Below, one piece after another: positions 1 to 59,030 of a stretch of 59,030 nt of DNA (positions are counted from its first letter, which is position 1; every line of letters starts with the position of its first letter). Source of the DNA: Bacteroidetes bacterium HLUCCA01 (lineage in GTDB: Bacteria; Bacteroidota; Rhodothermia; Balneolales; HLUCCA01); the NCBI GenBank assembly GCA_001314545.1, contig LIHN01000007.1, forward strand, positions 183,946-242,975, written 5' to 3'. The translations under genes were made by a program, and so were the position numbers. Under the pieces are notes generated by a model. That model saw only the letters and a program-made list of their open reading frames with translations, was not told the origin of the DNA and ran no database searches.

Positions 1-100
1 AACATCCGGCAACATCCGGCAACATCCGGCAACATCCGGCAACATCCGGCAACATCCGGCAACATCCGGCAACATCCGGCAACATCCGGCAACATCCGGA
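1..100. repeat. 10-bp tandem repeat, about 10 copies
   Basis: The unit AACATCCGGC occurs nine times perfectly head to tail, and a tenth copy has its last base changed to A. The array begins at the first base of the window, so its true length is unknown. The unit contains CCGG. The array has no stop codon in any forward frame, so the tail of a gene lying to the left cannot be excluded, but no start or family is visible. It reads best as an intergenic minisatellite. Confidence 0.95.
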
Positions 101-350
101 ATATACTATTTTTCCAACCCTTTACTGAATTTCCTGCCTCGGAACTGGGGTTGAATTTTGCTATCTTTGCACACTTTAAGGGATGTCGGTAAAACCCGGT
201 CGACGGCCGTTAACAGCGCAGACATCGTTAAACATGCGGTGTGAGCGGCAAGCATACAGCCAACCGAAATCAGAGCAACGGTGACCGCCAGTGCTGCCCT
301 GACGAAATCCGCATCCCCAAACACCCAACTCCGAATTCAGCCAAGAACCC
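101..350. other. Leader region between repeat array and glyS
   Basis: No convincing gene is seen here. The stretch holds a -7 promoter element near 162 and about 180 bases of untranslated leader before glyS. Short open frames in it overlap glyS or lack any recognisable family. I saw no T-box-like or riboswitch-like structure by eye. Confidence 0.5.
151..169 (+). promoter_or_regulatory. Bacteroidota-type promoter element for glyS
   Basis: TATCTTTG at 162-169 followed by CA matches the -7 consensus TAnnTTTG of the Bacteroidota primary sigma factor. A TTG lies at 151-153, but only 8 bases upstream, closer than the usual 17-23, so the -33 element is uncertain. Transcription would start near 175 and leave a leader of about 175 bases. 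Confidence 0.5.
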
Positions 351-1823
351 ATGTCAGAGCTCAAGAGCCTCGAAAAAATCGTATCCCTGTCCAAAGCCCG
401 TGGATTCATCTTCCAGTCGTCCGAAATCTACGGCGGACTGGCCTCCGTGTACGACTACGCACCATTGGGTGTAGAGCTCAAACGCAAACTGAATCAGGCA
501 TGGTGGCGCTCCATGACCCAAAAACACAGCAATATTGTGGGAATCGATGCTGCCATTCTCATGCACCCGAAAGTCTGGAAGGCCAGCGGACACGTTGACA
601 GCTTCAATGATCCGATGATCGACGATAAAGCATCCAAAATGCGCTACCGGGCTGATCATATCATCGAAGGCCACATCGCCAGGCTTACGGAAAAAGGAAA
701 ACAGGACGAGGCCGACCGAATCCAGCAGGCACTGGACACGGCCGGATCACGCAAAAGCCTGGCGGAAGACCTGTATGATATCATCATGGCGGAGGAAATA
801 AAGTCGCCCGACTCCGGTGCCTTCGACTGGACCGAAGTCCGGCAGTTCAACCTCATGTTCAGCACCAAGTTCGGTGCCACCGCCCAGGGCGAAGACTCCA
901 CTGTTTACCTGCGACCAGAAACCGCACAGGGAATTTTCGTCAACTTCCTGAACGTACTGAACACCTCCCGCGTAGCCGTTCCCTTCGGAATCGCTCAAAT
1001 CGGCAAAGCATTCCGAAACGAAGTTGTAGCCCGGCAGTTTGTTTTCCGGATGCGGGAATTCGAGCAGATGGAGATGCAATTTTTCGTGAAGCCCGGCACC
1101 GATATGGAACAGTATGAGGCCTGGAAAGAAGAACGAATGAACTGGCATAAAAGCATCGGTATCCGCCCGGAAAATCTCCGTTTTGCCGACCACCCTCAGG
1201 ATAAGCTGGCTCACTACGCCAAAGCCGCCGTTGATATTCAGTACAAATTCCCGATTGGCTGGCAGGAACTCGAAGGGATTCACAACCGGACCGATTTCGA
1301 CCTGAGTCAACACCAGGAATTCAGCGGGAAAAAGCTGGAATATTTCGATCCGCAGTCGCAGGAACGCTACATCCCCTATGTTATTGAAACCTCGGTCGGG
1401 CTGGACCGCACCACGCTTATGGTATTGTGCGATGCCTACAGGGAAGAAGTTGTTGCCGGCGAGAAGGAAGGAACCCAGGAAACCCGCACCGTGCTGAAAA
1501 TGCACCCTAAACTGGCGCCCGTTACCGCCGGAATCTTCCCGCTGATTAAAAAACCGGAACTCGTTGAGCTTGCCAGAAAACTGGAAAACGAACTCAGTGA
1601 CGACTACAAAGTCCTCTTTGATGAAAAAGGATCCATCGGCAAACGCTATCGCCGCCTGGATGAGGCCGGAACCCCCTTCTGTCTCACCGTAGACTTTGAC
1701 ACCCTGGAAGACCAGGCCATTACCATTCGCGACCGTGACAGTATGACGCAGGAACGGATTCCGCTGGAACGCGCCGGTGACGTCATCAAAGACCGCATGA
1801 AAAACTGGACTCCTCCCGCATAA
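351..1823 (+). CDS. glyS: Glycyl-tRNA synthetase, single-chain dimeric type
   Basis: Charges tRNA-Gly with glycine using ATP in the cytoplasm. The 490-residue product is the homodimeric, eukaryote/archaeal-like class II form, not the alpha/beta bacterial form. Visible landmarks are the N-terminal GlyRS signature near residues 15-40, the RPETAQG segment at 188-194, motif 2 FRNE at 221-224, motif 3 GLDR at 350-353, and a C-terminal anticodon-binding domain from about residue 385. The ATG at 351 opens on the family's usual N-terminus (SLEKIVSLSKARGF). A strong hairpin terminator follows at 1857, so it appears to be transcribed alone. Length and motifs are normal, and no defect is seen. Confidence 0.97.
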   Translation: MSELKSLEKIVSLSKARGFIFQSSEIYGGLASVYDYAPLGVELKRKLNQAWWRSMTQKHSNIVGIDAAILMHPKVWKASGHVDSFNDPMIDDKASKMRYRADHIIEGHIARLTEKGKQDEADRIQQALDTAGSRKSLAEDLYDIIMAEEIKSPDSGAFDWTEVRQFNLMFSTKFGATAQGEDSTVYLRPETAQGIFVNFLNVLNTSRVAVPFGIAQIGKAFRNEVVARQFVFRMREFEQMEMQFFVKPGTDMEQYEAWKEERMNWHKSIGIRPENLRFADHPQDKLAHYAKAAVDIQYKFPIGWQELEGIHNRTDFDLSQHQEFSGKKLEYFDPQSQERYIPYVIETSVGLDRTTLMVLCDAYREEVVAGEKEGTQETRTVLKMHPKLAPVTAGIFPLIKKPELVELARKLENELSDDYKVLFDEKGSIGKRYRRLDEAGTPFCLTVDFDTLEDQAITIRDRDSMTQERIPLERAGDVIKDRMKNWTPPA

Positions 1824-1856
1824 ACAACGGAAACCCACGAAAAAACCGCTTCCAGG

Positions 1857-1893
1857 CCAGTTTGTGAACACTTTTCACAAACTGGTTTTTTTT
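1857..1893 (+). terminator. Intrinsic terminator of glyS
   Basis: A perfect 12-bp stem, CCAGTTTGTGAA paired with TTCACAAACTGG, has a short loop and is followed directly by eight T. It lies 34 bases after the glyS stop codon. Confidence 0.93.
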
Positions 1894-1933
1894 AGGATTA
1901 CACTTTACAATTTCCCGCATTAACTATACATTG

Positions 1934-1952
1934 TTGAAAGTGTTTATGTTTG
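1934..1952 (+). promoter_or_regulatory. Possible promoter for the AP2-like gene
   Basis: TATGTTTG at 1945-1952 fits TAnnTTTG, with TTG at 1934-1936 eight bases upstream, the same arrangement as before glyS. The -33 spacing is not canonical. The leader to the GTG at 2084 would be about 125 bases. Confidence 0.3.
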
Positions 1953-2083
1953 TTGGATTACGGCCTGCCATCTGGAAGACTGCAATCAGACATTGTAATG
2001 AATAAAAACAAGTCCTGAACAGGTTAGCAGCTATATTTCCTGTTCGTTTGGGGGACGACAACCATGTATGAGGTCGAATTATT

Positions 2084-2629
2084 GTGAAAAAAAAACGTGA
2101 TCCTGAAATGAAAGGTATCAGCAGAATTGATACCAAAGGTACGCACGGCTGGTACGTTCGTATCTACCGTGCCGGCAGAACCTACTCTAAACTTTATTCC
2201 GACAATAAGTACGGGGGAACGGATAAAGCACTTGAGTTTGCCAAAAAAGCCCGCAAAGTTGCCCAGGAAAAACTGGACAGCACCATCGGCACCCGCTCCC
2301 GGCGCCTGGTGACCCACGACAAACGAAATAAGTCAGGAATTATCGGCGTTTCGCGTACCACTAAAAAAACAGCCAGCGGCGACGTCAGCCTGTACTACCA
2401 GGTCACCTGGTCACCGGAAAAAGGCAAAATCAAAAACCGTCAGTGGAGCGTACGGAAATATGGCGAAGAAGAAGCGTTCCGGCGGGCAAAGGAATTCCGC
2501 GACAGCGTAATGCACGAAATTTACGGCGAGGAATACCGCCAGAAGGTTCGTGAACGTCTGGCCGAAAAAGGGGTTCATATGCCCGATCCTGACGAAGTAC
2601 TGCCGCTCGGGCTGCGCGAAGAATTGTAA
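2084..2629 (+). CDS. AP2-like DNA-binding domain protein
   Basis: A 181-residue, strongly basic protein. Two segments look like bacterial AP2/integrase-type DNA-binding folds: residues about 9-60 (KGISRID, GWYVRIYRAGRTYSKLY, then a helix) and about 83-150 (SGIIGVSR, YYQVTWSP, then RQWSVRKYGEEEAFRRAKEFR). Both show three beta strands followed by an amphipathic helix. In bacteria this fold occurs in phage and mobile-element proteins and in poorly studied chromosomal ones; no nuclease or recombinase domain is attached here. I take GTG at 2084 as the start because it precedes an in-frame lysine-rich lead; ATG at 2108 is the alternative. A run of nine A follows the start codon. It ends 5 bases before rluD and may be co-transcribed with it. 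The target is unknown. Confidence 0.75.
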   Translation: MKKKRDPEMKGISRIDTKGTHGWYVRIYRAGRTYSKLYSDNKYGGTDKALEFAKKARKVAQEKLDSTIGTRSRRLVTHDKRNKSGIIGVSRTTKKTASGDVSLYYQVTWSPEKGKIKNRQWSVRKYGEEEAFRRAKEFRDSVMHEIYGEEYRQKVRERLAEKGVHMPDPDEVLPLGLREEL

Positions 2630-2634
2630 CACGC

Positions 2635-3627
2635 TTGCAGGATCCGGAAAAAACCTATATCAATTTCGTTGTACCGCCCGGGCATACAGCCAACCAGCGG
2701 CTCGATCTTTATATAAGGCAGTTTGTGCAGAATGCAACCCGCAATAAGGTGCAGGAAGGCATTAAAGCAGGCTATGTAAAGGTCAACGGCAACATCGAGA
2801 AAGCATCTTACAAGATGCAACCCGGTGATGTTATTGATATTGTGTTGCCAAAACCACCCCCGCCTCAGGCACAACCCGAACCCATGACGCTGGATATTGT
2901 CTATGAAGACAATGACATTCTGGTAGTCAATAAACCGCCTGAGATTGTGGTACACCCCGGTGCGGGCAACTACACCGGGACCCTGGTAAACGGCCTGTTG
3001 CATTATTCAGGCAATCTGTCTGAACTCAACGACCCCATGGTCAGGCCGGGCATCGTACACCGGCTTGATAAAAATACGTCCGGCCTTCTGGTAGTGGCAC
3101 GCAACAATAACGCCCACGCCTTCCTGGCCGGACAATTCGCCCGGCACGATCTTGAACGGTCTTACTGGGCCGTGGTCTGGGGGCAGCCCGAGGCCGAAGG
3201 TACCTTCACCGGAAACATCGGCCGCTCGCGCAGCAACAGGCAGGTCATGGCCGTTGTACCCGAACCCGACGGGAAACATGCGGTCACCCATTACAAAGTG
3301 CTCGAATACTTCGACTATCTGTCGCTGGTGGAAGTCCGCCTCGAAACCGGCAGAACCCACCAGATCAGGGTACACTTCGCCCATAACGGTTTTCCGGTTT
3401 TCGGCGATCCCACCTACGGAGGCAACGCCGTTCGGTACGGTCCGAATACCGGGGCCCGCAAAGCCATGTATGAAAACCTCTTCGAGGTGCTCGGCCGTCA
3501 GTGCCTGCATGCTAAAACGCTCGGATTTGTACATCCATCCAGCGGAGAAATGATATCCTTTACCTCTGAACTTCCAGGCGATTTCAGGAATGTCCTGAAT
3601 AAACTGCGGGTTATGGCTTCGGTATGA
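2635..3627 (+). CDS. rluD: RluD-family 23S rRNA pseudouridine synthase
   Basis: Isomerises specific uridines in large-subunit rRNA to pseudouridine. The 330-residue protein has an N-terminal S4 RNA-binding domain (about residues 15-80) and a PsuA/RluA catalytic domain. The signature HRLDKNTSGLLV carries the catalytic aspartate at residue 145, and RTHQIRVH lies further on. The start is TTG at 2635, five bases after the upstream stop, with no clear ribosome-binding site, which suggests translational coupling. A terminator-like hairpin follows at 3653. Exact target positions (RluD versus RluC type) cannot be fixed from sequence alone; the S4 domain and length favour RluD. Confidence 0.9.
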   Translation: MQDPEKTYINFVVPPGHTANQRLDLYIRQFVQNATRNKVQEGIKAGYVKVNGNIEKASYKMQPGDVIDIVLPKPPPPQAQPEPMTLDIVYEDNDILVVNKPPEIVVHPGAGNYTGTLVNGLLHYSGNLSELNDPMVRPGIVHRLDKNTSGLLVVARNNNAHAFLAGQFARHDLERSYWAVVWGQPEAEGTFTGNIGRSRSNRQVMAVVPEPDGKHAVTHYKVLEYFDYLSLVEVRLETGRTHQIRVHFAHNGFPVFGDPTYGGNAVRYGPNTGARKAMYENLFEVLGRQCLHAKTLGFVHPSSGEMISFTSELPGDFRNVLNKLRVMASV

Positions 3628-3652
3628 CTTTTCCCGGGTTCCTTAATCGCTG

Positions 3653-3679
3653 TGATGCCTCCTCAGCATCATCTTTTTT
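3653..3679 (+). terminator. Probable terminator after rluD
   Basis: A 6-bp stem TGATGC/GCATCA with a 7-base loop is followed by TCTTTTTT. It is moderately strong and correctly placed 26 bases after the rluD stop. Confidence 0.65.
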
Positions 3680-3752
3680 GTTAAATTCGATGCAGGCCGG
3701 GCCACTATCGCTATGGTAACGCAGGTCCTCCCGATTCCTCAAAACACGTACT

Positions 3753-4433
3753 ATGCCCAGATCCATCGCCAAAAAAAAGCGCCTTGATATTGCAGCCAAT
3801 TTACTGGAAGCACTCTACCGTTACTATCCGAATCCGCATTGTGAGCTGAATTACACCACCCCGTTCGAGCTGCTCATCGCTACCATTCTGAGTGCCCAGT
3901 GTACGGACGTCCGGGTCAACATGGTCACCGAAAAGCTGTTCAAAAAATATCCCGGTCCGAAGCATTTTGCCGAGGCCGATCTGGCTGAACTGGAGATGGA
4001 TGTCAAACCTACCGGTTTTTACCGGAACAAGGCCCTGAGCATTCAGGAAACAGCACGTCGTATCCTGGAGGTTTATGACGGGGAGGTGCCCCAAAGTATG
4101 GATGAATTACTCACACTCCGCGGAGCAGCCCGGAAAACAGCCAATGTGGTTCTGGGGAATGCTTTCGGCATTAACCACGGCGTAGTGGTTGACACCCATG
4201 TCCGCCGGCTTTCAAATCGTTTTGGTCTGACGGTACATCAGGATCCGGTTAAGATTGAGAGAGATCTGATGGAGCTTTTCCCGCGTGAGGAATGGACCAA
4301 CATTTCACATCTTATGATTCTGCACGGTAGAGCGGCATGTAAAGCCAGATTTGCCAAAGCACCCGACCATGAAATCTGTGAAAACTTCGGGATTCGTTGT
4401 GAATGCATGAAAAAAAGAGAAGCCGGTAACTAA
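3753..4433 (+). CDS. nth: Endonuclease III with atypical C-terminal cysteines
   Basis: DNA glycosylase/AP lyase of base-excision repair that removes oxidised pyrimidines. The helix-hairpin-helix LRGAARKTANVV carries the catalytic lysine at residue 128, and VDTHVRR carries the catalytic aspartate at 147, so the active site is complete. The product is 226 residues against about 211 in E. coli. The usual iron-sulfur loop (C-x6-C-x2-C-x5-C) is not present: the last four cysteines are at 196, 209, 216 and 218, spaced x12, x6, x1. The reading frame is continuous and the flanking HGR and CKAR residues are kept, so this looks like real divergence, not an obvious frameshift. It may bind the cluster differently or lack it. 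Divergently placed from nothing; convergent with gldC. Confidence 0.88.
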   Translation: MPRSIAKKKRLDIAANLLEALYRYYPNPHCELNYTTPFELLIATILSAQCTDVRVNMVTEKLFKKYPGPKHFAEADLAELEMDVKPTGFYRNKALSIQETARRILEVYDGEVPQSMDELLTLRGAARKTANVVLGNAFGINHGVVVDTHVRRLSNRFGLTVHQDPVKIERDLMELFPREEWTNISHLMILHGRAACKARFAKAPDHEICENFGIRCECMKKREAGN

Positions 4434-4472
4434 CTGCATGCTCTCCGGTTTTCAGCCGGGCTGTCAGGGAGC

Positions 4473-4817
4473 TTACGTGCCGGGTTCATCCGGTGTGGCA
4501 ATTTCCATCTTCTCAGCAAAATAAGCACAAAAATCGCGCATATCGCCGGCTATACGATCATCTGCTATTGATTTTTCAAGGGTATCTGCCATGGTGATGA
4601 GCGTCTCGTGGAAAAAGATTTTCATCTCGTCAACGGTCATATCACGGGTCCACAGATCAAGCCGCATGGTATTTTTACGGCGATGATCCCATAACGACAT
4701 GATCATGGCCTTGCAGGCTGCCGGCTCCGTCTCACCGGCGTCTTCCGCGTCCCACTCGATGGATTTGGGTACATTTTCATGGTCGAGGTCAACGTTGATG
4801 CGGATTTGTTTTTTCAT
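4473..4817 (-). CDS. gldC: GldC family protein
   Basis: A 114-residue, acidic, soluble protein of the gliding-motility GldC family, recognised by the segments INVDLDHENVPKSIEW, LDLWTKDM-like LDLWTRDMTVDEM, and FFHETLITMADT ... DMRDFCAYFAEKM. In flavobacteria GldC supports gliding, but its biochemical role is unknown and it is widely kept in non-gliding relatives. I place the start at the ATG at 4817 (MKKQIRINVD), where family similarity begins; an upstream ATG at 4853 would add 12 residues. No other gld genes are in the window, so a motility role cannot be argued from context. Confidence 0.85.
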   Translation of the reverse strand: MKKQIRINVDLDHENVPKSIEWDAEDAGETEPAACKAMIMSLWDHRRKNTMRLDLWTRDMTVDEMKIFFHETLITMADTLEKSIADDRIAGDMRDFCAYFAEKMEIATPDEPGT

Positions 4818-5354
4818 AGTGCGATGGAATTGTAACTGGATGGGGGTAAACATCGATGTGATTTAGTACATCGGATACATTTTCCAGATGCTGTTCACAG
4901 GGTAAAAAATCTTCCCGACAAGATACGAAGAACAGAGCTGCGCTGCCTCACACCTCTTTTTTCAGTGCGCGTATGGTCACCAAACCCGGAATCCCGGGAA
5001 TCAGGGGCGCTGCCCGGCCGGCCGGCCGGTAACATGGCGCTGACTCAGAGACCGTCACTACGTCAACACCCTGCACCAGCCACAACATGCAGGACGCCTT
5101 CCTTCGGGAATCCGCCATACAGATGGCATCACTCCGATTTTCAGCCTGAAAGCGCCTCAAAACTGACAGGAAACACCATTCTGCTACTTTCGCTGTGAAA
5201 TTTGTGCCGATTTATGAAAGATTTCGCTCGGATGCTGCTCTTATATAAGTACTGAACACAACAGCAGGCCGGGCAGGAGCCTTTTTGCCCCGTCTGCAGA
5301 TGCAGTCCTATTCAGGTTCCGGGGGTTGACAGCCCCCGGGACTTGTCTTTGTAT
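4818..5354. other. Intergenic region between gldC and lamin-tail gene
   Basis: This 540-base stretch between divergent genes holds no gene I can support; open frames of 70-77 codons on both strands have no recognisable family. It contains a perfect (CCGG)4 block at 5014-5029 and a GC-rich hairpin at 5319-5339. It presumably carries promoters for both flanking genes, but I could not pick out convincing TAnnTTTG elements. Confidence 0.5.
5319..5339 (+). promoter_or_regulatory. GC-rich hairpin just upstream of the lamin-tail gene
   Basis: CCGGGGG at 5319-5325 pairs with CCCCCGG at 5333-5339 across a 7-base loop. It lies 15 bases before the ATG at 5355, and no T-run follows, so it is not an ordinary terminator. 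If transcribed it would sit where the ribosome binds. Confidence 0.5.
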
Positions 5355-8210
5355 ATGAAAAGCCCCCTAATGCAGATCCGAAACCTTATGATTACCTATG
5401 CAATCCGATACCTGATTCCGGTTATTCTCTCCATCGCAATGACCTCCGGTCAGGAGCTGCCAAAGTTCCTTTCACATGAAACCGGCGGGCTGCCCCATCT
5501 GGAATCTGACATCGACACAAAGGTGCAGGCTTTCAGCACCCACGTTGAACTTCAGACTACAGGTCCACTCATCAACACATCGTCTGTCGGTGCAGATCAT
5601 GGCATGCCGGCTTCCAATCTGCCCTTTCCTATAAACCGTGCGCCCTCGACCGAAAATGCAGGTGAAATAGCCGCCGATTCCTTAGTCCTGAGCAATGATT
5701 ACACCGATTTTCCGGGCACGTTCTGGCTTGGCGAAACCATCCGGTTCACCCCGGAAACCATGGATGGCAGACCCATGCTTCGTCAGGCAGGAAATCCCGA
5801 TGACAACAGTCACTATATCTACACAAACAGCTCTGTTTACTATGGCAGATGGGATTTTTCCGTGCGTTTCGATGGATTCACTACCAGCAACCAAAACCGT
5901 GTCTGGGTGTGGCTGCTCGTCGATGATCCGGAAAGTCCGAATGGATATGCCGTGCGTATCGGGGAAAGCGGCGGCATGAAATTCGCCCGGCTTTTCCGGA
6001 TGCATGGTCCCGATACCCCGATTGAACTGCTGCAAAGCGCCCGGGTACTGCCGGATGACCACCAGGAATTCCGGGTCCGTGTTGTACGCAACGGAGATGG
6101 ACTGTGGCGGCTTGGTGTAAAAACATCGTACGATACAACCTATCAGTGGAGTGAGGCCCCGGACGCAGCTCCGCCCTCATTCGCACCGTTTTTCGGATTC
6201 AGAACAGCATTCACCCGCACCCGGGCCGACCGCTTTTTATTCGGTCCGGTCACCATAACCCGGGCTCCTCTTTTTGTGCACAGCGCACGGCCAATCGGTA
6301 ACCAGATCATAGAAATCACGTTTTCCGAACCACCTGAACCCGGCACCTTGAACATGAACGACATTCGCATACTAAAATCCGATTCGGGGGAGATTGCCGC
6401 CCGCGCCACCCGGATTGAACGGACCGGCTTCCGTGCAATCCTGCATCTGGAACAGTCACTGGCCGGGGGATCCTATCGCCTGGAAATTGATCGCTACACC
6501 GACGTTCGCACCGGAAAGTCCATGCCGGCCACAACACTGCCGATGATGATTTTCGATGAAGTGGAGACCGGCGACGTGCGTATCAACGAAATAACGCCGA
6601 AAACCGGTACCGGTGAGCTCGTCCCGTTTATTGAACTGTATAACCGCTCGGAAAAGCTGATTAACGCATCAGGCTGGAAGCTGCGAAGACAACAGCTCAT
6701 TACAGATATCCCTGATTTTACGCTGGAGCCCGGGGCAATGGTCATCCTCACCCGGTCGCAGAACGTACCTTTTTTTGCGGACCAGGGATCTGTGGTTACG
6801 GTCTCGCTCCCTACGCTGTCCAGGGTGCAGGATACCATATGGCTGCAGGATGACCGTGGCTTGACCATTGACTCCATCGCCTACCATAGAACGAATACCG
6901 TCGGCCTGGCGGACGGTCAAAGCCTGGAACGCATCAATGCATCGTACTCCGGACTGGATGCCCGGAACTGGTTGGGAAACCAGAACGGATTTCATTCAGC
7001 CGGATTGACCAATACCGCATCGCAACGAACCCTTCCGGATCTGAGCCTCCTGAATGCCGTGCTCCGGCCGGACAAGCATATTGAGGCCACGTTCAACCTG
7101 TTCATCCAAAACGATTCCGGCACGGAACTGCATATCAATGGAAATGAACCAACTTCCATTCGCATCGACCCGGAGAAATCGAACATCCTGCTGCTGGAAG
7201 TTCCGGACGAATCGCACTGGCCGGGCAATACACCCGGTATGCTCGAAATCACAGGCGTCAGGCGGTACGGCGATGCCAGACGATATGATTTTAGCATGGA
7301 GGCGGCCCAGCCACCGGAACCGGGCGACCTGCTCATCAATGAAATCCTGTATCAACCATTGCAGGGACGATATAACACCCATCCCGATCAGTCCGAATTT
7401 GTTGAAATCCTGAACCAGCGGTCGTATGCGCTGGATATGCAGGGTCTGTTTCTTGCGGATACACCAGACCGCGACGGACAAATCCGGACCTGGGATCCCG
7501 TAGGGTCTCATCTGTGGCGTATCCAGGCCAATGGGTTTGGCGTTGTTCACGCCGATACGGCGACAAACTGGCAGGGAACCCGCATCGCGTCTTTTTTTGG
7601 TATTCCCGACCACGGCGGTATTGTTCGGGTTGACCGCTCAACGCTCGGACTCACCAGTTCAGGTCGGGGAGTGTACCTGCGCAATCATGAAACGATATTT
7701 GATTCCGTTTACTACAGCCCGGACTGGCATCATCCCTACGTGTATGATCCGAGGGGTCGAAGCCTGGAACGGGTTTATACTGCGCCGGAAGTGACCGCTT
7801 CCTGGGGAACGAGTGCGGCATCTTCCGGTGCAACACCATCCGAAACAAACAGCATAGCCTTGCAGAAACTGAATCCGCAGGTTGGTGCAGCTGAACCGGG
7901 GTTAAAAATTGATCCAAACCCTTATTCCCCGGATCTGGACGGGCATGAAGACCATGCCGTCATCCAGATTCAACCTCCGGGAATCGGTTATCTGCTCCGT
8001 CTCCAGATATTCGACCGTTACGGCAGGTACATAACCACCCTGGTAGATGATGAGCTGGTGGGAGGCAGCTATCAGACACTTTGGAGGGGTACAGACCGTC
8101 AGAATATCCTACAACCCACCGGGGTTTATATTGTGTATGCCGAACTACACCATCCGGAAAAACCGGGTATGCATTTCAAAGAACCGCTGGTACTGGTACG
8201 CAGAAGATAA
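5355..8210 (+). CDS. Secreted protein with two lamin-tail domains
   Basis: A 951-residue exported protein of unknown function. It has a hydrophobic N-terminal signal segment (IRYLIPVILSIAMTSGQ), a beta-rich region that resembles a concanavalin/laminin-type fold (about residues 120-310), a first lamin-tail-like domain (DVRINEITPKTG ... FIELYNRS), a second one (GDLLINEILYQP ... FVEILNQRS), and a C-terminal FlgD-like beta-sandwich (IFDRYGRYITTLVDD ... GVYIVYAELH) ending in VLVRRR. Such C-terminal domains are typical of sorting signals for type IX-type secretion, which is inference here. The frame opens at a TTG at 5343, but ATG 5355 gives the better signal peptide. Lamin-tail domains in bacteria often accompany surface nucleases or cell-surface proteins; no catalytic motif is visible. 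Confidence 0.8.
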   Translation: MKSPLMQIRNLMITYAIRYLIPVILSIAMTSGQELPKFLSHETGGLPHLESDIDTKVQAFSTHVELQTTGPLINTSSVGADHGMPASNLPFPINRAPSTENAGEIAADSLVLSNDYTDFPGTFWLGETIRFTPETMDGRPMLRQAGNPDDNSHYIYTNSSVYYGRWDFSVRFDGFTTSNQNRVWVWLLVDDPESPNGYAVRIGESGGMKFARLFRMHGPDTPIELLQSARVLPDDHQEFRVRVVRNGDGLWRLGVKTSYDTTYQWSEAPDAAPPSFAPFFGFRTAFTRTRADRFLFGPVTITRAPLFVHSARPIGNQIIEITFSEPPEPGTLNMNDIRILKSDSGEIAARATRIERTGFRAILHLEQSLAGGSYRLEIDRYTDVRTGKSMPATTLPMMIFDEVETGDVRINEITPKTGTGELVPFIELYNRSEKLINASGWKLRRQQLITDIPDFTLEPGAMVILTRSQNVPFFADQGSVVTVSLPTLSRVQDTIWLQDDRGLTIDSIAYHRTNTVGLADGQSLERINASYSGLDARNWLGNQNGFHSAGLTNTASQRTLPDLSLLNAVLRPDKHIEATFNLFIQNDSGTELHINGNEPTSIRIDPEKSNILLLEVPDESHWPGNTPGMLEITGVRRYGDARRYDFSMEAAQPPEPGDLLINEILYQPLQGRYNTHPDQSEFVEILNQRSYALDMQGLFLADTPDRDGQIRTWDPVGSHLWRIQANGFGVVHADTATNWQGTRIASFFGIPDHGGIVRVDRSTLGLTSSGRGVYLRNHETIFDSVYYSPDWHHPYVYDPRGRSLERVYTAPEVTASWGTSAASSGATPSETNSIALQKLNPQVGAAEPGLKIDPNPYSPDLDGHEDHAVIQIQPPGIGYLLRLQIFDRYGRYITTLVDDELVGGSYQTLWRGTDRQNILQPTGVYIVYAELHHPEKPGMHFKEPLVLVRRR

Positions 8211-8301
8211 AATCCGATTTCGCTTTCCAAATTCTGATGATCTTGTTATTCTGTCATCACAGCTTTAATCAGTTCCTATCTGAATTTAACCCAGGTTCAT
8301 C

Positions 8302-9120
8302 ATGAAATCATCGCCCGGCGCACCTATCGGAATATTTGACTCAGGAATCGGAGGTCTGACGGTGGTCAAATCGGTAATGCAGGCCTTACCCAACGAAAGC
8401 ATTGTGTATTTCGGAGATACAGCACGGGTACCCTACGGCATCAAGTCGGCCGAGACCGTTAAGGAGTATGCGCTTCAGATAACCGATTTCCTGCTGCGTA
8501 AGCGCGTAAAAATGATTCTGATTGCATGTAACACGGTAGCAGCCTCTGCCCGGAATGCAATTGAACACAAATCGGGCAGCGTTCCCGTTCTTGACGTAAT
8601 CAGTGCGGGCGCTCAGGCTGCGGCGGCACTCAGACATGAACACAATATGATCGGGGTTATCGGAACCCTGGCTACGGTCGGTTCAGGTGCCTACGAAGAT
8701 GCCCTGAAACAGCAAAATCCGAGCCTTTCCGTGTTCTCGAAGGCCTGTCCCATGCTGGTGCCGCTGGCCGAAGAAGGGTGGATTGACAACGAAGTTGCCC
8801 GCGCGACGCTGGATATCTACCTGCGCGATTTTACCCATACCCGGTTTGACGGGTTGATCCTCGGCTGCACGCACTACCCGCTTTTCCGGGACCAGATCAT
8901 GGCATACTTCAATAACCCCAACCTGCAGATTGTTGATTCGGCCGACGCAATTGCTGCAATGGCGGCCGAGTACCTGGACAATGCCAGACTCCTGAACAGC
9001 GCTCCCGATCAAACCACGTTCAGCTGCTACGTCAGTGATAAGCCGCAACGTTTCCAGGCCCTGGCTGAACGTTTTCTGGGTAAGAATATCAATCGGGTAG
9101 AGGTAGTCAACATGCCGTAA
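8302..9120 (+). CDS. murI: Glutamate racemase
   Basis: Interconverts L- and D-glutamate to supply D-glutamate for peptidoglycan in the cytoplasm. The 272-residue product has the FDSGIGG motif with aspartate 13, the first catalytic cysteine at 76 (ACNT), the second at 189 (GCTHYP), and YFGDTARVPYG after the first motif. Length is normal. The gene stands between the lamin-tail gene and a convergent methyltransferase gene 18 bases away, so it is probably read from its own promoter in the 91-base gap. A dipeptide epimerase at 46302 is another glutamate-related wall enzyme in this window. Confidence 0.97.
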   Translation: MKSSPGAPIGIFDSGIGGLTVVKSVMQALPNESIVYFGDTARVPYGIKSAETVKEYALQITDFLLRKRVKMILIACNTVAASARNAIEHKSGSVPVLDVISAGAQAAAALRHEHNMIGVIGTLATVGSGAYEDALKQQNPSLSVFSKACPMLVPLAEEGWIDNEVARATLDIYLRDFTHTRFDGLILGCTHYPLFRDQIMAYFNNPNLQIVDSADAIAAMAAEYLDNARLLNSAPDQTTFSCYVSDKPQRFQALAERFLGKNINRVEVVNMP

Positions 9121-9138
9121 GAATCGGTCGGGCGCGCA

Positions 9139-9927
9139 TCACCTACCACTAAAATGATACAGTGCAATAGCACCGCTCACTGCCGCATTCAGACTTTCTA
9201 CCTGGCCGGGCTGACCCGGAATACGAACCCGTCTGAAGCCCGGCCAGGCAAGCAGTGCATCGGATATGCCGTTGGCTTCATTGCCTACTACCACGATGGA
9301 TTTATCCGCCGGCAGCACGTGCCGTATATCTTCACCGGTACCGGCACCATCCAGCAGATAAATTTCCCACCCCGACTCATGAAGAAATCGCAGACTTTCA
9401 GGCAGATTCGCTGATAGCAGCCACGGAAGCGACCCCAGGGCCCCTGCTGTGCTTCGAACCACCTTGCCATTAAACAGGTCTACCGTCCCGCTGCCCATAA
9501 TGAACCCGCAGGCCCCAAACCATGCCGCCGTTCGGTACAAGGTGCCTGAATTACCCGGATCCTGCACTGCATCCAGTGCCAGAAGCAACCCGCGTTCACG
9601 TCGGGCAAGGTCCGTCAGCTGTATAGCGTCCGGGATTCGTACAACTGCGATAATGCCCTGAGCCTGTTCCGTATCGCATAACGCATTAAACTCCTGCTCA
9701 TCGGCCACATACACCTCCCCGCATCGTTTTGCCAGCGCAAAAGCAGGATGCGCATCGGGCAACCCATCGTGCAAAATAACGCATTCAACGGTTGCTTTCC
9801 CTGCAAGTTGCTCTACTGTACGCAAGCCTTCGGCTATATACAAGCCCATAGACTCGCGGAACTTGCGCTGATGCAGTTTCCGATAGCGGGCCAGAGAGGC
9901 TTTACTGAGTCTGGGGTAAGATTTCAT
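9139..9927 (-). CDS. TrmH/SpoU-family RNA 2'-O-methyltransferase
   Basis: Transfers a methyl group from SAM to a ribose 2'-hydroxyl of rRNA or tRNA. The 262-residue protein has an N-terminal substrate-binding domain (KLHQRKFRESMGLYIAEGLRTVEQL) and a knotted SPOUT domain with its three motifs: DAVQDPGNSGTLYRTA, VVVGNEANGIS, and VRIPGQPGQVESLNAAVSGAI. The N-terminal domain resembles RlmB-like or AviRb-like members; the exact target is unknown. I place the start at ATG 9927 (MKSYPRLSK), since the 37 residues upstream are not family-like. It is convergent with murI and divergent from the outer-membrane gene. Confidence 0.92.
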   Translation of the reverse strand: MKSYPRLSKASLARYRKLHQRKFRESMGLYIAEGLRTVEQLAGKATVECVILHDGLPDAHPAFALAKRCGEVYVADEQEFNALCDTEQAQGIIAVVRIPDAIQLTDLARRERGLLLALDAVQDPGNSGTLYRTAAWFGACGFIMGSGTVDLFNGKVVRSTAGALGSLPWLLSANLPESLRFLHESGWEIYLLDGAGTGEDIRHVLPADKSIVVVGNEANGISDALLAWPGFRRVRIPGQPGQVESLNAAVSGAIALYHFSGR

Positions 9928-10063
9928 GAAGATATCAAAGCAATTAACGCGCGTATACCACGGTAAACATACCCAAATATCTGCAATCAATTTGCTATAC
10001 TTTACCTGACCATACCCGCGCAATTGTGCTACCCGCACCTACCCGAGTTACGCAAACCTTTCC

Positions 10064-12025
10064 ATGAACGCTGCCAGCCGAATGCTCCTTGTCTCCGCGC
10101 TGCTCACCGGTATCCTCCTGTGCGCCGGGGAAGTTGCCGGACAGTCGGTGCAGGGAACCAACCGTTTCGTTCGCCAGCTCGATGCCGTATCATGGTCGCT
10201 GAACACCCGGGCCGATTACCTTTCTGAAACCCTGCGTTTCAGCATGGATAACCGGCTGAGTTCACGGCTTTTCCTGTTCAATGATCAGGCACAAAATATT
10301 CAGGATGAACAAGACCACCTCCTTCAATTCCAATATGCCCTCAACCCGCATTTCGGCATCAACACCCGGGCCGGCAGCTACCGGTTCACCAACACCAACC
10401 TCCGGCAGGACCATGCCCTGATCGGGTTTTACCTGCAACCCTATGAATCGCTCCAGATAGCAGCACGGGCCGGCTTCCTGAGCGACCAGCGAAGTGAACA
10501 AAGCGACCAGGGACTGAATTGGCAGGTATCCCTGACAACACCCGAACTCCAGCTGGGCGACTTCCGCATCAAGCCCGAAATCCTGGCAGACCGGGCCTAC
10601 ATCAACCCCCGTGAACTCTACACCTTCCGCTACGGTACCACCATGGACTACCTCAGCCAGGACAACCTCAGCCTCAACGCCCTGATAACCGCCTCATCTA
10701 CACGCCGCGACAGCTACCAGTCAGGCAGCCTGCTCAACCGAACCGAGTCCAGTTTCGTGGAATCCATCGAAAGCGACTCCACACGTGCCTTTATCCTGAC
10801 CGAAACTCCCATCGGCAACCGCATGACCGCTGAGTTTTCCATCGATGCACTCAGCAACGTGCGCCGCATCCTGAACAGCCCGCTGGAAGCGGGAAGCAAC
10901 ATCACCCTGTTCGACTCCCGCAGTGACCGGCAGTTCCTGGATACCGGTGTGGCTCTGCATCGTCGCCAGCCCGGCCTCCAGCTGCAGATTGGCGCACGAT
11001 GGGCCCTGCAGGTTCGCGAATCACGGCTGATCAACACGGAAGGACTTCCCGAAGACCAGGTACGACGCAGGAGTGAAATCCTTGAAAACTCCAATTTCAG
11101 TCAACGCCGGTTTGAACTGTTCACCCGTAACCGCGTTCAGGTATCCGAACGTTACGAAATACTGATTTCGGGCAGCACCAGCATTCTGCGCTACAACACT
11201 CCGGATTTCAACCAGGATGACCGCGACGAACTGGCTATGCTGCTGCGTACCGTACATGAATACCGCATCAGCGATGTACTGCGTAGCCGGGTTACCCTGG
11301 CCGGTGAAGCCTTTCATGTTGTATATCTGTTCAGTGAGCGAAGTATTGAAAACAACTGGCGACGCTCCCTCCGACTGATTCCGGAACTCACCTGGCAACC
11401 CAGTCCCGTTTTTGAAATGAACCACCGGTTCACCGTCAGAGCCAACTACACGGTTGAAGATTATGAGCTGGCCAACCGACCCAAAAACGACCAGTCGGCC
11501 CGGGAGTTCATCGCCAACAGCGCTATGTCATGGACCTTCGCACCTAACTGGAACCTGCAGGCCGAGGTCTCCCGCAGCGAGCTGCGAATCGGCAGATTGT
11601 TCTGGGATACCTTCCAGGAAACCCCCATCGATACCATAACCACCTGGGATTTCAGCGGCATGTTCAGCCGGCGTTATGACGATGTAGTCATCAGCACCGG
11701 ACTGCGGTATTTCCACAAAACCGACTTCCTGCAACGTGCATCTCTGGCCGTAGAAATCCCCGATAACGGTTCGGTAATCCGGGCCTCCCGCATCGCAACC
11801 GGAAAACAAACCACCTCGCAATGGGGTCCTGCCGTTACCATCCGGCTTCCCCTGAGCGCTCGCAACGAACTCTATCTTAACGGATGGCTCCAGTTCCAGG
11901 CTACCCGACAAAAGCTCTACACAGACTATCCGGAAAATTTCCGGGAAGCCTTTCTGCAGGCCGAACGCAGCGCCGATCGGCGTACTTATCCCAATCTGGA
12001 GATAACCACCCGTTTCAATTTTTAA
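10064..12025 (+). CDS. Predicted outer-membrane beta-barrel protein
   Basis: A 653-residue protein with a signal peptide (LLVSALLTGILLCAGEVAGQ) and no recognised named family. The body is a long series of alternating polar and aromatic strands with short turns, for example FQYALNPHFGINTRAGSYRF, and the chain ends in ...TRFNF. A terminal phenylalanine is the usual signal for insertion by the BAM machinery. There is no plug domain or TonB box, so it is not a TonB receptor. It stands alone between a divergent methyltransferase and a dehydrogenase gene. Function unknown; a porin-like or assembly role is possible. Confidence 0.7.
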   Translation: MNAASRMLLVSALLTGILLCAGEVAGQSVQGTNRFVRQLDAVSWSLNTRADYLSETLRFSMDNRLSSRLFLFNDQAQNIQDEQDHLLQFQYALNPHFGINTRAGSYRFTNTNLRQDHALIGFYLQPYESLQIAARAGFLSDQRSEQSDQGLNWQVSLTTPELQLGDFRIKPEILADRAYINPRELYTFRYGTTMDYLSQDNLSLNALITASSTRRDSYQSGSLLNRTESSFVESIESDSTRAFILTETPIGNRMTAEFSIDALSNVRRILNSPLEAGSNITLFDSRSDRQFLDTGVALHRRQPGLQLQIGARWALQVRESRLINTEGLPEDQVRRRSEILENSNFSQRRFELFTRNRVQVSERYEILISGSTSILRYNTPDFNQDDRDELAMLLRTVHEYRISDVLRSRVTLAGEAFHVVYLFSERSIENNWRRSLRLIPELTWQPSPVFEMNHRFTVRANYTVEDYELANRPKNDQSAREFIANSAMSWTFAPNWNLQAEVSRSELRIGRLFWDTFQETPIDTITTWDFSGMFSRRYDDVVISTGLRYFHKTDFLQRASLAVEIPDNGSVIRASRIATGKQTTSQWGPAVTIRLPLSARNELYLNGWLQFQATRQKLYTDYPENFREAFLQAERSADRRTYPNLEITTRFNF

Positions 12026-12182
12026 AACCGCACAGGCAACCCCGGCCACGACGCCATCATCACACCCTGCACGAACCCGGTCTGTAGCTTGCGCATTAAA
12101 ATTTTAACCCTTTCTTCCTTGGGGGCAAGAGCAGTATCTTGACGGGTACGAACCTAGGCAATCATATTAAACTACACGAACT

Positions 12183-13709
12183 ATGGACTTTCTGAAGCGA
12201 CTCGGCATACAGGCCGACAACGCCGGAACTTCAACCGGCAACAATACCCTGTTTACAGACAACGCCCCACGCATCGACTCCTTTTCACCCATAGACGGTG
12301 CCAAAATCGGCAGCGTATACTCCACCACGCGTGAAGAGTATGAAACCGTGATTACAGCGGCGCAGGATGCCTTCAAAACCTGGCGGATGATGCCCGCTCC
12401 GCAGCGCGGCGAAATCGTACGTCAGATTGGCGAAGCCCTTCGCAGGCACAAAGATGATCTGGGTCGGCTGGTCTCCCTGGAAATGGGGAAAATCTACCAG
12501 GAAGGGCTCGGAGAAGTACAGGAAATGATTGATATCTGCGATTTTGCCGTTGGTCTGTCCCGGCAGCTCTACGGACTCTCCATGCACAGCGAACGCCCCG
12601 AACACCGTATGTACGAGCAGTACCACCCACTGGGTGTAGTAGGCGTTATCTCCGCATTTAACTTCCCGGTTGCCGTGTGGAGCTGGAATGCCATGATCGC
12701 GGCGGTATGCGGTGACACGATCGTCTGGAAACCCTCCGAAAAAACGCCGCTTTGCGCCGTTGCCTGTCAGAATATCATCCAGGATGTACTGAAAGAAAAC
12801 AACCTGCCTGAAGGTATTTTCAACATGATCAACGGCGACCGTCAGGTTGGTGAATGGATGACCACTGATAAGCGCGTACCACTGATTTCAGCTACCGGCT
12901 CCATCCGTATGGGCAAGCAGGTTGCACAGGTTGTTGCTGCCCGGCTGGGCAAATCGTTGCTGGAACTGGGCGGGAACAACGCCATCATCGTCACACCGCA
13001 GGCCGATATTGAAATGGCCGTACGGGCAACGGTATTCGGTGCTGTAGGTACAGCCGGACAGCGATGCACATCCACCCGAAGATTAATCGTGCACGAGTCA
13101 ATTTTTGAGCAGGTTAAAGACCGGCTGGTTGCTATTTACAAAAATATCAGCATCGGCAGTCCGCTGGAGGAAGGAACGCTTGTCGGTCCGCTGATCGACA
13201 AACAGGCGGTTGATGCGATGCAAAATGCCCTGAATCAGCTCAGAGAGTCCGGGGGCGAGGTGGTCTACGGCGGGGAGGTACTCGACGGGGAACCCTACGC
13301 CAGCGGAACGTATGTGCGGCCGGCCATTTGCGTAGCCGAAAATCATTATCAGATTGTGCAGGATGAGACCTTTGCACCCATTTTGTACCTGATTCGCTAC
13401 AGCGAACTCGACGAGGCCATTGCGTACCACAACGGTGTGGTTCAGGGACTCAGTTCAGCGATATTCACGTTAAATCTGCGCGAAGCGGAGCGTTTCCTGA
13501 GTCACGTGGGTTCCGATTGCGGCATCGCCAATGTGAACATCGGAACCAGCGGCGCTGAAATAGGCGGGGCTTTCGGTGGTGAGAAAGAAACCGGAGGCGG
13601 GCGCGAAAGCGGTTCAGATGCCTGGAAAGTGTACATGCGTCGCCAGACGAACACCATCAACTGGGGCAGCAGTCTGCCGCTGGCACAGGGCATCCGGTTC
13701 GACGTTTAA
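12183..13709 (+). CDS. ALDH7-type aldehyde dehydrogenase
   Basis: NAD(P)-dependent oxidation of an aldehyde to an acid. The 508-residue product has the conserved ALDH architecture with catalytic cysteine 295 (GTAGQRCTSTRR), general base glutamate 261 (LELGGNN) and the N-terminal NAD-binding ISAFNFPVAVW segment. The stretch EMGKIYQEGLGEVQEMIDICDFAVGL and the GGGRESGSDAWK end point to the ALDH7/antiquitin group, whose members oxidise alpha-aminoadipic semialdehyde or piperideine-6-carboxylate in lysine breakdown, or act on betaine aldehyde and lipid aldehydes. No lysine aminotransferase is next to it, so the substrate is not settled by context. Confidence 0.92.
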   Translation: MDFLKRLGIQADNAGTSTGNNTLFTDNAPRIDSFSPIDGAKIGSVYSTTREEYETVITAAQDAFKTWRMMPAPQRGEIVRQIGEALRRHKDDLGRLVSLEMGKIYQEGLGEVQEMIDICDFAVGLSRQLYGLSMHSERPEHRMYEQYHPLGVVGVISAFNFPVAVWSWNAMIAAVCGDTIVWKPSEKTPLCAVACQNIIQDVLKENNLPEGIFNMINGDRQVGEWMTTDKRVPLISATGSIRMGKQVAQVVAARLGKSLLELGGNNAIIVTPQADIEMAVRATVFGAVGTAGQRCTSTRRLIVHESIFEQVKDRLVAIYKNISIGSPLEEGTLVGPLIDKQAVDAMQNALNQLRESGGEVVYGGEVLDGEPYASGTYVRPAICVAENHYQIVQDETFAPILYLIRYSELDEAIAYHNGVVQGLSSAIFTLNLREAERFLSHVGSDCGIANVNIGTSGAEIGGAFGGEKETGGGRESGSDAWKVYMRRQTNTINWGSSLPLAQGIRFDV

Positions 13710-13910
13710 ACCCTGCTGAAATGTACTGCTTAAAGGTACCGTCGGCTCTGCATGCACCTTTTCAGAGCCTGCGGTGCCTGTAGCAGCGATTCGAGTCGAC
13801 AGCAAGACGTGTTGACAGCAAAACGTGTCTGAAAACGGTGCCTGCAGCAGCGCGTTAATCCTGCAGGGTTGAAATCTGCGGTTGCTGGCTGAAATTTCGG
13901 AGCGTGGAGT

Positions 13911-15305
13911 CTATAACAATGATTCGAGCCGGCGCACCAGTTCGGGCACAAAATCCCGGTGCTCCGGTTTCATGAGTACACTGCGAAGTACCGTTACCGT
14001 TTCGGCATCGGGCTGCAGATCGGGCATTACATTGAGTACCTGACTCGCAGGAACGGTATACAGGCTCACATACACCCCATCCGCACCCCGCTCCATCCCC
14101 CGCCGGAACACCCGCTCACTGACCGCGCTCACCCCACGCAACGTTCGGGCCCCGACTTCCGGAACGCCAGCGTATACCACAATATCCAGCTCAGGGGCCT
14201 CCAGCATCACAAACCGCCCCGTAGCAACAGCTGCATCCGCAAAACGCACCGCAGCTTTCCTGCAGTACTGCATCACCTGCCCCATCCGCCCCATCGGCTC
14301 AAGACCAAACACCTGCAGCGTGGCCCACAGACCCGCCGCTGCCGCACCGGCTCGGGAACATTCCAGTGAAATCTCCCCCAGGTGCAGATCGTCCGATGAA
14401 AAATAGGTGTAGGGCGAATCATGCTTGTAATACCGGCCCACCGCTGGATCCCTAAACAGTACGCATCCACACCCGTAAGGCTGTAAACCATGCTTGTGCG
14501 GATCAATTACCAGACTATCCGCCTCGCCGGTCCATCCCCAGGGAAGCGGATCAATAGCCCCGGTACCCTCCAGCAGCTTGAAATATCCGCCGTATGCCGC
14601 ATCCAAATGTACCCGAAGCCCCATTTCGCGGAACAGCGGCAGAAGTTCATGCAAGGGTTCTACCCTGCCCGCCCCCGTTGTTCCCATGGTCACAACAACC
14701 GTCCCCACACGATCTTTAATCGATTCCAGCTCGTGCAGATTCCACTCCCCGGCAGGAGTAGTTGAAATTTTAAAGGATGGGATTCCCAGCACGCTGCACA
14801 TACGCTCATGGGTGTAATGAGCCTGATCGGAAAAAGCAATCCCCTTGCCCGGATGCACATTGCGCGCCACCCAGAGCGCTTCCAGATTGGCAATGGTTCC
14901 GGAACTGGTCAGATGGCCAAGCACGGGCTCGGTGAACCCAAACATTCGGGCGAATTGCGGAATTACCTCCTTTTCCATCACCGAGGTGGGCGGACCTCCA
15001 TCAAGGGCGTGGTTGTTCGGGTTGATCAGCATGGTCAGCGAATGCGCCAGCCAGGCCAGCTCATGTGGAGGCTTGAGCATTTGTCCGGCATAGACCGGAC
15101 TATGAAATGGATAGTTACCCTCGAGTCGGCGTACCAGCTCGGTCAAAACGGTTTCCATCTCACCCGATGAGGGTTGCCGGTGAAGCTGATCCGCATCGCC
15201 GGATTCCCCCGGCTGAACTGCAGCCCCCCCATCGGAGCCCGGGAAACGATTTAACCAGGACTGCAGACTGCTGAGTGCCTGTGTGAGCAAAGCAAGGCGA
15301 TTCAT
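13911..15305 (-). CDS. PLP-dependent decarboxylase, group II
   Basis: Removes the alpha-carboxyl from an amino acid using pyridoxal phosphate. The 464-residue protein contains the group II fold: LTSSGTIANLEAL near residue 130, HLDAAYGGYF, and DPHKHGLQPYGCG with the PLP lysine at residue 271. The amino-acid substrate (glutamate, aspartate, tyrosine/tryptophan-like) cannot be read with confidence. The N-terminal 60 residues are low in similarity. It is the last gene of a leftward group that begins near 17367. No amino-acid antiporter is adjacent, as would be expected for acid resistance. Confidence 0.88.
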   Translation of the reverse strand: MNRLALLTQALSSLQSWLNRFPGSDGGAAVQPGESGDADQLHRQPSSGEMETVLTELVRRLEGNYPFHSPVYAGQMLKPPHELAWLAHSLTMLINPNNHALDGGPPTSVMEKEVIPQFARMFGFTEPVLGHLTSSGTIANLEALWVARNVHPGKGIAFSDQAHYTHERMCSVLGIPSFKISTTPAGEWNLHELESIKDRVGTVVVTMGTTGAGRVEPLHELLPLFREMGLRVHLDAAYGGYFKLLEGTGAIDPLPWGWTGEADSLVIDPHKHGLQPYGCGCVLFRDPAVGRYYKHDSPYTYFSSDDLHLGEISLECSRAGAAAAGLWATLQVFGLEPMGRMGQVMQYCRKAAVRFADAAVATGRFVMLEAPELDIVVYAGVPEVGARTLRGVSAVSERVFRRGMERGADGVYVSLYTVPASQVLNVMPDLQPDAETVTVLRSVLMKPEHRDFVPELVRRLESLL

Positions 15306-15316
15306 TTCAGCTACGG

Positions 15317-16354
15317 TTACAGGAAGCGGTAACTGAATCCGACCGATAATACCTGTTTAACCTGCAGCTCCGTGCTTACGTCGTCATCGTAAAGAAAAGC
15401 AACTTCAACATTAACCGTCAGATAACTGTTAACCTTGCCGATGAGTTCGTTGGTAAAGCGGACAGTAGAGCTGTTGAGCTGCTCCATCAAATTGGTAAAG
15501 GTCTCCAGCTGCCCGTTATAGACTACATTCGTCATTATTTCACGCTCGGTTTTGACACCGATGGAAATACCCCCCTCGTTCCGGAAGGTTTCCCCTTCGG
15601 CAAGACCGTACCGTGTTGATAAGTCCGTGTCAGTCACTACGGTCTGTCTCATGGAAATACCCATGTCCATCTGAAAGGAAGGATCAGGATTGTAGGCAAA
15701 ACCCACCGTTTCTACGATGTATGCCGGAGCCATGAACCTGGAGATGGTGTTGACGTTATCTTTATCACGACCAATATCAAACTGGGAATTGAAATTAACC
15801 TGTGCGATCAGCGAGAATCGCTCATCGTCCATCATACGGCGAATCTGATTTCGCAGGCGGATTTCATCGTCTGTCTTGCGGAACTCGTTCCCGTCGAGCC
15901 GTGACTGTCCGTACTTGAGATTCGTGCTGTGATTGAATACGTAGCGGTCACGGGTATACTCGGCGGTAAATCGGGCAGAACTTACTCCCGTCAAATTATT
16001 TACACCACCCTGCGCCCAGTTGTGAAATGCCGCCTGACTTCCATTCAGGGTAAGCCAGCCGCCAAATGTCCATGGCGATGCCGGCCCTTCCGGCTGCTCC
16101 TCCGCCTGAGCTTCCTGCGCTGCATCACTTCCCGTCTGCCCGGAATACAGGGAAAGGTCGGCATCGAAAGCCATGAACCGGATTTCATTTTGGCCACCAT
16201 GTGTACCATCTACACCGTTGATAGGGTACAGCGATGCTAGCTGGGTGCCGGAATCGGCAGAAGGTGGTGCGGATGCCAGCACAGCTGGTACGGACAATAC
16301 ACTTAGTGCGAGAATGGTAAGGCCTGTGCAGTAATAGGATTTCATGGATCTCAT
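15317..16354 (-). CDS. DUF3078 outer-membrane protein
   Basis: A 345-residue protein with a signal peptide (YCTGLTILALSVLSVPAVLASA) and a DUF3078 barrel, recognised by GWLTLNGSQAAFHNWAQGG and by FNHSTNLKYGQSR ... EIRLRNQIR. The family is common in Bacteroidota outer membranes and has no known function. It ends ...LSVGFSYRFL, with aromatic residues typical of a last barrel strand. The frame opens at TTG 16387, but ATG 16354 starts directly before the signal peptide; ATG 16345 is also possible. It lies 11 bases upstream of the decarboxylase gene and may be co-transcribed with it. Confidence 0.87.
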   Translation of the reverse strand: MRSMKSYYCTGLTILALSVLSVPAVLASAPPSADSGTQLASLYPINGVDGTHGGQNEIRFMAFDADLSLYSGQTGSDAAQEAQAEEQPEGPASPWTFGGWLTLNGSQAAFHNWAQGGVNNLTGVSSARFTAEYTRDRYVFNHSTNLKYGQSRLDGNEFRKTDDEIRLRNQIRRMMDDERFSLIAQVNFNSQFDIGRDKDNVNTISRFMAPAYIVETVGFAYNPDPSFQMDMGISMRQTVVTDTDLSTRYGLAEGETFRNEGGISIGVKTEREIMTNVVYNGQLETFTNLMEQLNSSTVRFTNELIGKVNSYLTVNVEVAFLYDDDVSTELQVKQVLSVGFSYRFL

Positions 16355-16411
16355 ATGGGTTCTGTTCTGATTTTCACGTACAATCAAGACAGAGGAGTGG
16401 TTTTTGTAAGC

Positions 16412-16924
16412 TCATACCTGCAGCATAACGGCAGCGGGAGTTCCATCCTCCTGAAAAGATACGCGGACGTGTTCGTTGAATTTTGTGGGTGATACAATTC
16501 CGGCATAGTCGGGTTGTATGGGAAACATCCGGTGGCCACGGTCAACCAGCACGGCCATTTTGATTACCTTCGGGGTGGCATGATCCAGCACGAAACGCAG
16601 GGCCTGCATCATGGTTGAGCCGCTGAAAAGCACATCATCGATGAGTAGAATGTGACTGGCCGTGCTGAGTTCCCCGGCCCCGACGGCACCGGCGAGCTCC
16701 ATATCATGTACATTCAGGTTGATGAGTCCGGTCTCCGCGATACCCGTATGAAGCAGGGCTTCGCGCAGCAGTCGGGCGAAGTGATTACCCCGGGTGTTGA
16801 TGCCAACCAGGAGTACCTGTTCACCGGAGTTGAAGTCCTCGGCTATCTGCATAGCCATGCGCCGGACAGTTCGCCTGATATGACCGGCCGGCATTAGAGT
16901 AAGGGATGATGACGGTTCCGGCAT
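16412..16924 (-). CDS. PyrR-like phosphoribosyltransferase
   Basis: A 170-residue type I phosphoribosyltransferase. The PRPP-binding loop is HILLIDDVLFSGSTMMQAL, and VLVDRGHRMFPIQPDYAG matches the PyrR family (uracil phosphoribosyltransferase / pyrimidine operon attenuator). The central GINTRGNHFARLL is the pyrophosphate loop. In Bacillus PyrR binds RNA and controls pyr genes; whether this one regulates anything is unknown, as pyr genes are not adjacent (pyrF is 8 kb away). It lies between the DUF3078 gene and a small secreted protein in the same direction, so it may be in their transcript. Confidence 0.85.
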   Translation of the reverse strand: MPEPSSSLTLMPAGHIRRTVRRMAMQIAEDFNSGEQVLLVGINTRGNHFARLLREALLHTGIAETGLINLNVHDMELAGAVGAGELSTASHILLIDDVLFSGSTMMQALRFVLDHATPKVIKMAVLVDRGHRMFPIQPDYAGIVSPTKFNEHVRVSFQEDGTPAAVMLQV

Positions 16925-16938
16925 CCTGTAGGTGGTCT

Positions 16939-17367
16939 TTATTGGAACATCGATTTGATGCTGCCCCAGGTTCTGCGCACGGCAGAGGTTGTATATTGAA
17001 CGTGACGGTGTTCCTCATGGCGGGAACCATCGGTCATGTAGATGTACAGAACGTACTCAACATCGGTACCGGTTTCAGCCTTAAACAGCTGGTTGTCAAT
17101 GTATTCAAAATACGGAGGCGGGTTGGTGCGGATAGCACGGGTAAGTTGAATTTCAGAGTCTTCCAGTTTTTCGAACTCATTTTTCCCGGACCGGTTGTGC
17201 TCCCACTTGCGGTACACTTCGAATTTATCAACCGAAGTGAGGTCATCCGCCGACCAGGTCAGCACAACGTCCGCATTGTTGACTACTACATTGAACGTAG
17301 AAAGCGGCGAGTTGGTAAAACCCATCAGCAGGAAAAAAGCCGGAATAAATATCAATAAGCGTATCAT
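16939..17367 (-). CDS. Small secreted protein with fibronectin-III-like domain
   Basis: A 142-residue protein with a clear signal peptide (MIRLLIFIPAFFLLMGF) and one beta-sandwich domain of fibronectin type III appearance: ADVVLTWSADD, KFEVYRKW, YFEYIDNQ, and YVLYIYMTDGS. Function unknown; the fold suggests an adhesion or periplasmic interaction module. I start at ATG 17367; the longer frame would put a poor leader in front of the signal. It is the first gene of the leftward group and ends 14 bases before the PyrR-like gene. Confidence 0.7.
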   Translation of the reverse strand: MIRLLIFIPAFFLLMGFTNSPLSTFNVVVNNADVVLTWSADDLTSVDKFEVYRKWEHNRSGKNEFEKLEDSEIQLTRAIRTNPPPYFEYIDNQLFKAETGTDVEYVLYIYMTDGSRHEEHRHVQYTTSAVRRTWGSIKSMFQ

Positions 17368-17574
17368 GCTCTCTGTGTTATATGTAAGCGTACTAAAATA
17401 ACGGTTTTCACAACCACTAACAATCCGGTTACCTATTGTTTTTGTGAATCTTGCACACACGTTAAATGTGACTCACCCGTTGTAGATATGGTGGCAAAGT
17501 TGTAATTTGTCATATATAGAACCCCATTCTATTACGTAGTCACTTTTGATATAAAATCTATAAGGGAGAATGAT

Positions 17575-17874
17575 ATGAGCAATAATAATGGTTTGAATGT
17601 ACTGGTTACCGCAGTTGGTTTCTTCCTGACCGGCCTGGCGGCAGGAGTTCTCCTTGCTCCCAAAAGCGGCCGGGAGAACCGGCAGCTGATACGGGGAGGT
17701 GCTGAAAATGCCAATACCTGGGTACAGTCCAAGGGCAAAAACGCCCGTGAAAAAGCCCACCAGGTCGGCGATACAATAAAACGCAGTGTGAAAGAACATG
17801 TTCCTGACTTGTACGAAGCCACGGATTCACTGACACTCAGTGACGAAGATGTCAAAACAGCCCGGGAAGATTAA
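17575..17874 (+). CDS. YtxH domain protein
   Basis: A 99-residue membrane-anchored protein with one hydrophobic helix (VLVTAVGFFLTGLAAGVLLAP) followed by the KSGRENR motif and a charged helical tail, as in the YtxH family. In Bacillus such proteins are general-stress proteins; the function is unknown. An AGGGAG ribosome-binding site lies 8 bases upstream of the ATG. The stop codon is inside the loop of a terminator hairpin, so the gene is almost certainly monocistronic. Confidence 0.85.
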   Translation: MSNNNGLNVLVTAVGFFLTGLAAGVLLAPKSGRENRQLIRGGAENANTWVQSKGKNAREKAHQVGDTIKRSVKEHVPDLYEATDSLTLSDEDVKTARED

Positions 17875-17889
17875 TCCCCGGGTTGTTTT
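17854..17889 (+). terminator. Intrinsic terminator overlapping the ytxH stop codon
   Basis: AAAACAGCCCGGG at 17854-17866 pairs with CCCGGGTTGTTTT at 17877-17889, a 13-bp stem with one G-T wobble. The TAA stop (17872-17874) is in the 10-base loop. The right arm ends in TTGTTTT. Confidence 0.8.
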
Positions 17890-17987
17890 CTGATTGACTG
17901 ACCGGGAGGAAATCTGCATATTACCCTCCCTTGTTTTTGTTGTGCTGCCCGCTCCTGTATTCACCTCACTCCAATACACTGAATTCC

Positions 17988-19127
17988 ATGCGGGAGCTCA
18001 TTTTCCAACGGTTGTGGCAGCATCATGCCTTTGATGAAACGGGTCTGACCACCACATGCGGTCGGCACGTAGAACTGATAAAGCACGGGGAGCTGAACAC
18101 CTTTGACGGTCCGGATTTCTTTGACGCCCGGATCATGCTTGATGGTCTATCTTTATTTGGTTGCATTGAACTGCACATACATTGCAATGACTGGTACCTG
18201 CACGGCCACCAGCATGACAGTCGGTACAATAATATAGTGCTTCACGTAGTACTCCAGCCCGACGATGCGGCACCGGTGCAACTGGAAAACGGATCACAGG
18301 CACCTACCGTAGTACTGAAATCACACCTGCACTCCAGCTGGCAGACAGAACTTTTTGCCCTGAACCAGCGTGATGAACTTACCTGTTCCGGCTTTCTGAG
18401 GCATATATCGCCGGATGTGATACGTGAACAGCTTGAACATGCGGCCCGGCTATATTTCACCATCAAGCGCGAAAAACTCTTTGCCTGGTACGATGCACAC
18501 CGAAAGCCGTCGGATGCTTTTTTACGCATGCTTTGGATCGGTTGCTGCGACGGTCTGGGTATCCCGGCCAACCGTCAGGCCATGGTGCAGCTGGCTGAAC
18601 AAAGCTGGGACTACCTCGCACCGGAATATCCGCTTGATTACCATCAGGCATCCGATTTACTGTTCATGCTGGCCCGGGGCAACACCGGTTGGAACAAAAA
18701 AGCCGGCAGACCGGTGAGCAGGCCGGAAAACCGTATCCGTCAGGCAGCTCACTTGCTCGTGTTTCTGCAAACCCACGGTATGGGGTGGTTTCTCGGACAA
18801 ACCCTGACAGCGTGTGTAGCCGAATTTGGTTGCAAACCATTCGCAGCAGGACAGCGCGGCAGGGTATTGATACACACGGTACTGCTTCCGGCATTGCATA
18901 TCCTGGGCAGCCTGGTACACAAAACTGAATTGACAACCCAGGCAGAAGCCTGCTGGATTAACGGCCGGGTACCTGTGCCCTCCCGTATTGAACGGGTATT
19001 CAGGAAAGCCGGGGGAGCAATGCAGCTGCTGCACAATCATCCCGGAACACTACCCCTGTATCGTTATCAGTGCAGCCAGGGCGGTTGCGCTTCGTGCCGT
19101 ATTTTTAAAAGCTTGAGCAGGGGTTGA
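17988..19127 (+). CDS. DUF2851 family protein
   Basis: A 379-residue protein of the Bacteroidota-typical DUF2851 family of unknown function, recognised by FQRLWQHHAFD, VELIKHGELNTFDGPDFFDARI, CIELHIHCNDWYLHGH and NNIVLHVV near the N-terminus. The conserved His/Asp-rich residues suggest a metal-binding or enzymatic core, but no activity is known. The C-terminus holds a Cys pair pattern (CSQGGCASCR). ATG 17988 is the start that fits the family; a longer frame from 17931 adds a non-conserved leader. tRNA-Gln follows 50 bases downstream with its own promoter. Confidence 0.9.
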   Translation: MRELIFQRLWQHHAFDETGLTTTCGRHVELIKHGELNTFDGPDFFDARIMLDGLSLFGCIELHIHCNDWYLHGHQHDSRYNNIVLHVVLQPDDAAPVQLENGSQAPTVVLKSHLHSSWQTELFALNQRDELTCSGFLRHISPDVIREQLEHAARLYFTIKREKLFAWYDAHRKPSDAFLRMLWIGCCDGLGIPANRQAMVQLAEQSWDYLAPEYPLDYHQASDLLFMLARGNTGWNKKAGRPVSRPENRIRQAAHLLVFLQTHGMGWFLGQTLTACVAEFGCKPFAAGQRGRVLIHTVLLPALHILGSLVHKTELTTQAEACWINGRVPVPSRIERVFRKAGGAMQLLHNHPGTLPLYRYQCSQGGCASCRIFKSLSRG

Positions 19128-19154
19128 CAGACAACGTAATTGTTTCTAAATTTG
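19124..19154 (+). promoter_or_regulatory. Promoter of tRNA-Gln
   Basis: TTG at 19124-19126 (within TTGACA), a 20-base spacer, then TAAATTTG at 19147-19154, a full match to the Bacteroidota -33/-7 consensus. Transcription would begin about 7 bases further on, near the tRNA 5' end. Confidence 0.8.
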
Positions 19155-19177
19155 GAGTCTGTCGAAAGACGGTGATT

Positions 19178-19248
19178 TGCCCGGTCGTCTAAGGGTAGGA
19201 CAGCGGTTTTTGGTACCGTACGTGGGGGTTCGAATCCTCCCCGGGCAA
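19178..19248 (+). tRNA. tRNA-Gln (anticodon TTG)
   Basis: A complete cloverleaf: 7-bp acceptor stem TGCCCGG/CCGGGCA, D arm GTCT..GGAC, anticodon stem GCGGT/ACCGT with loop TTTTGGT giving anticodon TTG (UUG, glutamine), and T arm GGGGG-TTCGAAT-CCTCC. The discriminator is A, and CCA is not fully encoded. Length 71 bases. It is a single tRNA with a terminator 20 bases downstream. Confidence 0.96.
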
Positions 19249-19267
19249 CATAACCCAGTTATTTTCT

Positions 19268-19301
19268 AAAAGGATGTCTCGTACGATGCATCCTTTTTTT
19301 T
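19268..19301 (+). terminator. Terminator after tRNA-Gln
   Basis: AAAAGGATG and CATCCTTTT form a hairpin followed by a run of T, between the tRNA and prs. The stem is about 8 bp. Confidence 0.85.
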
Positions 19302-19323
19302 GCATAATTAAACTTCAACCATC

Positions 19324-20256
19324 GTGGATCAGCCCCTTGCTATTTTCGCAGGTCGCAGTAATATCGCACTGGCACGAGCTATAGCAGAGCAGTATGGTAC
19401 AACCCTGGGCGAAGTGACCATCAAAGCGTTTTCCGATGGTGAAATTTATGTGAAATATCAGCAAAGTATCCGGGGTTCAGACATTTTTGTTGTGCAGTCA
19501 ACTCCACCTCCCAGTGAGAATATCATGGAGTTGCTCATGCTCATTGACGCTGCCAAACGTGCATCGGCATATCGTGTGACCGCAGTGATTCCCTATTTCG
19601 GGTATGCCCGGCAAGATCGTAAAGATCAGCCCCGGGTATCCATCGCATCCAAACTGATGGCCAATCTGCTGACCACAGCCGGGGCCGACCGGGTGCTGAC
19701 CATGGACCTGCACGCACCCCAGATTCAGGGCTTTTTTGATATCCCGCTGGATCACCTGTACGCCAGCAGCATTTTTGTTGATTATTTCACGAGAAACCCG
19801 ATTGAAAATCTTGTTGTAGTTGCACCCGATGTGGGAAGCCTCAAAATGGCCCGATCATACTCCAAACGACTCGGAGCCGGTCTGGCTTTTGTTGACAAAC
19901 GACGCCCACAGCAAAACGTGGCCGAAGTAATGAACATCATCGGTGAAATACAAGACAAGAACATTCTGCTGGTTGATGACATGATTGATACCGCCGGTAC
20001 CATAACCAACGCGGCATCAGCCCTGCGCGAACGCGGAGCACGGAAGATTATTACGGCGTGTACCCACCCGATTCTTTCCGGTCCTGCATTCCAGCGGATT
20101 GAAGATTCTCCGATTGATCTCATGCTGGTTACCGATACGGTGCCGCTGAAACGACCATCGCCCAAAATCAAGGTTTTGAGTGTAGCTGAAATTTTTGCTG
20201 ATTCTATCCGTCGAATTTACACCGATGATTCAATCAGCACCCTTTTTGACGATTAA
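19324..20256 (+). CDS. prs: Ribose-phosphate pyrophosphokinase
   Basis: Makes PRPP from ribose 5-phosphate and ATP, feeding purine, pyrimidine, NAD and histidine synthesis. The 310-residue enzyme shows the class I features IFAGRSNIALARAI, the flexible loop YFGYARQDRKD, the MDLHAPQIQGFFD metal region, and the PRPP-binding loop LVDDMIDTAGTIT. The start appears to be GTG at 19324. It is followed 18 bases later by rplY, the usual prs-rplY-pth order in many bacteria. Confidence 0.97.
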   Translation: MDQPLAIFAGRSNIALARAIAEQYGTTLGEVTIKAFSDGEIYVKYQQSIRGSDIFVVQSTPPPSENIMELLMLIDAAKRASAYRVTAVIPYFGYARQDRKDQPRVSIASKLMANLLTTAGADRVLTMDLHAPQIQGFFDIPLDHLYASSIFVDYFTRNPIENLVVVAPDVGSLKMARSYSKRLGAGLAFVDKRRPQQNVAEVMNIIGEIQDKNILLVDDMIDTAGTITNAASALRERGARKIITACTHPILSGPAFQRIEDSPIDLMLVTDTVPLKRPSPKIKVLSVAEIFADSIRRIYTDDSISTLFDD

Positions 20257-20274
20257 TACCACACCCGAAAGAAC

Positions 20275-20910
20275 ATGGAAAAGCCAAACATCATAGAACT
20301 CACCGCTGTAGAGCGCAACATCGACCCTAAACGACTCGAAAATATCCGCAAGGAAGATCTCGTACCCGCCGTGGTTTACGGTCCCGGCGTGGAAGGAAAC
20401 CTCCACTTCAGTGTACCACGGGTTGCCCTCGAAAAAATTCTCAGTGTCAAGAACCTGCAGTTCATCAAGCTCATGTTTGAGGGTGGAAAGCATATTGATG
20501 CCATCCTGAAAGTTACCCAGTTTCATCCGGTAACCGATGCACCTGTTCACGCCGATTTCTATGCTACGAAAGAGGATGTTCCGGTAACCGTTACCATCCC
20601 GATTCGCCTGAAGGGAACCTCACCGGGTGTTATTGAAGGCGGACGCCTGTATCAGTCACTGCGTAAGCTCTCTGTAAGCGCTCTCCCCGGCGTACTTCCA
20701 TCGGAGCTGACAGTTGATATCAGCAAGCTGCAGATTGGTCACAACCTGAAAGTGCGTACGCTCAAACTCAAGGATATCACGCCGCTGATGTCGCCTGACC
20801 GTACCATTCTGGTAATTCGTCCACCACGTGGCGGTAAAGCGAAAATTGTAGAATTTGCCGACGGTGAAGAAGCTCCGCAGGAAGAAGCCGCTGAAGCCGC
20901 AGCAGAATAA
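20275..20910 (+). CDS. rplY: 50S ribosomal protein L25 / Ctc type
   Basis: Binds 5S rRNA in the large subunit. The 211-residue product is the long, general-stress CTC form: an N-terminal L25 domain (EDLVPAVVYGPGVEGN, HADFYATKEDVPV) and a C-terminal beta domain, with an acidic alanine/glutamate-rich tail. It lies between prs and pth, with a terminator after it. Confidence 0.95.
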   Translation: MEKPNIIELTAVERNIDPKRLENIRKEDLVPAVVYGPGVEGNLHFSVPRVALEKILSVKNLQFIKLMFEGGKHIDAILKVTQFHPVTDAPVHADFYATKEDVPVTVTIPIRLKGTSPGVIEGGRLYQSLRKLSVSALPGVLPSELTVDISKLQIGHNLKVRTLKLKDITPLMSPDRTILVIRPPRGGKAKIVEFADGEEAPQEEAAEAAAE

Positions 20911-20936
20911 ATCCTGCTGATATGCATGTATCATTT

Positions 20937-20975
20937 AAAAAGCCGCAGCAGGAGTATCTGTCTGTGGCTTTTTTT
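20937..20975 (+). terminator. Terminator after rplY
   Basis: AAGCCGCAG pairs with CTGTGGCTT (one G-T pair), with A's before and seven T after. It separates rplY from pth, although a read-through transcript is possible. Confidence 0.85.
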
Positions 20976-21000
20976 GCTTAAAACCACACCCTTACGCTGT

Positions 21001-21558
21001 ATGCCGCTGATTGTAGGTCTGGGCAATATCGGACAAGAATACATGGGAACTCGTCATAATATCGGGTTTGATATCGTGTACCATGTTGCGGATACACTCT
21101 CGGCATCATTCAAACCGGGCGGCGGCCCTTTTTTAAGTGGTGAAGGTCGATTCAAAGGGCATCGCGTAATTCTGCTTACCCCCACTACCTATATGAACAA
21201 TAGTGGATTAGCAGTTTCTAAAGCCCTGAAATTTTTCGATATTCCCCTGTCAGAATGTTTGGTATGCACCGATGATATCAATTTGCCTCCGGGTAAAATC
21301 CGCATCCGGCCATCCGGTCGTGCTGGTGGACATAATGGTCTTAGTGATATCATTGACCGACTGGGAACCGACCAGTTCGCACGCCTTCGTTTTGGTGTCG
21401 GGAATAGTTTTGCCAGAGGTCGCCAGGCTGATTATGTACTTTCCCCGTTTGATCCGGAAGAACAGGAAGACATAGCCACGGGTATAGATAAAGCACATGA
21501 TGCCGTGCTTAATTTTGTGCGTGAAGGCATTACAACCACTATGAACCGATACAACTAA
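21001..21558 (+). CDS. pth: Peptidyl-tRNA hydrolase
   Basis: Recycles tRNAs by cleaving peptidyl-tRNA dropped from ribosomes. The 185-residue product begins MPLIVGLGNIGQEY, with asparagine 9 and catalytic histidine 19 (GTRHNIGFD), then PTTYMNNSG, TDDINLPPGKIRIR, and GGHNGL. The longer frame from 20926 runs through the rplY terminator, so ATG 21001 is the right start. It ends 31 bases before hppA. Confidence 0.96.
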   Translation: MPLIVGLGNIGQEYMGTRHNIGFDIVYHVADTLSASFKPGGGPFLSGEGRFKGHRVILLTPTTYMNNSGLAVSKALKFFDIPLSECLVCTDDINLPPGKIRIRPSGRAGGHNGLSDIIDRLGTDQFARLRFGVGNSFARGRQADYVLSPFDPEEQEDIATGIDKAHDAVLNFVREGITTTMNRYN

Positions 21559-21589
21559 AGCGTCAAAACCTTAACAAAAAACACAACAC

Positions 21590-23755
21590 ATGGAAAATCT
21601 GATTTATCTGATTCCTGCTGCGGGGCTGCTGGCTCTGCTGTTCACCTATATTAAGTCCCAGTGGGTGAGCAAACAGGATGTCGGCACGGAGAAAATGGCC
21701 AGTATCGCCAAATATATTTCTGATGGTGCAATGGCATTTTTACGGGCTGAGTACAAAATTCTTGCCATTTTTGTAGTTATCGTTGCTATCCTGCTCGGTG
21801 TACAGGGCTCCATGACCGAAGGCAGTTCATACCTGGTTGCCCTGTCATTTATTGTGGGGGCGCTTTGTTCAGGCGCTGCAGGGTTTATCGGAATGAAAGT
21901 GGCCACCAAGGCCAATGTACGCACTGCCAACGCCGCCCGTTCCGGTCTGAGTCAGGCCCTGGAAGTTGCCTTTACAGGCGGTTCTGTGATGGGTCTTGCT
22001 GTAGTAGGCCTCGGTGTTCTGGGGCTGAGCGGTCTTTTCATCCTTTACAGCAACATTTTTACCGACATTAATCAGGTAATCACCGTTATCACCGGATTCT
22101 CATTCGGTGCTTCTTCCATCGCACTTTTCGCCCGTGTTGGCGGTGGTATTTACACCAAAGCTGCCGACGTTGGTGCCGACCTGGTGGGCAAAGTTGAGGC
22201 CGGTATCCCGGAAGACCACCCGCTCAATCCGGCTACCATCGCCGATAACGTAGGGGATAACGTAGGGGACGTTGCCGGTATGGGTGCCGACCTCTTTGAA
22301 TCCTTTGTTGGTTCCATCATTGCTGCTATGGTACTGGGTGCTGTTTTCATGGGCCTGAGTGAATTCGCCGGTAACCCGCTGGCAGGTGTGCTTCTCCCGC
22401 TGTTTCTTGCATCAACGGGTATAGTGATTTCCATCGTAGGTACATTTTTTGTCCGCGTTAAAGAAGGGGGCGACCCGCATAAAGCCCTGAACCTGGGTGA
22501 ATTCGGTTCAGCCGGTATCATGATTGTTGCGTTCTATTTCCTGATCACCAATATGCTTCCCGAGCAGTGGACCTTTACCGATCCCCTCTATGGTGACACT
22601 CGTGAATTTACCGCGATGGGTATTTTCTTTGCTACTATCATCGGTCTGGTTTCCGGTGTACTGATTGGTGTGATTACCGAGTACTACACCGGCTACGGCA
22701 AAAAACCGGTTCGTCAGATTGCAGAGCAGTCGCTCACCGGTGCCGCAACCAATATTATTTCCGGTCTGCAGGTTGGTATGATGTCTACCGGTTTACCGGT
22801 CATCGTTATCGCACTCGCAATCATCGGTGCTTTCGAATTCGGCGGACTGTACGGTATTGCTATTGCCGCTGTGGGGATGCTGGCGAACACCGGTATACAG
22901 CTTGCTGTGGATGCTTACGGGCCTATATCAGACAACGCCGGTGGTATTGCAGAAATGGCTGAGCTTCCGAAAGAAGTTCGCCAGCGTACTGACCGACTGG
23001 ACGCCGTTGGGAACACTACCGCTGCTATCGGTAAAGGGTTTGCCATCGGATCTGCGGCACTTACGGCATTGGCCTTGTTCGGCGCCTATATGACGGCTGC
23101 CGGTATCAGCAGCATTGACATTTCCAAGTCAACCGTAATGGCTGGTCTGTTCATCGGAGGCATGCTGACATTTGTATTCTCCGCCCTGTCGATGGGTGCA
23201 GTTGGTCGGGCTGCCATGGCTATGATTAACGAGGTTCGTCGTCAATTTGCCGACATCCCTGCGCTTAAAGCGGCCCTGGAAGTTATGCGTAAGAATGAAG
23301 GCAAGGAAATGGACACCTGGACACAGGCCGACAAGGACACCTTCCGCGCTGCAGATGGTACTCCTGAATACGGCAAGTGTGTTGAAATTTCAACCAAGGC
23401 CGCTATCCGCGAAATGGTTATACCGGGACTGCTTGCGGTTATCGTTCCGGTATTCATTGGATTCGTATTCGGAAAAGAAGCCCTCGGCGGACTGCTGGCC
23501 GGAGTTACCGTTTCCGGTGTACTAATGGCCATTTTCCAGGCGAATGCCGGTGGTGCGTGGGACAATGCCAAGAAAATGTTTGAAGCTGGTGTTGAAATCA
23601 ACGGTCAGATGCATTACAAAGGCTCTGAAGCTCACAAAGCTACCGTTGTTGGTGATACGGTAGGTGATCCGCTGAAAGACACCTCTGGTCCTTCACTGAA
23701 CATTCTGCTCAAACTGATTTCTGTTGTAGCCCTCGTTATTGCAACTGCGCTGTAA
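21590..23755 (+). CDS. hppA: Membrane pyrophosphatase, K+-dependent type
   Basis: Couples PPi hydrolysis to pumping of H+ or Na+ across the inner membrane. The 721-residue protein has about 15-16 membrane helices and the signature [17 protein letters not shown] with [22 protein letters not shown]. The K+-dependence motif reads GNTTAA (alanine 478 where K+-independent enzymes have lysine), so it should need K+. Whether the ion is H+ or Na+ depends on fine differences that I cannot settle; Na+ or dual pumps are common among K+-dependent forms. A strong terminator follows. Confidence 0.95.
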
Positions 23756-23778
23756 ATTCGCAGCAGTATACCTGGTTC

Positions 23779-23815
23779 AAAAGGCCTGTACCTTCCCCGG
23801 TATGGGCCTTTTTTT
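23779..23815 (+). terminator. Terminator after hppA
   Basis: AAAAGGCCTGTACC pairs with GGTATGGGCCTTTT (10 core bp with G-T pairs) around a short loop, then a run of T. It lies 24 bases after the hppA stop. Confidence 0.9.
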
Positions 23816-23901
23816 ATACATACGTGCTGAAAGGCCGTTACTTGTGTGTTTACTCATCACGTATTGGCGGGAATACCCACCTGAGCGGACCGCCTTACAC
23901 C

Positions 23902-24348
23902 TTATTTATAAGCTTTGGCTGCTTCCACAGCAAGCGCGTCTACACGGTTGTTGCGTTCATCGTTTGCGTGACCCTTCACTTTTTTCCAAACTATGGAATG
24001 AAGCTTCATCGCATCCAGCATAGCCATCCAGAGGTCTTTGTTTTCTACCGGCTTTTTGTCAGCTTTCTTCCAGCCTTTTCGCTGCCAGTTGTCAATCCAC
24101 CCTTTGGTGAAGGTATTGATAATCAATGCACTGTCACTGCAGATGGTGACTGAGCAAGGACGATTCAGTGCATTCAGGCCTTCAATTATCGCCCGCATTT
24201 CCATCCGGTTATTGGTGGTATCCGCCTCCCCCCCTGATCCTTCTTTGATTTTACCATTCCATTCAAGGTGATAGGCCCAGCCACCCGGACCTGGATTTCC
24301 GCTGCAAGCTCCGTCGGTGTAGAGTATAATTTCAGGTTTTTTAGACAT
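23902..24348 (-). CDS. rnhA: Ribonuclease HI
   Basis: Cleaves the RNA strand of RNA-DNA hybrids. The 148-residue product has the four acidic active-site residues: aspartate 12 (YTDGACSGNPG), glutamate 50 (RMEM), aspartate 72 (SDSALI) and aspartate 137 (RVDALA), with histidine 127 in the KGHAND loop. The basic handle segment (WQRKGWKKADKKP) of E. coli-type RNase HI is present. Its ATG overlaps the pyrF end by 8 bases, so the two are translationally coupled. Confidence 0.97.
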   Translation of the reverse strand: MSKKPEIILYTDGACSGNPGPGGWAYHLEWNGKIKEGSGGEADTTNNRMEMRAIIEGLNALNRPCSVTICSDSALIINTFTKGWIDNWQRKGWKKADKKPVENKDLWMAMLDAMKLHSIVWKKVKGHANDERNNRVDALAVEAAKAYK

Positions 24349-25207
24349 TCGGTTCAGCTGATGATATACTATTTACTGCCAGGGGTTTGAGTAATTCCTG
24401 GTAGTATAAAGCGCGCTCGGCAATTCCGCCTGCAAAATCCTTTTCCGTTTCAGGATTGCCGCTGAACAAAATGGCACGACTTACATTTACAAGAGGTATT
24501 CCCCGGTGACCATGCAGGGCCTCGGTCAACGCCTGAATACTCCCGCCCTGGGTTCCTACGCCTGGAATAAGCAAATGCGCATTCGGATGCCTGGTCAGCA
24601 GCGATGCCATTTTATCCGGACGGGTAGCCCCCAGTACCATTCCCAGGCTGGCAGGAAAACGTTCGTCCAACACGGCACATGTAGCTGCTATACGTTCACT
24701 TAGCGTATCTCCCTGCTGCAACTTCTGGTCGAAGAAATCATCTGCACCCGGATTGGATGTCAGTGTCAATGCGAACACCGCCCTGGAAGCATCCGTTAAA
24801 AAAGGGGTCAGCGTATCGGCTCCCATCAGCGGTGATAACGTCACAGCATCACAGTTCCATGTCTGAAAGAATGCTGTTTTATAGCGGTGAGCGGTGTTAC
24901 CGATATCACCTCGTTTAGCGTCGGCTATCCAGATAACGTCTTCGGGTTTATCCCTGCACAGTTCTTCAAATACCCCAATTCCAGCCGCGCCAAGCGCTTC
25001 GAAAAAGCCCAGATTAGGTTTGTACGCGGCAGCCAGACCCTTCGTCTGCCTGATTACGATGCGGCAGAATTCAAGCGTTTTTTCAGCGTCCGTGCCGGGT
25101 GCGTTCTTTATGGCTTGAGGAAAACGCTCCGGGTCAGGGTCCAGTCCTACACAAAGAACCGAACCGGTCGTTGCTACGGCTGCTTTTAATTTTTGAGTAA
25201 ATGTCAT
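24341..25207 (-). CDS. pyrF: Orotidine 5'-phosphate decarboxylase, type 2
   Basis: Last step of UMP synthesis. The 288-residue length and the IADAKRGDIGNTAHRYK signature (aspartate 96, lysine 98, aspartate 101) mark the longer type 2 subfamily. The N-terminal GLDPDPERFP is conserved. It precedes rnhA with an 8-base overlap. No other pyr genes are near, apart from the PyrR-like gene 8 kb away. Confidence 0.96.
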   Translation of the reverse strand: MTFTQKLKAAVATTGSVLCVGLDPDPERFPQAIKNAPGTDAEKTLEFCRIVIRQTKGLAAAYKPNLGFFEALGAAGIGVFEELCRDKPEDVIWIADAKRGDIGNTAHRYKTAFFQTWNCDAVTLSPLMGADTLTPFLTDASRAVFALTLTSNPGADDFFDQKLQQGDTLSERIAATCAVLDERFPASLGMVLGATRPDKMASLLTRHPNAHLLIPGVGTQGGSIQALTEALHGHRGIPLVNVSRAILFSGNPETEKDFAGGIAERALYYQELLKPLAVNSISSAEPNV

Positions 25208-25231
25208 GGGGAATTATACGAATATTAGCAT

Positions 25232-25265
25232 AAAAAAAGCCCTGCCGTTGGTACAGCAGGGCTTT
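25232..25265 (-). terminator. Terminator of the TonB receptor gene
   Basis: Read leftward, AAAGCCCTGC and GCAGGGCTTT form a hairpin followed by a run of seven T. It lies about 25 bases after the receptor stop and just before pyrF. Confidence 0.9.
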
Positions 25266-25270
25266 GATTG

Positions 25271-25292
25271 TTAAGCAGCAGTTACTGCTTAA
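25271..25292 (-). repeat. Hairpin at the TonB receptor stop codon
   Basis: TTAAGCAG at 25271-25278 pairs with CTGCTTAA at 25285-25292 across six bases. It includes the stop codon and precedes the main terminator hairpin. It may help protect or end the transcript. Confidence 0.6.
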
Positions 25293-28243
25293 CGTCGGAA
25301 TACGTTATCGTAGGTGAAAGATACATAGAATATGCCGCCAACGGTCGGACCACCGGCACTCAGGATGTAGCCGTCATTGACAACGTTGGAACTTCCTACC
25401 TTGATCACAGAATCAATAGAAGGAAGACGGTAGGTTACCTGTGCATCGAGCATGGATACCGAGGGGATATCGGCCTGAGCGAAGGAAGCCTCCCAACGGA
25501 ATGCGTCCTGCCAGCGATAGGTCACGTTAAACCCGATGCGGTCTGTCAGGCGTCGATTACCCAGCGAAACATTGATTTTATGCTCGGGTGTGTTGAAGTC
25601 GTTCTGGAATGACCCCTCCAGGCCACTAATCAGCTGATTCCAGTTATAATTGGTTATAACCTGGTAACCGCCCGGTAAGCTGTATTCCAGTCCGAGAACA
25701 GCACCTTGTGCTTTAACCGTGTTATCGGTATTTGTATAAATCTGGAAAGTATTGTTAAAATCACCGGAAAGCAGACTTGTTGAAGCCTGGATGGCGCCTG
25801 GAACGGAAGCCGGATCGGTCAGGTCCAGATTAATGGGAGCAGCAGCCCGCCGAACCTGGATTTGCGTGATAAAGTCGTTATAAACATTGTAATAATAGGC
25901 CGCGTCGACAAACAAATTGTTGTTGACCAAGCCTTTATACCCTACTTCGAACGACTGCACCTGCTCGGGTTTAACCGGGTTATGGGTATCATAACGCTCC
26001 AATAGTCCAATTGCGGCAATAGCATTAGAGGGGTCTGACGGATTCTGTAAAAACTGATTGGTATATGCCCGTACTGACTCTACCGTATAGGTGTTGTCCG
26101 TGATAGCATATTGTTCAGCGAACTGTGGCAAGCCGCCAAGCAATCGGGCGGTGATGACATTCAGGTTGATGTACTGTCCCTGTGTAGTAGGATTACGGAA
26201 TCCGGTCTGGTAGGAAGCCCGGAGGTTATGCCCCTCAGCTACCCTGATAACCGATGAAATCCGGGGACTGAACTGCCCGTCGAAGTTTTCGTTTTTGTCG
26301 TACCGTACAGATCCGCTCAAACGAACACGGTCTTCCAGGAAGGACCGGCCGGCCTGCAGATATCCGCCGAACTCGTTGATATTTACGCCGCCTGCATCAT
26401 CAAAGATGGTACCGTTTGATCGCAGCTGAAACTGACGGAAACTACCACCAACCTGTACATCGGCAAAGGTAATTTCATTCTTGAAATCATATTGGCCTTC
26501 CACCATGTAGAAGCGCGACTGATCATCAAACAACGCTCCATTAGGCACCCGGGCTCCCAAAGCGGCATCTACAGCGGCGTCAAACTGGTCCGTTCCGGGC
26601 TCAAAGCGACCGTTATCGGCCGCTGCACGCGCTGCAGCATGGAGCTGTGCAACCGCAGCTGGATTGCCGAGAATCGCACCAACGGTTGCGGTATTATAGG
26701 TTGGGTTACCACCCTGAGCGGCGGTTGCCGCCTGCAGAATACCCCCTGCGAAGGTTGCCCCATACAGGCCAAACCATTCGGTATTGGAACGGTAGGCCTC
26801 GTTAACTGAAAATCCTACGAAATCCGCGATGTAGGAGTCGCCGGAGTTTTCAAACGTACCGTAGGCACGAAGCATAAAATTATCGCCATTCAACTCAAAC
26901 TTGTGCTGGCCTATGTTGAAGTTCTTGAGGCTGTAACGCTGCGCTCCGGTATACACTGAAGAACCAAATCCGTAATTCATGGTATAGCTGGCCTCAACAA
27001 GGTCGCTGATACGATAGTGAAGGGATGCGTTTACCTTCATGTTTTCAGCGGCGTAGTCAAGCAGGTCACTCTCCCGGTACCCGGTACGGTTGACGGGCTG
27101 CGCCGGCAGTGAACCCACGTACTGTTCGGCAAGAGCTACCGGTATCAGTCCGCCTGACTGCGCACTGATACCCTGAGCCAGCTGAGTTCGGATGGTCGGA
27201 TTGATTGCAAGCAGACCGATGTTGAACGAGCCGTCATCACCGAACATATGAACACCATCAAAAGATGGATTCGGACCGGATCCCGCCCAGAAATTGCCGT
27301 TTTTATCTGAAAAATCAGTTCCATACCAATCGGTAGCCCGATTGTAGGTAAAGTTTACCTTGGCTGCAAACTTGTTGTTGAATACCTGGGCATGCCGCGC
27401 AGAAAACTCATACATCGGTTGCGGACTTCCGGGCTCACCGAGGGTTTCATCGCCACTGATGTGGTTCACTCCTGAACGTACCATGAAGGAGGTACCGGGA
27501 AATTCAAAAGGGCTCTTACTGTTAATCAACAGAACCCCGTTGAAAGCGTTTGCTCCATAAAGGGCCGAAGCCGCTCCCGGAATGTACTCAATACCCGCGA
27601 TATCCAGTTCAGAAGGGCCATTCAGGTTACCAATCGGGAAGTTCAGCGCCGGCGCCTGCGTATCCATTCCGTCTATGAGCTGTACCATCCGGGTATTTCC
27701 GGTCGAGCTGAAACCCCTCGAGTTGATAATCTGGAAGTTGATAGAGCTGGTAGTTATGTCAACCCCTTTCAGGTTACCCAACGACTTGTAATAACTGTCT
27801 GTAGCTACCTGTCCGACAGCAATCATATCCATAGATTCGATGGTAACCGGAGCATCCAGAATACTTTCTTCAATACGGGAGGCGGAGAATACCACGGGGT
27901 TCAGACTGACCCCGGGCTCCAGACGAAGATCTAACGTGGTAGTCTGACCATCAAGGATGACTACTTCGGTGACCCGCTGCTCCAGGTAACCCACATAGGT
28001 AACGCGCATAGTATAGGTTCCGGCAGCAAGGTTGCTGAAGGTATACCGACCGTCAAGTCCGGTGTTGACACCACGGGTACGGGCCGACTCTTCCTGCTGA
28101 AGCAGGATGTTGGCTCCAATTAATACTTCCCCATCGCTGGAATCGGTAATTAGCCCGGTCAGTACACCCTGTGCACCGGCCGCTCCGGCACCCAGCAGTA
28201 CCAGCATAGCAGTTAATAAAACTGTTGTAAATCTCTGAGACAT
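25289..28243 (-). CDS. TonB-dependent outer-membrane receptor
   Basis: Energy-coupled importer of a large substrate across the outer membrane. The 984-residue product has a signal peptide ending near AGAQG, an N-terminal carboxypeptidase-regulatory-like domain (GLITDSSDGEVLIGANILLQ ... DGRYTFSNLAAGTYTMRVTYVGY), a plug domain (GVDITTSSINFQIINSRGFSS, LIDGMD, IEYIPGAASALYGANAFNGVLLI), and a long barrel ending FYVSFTYDNVFRR. No SusD-like partner follows it, so it is not a clear polysaccharide locus. A 500-base untranslated region lies upstream, and a GAGGGG ribosome-binding site precedes the ATG. The substrate is unknown. Confidence 0.92.
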   Translation of the reverse strand: MSQRFTTVLLTAMLVLLGAGAAGAQGVLTGLITDSSDGEVLIGANILLQQEESARTRGVNTGLDGRYTFSNLAAGTYTMRVTYVGYLEQRVTEVVILDGQTTTLDLRLEPGVSLNPVVFSASRIEESILDAPVTIESMDMIAVGQVATDSYYKSLGNLKGVDITTSSINFQIINSRGFSSTGNTRMVQLIDGMDTQAPALNFPIGNLNGPSELDIAGIEYIPGAASALYGANAFNGVLLINSKSPFEFPGTSFMVRSGVNHISGDETLGEPGSPQPMYEFSARHAQVFNNKFAAKVNFTYNRATDWYGTDFSDKNGNFWAGSGPNPSFDGVHMFGDDGSFNIGLLAINPTIRTQLAQGISAQSGGLIPVALAEQYVGSLPAQPVNRTGYRESDLLDYAAENMKVNASLHYRISDLVEASYTMNYGFGSSVYTGAQRYSLKNFNIGQHKFELNGDNFMLRAYGTFENSGDSYIADFVGFSVNEAYRSNTEWFGLYGATFAGGILQAATAAQGGNPTYNTATVGAILGNPAAVAQLHAAARAAADNGRFEPGTDQFDAAVDAALGARVPNGALFDDQSRFYMVEGQYDFKNEITFADVQVGGSFRQFQLRSNGTIFDDAGGVNINEFGGYLQAGRSFLEDRVRLSGSVRYDKNENFDGQFSPRISSVIRVAEGHNLRASYQTGFRNPTTQGQYINLNVITARLLGGLPQFAEQYAITDNTYTVESVRAYTNQFLQNPSDPSNAIAAIGLLERYDTHNPVKPEQVQSFEVGYKGLVNNNLFVDAAYYYNVYNDFITQIQVRRAAAPINLDLTDPASVPGAIQASTSLLSGDFNNTFQIYTNTDNTVKAQGAVLGLEYSLPGGYQVITNYNWNQLISGLEGSFQNDFNTPEHKINVSLGNRRLTDRIGFNVTYRWQDAFRWEASFAQADIPSVSMLDAQVTYRLPSIDSVIKVGSSNVVNDGYILSAGGPTVGGIFYVSFTYDNVFRR

Positions 28244-28767
28244 AAATGACCCCTCGGTTAATTAAAGGTAGGTAGCTGTTCGCTCAAACAGAGTAATTAG
28301 CTTGAAAAAGCCCTTACATGGCGCCTAAATTAACCTAATTTTAAATCTGCTCAAATTGTATTCGAGTACAAATTCTATTCTTTGTTCAATTCTTGATTCC
28401 ACGCTCCGGAACCCGAGAATCCATATTACCCGATTACCCCGTTTTTATTAATGCAGTGCAGGACAAACATCTTCTTCTGTAAGGCAAAAAGGCGATTTTA
28501 CCGAACAACTGCGCTGAAATATCCATGACAACATTACGCACAAAGATGGAAACATTACGTGACCATGCAGTCATTATATTCTATACAAACGGCCCATTTT
28601 GATGCCGCGTTTATCAACATTTTATTATGGGAACAGGATTGCTGTGGACCTTTAACATTCGTTTAACACGATTACTCTGTGCTACCGGGATTAAGCTTGC
28701 TCACCCTGCCCTGGCGGGCAAAACCCTGCTCGTTCTACAGATAAGACCGGTGCCAGCAAACTTCGTA
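28244..28767. other. 524-bp region upstream of the TonB receptor
   Basis: No gene I can support lies here; a 108-codon frame on the plus strand has no family resemblance. The part next to the receptor (28260-28400) is AT-rich and probably contains its promoter and leader. An AACATTACG word occurs twice near 28533 and 28550. No riboswitch was recognised by eye. Confidence 0.5.
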
Positions 28768-29421
28768 TCAATAATATGGGGTCTCAGGAAAGACTTCCTC
28801 AATACCATGCGGCGGCCTGTGCAACGACCATGTCTCAAAATAAAAAAACCGTTCACTTCGCGCTTTTTTACCATTGATGCTGAAAAACCGCAAATCATCC
28901 CGGATCAACGGCTGAAACGCATAAAAAAAATCACGATAGATATTATCCCTTGAAAACAGGTGTAAATCATAACCGTCATGCGCCTTAACCTTAAAAACAA
29001 CCCGGTGACCAGCGTCCAGTAACGAGGTGAGTTCCTGAATATGATCCTTGAAACTTCCGCTCGACCCGATCACAGGAAACGGTGTGACCTGGCGGTCGCC
29101 AGTAACTACTACCATGGCGTCGCCCTCATCAACCCGGTCAATAGCCTCATCAAAATTTGCTGAAGTTGTTCCGTCTGACAATAAAAAACTGGTGCCCGAC
29201 TCAATAACCTGCCTGAACGCATCACGCAATAGCGTGGCATGGCGTGTAGCAGACAAACCATACCTTTGCGTATCCATGTCCGTGGCAGTGAAATAAAACC
29301 GGCTGTATGTAGGCACCGGTTTCAGGAAATCCTCCAGTGATGAAGCTTCTTTTGCATTGGACGTGCCGCCAGCCGGCTGCAGCACCATATCATGCTCAAA
29401 TATCAGTTTAAAAATAGTCAT
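28768..29421 (-). CDS. Unrecognised 217-residue protein
   Basis: I do not recognise this protein. It has no signal peptide or membrane helix. The body is mixed alpha/beta with conserved-looking segments: YFTATDMDTQRYGLSATRH near the N-terminus, then FLLSDGTTSANFDEAID, GDAMVVVTGDRQ, HRVVFKVKAHDGYDL and a tyrosine/phenylalanine-rich tail (NIYRDFFYAFQPL ... FFYFETWSLHRPP). The start at ATG 29421 drops three leading residues of the longer frame. It is 71 bases downstream of tsaD in the same direction and may be its operon partner. Coding character is good, since no antisense frame of similar length has better composition. Confidence 0.65.
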   Translation of the reverse strand: MTIFKLIFEHDMVLQPAGGTSNAKEASSLEDFLKPVPTYSRFYFTATDMDTQRYGLSATRHATLLRDAFRQVIESGTSFLLSDGTTSANFDEAIDRVDEGDAMVVVTGDRQVTPFPVIGSSGSFKDHIQELTSLLDAGHRVVFKVKAHDGYDLHLFSRDNIYRDFFYAFQPLIRDDLRFFSINGKKARSERFFYFETWSLHRPPHGIEEVFPETPYY

Positions 29422-29492
29422 TTTACACAATACAGGTTTAGGATAAAACAGATTACGGACAGGCTATCTCGCCTGCGAGTTCATACAAGCGT

Positions 29493-30491
29493 TCATGTTG
29501 AGGCAAATGGCTCCAGTGTTGCAATATCGTCAAAGTGCCCGTCAAGCGCATGGAAATATCCGGTAACGGCAATCATAGCGGCATTATCTGTACAATAAAC
29601 CGGTTTGGGGATGTGTACCGTCACACCCATTTCTACGCCAAGAGCCTGCATTTTTGCGCGTAACATGGAGTTTGCCGAAACCCCGCCGGCAAGGACAAGA
29701 TCACCTACCCCGTATGCTTTGAGCGCCCGGCGGGTCTTACGGGTCAGTACGTCCGTTATGGCCTGTGATACCGACGCACAAAGATCATTGGTATGTTCTT
29801 GCAGATACGTTGCACGTCCGGCTTCCGGCACGCCTTCCACATGATACAGTACCGACGTCTTTAGTCCGGAAAAACTGAATTCATAACCTTCGGATAACAG
29901 TGCCCTTGGAAACTTCACAAAGTCTGGATCACCTTCTCTGGCCCTGGCATCCATTACCGGTCCGCCCGGATAGGGCAGCCCGAGTATCTTGGCTGTTTTA
30001 TCAAAAGCCTCCCCGGCGGCATCGTCCCGCGTATCCCCCAGTAATTCATGATCCATAAACCCTTTCACCAGAACCAGTCGGGTATGCCCTCCGGATACAA
30101 TAAGAGAAATAAACGGGTACGCCGGACGGGACTCAATAAAGTTGGCGTAAATGTGCGCGTCGATATGGTTTACTCCAATCAACGGTTTGCCAAGCGACAT
30201 GGCAAGTCCTTTGGCAAAACACAACCCGACCAGGAGGGCACCCATAAGCCCCGGACCGTTGGTAACGGCTATGGCATCGAGATCATCCGGCTGCAATCCC
30301 GCTTCATCCAGCGCTTGCCGGGTAACTTCCATGATACTTTGCTGATGAGCTCGCGAGGCCAGCTCCGGAACAACTCCGCCGAACGTACGATGTATGGTCT
30401 GCGACGCAATGACGTTAGACCGCAGGCCCTCACCGGTGTACACCGCTGCGGCTGTTTCATCGCAGGAAGATTCAATACCTAGGATTTTCAC
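29493..30491 (-). CDS. tsaD: tRNA N6-threonylcarbamoyladenosine transferase
   Basis: Transfers the threonylcarbamoyl group to A37 of ANN-decoding tRNAs, with TsaB and TsaE. The 332-residue Kae1/TsaD protein has GIESSCDETAAAVY, the metal histidines 109 and 113 in HIDAH, SGGHT, and the C-terminal TDNAAMIA with the metal-binding aspartate. Length is normal. It has its own ATG at 30491, and dnaK lies upstream with a terminator between. Confidence 0.97.
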   Translation of the reverse strand: MKILGIESSCDETAAAVYTGEGLRSNVIASQTIHRTFGGVVPELASRAHQQSIMEVTRQALDEAGLQPDDLDAIAVTNGPGLMGALLVGLCFAKGLAMSLGKPLIGVNHIDAHIYANFIESRPAYPFISLIVSGGHTRLVLVKGFMDHELLGDTRDDAAGEAFDKTAKILGLPYPGGPVMDARAREGDPDFVKFPRALLSEGYEFSFSGLKTSVLYHVEGVPEAGRATYLQEHTNDLCASVSQAITDVLTRKTRRALKAYGVGDLVLAGGVSANSMLRAKMQALGVEMGVTVHIPKPVYCTDNAAMIAVTGYFHALDGHFDDIATLEPFAST

Positions 30492-30579
30492 AATGATGGG
30501 AAAATAGGGTTAACCGGTTTGCCGGCATCTTGAAATCCCCCTGCCGGCCCGGGGATTCTCAAAATCAGGTTGCGCAGCG

Positions 30580-30616
30580 AAAAAAAAGCCTCCTGCAGGA
30601 AAACAGGAGGCTTTTC
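30580..30616 (-). terminator. Terminator of dnaK
   Basis: Read leftward, AAAAGCCTCCTG and CAGGAGGCTTTT pair across about 10 bases, followed by eight T. It is strong and just after the dnaK stop. Confidence 0.93.
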
Positions 30617-30634
30617 AAAGTTACGGATTTCCGA

Positions 30635-32575
30635 CTACTTCTTATCGTCGTCGTCAACCACTTCGTATTCCGCATCAATCGGATCGCCTTTGTCTGACGC
30701 TGAAGCGTCGGCTTGTCCGGCATCGCCCTGAGGCGCACCTTCTGCACCATCCGGCTGCGCACCCTCAGCCTTGGCCGCCTGCTCATACATCTCAGTGGAG
30801 GCTGCAGCCCAGGCCTGATTTAGCGCTTCCATCGCAGCATCCAACTCCTCAACCTTCTCTTCCTTATGAAGTTCTTCGAGTTTTGTCAGGGCGGCGTTGA
30901 TTGCATCTTTGTTGGCATCAGAGAGCTTGTCCTTGTGCTCATCCAGCTGCTTTTTGGTGGAGAAAATAAGCCCGTCAGCAGCATTCAGCTTGTCGATACG
31001 CTCCTTGAGTTTCTTGTCTTCCTCAGCGTGAGCTTCGGCATCGGTACGCATTTTCTCGATTTCAGCATCCGAAAGACCTGAACTGCTTTCAATCCGGATC
31101 TTCTGTTCCTTACCGGTGGCTTTGTCGGTGGCACTCACGTTGAGCACACCGTTGGCATCCAGGTCAAACTTAACCTCAATCTGCGGTACACCACGGGGTG
31201 CGGCCATAATACCATCGAGGTGGAACCGACCCAGTGTGCGGTTGTCAACGGCCCGGGCACGTTCTCCCTGCAGCACATGAATTTCCACACTGGGCTGATT
31301 GTCAGCTGCCGTTGAAAACACTTCGGATTTACTGGTTGGGATGGTAGTATTGGCATCAATAAGCTTGGTCATAACACCACCAAGAGTCTCAATACCCAGT
31401 GAAAGCGGGGTAACATCAAGCAGTACAACGTCTTCCACCTCACCGGTCAGCACCCCACCCTGAATGGCTGCACCTACGGCAACCACCTCATCGGGGTTCA
31501 CACCTTTGCTCGGATCCTTGCCAAAGAACTCCTTAACCACTTCCTGAATTTTGGGGATACGGGTAGATCCGCCGACCAGAATTACCTGATCAATTTCAGA
31601 TGTGCTGAGACCGGCATCTTTCAGCGCCAGTTCACAGGGCTTGAGGGTACGTTGCACCAGATCATCAACCAGCGACTCAAACTTGGAACGGGTCAGGTCT
31701 ATGTTCAGGTGCTTGGGTCCGGACTGGTCGGCCGTGATAAAGGGTAGGTTGACGTTGGTTTTGGATGAGCCTGAAAGCTCAATTTTTGCCTTCTCAGCGG
31801 CGTCTTTGAGGCGCTGCATGGCCATGGCATCCTTACGAAGATCAATGCCCTCCTCTTTTTTGAACTCATCGGCCAGGAAATTGATAATCCTGCCGTCGAA
31901 GTCGTCACCACCCAAATGGGTATCCCCGTTGGTGGATTTCACTTCAAATACACCATCACCAAGCTCCAGAACGGATACGTCAAACGTACCTCCACCCAGG
32001 TCATATACAGCAATAGTCTGCGATTTGTCTTTTTTGTCAAGGCCATAGGCCAGCGCGGCAGCCGTCGGCTCGTTGATAATACGCTTAACATCCAGTCCGG
32101 CAATTTTACCGGCTTCCTGGGTAGCCTTACGCTGCGCATCGTTGAAGTAAGCCGGAACCGTAACAACCGCTTCGGTTACTTTTTCACCCAGGTACTCCTC
32201 GGCGGTCTGCTTCATTTTCTGCAGTACCATGGCCGAGATTTCCTGTGGAGCATATTTTCGGTCGTCAATATCAACCCGGGCCGTACCGTCATCGGCTTTG
32301 ACCACATCATAGCTCACCTGTGAGGTTTCCGTGGCCACCTCGTCATACATGCGACCCATAAACCGTTTGATGGAGGCGATGGTTTTCTTTGGATTGGTGA
32401 TAGCCTGACGTTTGGCGCCGGCTCCCACCAGACGCTCACCGTCTTTGGTAAATGCCACGATGGATGGCGTGGTACGTCCACCCTCCGGATTCGGTATGAC
32501 TACAGGCTCATTGCCTTCCATTACCGATACGCATGAGTTGGTAGTACCGAGGTCAATTCCAATTATCTTTCCCAT
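30635..32575 (-). CDS. dnaK: Chaperone DnaK (Hsp70)
   Basis: ATP-dependent folding chaperone. The 646-residue product has the nucleotide-binding domain ([11 protein letters not shown] at the start, [34 protein letters not shown]), the substrate-binding beta-domain, and a helical lid with a glycine/alanine-rich tail ending [13 protein letters not shown]. No grpE or dnaJ is in the window. The hsp20 gene is 69 bases upstream in the same direction, with no obvious terminator between, so the two are probably co-transcribed. Confidence 0.98.
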
Positions 32576-32644
32576 AATAGTAGTGTAGTTTTGATTTGTG
32601 AATGTATTGTTAAAATCATGATGGCTGCGGCATACCGCCCGGCC

Positions 32645-33073
32645 TTATTCAATTTCGATGGAGGAGTCTTCCGATGCGACCTCGCTCGCGGTTACGCTGA
32701 TGTGAAGTACGCCGTCACGGAAAGCAGCCCGGATATCTGACTTCTGTACCGGTACCGGTATGGGGAAGGTTCTGGAGAACCGTCCGTAGTGACGCTCACG
32801 GCGCAGCCAGGACACCTGACTATCCGCCTCATCAATCCGGCGTTCACCGCTTACCGAAAGCATGGTATCGGTCAGTTCTACCTTCACGTCCAATTTGGTC
32901 AGACCGGGCAGATCCATGATGATTTCAAAACCGGTTTTAGTCTGGATGAAATCCGTGCGGGGATTGAAAACGTCGAGCTCTTCTTCGGTTACTAAATTCT
33001 CGAAAAAAGATTGAATTTCCTTACCTACACGGTGAAGGCGGTCTTCAAAAGCCTTGGTATTAAAGTCAGTCAT
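32645..33073 (-). CDS. Small heat-shock protein, Hsp20/alpha-crystallin
   Basis: ATP-independent holdase that binds unfolding proteins. The 142-residue product has an alpha-crystallin domain: FEIIMDLPGLTKLDVKVEL, MLSVSGERR, YGRFSRTFPIPVPVQKSDIRAAFRDGVLHISV. An AGGAG ribosome-binding site lies 7 bases before ATG 33073, which selects it over the TTG at 33079. It leads dnaK, with a promoter-like region upstream carrying an inverted repeat. Confidence 0.93.
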   Translation of the reverse strand: MTDFNTKAFEDRLHRVGKEIQSFFENLVTEEELDVFNPRTDFIQTKTGFEIIMDLPGLTKLDVKVELTDTMLSVSGERRIDEADSQVSWLRRERHYGRFSRTFPIPVPVQKSDIRAAFRDGVLHISVTASEVASEDSSIEIE

Positions 33074-33123
33074 GAGCAAACTCCTGTTTATTTGTGTTGC
33101 TGCTCATAATGGTGCAACCTTAA

Positions 33124-33158
33124 TGCCAAAGCATAATTACCTGCCGTATTGGCAAAAA
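33124..33158 (-). promoter_or_regulatory. Candidate hsp20-dnaK promoter with inverted repeat
   Basis: Read leftward, TTTTTG (33158-33153) is followed after 17 bases by TATGCTTTG (33135-33127), close to the Bacteroidota -33/-7 pattern with one extra base in the -7 element. The inverted repeat TGCCAA (33124-33129) and TTGGCA (33149-33154) overlaps both elements, as an operator would. It does not resemble the CIRCE sequence of HrcA. It lies about 50 bases before the hsp20 start. Confidence 0.5.
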
Positions 33159-33183
33159 CCACCCCCGGTTTAGTGTCATTTCG

Positions 33184-34476
33184 TCACAAAACAGACAATA
33201 CTGACAAATCGTCCCAGAACGATGGATACGATATTGCGGTGCAGGATGCATCCTTCACCCCCGACTTCCCTTTACCGCGACCAGCCAGAATCGCCGCCGA
33301 CATGGCAATACGGTGATCATGCAGGGATGCATAGGTGGCGGAAATCGGCCGGAAATCCGGATTTCCGTGAACTACCAGTCCGTCAGGATGTTCTTGAAAA
33401 TCAGCACCGGCACCTCGCAACAGGGCCGCTGTAGCCGCCAGCCGGTCGCTTTCTTTATGGCGAAGGTCCCCGGCACCGGTAAATCGGGAGGTGCCACGGG
33501 CAAAGGCCATGGCAACACTGAGCGCCGGAAGCTCATCGATGCAGTTGGGCACCTCTTCGGGAAGAATTTCAGTTGCCGTGAGACCAACGTAGCGAACTGT
33601 AATATCCGCAACGGGCTCGGAAACCCGCTCACGCTGATTGGATAGTGTTATATCGGCACCCATTCTTCGCAGAATATCCATAGCGGCAGTGCGCGTCGGG
33701 TTCACGCCTACATTTTCAAGCACAATTTCAGCGCCCGGATAAATGGATCCGGCTACCAGCCAGAATGCCGCAGCGGAAAAGTCGCCCGGCACGGCATACG
33801 ACTGCAACGGAATGGGTGTCTGCCTGGAGGTTTGAATTTCACGGGCACCATCGCGCAATAAAACCGGCAGGTTCAGCAGCTTTTCGGTATGATCCCGACT
33901 GACCACCGGCTCAATCACCGTGGTTGGCTGCTCCCCGAATAGTCCTGCGAGCAGCAGACAAGATTTAACCTGAGCGCTGGGTATCGGAAGTTCGTAGCGA
34001 ATGGGAATAAGATGACGATCGCCTGAAGGCTTGATGGTCATGGGCAGGAAATCGCCGTCTCTCGCCTCGAAGGAAACCCCCATAGCCGAGAGCGGACCTA
34101 TAATCCGCCGCATCGTCCGGGATGAAAGGGAGTCGTCACCGATGAGTGTGGCCGAAATGCCGGCTCCGGACAAGATACCGGTGAGCAAGCGGGCGGTAGT
34201 GCCGGAATTTCCGCAGTCAACCGGAGCTTCCGGTTTCTGCAAGCCATCCCTTCCCACGCCGTGAATGGTCACCGTGGTACCGGATTGCTCAATGGAAACG
34301 CCCAGTTGCCGAAAACAGGACAATGTAGTCTGCGGGTCTGCTGCCAACGCATAATTCTCAATAACCGAAACGCCGTCTGCGATGGAGGCAAACATAGCGG
34401 CACGGTGGGCAATGGATTTATCGGGCGGCATAACAACCGAGCCCTTCAACGAGGTAAGACCGTGAACAAATTTCAT
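33184..34476 (-). CDS. aroA: 3-phosphoshikimate 1-carboxyvinyltransferase
   Basis: EPSP synthase of the shikimate pathway, joining shikimate-3-phosphate and phosphoenolpyruvate. The 430-residue protein has the PPDKSIAHRAAM substrate loop, DCGNSGTTARLLTG, LSSRTMRRI, and RHKESDRLAA near the end. The start at ATG 34476 opens on MKFVHGLTSLKGSV, typical for the family; ATG 34506 would add ten residues. The TPR gene ends only 60 bases upstream in the same direction. Confidence 0.96.
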   Translation of the reverse strand: MKFVHGLTSLKGSVVMPPDKSIAHRAAMFASIADGVSVIENYALAADPQTTLSCFRQLGVSIEQSGTTVTIHGVGRDGLQKPEAPVDCGNSGTTARLLTGILSGAGISATLIGDDSLSSRTMRRIIGPLSAMGVSFEARDGDFLPMTIKPSGDRHLIPIRYELPIPSAQVKSCLLLAGLFGEQPTTVIEPVVSRDHTEKLLNLPVLLRDGAREIQTSRQTPIPLQSYAVPGDFSAAAFWLVAGSIYPGAEIVLENVGVNPTRTAAMDILRRMGADITLSNQRERVSEPVADITVRYVGLTATEILPEEVPNCIDELPALSVAMAFARGTSRFTGAGDLRHKESDRLAATAALLRGAGADFQEHPDGLVVHGNPDFRPISATYASLHDHRIAMSAAILAGRGKGKSGVKDASCTAISYPSFWDDLSVLSVL

Positions 34477-34536
34477 AGTAGATGGTTGAGTTCTGCCCTT
34501 ATGCACCCGGGAAGCCGCTAGCGCACAAGCAGCATG

Positions 34537-37530
34537 TTAATCGCCCTGAAGAACCCTTCTGGCTATTTCGGCCGCTTCGGTATCAGGGTAGAGGTCCAGA
34601 ACAGCCTGGTAGGTTGCTCTTGCCTGACCGTTGTCTCCACCGGATCGCTGGATTTCAGCCGTCCGGATCATCGACATAGCCACCCAGTCATCATAGGCTT
34701 CGAAAAGCACACGCACGCGCGAGTACGTTTCCAGAGCTTCAGTGGTCTGTCCTCGCTGCTGGCGGATATAACCCAGCCAGTACATCGCTTCAGCGCCTGT
34801 TTCGAGGGAGTTATTGTCGGCAATTTCCTGAAGTATGGGCTCGGCTTCCTCATTTTGATTCAACCGGAGCAGCACCTTGGCCAGCCCCAGTCGTGCAGGC
34901 TCCAGATTTCCGGCACCCCGCTGAACAACGCCCCGATAGGCCTGTTCGGCCTCATTGAGCCTGCCCAACGCCAGCAATGCGTTACCGCGACCAACGCCGG
35001 CTTCGTTTCGCAGCCGTTGTGTGCGTTCCTGCAGCCGGGTGAAATAATCCAGCGCCAGCTCGTAATTGGTGTTGCTGAATTGAATCATGCCCAGATTCAA
35101 CAAAGCGGATTCGGCCCTGCCACTTCGGGGATGATCGCGTAAAATTGTCTCGTAAGCCTGAATCGCCAGCTCTTCCTGGTTGAGCTGACGGTATGCTTCG
35201 GCCAGATTAAAATAAGCTTCGGGAACAAGCCGGGTTGCATTGGTTACCCGTATGTAATCACGGAAGGCCTCCACGGCGCCTTCATAATCGGCCGTTCGCA
35301 ACAGGAATTCAGCCTGGCGGAATCGCAGACGGTCGGCGGTGGCTGCCTGGGGGTTCTGGCGGATGAAGGCCTCCAGCAATTCGGAGCTGGTGTCTTCCTG
35401 TCCGGCTGAAAGCATGGCAAACTGTATACCGTTGACCGCCTCGATAATCAGCGGACTCCGGGGATAGTTGTCCAGTACTTCCTGATAGGCCTGAATGGCC
35501 ATTTTAAACTCCCCGGCGTTGTAATAGGCATCCCCGATATTGTACTGCGCACGGGCAGCCCAGTTGGATCCGCGGTATTGGCGGATGAGGCGTTGAAACT
35601 CCTCTATAGCCTGCGTGTAGTTACCGGTCAGAAAGTAGATATAGCCGATATTATACATGGACTGCTCCCGCAGTCGACTGTCAGGAAACTGACGGAGCAG
35701 TCGACGAAAGGCCTGTACCGCTTCGAAACTCTGTTCGAGGCGGTAGTAGCTGTTGGCTACCTGGTAGAGCGCATAGTCGGCACCGGGATTAACACCTACA
35801 GCCTGCTCATAGTAGCGGACGGCCTGCCGATATTGCCTGAGGGCATAGTTGGCATCACCAAGTCGCAGACGGGTGTCAATGTCGTAGGGAAACAAAGCAA
35901 TAGGCGGTGCTTCGTACTCGTCCAGAAACCTGCGAAGCGGTTCAATCGCCTGTTCAAATTCGTTCATCCGGAAGTGCGCCCATCCGAGGGAGTACATCGC
36001 TGCACCGGCAAATTCATGATCCGGAAACTGCTCCAGAAACTGGCGGAACCGGGCGGCCGCAGGACCATACTCTTCCATATTGTAGTAGGAATCGGCGCTC
36101 CAGAACAAGGCTTCTCCACCCAATGCTCCGTCGGGATCATCCTGATGGACCCCCTCAAAAATAGGCTGTGCTGCCGACCATGCCTGGTTTTGATACAAAA
36201 CCCACGCACGCTGGAAACGCGCCTGAAGCCGAACGGCAGGATCAATATCCGTCACCTGCTCAGCGGCTTCAAAAGCTTCGATAGCCCGGCCGAACTCGTT
36301 ATTGGCAAAATAGGCTTCACCGAGGAGGGTAAATACATCGCCCGGATTCTGCAGCCGGGTACCGGAACGCACTAAATCCAGCAAGGTCTGCAATGAAGCC
36401 GCATAATCGCCGATTTCAAAGGAGAGTACGGCCCACTCGTAATAAGCCTCCTCAATCCAGAATCCCGTCTGAAACCGGCGGCCAAATTCCTGAAATGATC
36501 CCAGCGCAAGGTCGAATCGACCGCTTAACTTCTCGTTGACAGCCTTGTAGTACAGGGCCTTGCGGGAGGTATCATCGTCACCGGTGATGGCTTTGGCAAA
36601 GGAGCGGGCCGACCAGTGGTAAATACCTTGCTTGTGATAGACCCATCCCAGGCCATAGTGAGCAAGCCGTTCATTTTCCGTGCCTTCGTTTCGGTTCACG
36701 TACCGCAGATACCAGGTGGCGGCATCGTCCAGTTCGTCTAAAAAATTATAACTCTCGGCAACTAAAAGAATGGCTTTGCTTTCCTGTTCGTCATCCTCCA
36801 GGGAAGGCAGTGCGCTGCGGAGTGCGGTTATAGCTTCGCGATATCGGCCCTGCTGAAAATAGGACTCACCCAACGCTGTACCTATCCTTCGGGTAGTCGG
36901 ATGAAAGGGGTGACGTTCGCGCAACAGCTCAAAAGCTTCGGTGGTGTTGACGAAGTCCTGCTCTTCCAGATAGAGCCGGCCCCGGGCGTAAAGGGCGTCA
37001 GGTGACAGATCCGACTGGCGGTACGTGTCTGAAAGCAGCAGGTAATACCGTCGCGCCTCGGGGAGGTCGCCCAGGGCTATGTACATCTCTGCAGTCCAGA
37101 ACATGAGGGTAGCCGCCTTCTCCTCTTCCATGGGAATTTCCAGGGCTCTTTCAAAGTAGTCAATAGCCAGCAGGTGATCTTCCCGTACCCGGTACCGATG
37201 CCCCAATTCGATGAGCAGATCAGCGGCACGTTCTGCCCGCGGATAGGTATCGGTGAAGCCTTCGAAATACAGTACGGTTCGCGAAGAGTCCGCCGCTGCA
37301 CGGGCTCTGGCCAGATAGTAGGACGCCGTCTCGCGGAGTTCCGGGGTATCGGTTTCGCTCAGAAAGCGGCGCAGATGGCTGGCAGACTGCTCATAAAAGC
37401 CCTCTTCGTACAGGCGAATGCCGTTTGTGTAGTCGCGGTTGGCCGTTTCCGGATGCCCCTGTCCCAGCAAGGCAGCCGGCAGCAGGATGGCAGCAATCAG
37501 CAGGAGGGCAAATGTGTTTCGGGTATTCAA
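34537..37530 (-). CDS. Large periplasmic tetratricopeptide-repeat protein
   Basis: A 997-residue exported protein with a signal peptide (LLLIAAILLPAALLGQG) and almost continuous TPR helices, about 25 units, such as AMYSLGWAHFRMNEFEQAIEPL and AQYNIGDAYYNAGEFKMAIQAYQEVLDNYP. The pattern resembles BamD/YbgF/CpoB-like periplasmic scaffolds, and family members in Bacteroidota are annotated simply as TPR proteins. No enzymatic domain is visible. It is likely a protein-interaction scaffold of the envelope. A 136-base gap separates it from the CBS gene, and aroA follows. Confidence 0.88.
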   Translation of the reverse strand: MNTRNTFALLLIAAILLPAALLGQGHPETANRDYTNGIRLYEEGFYEQSASHLRRFLSETDTPELRETASYYLARARAAADSSRTVLYFEGFTDTYPRAERAADLLIELGHRYRVREDHLLAIDYFERALEIPMEEEKAATLMFWTAEMYIALGDLPEARRYYLLLSDTYRQSDLSPDALYARGRLYLEEQDFVNTTEAFELLRERHPFHPTTRRIGTALGESYFQQGRYREAITALRSALPSLEDDEQESKAILLVAESYNFLDELDDAATWYLRYVNRNEGTENERLAHYGLGWVYHKQGIYHWSARSFAKAITGDDDTSRKALYYKAVNEKLSGRFDLALGSFQEFGRRFQTGFWIEEAYYEWAVLSFEIGDYAASLQTLLDLVRSGTRLQNPGDVFTLLGEAYFANNEFGRAIEAFEAAEQVTDIDPAVRLQARFQRAWVLYQNQAWSAAQPIFEGVHQDDPDGALGGEALFWSADSYYNMEEYGPAAARFRQFLEQFPDHEFAGAAMYSLGWAHFRMNEFEQAIEPLRRFLDEYEAPPIALFPYDIDTRLRLGDANYALRQYRQAVRYYEQAVGVNPGADYALYQVANSYYRLEQSFEAVQAFRRLLRQFPDSRLREQSMYNIGYIYFLTGNYTQAIEEFQRLIRQYRGSNWAARAQYNIGDAYYNAGEFKMAIQAYQEVLDNYPRSPLIIEAVNGIQFAMLSAGQEDTSSELLEAFIRQNPQAATADRLRFRQAEFLLRTADYEGAVEAFRDYIRVTNATRLVPEAYFNLAEAYRQLNQEELAIQAYETILRDHPRSGRAESALLNLGMIQFSNTNYELALDYFTRLQERTQRLRNEAGVGRGNALLALGRLNEAEQAYRGVVQRGAGNLEPARLGLAKVLLRLNQNEEAEPILQEIADNNSLETGAEAMYWLGYIRQQRGQTTEALETYSRVRVLFEAYDDWVAMSMIRTAEIQRSGGDNGQARATYQAVLDLYPDTEAAEIARRVLQGD

Positions 37531-37666
37531 ACTGGTGATTCGTTGAGCAGCTAACGGGTTGTAACTGAAACAGTGAATATAAGCACTTAATCGGTTTACT
37601 GTGTTACCGTACCGTGCGATACTGTGAATTCAACGATTGATCAGGCGGGGTAGTATAACCCGATGC

Positions 37667-38338
37667 TTAAATATCCAGATAACGCAAAAATGCGTCGGCT
37701 CTGTCGGCAATTTCATCGTCAGACAAGGCTGCTGCCGATTCCACCGATATGATATACCCGTATCGGCGGAGCGCATTGCCAACTCTCGACAAATCGTCCA
37801 GATTCAGCTTGACCGATATCCGGTAATTTTCCTGTACCGCATCGGGCGACTGAACCGTGAGCGTGAGAATCCGGGCTCCTTCCGACTCAATAATGCGGAT
37901 GATATCGGAAAGCATGAAATCGCGTGGTTTCATTTCCACCATTATCACCGTACCGCTGTCATTGAGATTCAGCAACCGGGTAACGGCATCAATGAGTTTA
38001 AGCCGGGAAATAATACCGATGTACCCCCCGTCCATACCCACAACGGGCAACGAATTCCGTTCATGCTGCAGCATGGTGTGCGCCGCTTCCAGAACATGCA
38101 TCCCATCACGAATTACCAGTCCGTAGCCGGCCCCTTTTTCCAGAGGCGCATCCGGTGACGGAGCATACTGCAGGATGTCTTCCATAGAAGCCTGTCCCAG
38201 CAAAATCTGCACATCATCATCACTTACGATGGGATAGTAGCGCAGGCCGGCCGTCTGCATAGCATCCACAGCCTGGGCAACCGTGCTTTCAGGATGCAGG
38301 GGGACGGGTCGATGATCTGTGATTTCGCGTATGAGCAT
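37667..38338 (-). CDS. CBS-domain protein with ACT-like tail
   Basis: A 223-residue soluble protein. Two CBS motifs fill residues 1 to about 130 (HPESTVAQAVDAMQTAGLRYYPIVSDD, then HVLEAAHTMLQHERNSLPVVGMDGGYIGIISRLKLIDAVTRLL), which usually bind adenine nucleotides. The remaining part (about residues 145-215) has an ACT-like beta-alpha-beta arrangement (TVIMVEMKPRDFMLSDIIRIIESEGARILTLTV). It could be a ligand sensor; the partner is unknown. Confidence 0.85.
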   Translation of the reverse strand: MLIREITDHRPVPLHPESTVAQAVDAMQTAGLRYYPIVSDDDVQILLGQASMEDILQYAPSPDAPLEKGAGYGLVIRDGMHVLEAAHTMLQHERNSLPVVGMDGGYIGIISRLKLIDAVTRLLNLNDSGTVIMVEMKPRDFMLSDIIRIIESEGARILTLTVQSPDAVQENYRISVKLNLDDLSRVGNALRRYGYIISVESAAALSDDEIADRADAFLRYLDI

Positions 38339-38415
38339 GGTGTTGTTATCTGCTATGCAGAAGTATACAAAGATTATGCCCGATTCGTTTCCGGGTGTGC
38401 TGAAAGCAGGTACAC

Positions 38416-39705
38416 TCAGTAATGGAGCATAGCCATAAGTTTGCCGGCATATTTCCGATGCATTTCGAAACGTATTTCGGCTACATCTTCCTGGTAGTTC
38501 AGCATTTCAACATCGGCATTCTCATGAATGTATGCAATGGCCCTGGAATTGCTCACGGGAATGCGAAGGGTATGGATTTCAAGGTCGCCGGCAGTTTGTT
38601 CCACCAGGGCTTCCCGCAGTTGTTCCATCCCTATACCCCGATGCGCTGAAACGCAAAGGGCTTCAGGATAATCCGATTGCAGCGCATTGAACTGGTACGG
38701 CTCTTCAAGTAAATCCACTTTATTGAATACCAGCAACTCGTTCTTGTCCTCCGCGCCGATCTCCTTGAGCGTCTGGCGTACTACCTGTATGTATTCTTCG
38801 AAATAGGGAGAGGCCGCATCAACCACATGCAACAACAGGTCAGCCTCCCGGATTTCATCGAGAGTCGACTTAAAACTTTCTACCAGATTGTGCGGGAGCT
38901 TGCGGATGAACCCTACGGTATCGGACAGCAGCAAAATCCGGTTCCCGATCTCAAGCCGGCGCATGGTAGAATCGAGTGTGGCAAAAAGACGGTCTTCCGC
39001 CAGTACACCTGCCTCAACCAGCGTATTCATCAGACTGGATTTACCGGCGTTTGTATAGCCCACCAGGGCTACCCGGGGGTGCTTTTCTCTGCCCTGTCGT
39101 TGCGTAGCCCGTTGTTTTTCGAGCTTTTCCAGCTTCTCCCGAAGGGTTGCTATCCGGGTTTTAATGATACGGCGATCGGTTTCAATCTGCGTTTCACCCG
39201 GACCTTTGGTTCCGATACCCCCTTTCTGGCGGGAGAGGTGAGTCCACATCCGTGTCAACCGGGGCAAAATATACTGAAGCTGTGCCAGCTCAACCTGTGT
39301 TTTGGCCGTTGACGACTTGGCACGAGAGGCAAAAATATCCAGGATTAGGCCGCTCCGGTCGAGCACCTTGATTTCAGTCTCCCGCTCAATATTACGGGTT
39401 TGTGTGGGTGTGAGGTCGTCATCGAAGATGATAATATCGATTGATTCAGCCTTGATCAGCGCTTTGAGCTCTTCCAGCTTTCCTTTTCCTACATAGGTGC
39501 CGATATGCGGCTTGTCCCGGTTCTGGATCACCTTGTATAGTACGGTGCCCCCGGCTGTATCGGTAAGCAAGGCTAATTCTTCGAGGTATTCTTCGGCTTT
39601 GGTTCTGGGAGTCTGCTGGCCGTACAAGCCCACCAGCAGGGCACGCTCTTTGGTAATCGCAGTTTGTTCTATCAAGTAGGTATCAGTTGAATTGCTTGAA
39701 GCCAT
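38416..39705 (-). CDS. hflX: GTPase HflX
   Basis: Ribosome-associated GTPase that splits stalled ribosomes under stress. The 429-residue product has the N-terminal HflX domain (KAEEYLEELALLTDTAGG, GKGKLEEL, FDDDLTPTQTRNIE), GETQIETDRR, the G1 loop GYTNAGKSSLMN, DTVGFIRKLPHNLVESF (G3), and NKVDL (G4). I start at ATG 39705; a TTG two codons earlier is possible. Its start overlaps the upstream membrane-protein gene by 23 bases, so translation is coupled. Confidence 0.96.
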   Translation of the reverse strand: MASSNSTDTYLIEQTAITKERALLVGLYGQQTPRTKAEEYLEELALLTDTAGGTVLYKVIQNRDKPHIGTYVGKGKLEELKALIKAESIDIIIFDDDLTPTQTRNIERETEIKVLDRSGLILDIFASRAKSSTAKTQVELAQLQYILPRLTRMWTHLSRQKGGIGTKGPGETQIETDRRIIKTRIATLREKLEKLEKQRATQRQGREKHPRVALVGYTNAGKSSLMNTLVEAGVLAEDRLFATLDSTMRRLEIGNRILLLSDTVGFIRKLPHNLVESFKSTLDEIREADLLLHVVDAASPYFEEYIQVVRQTLKEIGAEDKNELLVFNKVDLLEEPYQFNALQSDYPEALCVSAHRGIGMEQLREALVEQTAGDLEIHTLRIPVSNSRAIAYIHENADVEMLNYQEDVAEIRFEMHRKYAGKLMAMLHY

Positions 39706-40279
39706 GCGCAAAGACGGAGGCTTCGTTAAATCGTCTTTTCAGCTTGAAATGTAAGAGTTTTTTGAATGCTTCCTTACGTTCATCAGGTACAAATAACTCA
39801 ACCCGGCCCATCGTTTTATCGTGGAGAGGAGAGGCGGGTATAACATAGAAAAACACAAAATTCACCCCGCCGGGTACCGGTTTCTCTACATAGTCATTGA
39901 TTACCGACCAGCTGACGGTCTGGGATGGATCGTTGACATTTTTTACGATTCCGTTATCGGTTATGTAGCGCTTGGACATCTGATAACTCGAAAAGAACCA
40001 GGTGAGTGCAATCCAGCTGTAGCAGAGCATAACCGGCAACAAAGCCTGATCACCGCGCTGGTAGAGGACCAGACTTGCAACAGCGGAAAATCCCAGAAAC
40101 AACGATGCAAACAAGGGATACCCCGCCAGTTTACCTGATTTCCAGGCAATTAGCGGATTACGGAGCCTCCAGGCATTGGAAACGGTCACAGCTGCAAGCA
40201 TGGTAAAAGCCAGCACGGCAAATGCCAGCATGAGCAGCAGCAGTACCTCAAATCCGGATGCGTCAGCCAGTGTGTTCAT
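39683..40279 (-). CDS. Unrecognised membrane protein
   Basis: A 198-residue protein that I do not recognise. It has three or four hydrophobic segments (LLLLMLAFAVLAFTMLAAV, LFASLFLGFSAVASLVLY, LLPVMLCYSWIALTWFF) and then a soluble C-terminal half with a PH-like beta pattern (YITDNGIVKNVNDPSQTVSWSVINDYVEKPV). The start ATG shares the ATGA overlap with the BatA-like gene, and its end overlaps hflX by 23 bases. This places it inside a coupled trio. Confidence 0.7.
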   Translation of the reverse strand: MNTLADASGFEVLLLLMLAFAVLAFTMLAAVTVSNAWRLRNPLIAWKSGKLAGYPLFASLFLGFSAVASLVLYQRGDQALLPVMLCYSWIALTWFFSSYQMSKRYITDNGIVKNVNDPSQTVSWSVINDYVEKPVPGGVNFVFFYVIPASPLHDKTMGRVELFVPDERKEAFKKLLHFKLKRRFNEASVFAHGFKQFN

Positions 40280-42390
40280 GATTGTGTTTCCGCTTTATAC
40301 CAACGGGATACCAGTGTTTCTATAAGTAATAAAAGAAATGCCGCTAAAAGAAACCAATGCCAGAGTTCAATTCCGAATCCAGCTGAGGTTATCTGCGACT
40401 GCAAAGCATTCATGCCGGATTCACCCGAACGGTAAATGCCACGTAATGCGATGCTTTCGGACAGCATTTCTTCCAGTTCCTGAGTTGATAACGCACGAAA
40501 ATCGGATTCTGATATATCGGTATTTACAGCAAGCTTATGTACACCTGATTCGTCGGATATTTCATAAATCCCCGGAGTCCACTCAACGGCCGGATAACTT
40601 ATGTGCAGTAAACCGGTAGATGTAACACGTGCATCAGCCCGGTACACGTCGCCCTCGCGATCAATTTGTACAAGTGGACCACGCAGCGGAAGTTGAACAT
40701 CCAGGGGTCGACCCAGCGTATGCCGCAGCATATCAGACGAGGTCGCTGAGGCAGCATAGAGTACCGTTCGATAGGCAAGCGGGGCAAAAAGCGGGGAGCC
40801 CGGCAATGCGCTCCAGCCCGGACTTGCACCGAGCATATTGAGCATGAGTGTACCGTTACCAAAGGCGTGCTCAATCAGAAGCGGGTCGTTGAGTTCTGAA
40901 CGAAGAATGGTTCGGGCAGTACTGCCGGCGGGCTGATAACGCAGGTAATAGTACAAGGAAGGTTGTGTAAGACGAATTTCATCTTCATCCTCATCGATTT
41001 GAAAAATCTGTTCAAACACAGGGTGCCCGCGGGTGATTCTCCCGATGCGGGTAACGGCTGAAAAGGAACCATACGAGCCGGTAAATCCGGTTACTTCTCC
41101 GGCGTTGAATCGGTTGAAAAAGCGGTTGTAGGAGGTGATAGAACCCCGCTCGGAGGGAAAGAAAACAAGTCCGTTGCCAGCCTGTACGTACTGTTGCAGC
41201 TTTTCCTGCACTCCGTCAGGCAGCGTTTCAGGCTCATTGAGCACAACCGCGTCATAAACACCCGTGAGCTCCGCCCCGGCTAACCCGCTTGTGGAGATGG
41301 TCTCAATGACAAGCTGGGCACGGGTTCGCTCCCCGGCCCTGAGTACCGATTCTATATAGGATGTTTCTGCTTCCCGGCCGGCATCGCTCACCAGCAATAC
41401 CCTGCGACTTTCGGGTATTTGCACACTGAAATAGAAGGAATTGTCTGCCGAGAAGGCATCGCCTTCAAGAAGAATCCGGCCGGTCAGATCACCGGGTTCA
41501 TCAGCAGTCACTTCAAAAAGAAATCGGCGGACTTCACCGGGCTCCAGATCAGCCTGATACTGACCGGCAAGCCTCCCCCGGACTTCCAGACTTACAAAGT
41601 GATTGTAAACAGGAACCTGCCCCGTGTTGATAACCTCTGCCTCCAGCGTAAAAGGCACCCCCGCTCCGGTTACGGCACCCTCGAGACTCACGGAGCCTAC
41701 CCGGGTATTGGATGGCATATCCCTGCCCAGAACTACTTTGGTAACCGGCACTCCAGACTCAGCAAGATCGCCATCCTGAAGACCCTGCACAGATCCGGCC
41801 GTACCCGGCCCGACCCAATAGACCGAAGTACTCCCTCCGGACCACTCGCGCAGGGCCTGAACCATGGCTTCATATCGTTCCGGCAGTGAGGAGCCGTATG
41901 GCCCGGCCTCCAGGGAACGGACCAGGTTGCGGGCCTGGACCGGTGTGAGAAGGCCGCCTCGAATTAAACTGCCGTGGGTATTGTAGATAAGAAAGCGGTC
42001 CTGATCACGGGCTTGGTCGATGATGGTGAGCACGAGTTCACGGGCCTGATCCAGTAAAGGTCCGTCAGCGTCAATCCGGGTCATGCCCATGCTGTTATCA
42101 ATAAGCACCCCATAGAGTACCGGCGACTGGGCTGAAAAAACAGCATTGCCCCCCTGCATATACGGTCGTGCCAGGGCCAGGGCCAGCAAGATAACCGCCA
42201 ACGACCGGATGAGCAGTAACAACCATCGCTTGAATTTTAATCGGCGCAGGGTACTCTGCCGGAGCTCCTGGAAAAATGCGAGGGTTGAAAACGCGACCTT
42301 CCTGGGCTTCCGGAAGTTGATCAGATGGATGGCTATCGGAATCAGAATTGCGGCAAGCGCAGCTAAAAAAAGCGGGGCCAGAAACGTCAT
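40276..42390 (-). CDS. BatA-domain, von Willebrand-type membrane protein
   Basis: A 704-residue protein with an N-terminal BatA domain: two membrane helices (FLAPLFLAALAAILIPIAIHLI and LLLLIRSLAVILLALALARP) around a charged FRKPRKVAFSTLAF segment. The following region looks like a von Willebrand type A domain (YGVLIDNSMGMTRIDADG as the DxSxS-like site), then beta-rich domains, and a C-terminal hydrophobic helix (LWHWFLLAAFLLLLIETLVSRWY). Bat proteins are linked to aerotolerance and to the MoxR ATPase, but no moxR or other bat gene is in the window. It overlaps the next gene by 4 bases. Confidence 0.87.
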   Translation of the reverse strand: MTFLAPLFLAALAAILIPIAIHLINFRKPRKVAFSTLAFFQELRQSTLRRLKFKRWLLLLIRSLAVILLALALARPYMQGGNAVFSAQSPVLYGVLIDNSMGMTRIDADGPLLDQARELVLTIIDQARDQDRFLIYNTHGSLIRGGLLTPVQARNLVRSLEAGPYGSSLPERYEAMVQALREWSGGSTSVYWVGPGTAGSVQGLQDGDLAESGVPVTKVVLGRDMPSNTRVGSVSLEGAVTGAGVPFTLEAEVINTGQVPVYNHFVSLEVRGRLAGQYQADLEPGEVRRFLFEVTADEPGDLTGRILLEGDAFSADNSFYFSVQIPESRRVLLVSDAGREAETSYIESVLRAGERTRAQLVIETISTSGLAGAELTGVYDAVVLNEPETLPDGVQEKLQQYVQAGNGLVFFPSERGSITSYNRFFNRFNAGEVTGFTGSYGSFSAVTRIGRITRGHPVFEQIFQIDEDEDEIRLTQPSLYYYLRYQPAGSTARTILRSELNDPLLIEHAFGNGTLMLNMLGASPGWSALPGSPLFAPLAYRTVLYAASATSSDMLRHTLGRPLDVQLPLRGPLVQIDREGDVYRADARVTSTGLLHISYPAVEWTPGIYEISDESGVHKLAVNTDISESDFRALSTQELEEMLSESIALRGIYRSGESGMNALQSQITSAGFGIELWHWFLLAAFLLLLIETLVSRWYKAETQS

Positions 42391-42590
42391 TTAGGGAAAA
42401 AGTCCTTACTTTCGGTGGGAATTGATGGGGGTGTTGACTGCCGTTGAACACCCTGTTAACCTACTGAAATATTCAATATCGTACAGCGTTAACCAACGGT
42501 AAACAAATTTTATTGCATTATCCTCAACACGTTGAATCAGGCGGGCCGTTCAATTTCCGGCACCGCCTGTCACGCACTCTTTGCATCCAT

Positions 42591-45302
42591 ATGAACAGAT
42601 CCTTCGTACTGGTTCCCCTTTTTGCCTTCATCGCCCTGCTCGGCGCCTGCAATGAAATTCCGGAAAAACACTGGACGGCCGCCCTTCCCTATTACACACC
42701 CGTTGTTATTTCCAGTCCGGCAGATACCAGTCCGACCGACTTTCTTTTCGGTGACGTAATGGACGTACTCGACCCGATGACGCCGGCATCCCGCGAAAAA
42801 ACACAACAGCTGCTTACCTATGTAACCAGCGAGGACCTCCAACCCCTGGCTCTGGTCATCCTTCCCCATACAGCTGACAATTGGATGCCTGTTCTGGTAT
42901 TGCACACAACACGCAATCTCCTCCCCCCGGCTGCATCCCACTTTGCCCGCCCTTACACCGGCAACAGCTATGAGTTTAACGGAATGACCGTTTACGAACT
43001 CTATCTCAATGAAAGTGACATCCTGTACGCCGCACAGCTGCACCGAACGGTACTCATCGGTGAGAGCAGCAGAGCCCTGGAAGAGATGATTCGTGCCTAT
43101 ACTGATAAAATTAAATCACTGGACCTGAATCCGGATGCGCTGACTGCCGGTAAGGTCGTTTTCAATGCGGGCCATCTCGACCGCTACATCAGTCTGGAAA
43201 CAGCCGTTCGCTTCCGACCTGCGCTGAACAATGCTTTCCAGGGTGCAGGTACTGCTGTGATGAATATTGTCAACAATGAAAACGCCACCGGATCGGAACA
43301 ACCTGTTTTGTCGTTTTCCGGTTCTTTTGATATTGATGAGCCCGCCGGGCGGTCTTCGTTGATACGAGCTGTAACCTCCCGAAACCACAACCTCGTACTG
43401 GACCGCTACATTTCACAGGATGTCAGTGTTGCCGCACTGTTCAGCCGGCCGGCCGATATGATGTTCTACGAGGAGGAGTCTGAAGCCCCTGTTGACCGAT
43501 ACCTGCGGGCAAACCCCGATGTGTTCACGAACATTGCCGGCTCGCTGGGACCAAACTTCGCCTTTGCTGCCTTCGCTTCTACCGGGGTCCAGAATGTGGG
43601 TGAAACAGCCTATCTGCGCATGCTTGATGACCGGAGATTGTTTGTGCGGGAACTGGATGCGTTACTGGATCAGGATATTATTTCCAGCGACACTCCGGGA
43701 ACCTATCTGATCCGCGGCGCCTCGTTGTCCAGATTGGTCAGTGGCGGACTGACCTCCTATGATATTCATTACCTCACTGTCAGCGGGGATGCCGTGATTA
43801 TCACCCAACGTCCGGGGCTCGCCCAGAAGCTGGTCAACGACCGAAATCGCAGGCGTACTCTTTACTATGCAGAGAATTATCCCGAAGTGCGCTCCCAGTT
43901 TCCCGATCAGCTCAGCGGTTTTTTATACGCCCAGCGGGAGGATTTACTCAGATATGCATCGTCACTGCTAAATACGGTACACACCGTTGATATACTTGTA
44001 AATCAATTTGATGTACTTGCAACCGGAATTGAACTGAATTCGAGCGGAAACGGGGTACAATGGCACATCAAAACCTATGAAATTGAACAAACTACCCGAC
44101 CTTTTGAAGAACGATGGCTGGTCACACTTGACAATACCGGATTAAGCGGCAGGCCCGTTTTTGCCGACCTGGCCGGTGGTCCGCGCAACGAAATTGTTGC
44201 GGCTACCAATGGTGGACTGGTCGTTGCGCTGGCTGCTGACGGTACCCAGTTGTTCCGTGTCAATACCAATGCGGATGTGCCTGTTGGTGCACCGGCAGCC
44301 TATGACTGGTATGCCAACAATCAGCAGGTGATTCTGCAGGGAGCCGGCAACAAGATTTATGCGTGGAATTCCAATGGCAACCTGCTCCCGAACTTCCCCA
44401 TTGAGCTCAGTGAACCACTTTCTGCGCCGGTTCGCATCGCAGATGTGACTCGAAACGGGTTACCGGAGATCATCGCAGCTACCCGGGATAGAATGATCCA
44501 TGTACTGGATCAGCGTGGAAATAATATTACAGGCTGGCCTCAGTCTGTAAACTCCCCGGTTACCGAACAGCCGATTGTTCAAAGTTTGGGCAACCGGCGG
44601 GTCATTTTTGCCTACGCAGAAAATGTACTGTTCGCCTGGGATCAGGGTGGTTCGCTCAGAAATGGCTACCCTGTTTTCAACCGTTCACCCCTGCGCGGTC
44701 CGTTGCTATGGGACAATGATCACATCCTGGCCGGTTCTGCTGACGGAACAGTAATAGCGGTGGGCTATGGTAATTATTTCAGTGATGAGTATGCGGTTTC
44801 CCTGACCAGTCCCGATTCGGGAGAAATTCGCATACAGGGCCTGGAGCTGACCAATGGCGAAGTCCTGCTGCACCCCGGCGTTGATACCTACCGCATTGAC
44901 GTCCCCGAGACGGATGAAAACGGGGATACGTTGACCACAACCTACACAGAACCATTGCTCTTTGTACAAGCCGCGAATGGTTCTGTAATGGGGATTTCCC
45001 GCCAGGGTGCCCTTCGGTTTACCCAGACACTGGGACAACCCCCTGCTGCCGGATTCTCACCCGTAATTGCCGACCTGAACCGTGATGGTCGACCGGAAGT
45101 GCTGAGTCTTGCAGGATTTGGCAGGATGTACGCATGGACCCTGCAAAATGCCGGTCGTTTTATGAACATACCCGCCACTGCGGTACAGTTTCCCGCCGTT
45201 ACCGATTTGTTTGCCAATAACCGGATGGAAATTGTAGCGGGCACGCGGGAGGGGTTGAGAGCCTGGACAATCAATGAAACGGCTACGTCAACAACGGATT
45301 AA
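42591..45302 (+). CDS. Lipoprotein with beta-propeller-like repeats
   Basis: A 903-residue exported lipoprotein of unknown function. A lipobox, LLGAC, ends the signal at about residue 20. The N-terminal half (to about 500) is a mixed domain not recognised. The C-terminal half has repeated blades of the FG-GAP/PQQ-like type: VFADLAGGPRNEIVAATNGGLVVAL, VRIADVTRNGLPEIIAATRDRMIHVL, VIADLNRDGRPEVLSLAGFGRMYAW. ATG 42591 gives the signal peptide; the longer frame does not. It is divergent from the BatA-like gene across 200 bases. It may be surface-exposed and bind partners. Confidence 0.8.
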   Translation: MNRSFVLVPLFAFIALLGACNEIPEKHWTAALPYYTPVVISSPADTSPTDFLFGDVMDVLDPMTPASREKTQQLLTYVTSEDLQPLALVILPHTADNWMPVLVLHTTRNLLPPAASHFARPYTGNSYEFNGMTVYELYLNESDILYAAQLHRTVLIGESSRALEEMIRAYTDKIKSLDLNPDALTAGKVVFNAGHLDRYISLETAVRFRPALNNAFQGAGTAVMNIVNNENATGSEQPVLSFSGSFDIDEPAGRSSLIRAVTSRNHNLVLDRYISQDVSVAALFSRPADMMFYEEESEAPVDRYLRANPDVFTNIAGSLGPNFAFAAFASTGVQNVGETAYLRMLDDRRLFVRELDALLDQDIISSDTPGTYLIRGASLSRLVSGGLTSYDIHYLTVSGDAVIITQRPGLAQKLVNDRNRRRTLYYAENYPEVRSQFPDQLSGFLYAQREDLLRYASSLLNTVHTVDILVNQFDVLATGIELNSSGNGVQWHIKTYEIEQTTRPFEERWLVTLDNTGLSGRPVFADLAGGPRNEIVAATNGGLVVALAADGTQLFRVNTNADVPVGAPAAYDWYANNQQVILQGAGNKIYAWNSNGNLLPNFPIELSEPLSAPVRIADVTRNGLPEIIAATRDRMIHVLDQRGNNITGWPQSVNSPVTEQPIVQSLGNRRVIFAYAENVLFAWDQGGSLRNGYPVFNRSPLRGPLLWDNDHILAGSADGTVIAVGYGNYFSDEYAVSLTSPDSGEIRIQGLELTNGEVLLHPGVDTYRIDVPETDENGDTLTTTYTEPLLFVQAANGSVMGISRQGALRFTQTLGQPPAAGFSPVIADLNRDGRPEVLSLAGFGRMYAWTLQNAGRFMNIPATAVQFPAVTDLFANNRMEIVAGTREGLRAWTINETATSTTD

Positions 45303-45377
45303 GCGCCAATCCCTTCACGCTTCGACCAGTTTCAGTTCCGGTGCTTCTGCAGGCAGCAACCCTCATGTTCCTGCCCG

Positions 45378-46277
45378 TCAGTTCCGATTCAGAATATCGC
45401 GCAGTGCCTGTCGCCTGTCAGTGAATTTGAATTGATATCCGGTCTGGAGCGCAACAGCAGGAACCACCCGTGCGCTGGATACGATAGCCGATGCGGCCTG
45501 ACCTACCACCAGCCGAAGCGCAAATTCCGGCACGGCAAACAAGGAGGGTCGGTGCAATACACTGCCCAGAGATTTCGCGAACTCCTTCATGGTGCCATGC
45601 TCAGGAGCAGCAACATTCATAGGACCGCTGACGTCCGGGTTATCGAGGGCATGCACCAGCAATCCTATCACATCGTCCATGTGTACCCACGGATAGTACT
45701 GTGATCCGTCACCCAACGGTCCGCCTATGAACAACTGAAATGGCAACAGCATTTTCGCCAGGGCTCCGTCGTCTTTCTGTTTGACAATTCCAATGCGAGG
45801 AAGTACGGTACGAACGCCGGCTTTACGAACGGGTTCAGCCGCCTCTTCCCACTTCCGGCAGACTTCGGCAAGAAAATCATGGCCCGGCGCTGAAGTTTCC
45901 CGAAGCGGTTCATCGCCTCTGCTGCCATAGTAGCCCGTTGCCGAAAATGATATAAATACCCGTGGTTTGGATGCAGAATGTACTATGGCATCAGCCAATT
46001 TGCGGGTGGTTTCTACCCGACTGCTAAGAATATCTTTTTTAACCTGCGTGTTCCAGCGCGACTCAAACAGGTTCTTGCCAGCCATATTGACCACGGCATC
46101 ACATTCTGACACAACCGTCTCAAGATTGCCATCCCAGGTCACATACTGCACACCGGGACGTTCTTTCTTGCCGGTCAGGCTTCGGGTTAGAATGGCTGCC
46201 TCATCGCCCCTTTCGAGCAATGCCTGCGTGAGGTAGTTACCAATAAAACCGGTTCCACCGCTGATTAGTACTCTCAT
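45378..46277 (-). CDS. TIGR01777-type NAD-dependent epimerase/reductase
   Basis: A 299-residue extended short-chain dehydrogenase. N-terminal GGTGFIGNYLTQALL is the dinucleotide-binding motif, with VVNMAGKNLFESRW, SFSATGYYGSRGDEPLRE containing the active-site YxxxR-type segment and a C-terminal DUF1731-like tail (RPSLFAVPEFALRLVVG ... LQTGYQFKFTDRRQALRDIL). The family (YfcH-like) has no firm substrate. It lies 24 bases after the dipeptide epimerase gene, same direction. Confidence 0.93.
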   Translation of the reverse strand: MRVLISGGTGFIGNYLTQALLERGDEAAILTRSLTGKKERPGVQYVTWDGNLETVVSECDAVVNMAGKNLFESRWNTQVKKDILSSRVETTRKLADAIVHSASKPRVFISFSATGYYGSRGDEPLRETSAPGHDFLAEVCRKWEEAAEPVRKAGVRTVLPRIGIVKQKDDGALAKMLLPFQLFIGGPLGDGSQYYPWVHMDDVIGLLVHALDNPDVSGPMNVAAPEHGTMKEFAKSLGSVLHRPSLFAVPEFALRLVVGQAASAIVSSARVVPAVALQTGYQFKFTDRRQALRDILNRN

Positions 46278-46301
46278 ATTTCGGGCTGTATTCGTAAAAA
46301 A

Positions 46302-47327
46302 TTATCGTAAGGTCACACCCAAACCGGGCATATCCGGCATATAGACATGATTTTGTTCGTTGAATGCCAGTCCTTTGTAGGGGTCATCCCGGATAAGCAG
46401 ATGCCCGTCAAGATCGGCATAATCGCACCATAAACTAATCAGCGCTGCTGCTGAGTTGGCCAGAGAGCTTTCAATCATGCATCCAATCATTATGTGCAAT
46501 CCGGCCTTGCGACCTCTATGTATCAACTGCATTGCCCGGCGTAACGATCCCGTTTTCATCAATTTCAGGTTAATACCATGGAAACAGGCAGCCAGTTCAT
46601 CAATAGATTCCCGGCCCGTAAAGCTCTCATCGGCCATGGTAACGATGGGAGAATAGCTTTTTAAAGCAGCAAGTTCCGATTTCATGCCCGCAGGCATGGG
46701 CTGTTCAATCATTTGCACATTCTGATCAGCCAGAAAGCGGATGTGCGATTTAGCAGTCTCGAGGTCTTTCCACCCTTCGTTGGCATCAATCCAAAGCGGC
46801 TTGTCCGTCACAGAACGAATGGTTGTGATGATTTCACGGTCACGGTCTGTTCCCAGCTTGATTTTTAATATGGGGTAGGGTTCAGCCTCCCTCACCCGGT
46901 CCGGCAAGTTTTCCGTCTTGTCGATGCCCACGGTAAAACAGGTCTGCGGGCCGGTATTTGACGGTGCGTTCCACAACTCATAGAGCGGTATCTCCAATTT
47001 TTTCCCAATCCAATCGTACAAGGCCATTTCAAGGGCTACTTTTGCGGAATAGTTTCCGGGTCCCGTAGCATCCATCACTCTGAGCAAAGCTTCAACATCG
47101 AAGGGGTTTTTAATGTCGGCCGTGTTGAACGAAGAGAGCCACTGCATGCACGACTCCTGCGATTCATTGTAGCGTTGGTTTGGAGATGCCTCTCCGTACC
47201 CGATAATTCCATCTGCCTCCAATTCAACCAGGACGTTGGCGGCTATATCCCTCGACCATCGGGATATGGTAAATGTGTGACGAAGATGCAGATTCAGAGG
47301 GTGATACCTGAGTACAAACGATGCCAT
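46302..47327 (-). CDS. Dipeptide epimerase, enolase superfamily
   Basis: Likely L-Ala-D/L-Glu epimerase, used in recycling peptidoglycan peptides. The 341-residue protein has the muconate-lactonising type active site: lysines 155 and 157 (LKIKLG), metal ligands aspartate 181 (WIDAN), glutamate 208 (MIEQP), aspartate 233 (MADES), and lysine 255 opposite (NLKLMKTGS). The exact dipeptide specificity is not determined by sequence alone. The gene sits upstream of the SDR gene and may be co-transcribed with it. Confidence 0.92.
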   Translation of the reverse strand: MASFVLRYHPLNLHLRHTFTISRWSRDIAANVLVELEADGIIGYGEASPNQRYNESQESCMQWLSSFNTADIKNPFDVEALLRVMDATGPGNYSAKVALEMALYDWIGKKLEIPLYELWNAPSNTGPQTCFTVGIDKTENLPDRVREAEPYPILKIKLGTDRDREIITTIRSVTDKPLWIDANEGWKDLETAKSHIRFLADQNVQMIEQPMPAGMKSELAALKSYSPIVTMADESFTGRESIDELAACFHGINLKLMKTGSLRRAMQLIHRGRKAGLHIMIGCMIESSLANSAAALISLWCDYADLDGHLLIRDDPYKGLAFNEQNHVYMPDMPGLGVTLR

Positions 47328-47417
47328 AAAAATTCTGTAGATAGGTGTTGGGAGTAGAGGAAGGCAACAGCGTGGTGTGTTGCCACACAGGCAAACATAC
47401 GGAACTCGTCAGAGTAC

Positions 47418-48221
47418 CTAAAGAAAAAGCAGGATGTAGATATACACAACCGGAGCTACTAAAAGGATGGAATCAAACCGGTCTAAAATACCACCATGGC
47501 CGGGCAGAATGGTTGACGTATCCTTGGCGCCGGAAGCTCGTTTGATTTTGCTGATGGTCAGATCGCCGACCGGACCTACCGTGCTGATTAAGATCGGCAA
47601 CAGGGCCAGCTCAGCCATACTGTACCCTGGTAAAACACCTGACCATAACGCAAGCCATAGCCCGACAAAAGCTCCCACGAATCCGCCGGCAAATCCTTCC
47701 CATGTTTTTTTAGGACTCAGATGCGGAGCCATGAGATGTCGCCCTGCAGTTTTGCCGGTGAAGTAGGCGAAGGTGTCATTACCCCAGACCATAAAAAACA
47801 TCATAAGCAAGAATCCAAATCCTATTAATGGATCAGAGTCTATATTTCTTATGTAAATTAAAGACAACATGGTTGCAGCCGGGTAGAAAGTAGCGAACAG
47901 GGTTCCCATCAGACTGAAAAGTTGTCGCTCGTATCGGTTGAGTGTATCAGCGGTGATGATTGCCAGCAGGGCCAGAACAAAGAAGGGGGTGCTCAGGGCC
48001 GGAAACAAGGCCGATGCAATCACAACGGTTCCGGCAGCATAACTTACCGGCGCATTGGGCCGGAAGCCCTGAAGCTTTATGAGCGCTAACATTTCCCTTT
48101 GGGCAAGCAGACAAAGAATCCAGACCAGTGCCAAGAAATAATATCCGCCAAGCCACGTGACCCAAAGAAAAGCTGGTGCGGCAACTACGGCAAATAGAAT
48201 ACGGCGGACCAGTTCGCTCAA
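47418..48221 (-). CDS. cdsA: Phosphatidate cytidylyltransferase
   Basis: Makes CDP-diacylglycerol for phospholipid synthesis in the inner membrane. The 267-residue product has about seven or eight membrane helices and the signature region GDLTISKIKRASGAKDTSTILPGHGGILDRFDSI near the C-terminus, with its conserved KR.K.KD..LPGHGG..DR.DS residues. The start appears to be TTG at 48221, overlapping the upstream stop in TTGA, with a GAGGAG ribosome-binding site 5 bases before. It is the last gene of the long coupled run. Confidence 0.95.
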   Translation of the reverse strand: MSELVRRILFAVVAAPAFLWVTWLGGYYFLALVWILCLLAQREMLALIKLQGFRPNAPVSYAAGTVVIASALFPALSTPFFVLALLAIITADTLNRYERQLFSLMGTLFATFYPAATMLSLIYIRNIDSDPLIGFGFLLMMFFMVWGNDTFAYFTGKTAGRHLMAPHLSPKKTWEGFAGGFVGAFVGLWLALWSGVLPGYSMAELALLPILISTVGPVGDLTISKIKRASGAKDTSTILPGHGGILDRFDSILLVAPVVYIYILLFL

Positions 48222-48523
48222 TCCTGCTCCTCACCTTCAGATGGCTTGTCATCGGCAGGGATGTCATCAATATTGATGATACCGTTCTTCCAGTCGTCCA
48301 GTGCTTTCTCAGCCTGTTTGAGCTGTTCATTGGGAACATACAGATAGACCATAGACATCTGCCCTACATTCAAATTGTACGCAGAGTCTCTTTTGGAAAG
48401 AATCTGACTTTCAATATCCTGATCTGCAAAATAATTCTGGACCATTTCGGCGTCGTACTGCGTACCGCTCTCGTAAACGCAGGTCCAATCTTGAATCTGA
48501 TCTGGTTTCTGCTCGCTAAACAT
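48218..48523 (-). CDS. DUF2007 family protein
   Basis: A 101-residue small acidic protein. WTCVYESGTQYDAEMVQNYFADQDIESQIL followed by a VYLYVPNEQLKQAEKALDDW is the DUF2007 fold, a PII-like ferredoxin fold of unknown function. A GGAGG site 6 bases before ATG 48523 selects that start over ATG 48538. It overlaps the CPBP gene end by 8 bases and the cdsA start by 4 bases. Confidence 0.85.
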   Translation of the reverse strand: MFSEQKPDQIQDWTCVYESGTQYDAEMVQNYFADQDIESQILSKRDSAYNLNVGQMSMVYLYVPNEQLKQAEKALDDWKNGIINIDDIPADDKPSEGEEQD

Positions 48524-49544
48524 GGGCGCCTCCGGCATTCTTGGGTGTATTTAACCTATGTATCAAATAAACCAAAAGACCGGTAAAAAACATACTGAAA
48601 ATAATAAAATGCGCGGGAGGCAGTTCGCCCTGCATCGCCTCATCAAAAGCCAGATCGGGGAAGTAGGTTGCCAAGGTTACCGCGCTCGCGTTGTTGGCAA
48701 AATGCGCCGAGACCGCCGGCCAGATACTGCCGGTACGAATGGTCATCCATGCGAGCAGCATACCCAGCACGGAAAGTGGAATCAGCTGGGTCAGACGAAT
48801 GTGATACAGGCCAAATAATAGGCCTGATAAAATAATAGCCAACACCGGCAACATCGACTTCTCGAAGTTTTTCAGTACATAACCCCGGAATAAAATCTCC
48901 TCGCAAACAGAGGGCACAATGGCTACATGAAACAACGTAAACAAGAAAATGTGATCACTGCGCAGGTAGTTTTCAATCATATCGAGTTGTGCCTGTTCAA
49001 AATTCAGGTAGCTTTCCGAAAATGGAATCTGAAGATTAATCCAGGCCAGCACCATAATAAGGGGCTGAGCAACCAACACAATCAGAAATGCATAAATTGC
49101 GTTGCGGGACGACCAGTGCGGGGTATTCATCCGAAGAAATGCTCTTCTTTGCGATCGTCTTACCGATAAACGGGTAATCAACCAGGTTCCAAGGCCCAGA
49201 AACAAAATCTGGCCGATGGAATTACTGATAAACATGACATCAAGGTTTTCAAAAAGCTGATCACTGCTGAGCGAGTCAACCGCAACCCGGCCCAAAATGA
49301 GCAGTGCGAGGAGGGCAACAATACTGGCAACAACCTGAAACAGGAAAAATGAAGAAACCGACCAGCCAAGGCCCATCAACCAACCGGGGAATCCATGTTT
49401 TTCGGCCAGAGGTCGCGATTCCAGGGGGATTTGCCCCCCTGGTTGTGTTGAATCAGTTTGTGGACCGTTGATTGGCACCATACCGGAATCAGCTGTGTCT
49501 GGTTTATTTTCTTCCGGCTCACCGGTATCGTTACGGGTATTCAT
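48516..49544 (-). CDS. CPBP-family intramembrane protease
   Basis: A 342-residue membrane protein with about eight helices. The CAAX-protease/bacteriocin-processing motifs are complete: EEILFRG (motif 1, catalytic glutamates), FGLYH (motif 2), and HFANN (motif 3). Substrates of bacterial members are largely unknown; some act in bacteriocin self-immunity. No bacteriocin gene is seen nearby. The first 60 residues are a polar linker. It lies in the coupled run 9 bases after DUF4199. Confidence 0.93.
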   Translation of the reverse strand: MNTRNDTGEPEENKPDTADSGMVPINGPQTDSTQPGGQIPLESRPLAEKHGFPGWLMGLGWSVSSFFLFQVVASIVALLALLILGRVAVDSLSSDQLFENLDVMFISNSIGQILFLGLGTWLITRLSVRRSQRRAFLRMNTPHWSSRNAIYAFLIVLVAQPLIMVLAWINLQIPFSESYLNFEQAQLDMIENYLRSDHIFLFTLFHVAIVPSVCEEILFRGYVLKNFEKSMLPVLAIILSGLLFGLYHIRLTQLIPLSVLGMLLAWMTIRTGSIWPAVSAHFANNASAVTLATYFPDLAFDEAMQGELPPAHFIIFSMFFTGLLVYLIHRLNTPKNAGGAHV

Positions 49545-49552
49545 CCGGTATT

Positions 49553-50122
49553 TCAGAGCTCTTCGTTAGTTGATTTAGGCGCAAACAGCTTCACACCAAG
49601 CATTCCTGTCAATGCATTCAAGATCCCATAAAAAGCCGCATTGGTCGCCATAGCAGTCAATTGACCGGCAACCGTTGCCTGCTTTTGAAATTGGGTATAA
49701 ATGCCATCAATCATCTCTTCTTTCTGTGCATCCGGTATTTCATTGATGGCCTCAAAGTTTGCAATCAGTGCATTCATCATATTATCATTGAAGGCAGGAT
49801 CAATAAGTTGCCACACCAGGGCCAGTACTGTTGAAAAAACCGCCGTAATGACACCGGTAGTCAGTCCAATCACAGCACCTCTGCCCATTTGCAGGGGCGA
49901 CTCATACTCTTTTACATGGTGACGGACTGCAAACATGCCTGCAAACAGTACGACAAAGCAGATGATCACAAATGAGAATGACGAAGGGGTAACCAGGCTG
50001 CCAGTCGGCTCACTGTTAATGACGCTGTAACCTACAATCAAGGATGTGGCGGTTGTTAAAAACGCAAATATCATCCCCACGATGAGGGCTGAGTTGAAAA
50101 ACGGGTTATTTTGAGTTTCCAT
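49553..50122 (-). CDS. DUF4199 membrane protein
   Basis: A 189-residue protein with four predicted membrane helices and the DUF4199 layout: a helix pair, a conserved EYESPLQMGRGAVIGL segment, then a soluble stretch and a final helix. Unknown function, characteristic of Bacteroidota. I choose ATG 50122, which starts just before the first helix; the longer frame is not family-like. It overlaps the DUF2085 stop by 17 bases. Confidence 0.85.
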   Translation of the reverse strand: METQNNPFFNSALIVGMIFAFLTTATSLIVGYSVINSEPTGSLVTPSSFSFVIICFVVLFAGMFAVRHHVKEYESPLQMGRGAVIGLTTGVITAVFSTVLALVWQLIDPAFNDNMMNALIANFEAINEIPDAQKEEMIDGIYTQFQKQATVAGQLTAMATNAAFYGILNALTGMLGVKLFAPKSTNEEL

Positions 50123-50591
50123 AGTGAAGGTGGTTAAAAGGTCGTTGTGGATTTTTTGTGCCAAGTAAAATCGCAGTCATGAGTCCGGGTAAGGAACCCG
50201 CTGCATACCGGGAAAACAAGGTGTTGTCCCAGACTGAAAGCGCATACGTGAGTACATCTACAATGTTCAGGACTACCGAAGCAAATAATAACGGTATTAT
50301 TAAGGAACTGCGCAAGCGGTGTTGAGGTAAAAAAGGCAGCAGAACAATACCGGCAAAAAAAGCGCTGTAAATCCCCAGACAACGCGAACATACCGCCATG
50401 GGCATGCCATTTAGCAAAAACATCCGATCCGTTTGCTGATGACATAACCCGGAAAACGCCTGCCGCTGCCAGCTGGCATACCATTCACCCCAGCTTAAAT
50501 TGGCGTTAAAAAGAGCAGGACCCAATGCTGCTACACAAATAAATGCAGATATTGCGAGTGTAGTCCAGAATAATGATGATTTAAAGTTCAT
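50106..50591 (-). CDS. DUF2085 membrane protein
   Basis: A 161-residue integral membrane protein with about four helices, recognised by the DUF2085 pattern FSGLCHQQTDRMF and MAVCSRCLGIYSAFFAG. The cysteine/histidine-rich CHQ and CSRC motifs are conserved across the family and might bind metal or take part in redox chemistry; the function is unknown. It starts 4 bases after the nadC stop, indicating coupling. Confidence 0.85.
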   Translation of the reverse strand: MNFKSSLFWTTLAISAFICVAALGPALFNANLSWGEWYASWQRQAFSGLCHQQTDRMFLLNGMPMAVCSRCLGIYSAFFAGIVLLPFLPQHRLRSSLIIPLLFASVVLNIVDVLTYALSVWDNTLFSRYAAGSLPGLMTAILLGTKNPQRPFNHLHYGNSK

Positions 50592-50595
50592 TACT

Positions 50596-51465
50596 TCAGG
50601 AAAAGAGTAACGATATATCCATAGCCGGTACAGAATGGGTTATGGCGCCAATGGATATAAAATCCACACCGGTCTCTGCTATAGTACGCACTGTATCGAT
50701 GGTAACATTCCCGGAGGCCTCCAGTCTGCAACGTCCACCCGTCATAGCAACCGCGGTTTTCATCGCATCAACGCTCATATTGTCCAGCATGATATAGTCG
50801 ATGTGCTTATGATGGACTAAGGCCTGCTCCAGCTCCGTGAGCGAGGTAACTTCCAGTTCAATTTCAACCGTTCGCGCCAGGGTATTCCTGTGTACAAGAC
50901 ATGCCCGGATGGCCTGATCAATACCACCGGCCACGGCTATGTGATTTTCCTTAATAAGGTAGCGGTCGTACAAGCCGATGCGGTGATTAACCCCGCCGCC
51001 CAGTAAAACAGCCCATTTATCGGTAACCCGGTGTCCAGGCAGAGTTTTTCGTGTATCAAGTATACGGGCGCTGGTATGGGCCACGGCCTCAACATAACCA
51101 TGAACCATTGTTGCAATACCGGACATCCGCTGAATGAAATTGAGCAACGTACGTTCTGCAGTGAGAATGGAACCTGCTTTACCTTGAATCTCTCCGATCG
51201 ACTGGCGATTTGCTGCCCGTTGACCGTCCTGCACCGATGGCGTGAACACAAGGGTTTGATCGACCCTACGCAGAACACGCTCAGCTACAGCTAAACCCGC
51301 AATGATACCATCCTGCTTAGCTACAACAGACGCCCGTGCATGCTCCGTCCCGCTGTAGATGGCCTGCGTAGTCACATCACCCGTACCAATATCCTCAAGC
51401 AAAGCTAAATCAATAAGCCTGTCGAGCGGTTCGTAATCCCCTCGCTGTACATAATCCGGAATCAT
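50596..51465 (-). CDS. nadC: Nicotinate-nucleotide pyrophosphorylase
   Basis: Converts quinolinate and PRPP to nicotinate mononucleotide in de novo NAD synthesis. The 289-residue product shows EDIGTGDVTTQAI, RTLLNFIQRMSGIAT, DTRKTLPGHRVTDKWAVLLGGGVNHRIGLYD, IELEVTSLTELEQAL, MLDNMSVDAM, and EASGNVTIDTVR. Normal length. Its ATG overlaps the thioesterase stop by 4 bases. nadA and nadB are not in the window. Confidence 0.97.
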   Translation of the reverse strand: MIPDYVQRGDYEPLDRLIDLALLEDIGTGDVTTQAIYSGTEHARASVVAKQDGIIAGLAVAERVLRRVDQTLVFTPSVQDGQRAANRQSIGEIQGKAGSILTAERTLLNFIQRMSGIATMVHGYVEAVAHTSARILDTRKTLPGHRVTDKWAVLLGGGVNHRIGLYDRYLIKENHIAVAGGIDQAIRACLVHRNTLARTVEIELEVTSLTELEQALVHHKHIDYIMLDNMSVDAMKTAVAMTGGRCRLEASGNVTIDTVRTIAETGVDFISIGAITHSVPAMDISLLFS

Positions 51466-51890
51466 GTCAGTCTCAGAATACCGGTGAGGAAGGATTCAGG
51501 CGCACGAACCGGTCTGCGCGTCTCTGTACTCGTAAAAACCAGCGTAACCCGACCCAGTGTATGCAGCTTTTTCCCCTCCTCCGTGCGAATTTCGTAGTAC
51601 GTATTCAATCTGACGGAGGGGGTGTCGAACAGGAGTACCCGGATATCCATACGTTCATCGTAGAATATCGGCTGCTTATATTGGATTTCAGAATGAATCA
51701 CCGGTAACATGATACCGCTCTCCTCCAGATCGCGGTACGAAAAGCCAGCCTGCCGAATCATCTCGGTCCGTGCGACCTCAAAATACTCCAGATAACGACC
51801 ATAGTACACGTACCCCATCTTATCCGTCTCGCTGTAGCGACTTCGAAGCTGGTAGGTAAACGTCAACAAAGGATTGCTATCCGGGAACAT
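51462..51890 (-). CDS. Acyl-CoA thioesterase, 4HBT/YbgC type
   Basis: A 142-residue hotdog-fold thioesterase. YSETDKMGYVYYGRYLEYFEVARTEMIRQAG is the 4-hydroxybenzoyl-CoA thioesterase signature with the catalytic aspartate, followed by RVLLFDTPSVRLNTYYEI. Substrates in this family range from acyl-CoAs to YbgC's short chains. Coupled to nadC by an ATGA overlap, 65 bases after accA. Confidence 0.9.
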   Translation of the reverse strand: MFPDSNPLLTFTYQLRSRYSETDKMGYVYYGRYLEYFEVARTEMIRQAGFSYRDLEESGIMLPVIHSEIQYKQPIFYDERMDIRVLLFDTPSVRLNTYYEIRTEEGKKLHTLGRVTLVFTSTETRRPVRAPESFLTGILRLT

Positions 51891-51955
51891 GCGTGTAATC
51901 CGTATTTAGATTTCAGTAAGAGAGCGACACTGGCAAGATAAAGCGTGGTAAAATC

Positions 51956-52918
51956 TCAGGACTCCTCAGCCAGTTTCCAGGCACCCATCTTGCTGTATTT
52001 ATCAATACGTTGCTCAACCAGCTCATCCGCTGAAAGTTTTTTAAGTCGGTCGAGGGATTCAAGAATTTGTTTTTTCAGCGCAGCAGCCGCTCCGGGACAA
52101 TCGCGGTGGGCTCCGCCAACCGGTTCGGGAATAATACCGTCAATGATGCCAAGCTCCAGTAAATCTGTTGCAGTAAGCTTGAGAGCATTGGCCGCCTGTT
52201 CTTTATAATCCCATGTTTTCCATAAGATAGACGAACATGATTCGGGTGAGATAACCGAGTACCAGGTGTTCTCCATCATGTAAACCTCGTTCCCCATACC
52301 AATACCCAGGGCTCCGCCGCTGGCACCTTCGCCGATTACAATGGTGATAATGGGTACCCGTAATACGGCCATATCTCTGAGGTTACAGGCTATGGCTTCA
52401 GCCTGGCCGCGCTCTTCAGCTTCCAGACCGGGAAAAGCGCCGGGTGTATCAAGCAGGGTTACTACCGGAATACCAAATTTTTCGGCTGTTTTCATGAGTC
52501 TGCGGGCTTTTCTGTACCCCTCGGGAGCCGGCATACCGAAGTTCCGGTATTGTCGCTGGCGGGTGTCGCGACCTTTCTGCTGGCCAATAATCATTACCGT
52601 CTGGTTATCAATGGTTCCGAGCCCGCCCACAATGGCTTTATCATCACCAAAGTAACGGTCACCGTGCATTTCCATGAAATGCTCAACAAACTTATCGATG
52701 TAATCCAGCGTGTACGGCCGATCGGGATGGCGGGCTAGTTGCACACGCTGCCAGCGGGTAAGATTCTTGAAAATACTTTCCCGAAGCTGGTCGGCACGCT
52801 CTTTGAGTTTCTCTATCTCCGGTGCCACCGTGGTTTCATCACCGAGCGTCAGCTCACGCAACTCTTCGATTTTCTTTTCAAGATCAGCAACAGGTTTTTC
52901 AAAATCGAGATAATTCAT
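51956..52918 (-). CDS. accA: Acetyl-CoA carboxylase carboxyltransferase alpha
   Basis: Transfers the carboxyl group from biotin carrier to acetyl-CoA, making malonyl-CoA for fatty acids. The 320-residue protein has the crotonase-like core with [80 protein letters not shown], and [15 protein letters not shown] start at ATG 52918 ([10 protein letters not shown]), the family N-terminus; the longer frame adds 26 residues. accD is not in the window. Confidence 0.96.
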
Positions 52919-53099
52919 CTCAGTAGGCATTAGTTGATGTGCATTAACACGTAAATATACTGCTTTTTGGTTAGTCTGACAGAAATGCTTGGTCAACCCT
53001 CCGGAACGCTACATCAAGGTGATTTACGGTCGTTCGACCTGCCCAGTACAGACATAAAACCGTATAACGGCAATAGTGGCAAGTGTGCAGCCCGCGAGT

Positions 53100-53831
53100 T
53101 TACAGTTTGCCGACTAAACTACGCAGTTTCAGAGCCCAGACCATCCATATGGCCTCCAATACAATAGCCTTGGACATCTTGGATACCCCTTCCGTGCGTT
53201 CGCGGAAGATAACAGAGACTTCTTTAATCCGGAATCCTTTTTTAAAGGCGCGGTAATGCAGCTCAATCTGAAACGAGTACCCGTTCGATTTAATCCGGCC
53301 CAGATCAATGGCTTCCAATACACGTCGATGAAAACATTTAAATCCTGCGGTGGTGTCAAAAACATTCATACCGGTGATGGTCCGCGCGTACACGTTAGCC
53401 GAATAGGAAAGTATGAGCCGGGAAAGCGGCCAGTTGATGATACTTATTCCGTTGTGGTAGCGCGAACCGATAGCCAAGTCAGCCTCGCCAGACCGTACAG
53501 CCTTGACCAAACGAGGAACATCGGCTGGATCGTGAGAAAAATCAGCGTCCATTTCACATATAAAACTGTACGATTTCCCCAAAGCAAACCGGAACCCCTC
53601 CACATAGGCGGTCCCCAGGCCCAACTTGCCGGCTCGTGTGATCAGGTGCACACGCCCCTCGTACTCCTTCTGAAATCCGCGAACCACATCAGCGGTACCA
53701 TCAGGTGACCCATCATCAACAACCAGTACATCGGTCTGTAGATTATCCAATTGCATGAGTACCGGAATCATTTTGGAAATGTTACGGGACTCATTGTAGG
53801 TCGGGATTATGATTAATGTATCTGATTGCAT
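53100..53831 (-). CDS. Polyprenol monophosphomannose synthase-like GT2
   Basis: Family 2 glycosyltransferase that most likely makes polyprenyl-phosphate-mannose or a similar lipid-linked sugar at the inner membrane. The 243-residue protein has IIIPTYNESRNISKMI, VVDDGSPDGT, the metal-binding DAD at residues 95-97 (EMDADFSHDP), GSRY, and the C-terminal YSFQIELHYRAFKKGFRI typical of DPM1-like enzymes. There is no C-terminal membrane domain. It lies 23 bases after the initiating transferase gene. Confidence 0.92.
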   Translation of the reverse strand: MQSDTLIIIPTYNESRNISKMIPVLMQLDNLQTDVLVVDDGSPDGTADVVRGFQKEYEGRVHLITRAGKLGLGTAYVEGFRFALGKSYSFICEMDADFSHDPADVPRLVKAVRSGEADLAIGSRYHNGISIINWPLSRLILSYSANVYARTITGMNVFDTTAGFKCFHRRVLEAIDLGRIKSNGYSFQIELHYRAFKKGFRIKEVSVIFRERTEGVSKMSKAIVLEAIWMVWALKLRSLVGKL

Positions 53832-53854
53832 GATATTGTGCTTTCGGTAAGCTC

Positions 53855-55270
53855 TTACTGGCCCTTACCCCTGACGACGGTGGCAATGGTGTTCAGCAAA
53901 ATTTTAAAGTCCATTCTCAGTGACATGTTCTCCACATAGAACAAATCATATTTCGTTTTTTCGATTACATCCTCCATGGATTCGTCGTATTTCCATTTAA
54001 CCTGCGCCCAACCGGTTATCCCAGGCCTGACACGTAATCGACGGGTGTAAAGCGGTATTTCCTTCTTGAATTTGTTCACAAAATGGGCCCGTTCCGGTCG
54101 GGGTCCTACCAGGCTCATATCTCCTTTTAAAACATTGTACAGCTGGGGGATTTCATCCAGACGAAGCTTCCTGAGCCAAAATCCGAGCGGTGTTATTCTC
54201 GGGTCATTCTCAGTTGCCCATACCGGTCCGCTCCGGGCTTCGGCATCTTCATACATGGTTCTGAATTTGTAAATGATAAACGGTTTGCCATACAACCCAA
54301 GCCTTTCCTGACTGAAAACGGCCGGACCGGGCGAGGTTATTTTGATAAGCACAATCAAAACAAGGAAAAGCGGAGCCGTTACAACCAGAATGCACAGGGA
54401 CAGTATGATGTCGAATGTACGTTTAGTGAATTTTTCCCATGACGGCATCGGATCCGGCATAACCTCAATGAGCGGTAGACCGAAAATCTGGTTGGTCTGA
54501 TTGAGCCCGGTAATCATATTCAAGAAATTGGGAACAATCTTAACCGATACATCCGGCACGTCAATTTCGTCTACAATTCTGATAAGCTTGGCCGTGTCTT
54601 CCTGCTCAAGTGCTGCTATCACATCTTTAACCTGTTCTCGCTGGATGATGGTACGCAAATCGGATAAAGTTCCGATTACAGGAACATCGCCAATAGTGGT
54701 TTCTGCGGGCATTTGATCCGATTCTGATACAAATCCTATCACATTCATGCCGGAAGTCCGATTCCGTTCCAGGTTGTCGCGAATATCACGGGCCATGTGA
54801 CCTGTTCCCACAATAACGGCACGATGTAGCCCCCTGCCCTTTTTCACCTGAACAATCTCATACGTACGAACAACTAAGCGCAATAACCAAACAGACAGAA
54901 ATACGACCAGCCAGTAACTCAGCGTGTAAGTCTTGGCGAATTGAATGTTGGAGTTTGTCCAGCCCAGATTATCTATAAACAGAACGAAAAACAGTATGAG
55001 CGTACCCAGCAAGGTAACCTTGCCCACCCGCAGAAACTCATCAAACCGTGAAATCAGATACAGGTTTTTGTACAGTCCAAAAATCGCAAATACAATGAGC
55101 CAGAACACACAGATAACCAGCGCGGGCACAAACAGGGCGATGGGTGCCTGCGCCGACTCGCCCGGAATGATACCCAGCTCGAATCGCACAAAATAAAATA
55201 GGTACCATGAACCCGTCAGTGCGATAACATCCGCAAAGAACGTGTTCAGAATATTCCTGAATGAATCCAC
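53855..55270 (-). CDS. Polyprenyl glycosylphosphotransferase
   Basis: Initiates lipid-linked exopolysaccharide or O-antigen synthesis by moving a sugar-phosphate from UDP-sugar to undecaprenyl phosphate. The 471-residue protein has several N-terminal membrane helices, a CoA-binding-like cytoplasmic domain (VIVGTGHMARDIRDNLE), and the C-terminal catalytic domain: KRTFDIILSLC, SPGPAVFSQERLG, KFRTM, the catalytic Asp-Glu dyad at 372-373 in LDEIPQLYN, MSLVGPRP, and RPGITGWAQV. All key residues are present. It starts in the 104-base gap divergent from tgt. The sugar is not determined. Confidence 0.94.
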   Translation of the reverse strand: MDSFRNILNTFFADVIALTGSWYLFYFVRFELGIIPGESAQAPIALFVPALVICVFWLIVFAIFGLYKNLYLISRFDEFLRVGKVTLLGTLILFFVLFIDNLGWTNSNIQFAKTYTLSYWLVVFLSVWLLRLVVRTYEIVQVKKGRGLHRAVIVGTGHMARDIRDNLERNRTSGMNVIGFVSESDQMPAETTIGDVPVIGTLSDLRTIIQREQVKDVIAALEQEDTAKLIRIVDEIDVPDVSVKIVPNFLNMITGLNQTNQIFGLPLIEVMPDPMPSWEKFTKRTFDIILSLCILVVTAPLFLVLIVLIKITSPGPAVFSQERLGLYGKPFIIYKFRTMYEDAEARSGPVWATENDPRITPLGFWLRKLRLDEIPQLYNVLKGDMSLVGPRPERAHFVNKFKKEIPLYTRRLRVRPGITGWAQVKWKYDESMEDVIEKTKYDLFYVENMSLRMDFKILLNTIATVVRGKGQ

Positions 55271-55374
55271 TGGGAATTAAATCCGTTGTCGGTGTATAGT
55301 AAATAAGCCGTAAATTTAAGGCTAATTCCGTCAAATATATAGCACGCAACGACGTAAACCACGCAGCAACGCTT

Positions 55375-56502
55375 TTGTTCGAACTCATTAAAACATCCGG
55401 CACCGGAAAAGCCCGTCTGGGTAAACTGACAACCGATCATGGGGTCATCCAAACCCCCATTTTCATGCCCGTGGGAACCCTGGCAACGGTCAAGGGGGTC
55501 AAACAGGACGACCTTAAGTCCAGGATCAGGGCGCAGATTATCCTGGGCAATACCTACCATCTGTACCTGCGACCCGGCAATACCATCATGCGCGCAGCCG
55601 GCGGACTGCATCGCTTTATGAACTGGGATGGTCCCATCCTGACCGATTCCGGCGGGTATCAGGTTTTTTCCCTGGCCGATAATCGCAAGCTTGAAGAGCA
55701 GGGGGCTACTTTTAAAAGCCATATTGACGGCTCAAAACATCAGTTCACTCCGGAGAATGTGGTAGAAACCCAGCGGGTACTTGGTTCTGACATCATGATG
55801 GTGTTGGATGAATGTCCGCCTTACCCCTGCGATGAAGCCTACGCTCGCAACTCCATGCATCTGACACACCGCTGGGCCGCCCGCTGCAAGAATGAATTTC
55901 ATCAGACAAGTGGATACTACGGCCATCAGCAACATCTTTTCGGTATTGTACAAGGCAGCGTATACCCCGGGTTAAGGGCCGAAAGCAGCAAGGTCATAGC
56001 CGACCTCGATTTCCACGGAAACGCCATCGGCGGACTCAGCGTAGGTGAACCCGCACACATGATGTACGATATGACCAACCTGGTAACGGATATTCTGCCT
56101 CAAAACAAGCCACGCTATCTTATGGGTGTGGGAACACCGGCCAATCTGCTGCACAATATCGCACGTGGTGTAGATATGTTTGACTGCGTTATGCCCACAC
56201 GCAATGCACGAAACGGAATGATATTCACCCGAAACGGCACCATCAATCTCAGGAATGCAAAATGGAAGGAAGCGTTCGAGTCGGCCGATCCGGGTTTTGA
56301 CTCCGATCTGTGTTCGCAACACACCCTGGCCTATATGCACCACCTTATCCGGTGTGGGGAGCTACTGGGCATGGAACTGGCTTCCGTACATAATCTCACG
56401 TTTTACCTGTGGCTCATGAACGAGGTACGTAGCCGCATAGCAGACGACACCTTTCATGATTGGTATGAGGGCATGGCTGAAACCCTCGACCGTAGATTAT
56501 AA
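55375..56502 (+). CDS. tgt: tRNA-guanine transglycosylase, Zn-site variant
   Basis: Exchanges guanine 34 for preQ1 in GUN-anticodon tRNAs. The 375-residue protein has the catalytic aspartates at residue 91 (LTDSGGYQVFSL) and 270 (DCVMPTRNARNG). The usual zinc site near the C-terminus is CxCxxC plus a histidine; here it reads F308-D-S310-D-L-C313, so two of the three cysteines are gone, while histidine 339 (SVHNL) remains. Bacteroidota enzymes are known to me to vary here, but I cannot verify how widely. The start is TTG at 55375. No queA or que genes are adjacent. Confidence 0.94.
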   Translation: MFELIKTSGTGKARLGKLTTDHGVIQTPIFMPVGTLATVKGVKQDDLKSRIRAQIILGNTYHLYLRPGNTIMRAAGGLHRFMNWDGPILTDSGGYQVFSLADNRKLEEQGATFKSHIDGSKHQFTPENVVETQRVLGSDIMMVLDECPPYPCDEAYARNSMHLTHRWAARCKNEFHQTSGYYGHQQHLFGIVQGSVYPGLRAESSKVIADLDFHGNAIGGLSVGEPAHMMYDMTNLVTDILPQNKPRYLMGVGTPANLLHNIARGVDMFDCVMPTRNARNGMIFTRNGTINLRNAKWKEAFESADPGFDSDLCSQHTLAYMHHLIRCGELLGMELASVHNLTFYLWLMNEVRSRIADDTFHDWYEGMAETLDRRL

Positions 56503-56513
56503 AAGACGACATA

Positions 56514-58616
56514 CTATCTGCCCTTCACAAATAACGCACGGAAAAGTATGTCGATGTCCATCCAGACGGAATAGTTCTGAACATAGTGCAGCTCGAACAT
56601 TTGTTTCTCTTTCTCGTGGACCAGCCTGCCCTCGTTAATCTGGCGTAGCCCCGTAAGTCCGGGTTTGTAGTAGACCGGGATGTCTTCTCTGATTTCGGTA
56701 ATAGGTGCGCCCACAAAACTGATTTTTCCGGTGAAGATATACCAAAACTGCAGGTATCGGTTCGCCCAGACCGATTTATCATACGGACTCCACAAAAAGA
56801 GCTGGTCATGATGGTTTCGGTCGATGGCAAATTGTACCGGCTTCGGTTTGCCAAAAATCAGTAACGAGCGAAATCCGGTAATTACAAAAACAGGCAAAAG
56901 CAAGACCAGTAAAACCGCTGAAAGAGCCACGTCCATATTTCGTTTAAGAAAAACATTCCATGGGATACGGTAAGACACACGCACGTCCACAACCGGTACA
57001 TCATCGAAGTACTCAACATTGCTTTTCCCGATAATGAAATCCATAGAGTCCGGTACAATTTTAAATTGTACCTCCTCGGAACGAATCTGGGTCATAATGT
57101 TCAGGATTTCTTCGCTTGACACGATACTACCCAGAAATATGAGCTGTTCAATCTTATGAAACCGAACCAGATCCGGAACGTGTTCTGTTCTGCCGATAAC
57201 CCTGACCTTCTCCACTTCATCAACCCAGGTTTCGTTTTTTTGGGCGATGAGGCCCACGATTTCATAATTCCATTCAACCTTTGAGCGTATCAGCGAGAGC
57301 AGGTCGATGGTTTTCGGACCGATTCCAATGAGCAGAACACGCAGCGGTTTAATGGTACCCGAACTGTTGAAACGATTTTTGCTGTAGTTTTTACGGTAAA
57401 AGCGTAGAAGTCCCAGTACTGCGGAGCCAAAGACTGCTCCAAAGAGAAGAATCCATCGGGAGAAGGCGAAATCGCGCAGGAAAAATGTTACAAAAACTAC
57501 ACCGGCAAATGCTACCATCACCGCTTTCACCGATGACGTTACCGAGTAGCGGTTAATACCGTAGAGTTCATAGTAACGCCCCATCGACAGGAATAAAATC
57601 GATAGCAGTCCATTTACTACCAGATAGTTTGGATGGTATTCCTGCAAAAGTTCACCCGGGTTGATCTGGTATCGTATCAGGAAGAAGATAAATACGAGTA
57701 TGTTCAACACCGTCAAATCAACCGTTGCTCCGGCCACGCGCCTGAAAACCGACCCGACGAATGACGTGGTTGCCCGCAAAACGATACCCGCCTTAATAAT
57801 GAGTTTGAACAGGAAACTGTAGGCATAGGAATAGTGCTTGTCGAAGAACTGGTACATGGCCTTGTTGAACATGATCACGTAGTCCAGATTATCTTTTTTG
57901 GTACTCTCTCCTTTGTAGTGGATAATGCTGGTCTGGGGAACATAATCAATGGCATAGCCAAGCAATGTTGTACGGTACGACAGGTCGATATCTTCTCCGT
58001 ACATAAAAAAGCGTTCATCAAAGCCCTTCAGTTTTTTTAATACATCGGTTCGAAAAAACATGAAGGCACCCGACAGAACGGGTACTGGTCCGGCTTCGTC
58101 TTCATCCATCCACCCCAGGTAATAATCTGAAAACTTGCGTGATTTCGGGAAAATGGAGGTCAGTCCCAGGACTTTCCACAGTGCTGATGCCGGTGTGGGA
58201 ACGGATCGTCTTGATTCAGGGGCAAAGGTTCCGTCGGGATTCAGTAATTTGCAACCTGCAGCTCCGGTTTGCGGGTTTTCCTGCATATGCCGGTACATGA
58301 CCAGAAGGGTATCTTCCTTGATGAGGGTATCCGGATTCAAAAGCAGGATATATTCACCGCGTGCGATATGAATTCCCTGGTTGTTGGCCTTGCCAAAGCC
58401 GACGTTACGGGTATTGGCAATAAATTGTATATCGGGGTAACGGTTGGTAAGGTACTCGGGTGAACCGTCGGTAGAGTTGTTGTCAACAACAATTATTTCG
58501 ATGTTCAGATTTCCGCTGGATCGGTTAATTGAGTTGATCAGATTAACAAGGTACTCCTTAACGTTGTAGTTAACGATAATGATGGAGACATGTATTTTCG
58601 GGGAGTCTGAAATCAC
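56514..58616 (-). CDS. GT2 glycosyltransferase fused to degenerate PGT
   Basis: A 700-residue fusion. Residues 1 to about 260 are a GT2 domain of the rhamnosyltransferase/WsbD type (SIIIVNYNVKEYL, VVDNNSTDGS, metal site NPD at 94-96, SGAFMFFRTDVLKKLKGFDERFFMYGEDIDL). Several membrane helices follow (about 295-420), then a nucleotide-binding-like domain (LRVLLIGIGPKTIDLL), then a segment like the C-terminus of polyprenyl glycosylphosphotransferases (LKRNMDVALSAVLLVLLLPVF, ISFVGAP, KPGLTGLRQIN). The Asp-Glu dyad of that family is replaced: the aligned place (about 617-625) reads WANRYLQF. The transferase half is probably inactive and may serve as a membrane or partner-binding module. Convergent with tgt. 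Confidence 0.85.
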   Translation of the reverse strand: MISDSPKIHVSIIIVNYNVKEYLVNLINSINRSSGNLNIEIIVVDNNSTDGSPEYLTNRYPDIQFIANTRNVGFGKANNQGIHIARGEYILLLNPDTLIKEDTLLVMYRHMQENPQTGAAGCKLLNPDGTFAPESRRSVPTPASALWKVLGLTSIFPKSRKFSDYYLGWMDEDEAGPVPVLSGAFMFFRTDVLKKLKGFDERFFMYGEDIDLSYRTTLLGYAIDYVPQTSIIHYKGESTKKDNLDYVIMFNKAMYQFFDKHYSYAYSFLFKLIIKAGIVLRATTSFVGSVFRRVAGATVDLTVLNILVFIFFLIRYQINPGELLQEYHPNYLVVNGLLSILFLSMGRYYELYGINRYSVTSSVKAVMVAFAGVVFVTFFLRDFAFSRWILLFGAVFGSAVLGLLRFYRKNYSKNRFNSSGTIKPLRVLLIGIGPKTIDLLSLIRSKVEWNYEIVGLIAQKNETWVDEVEKVRVIGRTEHVPDLVRFHKIEQLIFLGSIVSSEEILNIMTQIRSEEVQFKIVPDSMDFIIGKSNVEYFDDVPVVDVRVSYRIPWNVFLKRNMDVALSAVLLVLLLPVFVITGFRSLLIFGKPKPVQFAIDRNHHDQLFLWSPYDKSVWANRYLQFWYIFTGKISFVGAPITEIREDIPVYYKPGLTGLRQINEGRLVHEKEKQMFELHYVQNYSVWMDIDILFRALFVKGR

Positions 58617-58869
58617 AGGAAGTTGGTAAAAGAGCAGGCAATAACTATTTCAGTGCAGTGACGACAATTTTTATTGCAGGTAGATTGCATCACGTTAAAA
58701 AATGGCAACGTACCTTCAGCCATCACTTCGGAAGACCTGGTCAGGCGGTAATATATGCAGGTATGAGCAAAAGCGTGGAGTCAAATTATTGGGATTGCCG
58801 TAGGCGATCGTGCGGGGTGTGGATTTTCGCGGGCTCACCCCTGGTGTGTGGTCATCGTACCCATTCGGT

Positions 58870-58920
58870 GGGGTCTGTGGGCAGATGAGAGGAGCGCTGT
58901 CGCCGGGTCTGTGGGCAGAT
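58870..58920. repeat. 17-bp direct repeat, two copies
   Basis: GGGTCTGTGGGCAGATG occurs at 58870-58886 and again at 58904-58920, 34 bases apart, in the G-rich end of the window. Confidence 0.85.
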
Positions 58921-58928
58921 GGGTGCTT

Positions 58929-58991
58929 GGCCTGGCCGTCCGGGCTTTGCGGCTCGCTAGCCGATGTGCGTGCAAGGCCTGGCCGTCCGGG
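58929..58991. repeat. 16-bp direct repeat, two copies
   Basis: GGCCTGGCCGTCCGGG occurs at 58929-58944 and 58976-58991, 47 bases apart. The repeat carries a near-palindromic GGCCTGGCC. The pattern may continue beyond the window. Confidence 0.85.
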
Positions 58992-59030
58992 GAGGGGGGC
59001 TGCTGCTGCCGGGGTGTCGGGGTGGGGTTT

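Follow-up and report, generated by a model that had tools for sequence, protein, structure and literature searches.

Organization of the fused gene and its neighbourhood

The window, a 59,030-nucleotide stretch of a contig from Bacteroidetes bacterium HLUCCA01, encodes on its minus strand (56514..58616) a 700-residue protein in which a GT2 glycosyltransferase is fused to a phosphoglycosyl transferase (PGT) of the large type (Lg-PGT) that lacks the catalytic dyad. This architecture had been proposed in the preliminary description, which gave no strand, and is borne out. The gene begins with GTG, and the start codon is uncertain by a few residues. The protein can be divided into five parts, all on the minus strand: the GT2 domain (residues 8-265; 57822..58595); a linker with membrane helices (residues 266-415; 57372..57821), which is modelled with low confidence and whose counterpart in the WbaP alignment is the membrane region; a nucleotide-binding-like domain (residues 420-522; 57051..57359), which is the CoA_binding_3 domain or DUF of Lg-PGTs; a strongly conserved hairpin segment (residues 531-548; 56973..57026), which aligns with the domain-swap hairpin Asn251-Gln268 of WbaP (PMC10942596); and the PGT remnant (residues 553-700; 56517..56960). 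The remnant comprises the first hydrophobic helix, a deletion of the active-site stretch, and a conserved C-terminal part that contains both KPGLTGLRQINE and YVQNYSVWMDIDIL.

The Pfam profile Glycos_transf_2 matches residues 11-161 of the fused protein (96.9 bits) and CoA_binding_3 matches residues 363-522 (50.6 bits, over the cut-off). The Bac_transf match, at 55.3 bits against a cut-off of 27, is limited to residues 623-696 and to positions 93-175 of the 179 in the profile. The motifs N94-P95-D96, the NPD site described earlier as intact, and E208-D209 are unchanged across 28 relatives; with the profile match, they place the front half in the GT2 family (PF00535). The same NPD and ED motifs are found in the rhamnosyltransferase-type GT2s of TIGR01556, but the match to that model is weak (45 bits), far under its curated cut-off of 200.55, and the GT2 described here is fused to an Lg-PGT half. 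The top NCBIfam matches of the rear half, EPS_sugtrans and WcaJ, are both below their cut-offs. The predicted structure of the fused protein was built from six sequences and is of low confidence (mean pLDDT 57.9); the top Foldseek matches obtained with this model cover the GT2 part, and its PGT half was uninformative.

The membrane region, DUF, hairpin segment and PGT C-terminal part follow each other, by profile match, in the same order as in WbaP of Salmonella enterica (PDB 8T53). Unlike WbaP, the fused protein has Asn-Arg at the position of the dyad, a deleted active-site stretch, and a whole GT2 in front. The membrane region and DUF fold are common to Lg-PGTs and PglF-like dehydratases (PMC10942596), in which the module is carried by another enzyme, a dehydratase instead of a GT2, without a PGT remnant.

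The 1.2 kb that separate the fused gene from an intact Lg-PGT gene (53855..55270, minus strand; 471 residues) are occupied by tgt, which encodes queuine tRNA-ribosyltransferase on the plus strand (55375..56502) and is kept in genomes that have neither of the two genes. The complete PGT had been noted before, with its dyad at residues 372-373. Its D372-E373 (codons at 54152..54157, minus strand) are invariant among six orthologues, and its Bac_transf match is full-length. Further along the minus strand are a gene for a DPM1-like GT2, similar to polyprenyl-phosphate sugar synthases (53100..53831), and accA (51956..52996). Throughout the phylum, no gene accompanies the fused gene more constantly than the latter, which lies within 9 kb in 50 of 58 loci; within the same distance, the PGT gene is present in 40 and the DPM1-like gene in 36 of these loci. 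The gene order in Balneolales is fusion, tgt, PGT, DPM1-like, accA, nadC; in other classes it is PGT, DPM1-like, fusion, accA, nadC; and most of the sampled Rhodothermia outside Balneolales have fusion, accA, nadC.

Individual loci deviate from these arrangements. A CpeT-family gene (L055:12561-13172) separates the fused gene from tgt in genome G005, and the fused gene of genome G035 (L056:9894-12083) is positioned outside the usual block, close to a class V aminotransferase gene. The contig ends shortly upstream of the block at many loci (e.g. L013, L043, L044), as it does in the window (58617-59030), and a long run of N is located upstream of the block in L040-L042; it is perhaps an rRNA operon that breaks the assemblies there.

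The fusion is widespread in Balneolales and in much of Bacteroidota, where it shares a conserved gene block with the intact PGT, the DPM1-like GT2 and accA. A scan of genome contigs identified five relatives, four of them from assemblies named Balneolia or Balneolales. The fusion is mostly present and full-length in the 60 nearest genomes, and 40 further loci from many families mostly encode a fused protein whose rear end is degenerate. Matches were obtained in 111 of 163 good genomes of the class sample and in 251 of 370 of the phylum sample, counted at strict E-values and including short and GT2-only forms. An assembly error or chance fusion joining two genes is ruled out by the recurrence of the fusion in many independent genomes. 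In a set of 24 diverse genomes, Bac_transf is matched over its full length by proteins outside the fused family; the family accounts for nearly all partial matches, in frames about 650-720 residues long. In a tree of Lg-PGT halves, the pseudo-PGTs form one clan with an SH-aLRT support of 100; the only row out of place is a duplicate.

Loss of the dyad and conservation of the PGT half

Active PGTs have Asp-Glu at the position that is occupied by Asn619-Arg620 in the fused protein (56757..56762, minus strand). The Asp-Glu of S. enterica WbaP, in the motif TSLDELPQL of 8T53, aligns with N619-R620 in ANRYLQF, in agreement with the earlier reading that WANRYLQF stands in place of the dyad. A profile alignment to 8T53, which is independent of the alignment of frames and covers WbaP residues 66-354 and 429-517 (membrane region, DUF and C-terminus), likewise replaces Asp with Asn and Glu with Arg, and skips the active-site stretch. 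Asp-Glu is absent from the dyad columns in all 84 fused frames, some of which come from the same genome and were cut differently; the commonest pair is Asn-Arg (33 frames). Some members contain Asp-Glu pairs elsewhere, for instance in the C-terminal motif or within the hairpin region, and none of these pairs is at the dyad position. The dyad is present in 43 of 43 intact PGTs. Forty-five frames were initially classed as such; the two without the dyad belong to the fused family and had been mis-sorted: one is an exact duplicate, and the other (L047) is a frame cut by a contig end. Two features of monotopic PGTs (Bac_transf, PF02397), the catalytic dyad and a full-length domain match, are thus missing from the fused protein. 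Judged by its sequence, the PGT half is non-catalytic.

The hairpin of WbaP was located from the residue numbers of PMC10942596 with an offset of 52 in the 8T53 sequence, which puts Asn251, Ser259 and Gln268 where that study describes them. Few parts of the dead half are as strongly conserved as the corresponding segment. In pairs where the ratio is estimable (silent sites are saturated in the most distant pairs compared), dN/dS is about 0-0.05 in the hairpin segment and 0.03-0.17 in the PGT C-terminal part. Higher values were determined for the first hydrophobic helix (0.09-0.29) and around the deleted stretch (up to 0.41). The sequences thus show that purifying selection maintains the hairpin segment and the C-terminal part, together with the membrane region and the nucleotide-binding-like domain.

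Genomes G042, G019 and G057, family f20 and several families belonging to other classes have short forms of about 400 residues. These forms consist of the GT2 followed by the latter half of the nucleotide-binding domain and end near the hairpin, the start of which is kept; membrane or PGT parts are not detectable in them. In a set of 16 tails, the clearest cases match with E-values of 1e-6 to 1e-10. Other lineages have GT2-only forms. The intact PGT is still there in the Balneolales short-form cases that were checked. Most of the dead half is gone from G042, G019 and G057, which retain GT2, PGT and PorU, so that half is not always needed.

Joint loss with the intact PGT and co-occurrence with type IX secretion

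In the Balneolales family f4, 20 near-complete genomes are without the fused gene, and the PGT orthologue is missing from all 20; it is present in 11 of 11 genomes with the fused gene. The DPM1-like gene is present in all 31. At the loss loci examined, tgt still adjoins the DPM1-like gene (19 of 19), and tgt has therefore lost genes on both of its sides. In a tree of tgt and the DPM1-like gene, the losses count as three: in genus g25, in genera g18, g28 and g30, and in one species of g13. This family has thus lost the fusion together with the intact PGT at least three times; related genomes are not independent, and three is the number of losses counted within Balneolales. The DPM1-like GT2 had been noted together with the complete PGT in the preliminary description. 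It is indeed a neighbour, but it is outside the linked set because it is retained in all 20 genomes that have lost the pair. A phylum-wide O-glycan core (PMC12871550) was considered because of this neighbour, and was rejected, the DPM1-like gene being kept where the pair is lost.

The sortase PorU and PorZ, which are associated with the type IX secretion system (T9SS), track the fused gene in 35 of 35 genomes of this comparison: PorZ over the cut-off and PorU were found in 15 of 15 carriers and in none of 20 non-carriers, three of the loss genomes having sub-threshold PorZ-like matches. The number of T9SS C-terminal signals per genome is 37-99 in carriers and 5-32 in non-carriers. PorU is encoded elsewhere in the genome, outside the fused-gene block; in the genome of the window, PorZ and PorU are on other contigs (C16, C21). 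In a phylum sample of 394 genomes, PorU is present in 224 of 226 strong carriers and in 33 of 168 others, with strong and weak matches split by E-value and form after both lists had been seen. As 33 PorU-positive genomes are without a strong match, the gene does not accompany T9SS universally. When weak and GT2-only matches are added, the table of match against PorU reads 230, 29, 27 and 108. The fused gene thus shares with a GtfC-like gene of the T9SS linker pathway its co-occurrence with PorU, PorZ and an initiating PGT. The joint loss of the fusion and intact PGT with PorZ and PorU is a new observation.

In family f4, a PorZ gene is positioned directly upstream of the fused gene at several loci (L043:88-2421, L051:278-2620, L052:5200-7524, L238:10496-12850 and others), and a small extra GT2 of about 220 residues is often also found directly upstream. 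Because of this adjacency, the joint loss of porZ and the fused gene may represent one deletion. PorZ is not a phylum-wide neighbour: among the loci searched, it is near the fused gene solely in f4, and the other classes are without it there.

Proposed function of the fused protein

The fused protein is probably a membrane-bound GT2 combined with a catalytically dead large PGT that functions in one pathway with the intact PGT, serving the T9SS anchor glycan. We infer the shared pathway and its link to T9SS from the joint loss and the co-occurrence. WbaP and GtfC have been proposed for the first two steps of T9SS linker synthesis in Porphyromonas gingivalis (PMC13086638, PMC7468200), the second sugar being assigned to a glycosyltransferase of this kind (PMC13086638), and PorZ binds A-LPS and PorU (PMC8545088). 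By type and distribution, the pair described here fits these two steps: in both cases an initiating PGT and a second-sugar glycosyltransferase are tied to cargo anchoring by PorU and PorZ. It differs from the P. gingivalis enzymes in that the second one bears a dead PGT half and is encoded near the PGT. The earlier assignment of the GT2 to the second sugar is in line with this published analogue. FpgA of F. psychrophilum (PMC4293000) was also considered, and no evidence of it being the same gene was found.

In the proposed mechanism, the intact PGT would load a sugar phosphate onto undecaprenyl phosphate, and the GT2 domain, which the dead half would keep at the membrane, would then attach the second sugar, possibly rhamnose or another deoxyhexose. 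Extension of the resulting und-PP-disaccharide would yield the linker that PorU attaches to cargo proteins. The DUF of WbaP is a uridine-nucleotide sensor, and the hairpin mediates dimerisation of WbaP, which is a homodimer (PMC10942596). By analogy, the dead half may serve as a membrane anchor and uridine-nucleotide sensor that dimerises via its hairpin, with itself or with the intact PGT. If the T9SS link is true, the two genes are conserved candidates for the first two anchor-glycan steps outside oral pathogens, and the full dead half, the short tail and its absence form a natural series for probing the function of pseudo-PGTs.

There is a nearly even chance that the dead half is self-sufficient: as a homodimer, it would tether the GT2 domain to the membrane and control its activity in response to UMP or UDP, and its only connection with the PGT would be the shared pathway. 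The nucleotide-sensing DUF and homodimeric state of WbaP agree with such a role, as do the short forms, from which the membrane and PGT parts are missing but not the latter half of the nucleotide-binding domain or the beginning of the hairpin. However, short forms without membrane helices need no anchor.

It appears rather unlikely that the dead half docks on the intact PGT in a heterodimer formed via the domain-swap hairpin, an arrangement in which attachment of the second sugar would immediately follow initiation. The conservation of the hairpin is consistent with docking, and the two genes adjoin and disappear together. However, a coarse partial-correlation check of 31 pairs, which has low power, gave no sign of cross-pairing: the pseudo-PGT hairpin scored 0.43 with its own nucleotide-binding domain and 0.36 with that of the PGT, and the PGT hairpin 0.45 with its own and 0.24 with that of the other protein. 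Furthermore, the PGT persists in species without most of the dead half and is not adjacent to the fused gene in much of Rhodothermia. The scaffold suggested in the preliminary description therefore stands in part. A half that is non-catalytic by sequence, under purifying selection and lost with the PGT at least three times agrees with it; the heterodimer obtained no support from covariation of the 31 pairs, at low power, and some lineages are without most of the dead half. A broader version, in which the first two sugars of the T9SS anchor glycan are attached in much of Bacteroidota by a single complex of an active Lg-PGT and a dead Lg-PGT that bears the next glycosyltransferase and acts as partner subunit and uridine-nucleotide sensor, is doubtful.

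An indirect link to T9SS is unlikely. Lineages losing T9SS could have changed lifestyle and shed several surface-glycan genes, this pair among them; no more than three independent losses were counted within Balneolales, and the strong match is absent from 33 PorU-positive genomes. However, the DPM1-like gene and other neighbours were retained, and the separately encoded PorU follows the same pattern both in family f4 and in nearly all strong carriers of the phylum. Least probable is a decaying, functionless relic of a formerly bifunctional GT2-PGT enzyme, which would explain the repeated shortening to 400-residue forms in several lineages and to GT2 only in others, but not the low dN/dS over most of the dead half, the high conservation of its hairpin and C-terminal parts, and its wide retention across the phylum.

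Neither fused dead PGT modules nor a T9SS anchor-glycan pathway outside oral pathogens was found described in the papers searched; since these are an open-licence subset of what is published, the absence of a prior description is no proof of novelty. Two other frames with unusual PGT regions were encountered. A 648-residue frame (L195:1355-3298) has a terminal Bac_transf match (profile positions 36-171) as its only Pfam domain. Another unusual PGT fusion, a 568-residue frame (L196:1220-2923), combines a nucleotidyltransferase domain and a hexapeptide-type region with a weak Bac_transf match (profile positions 7-177).
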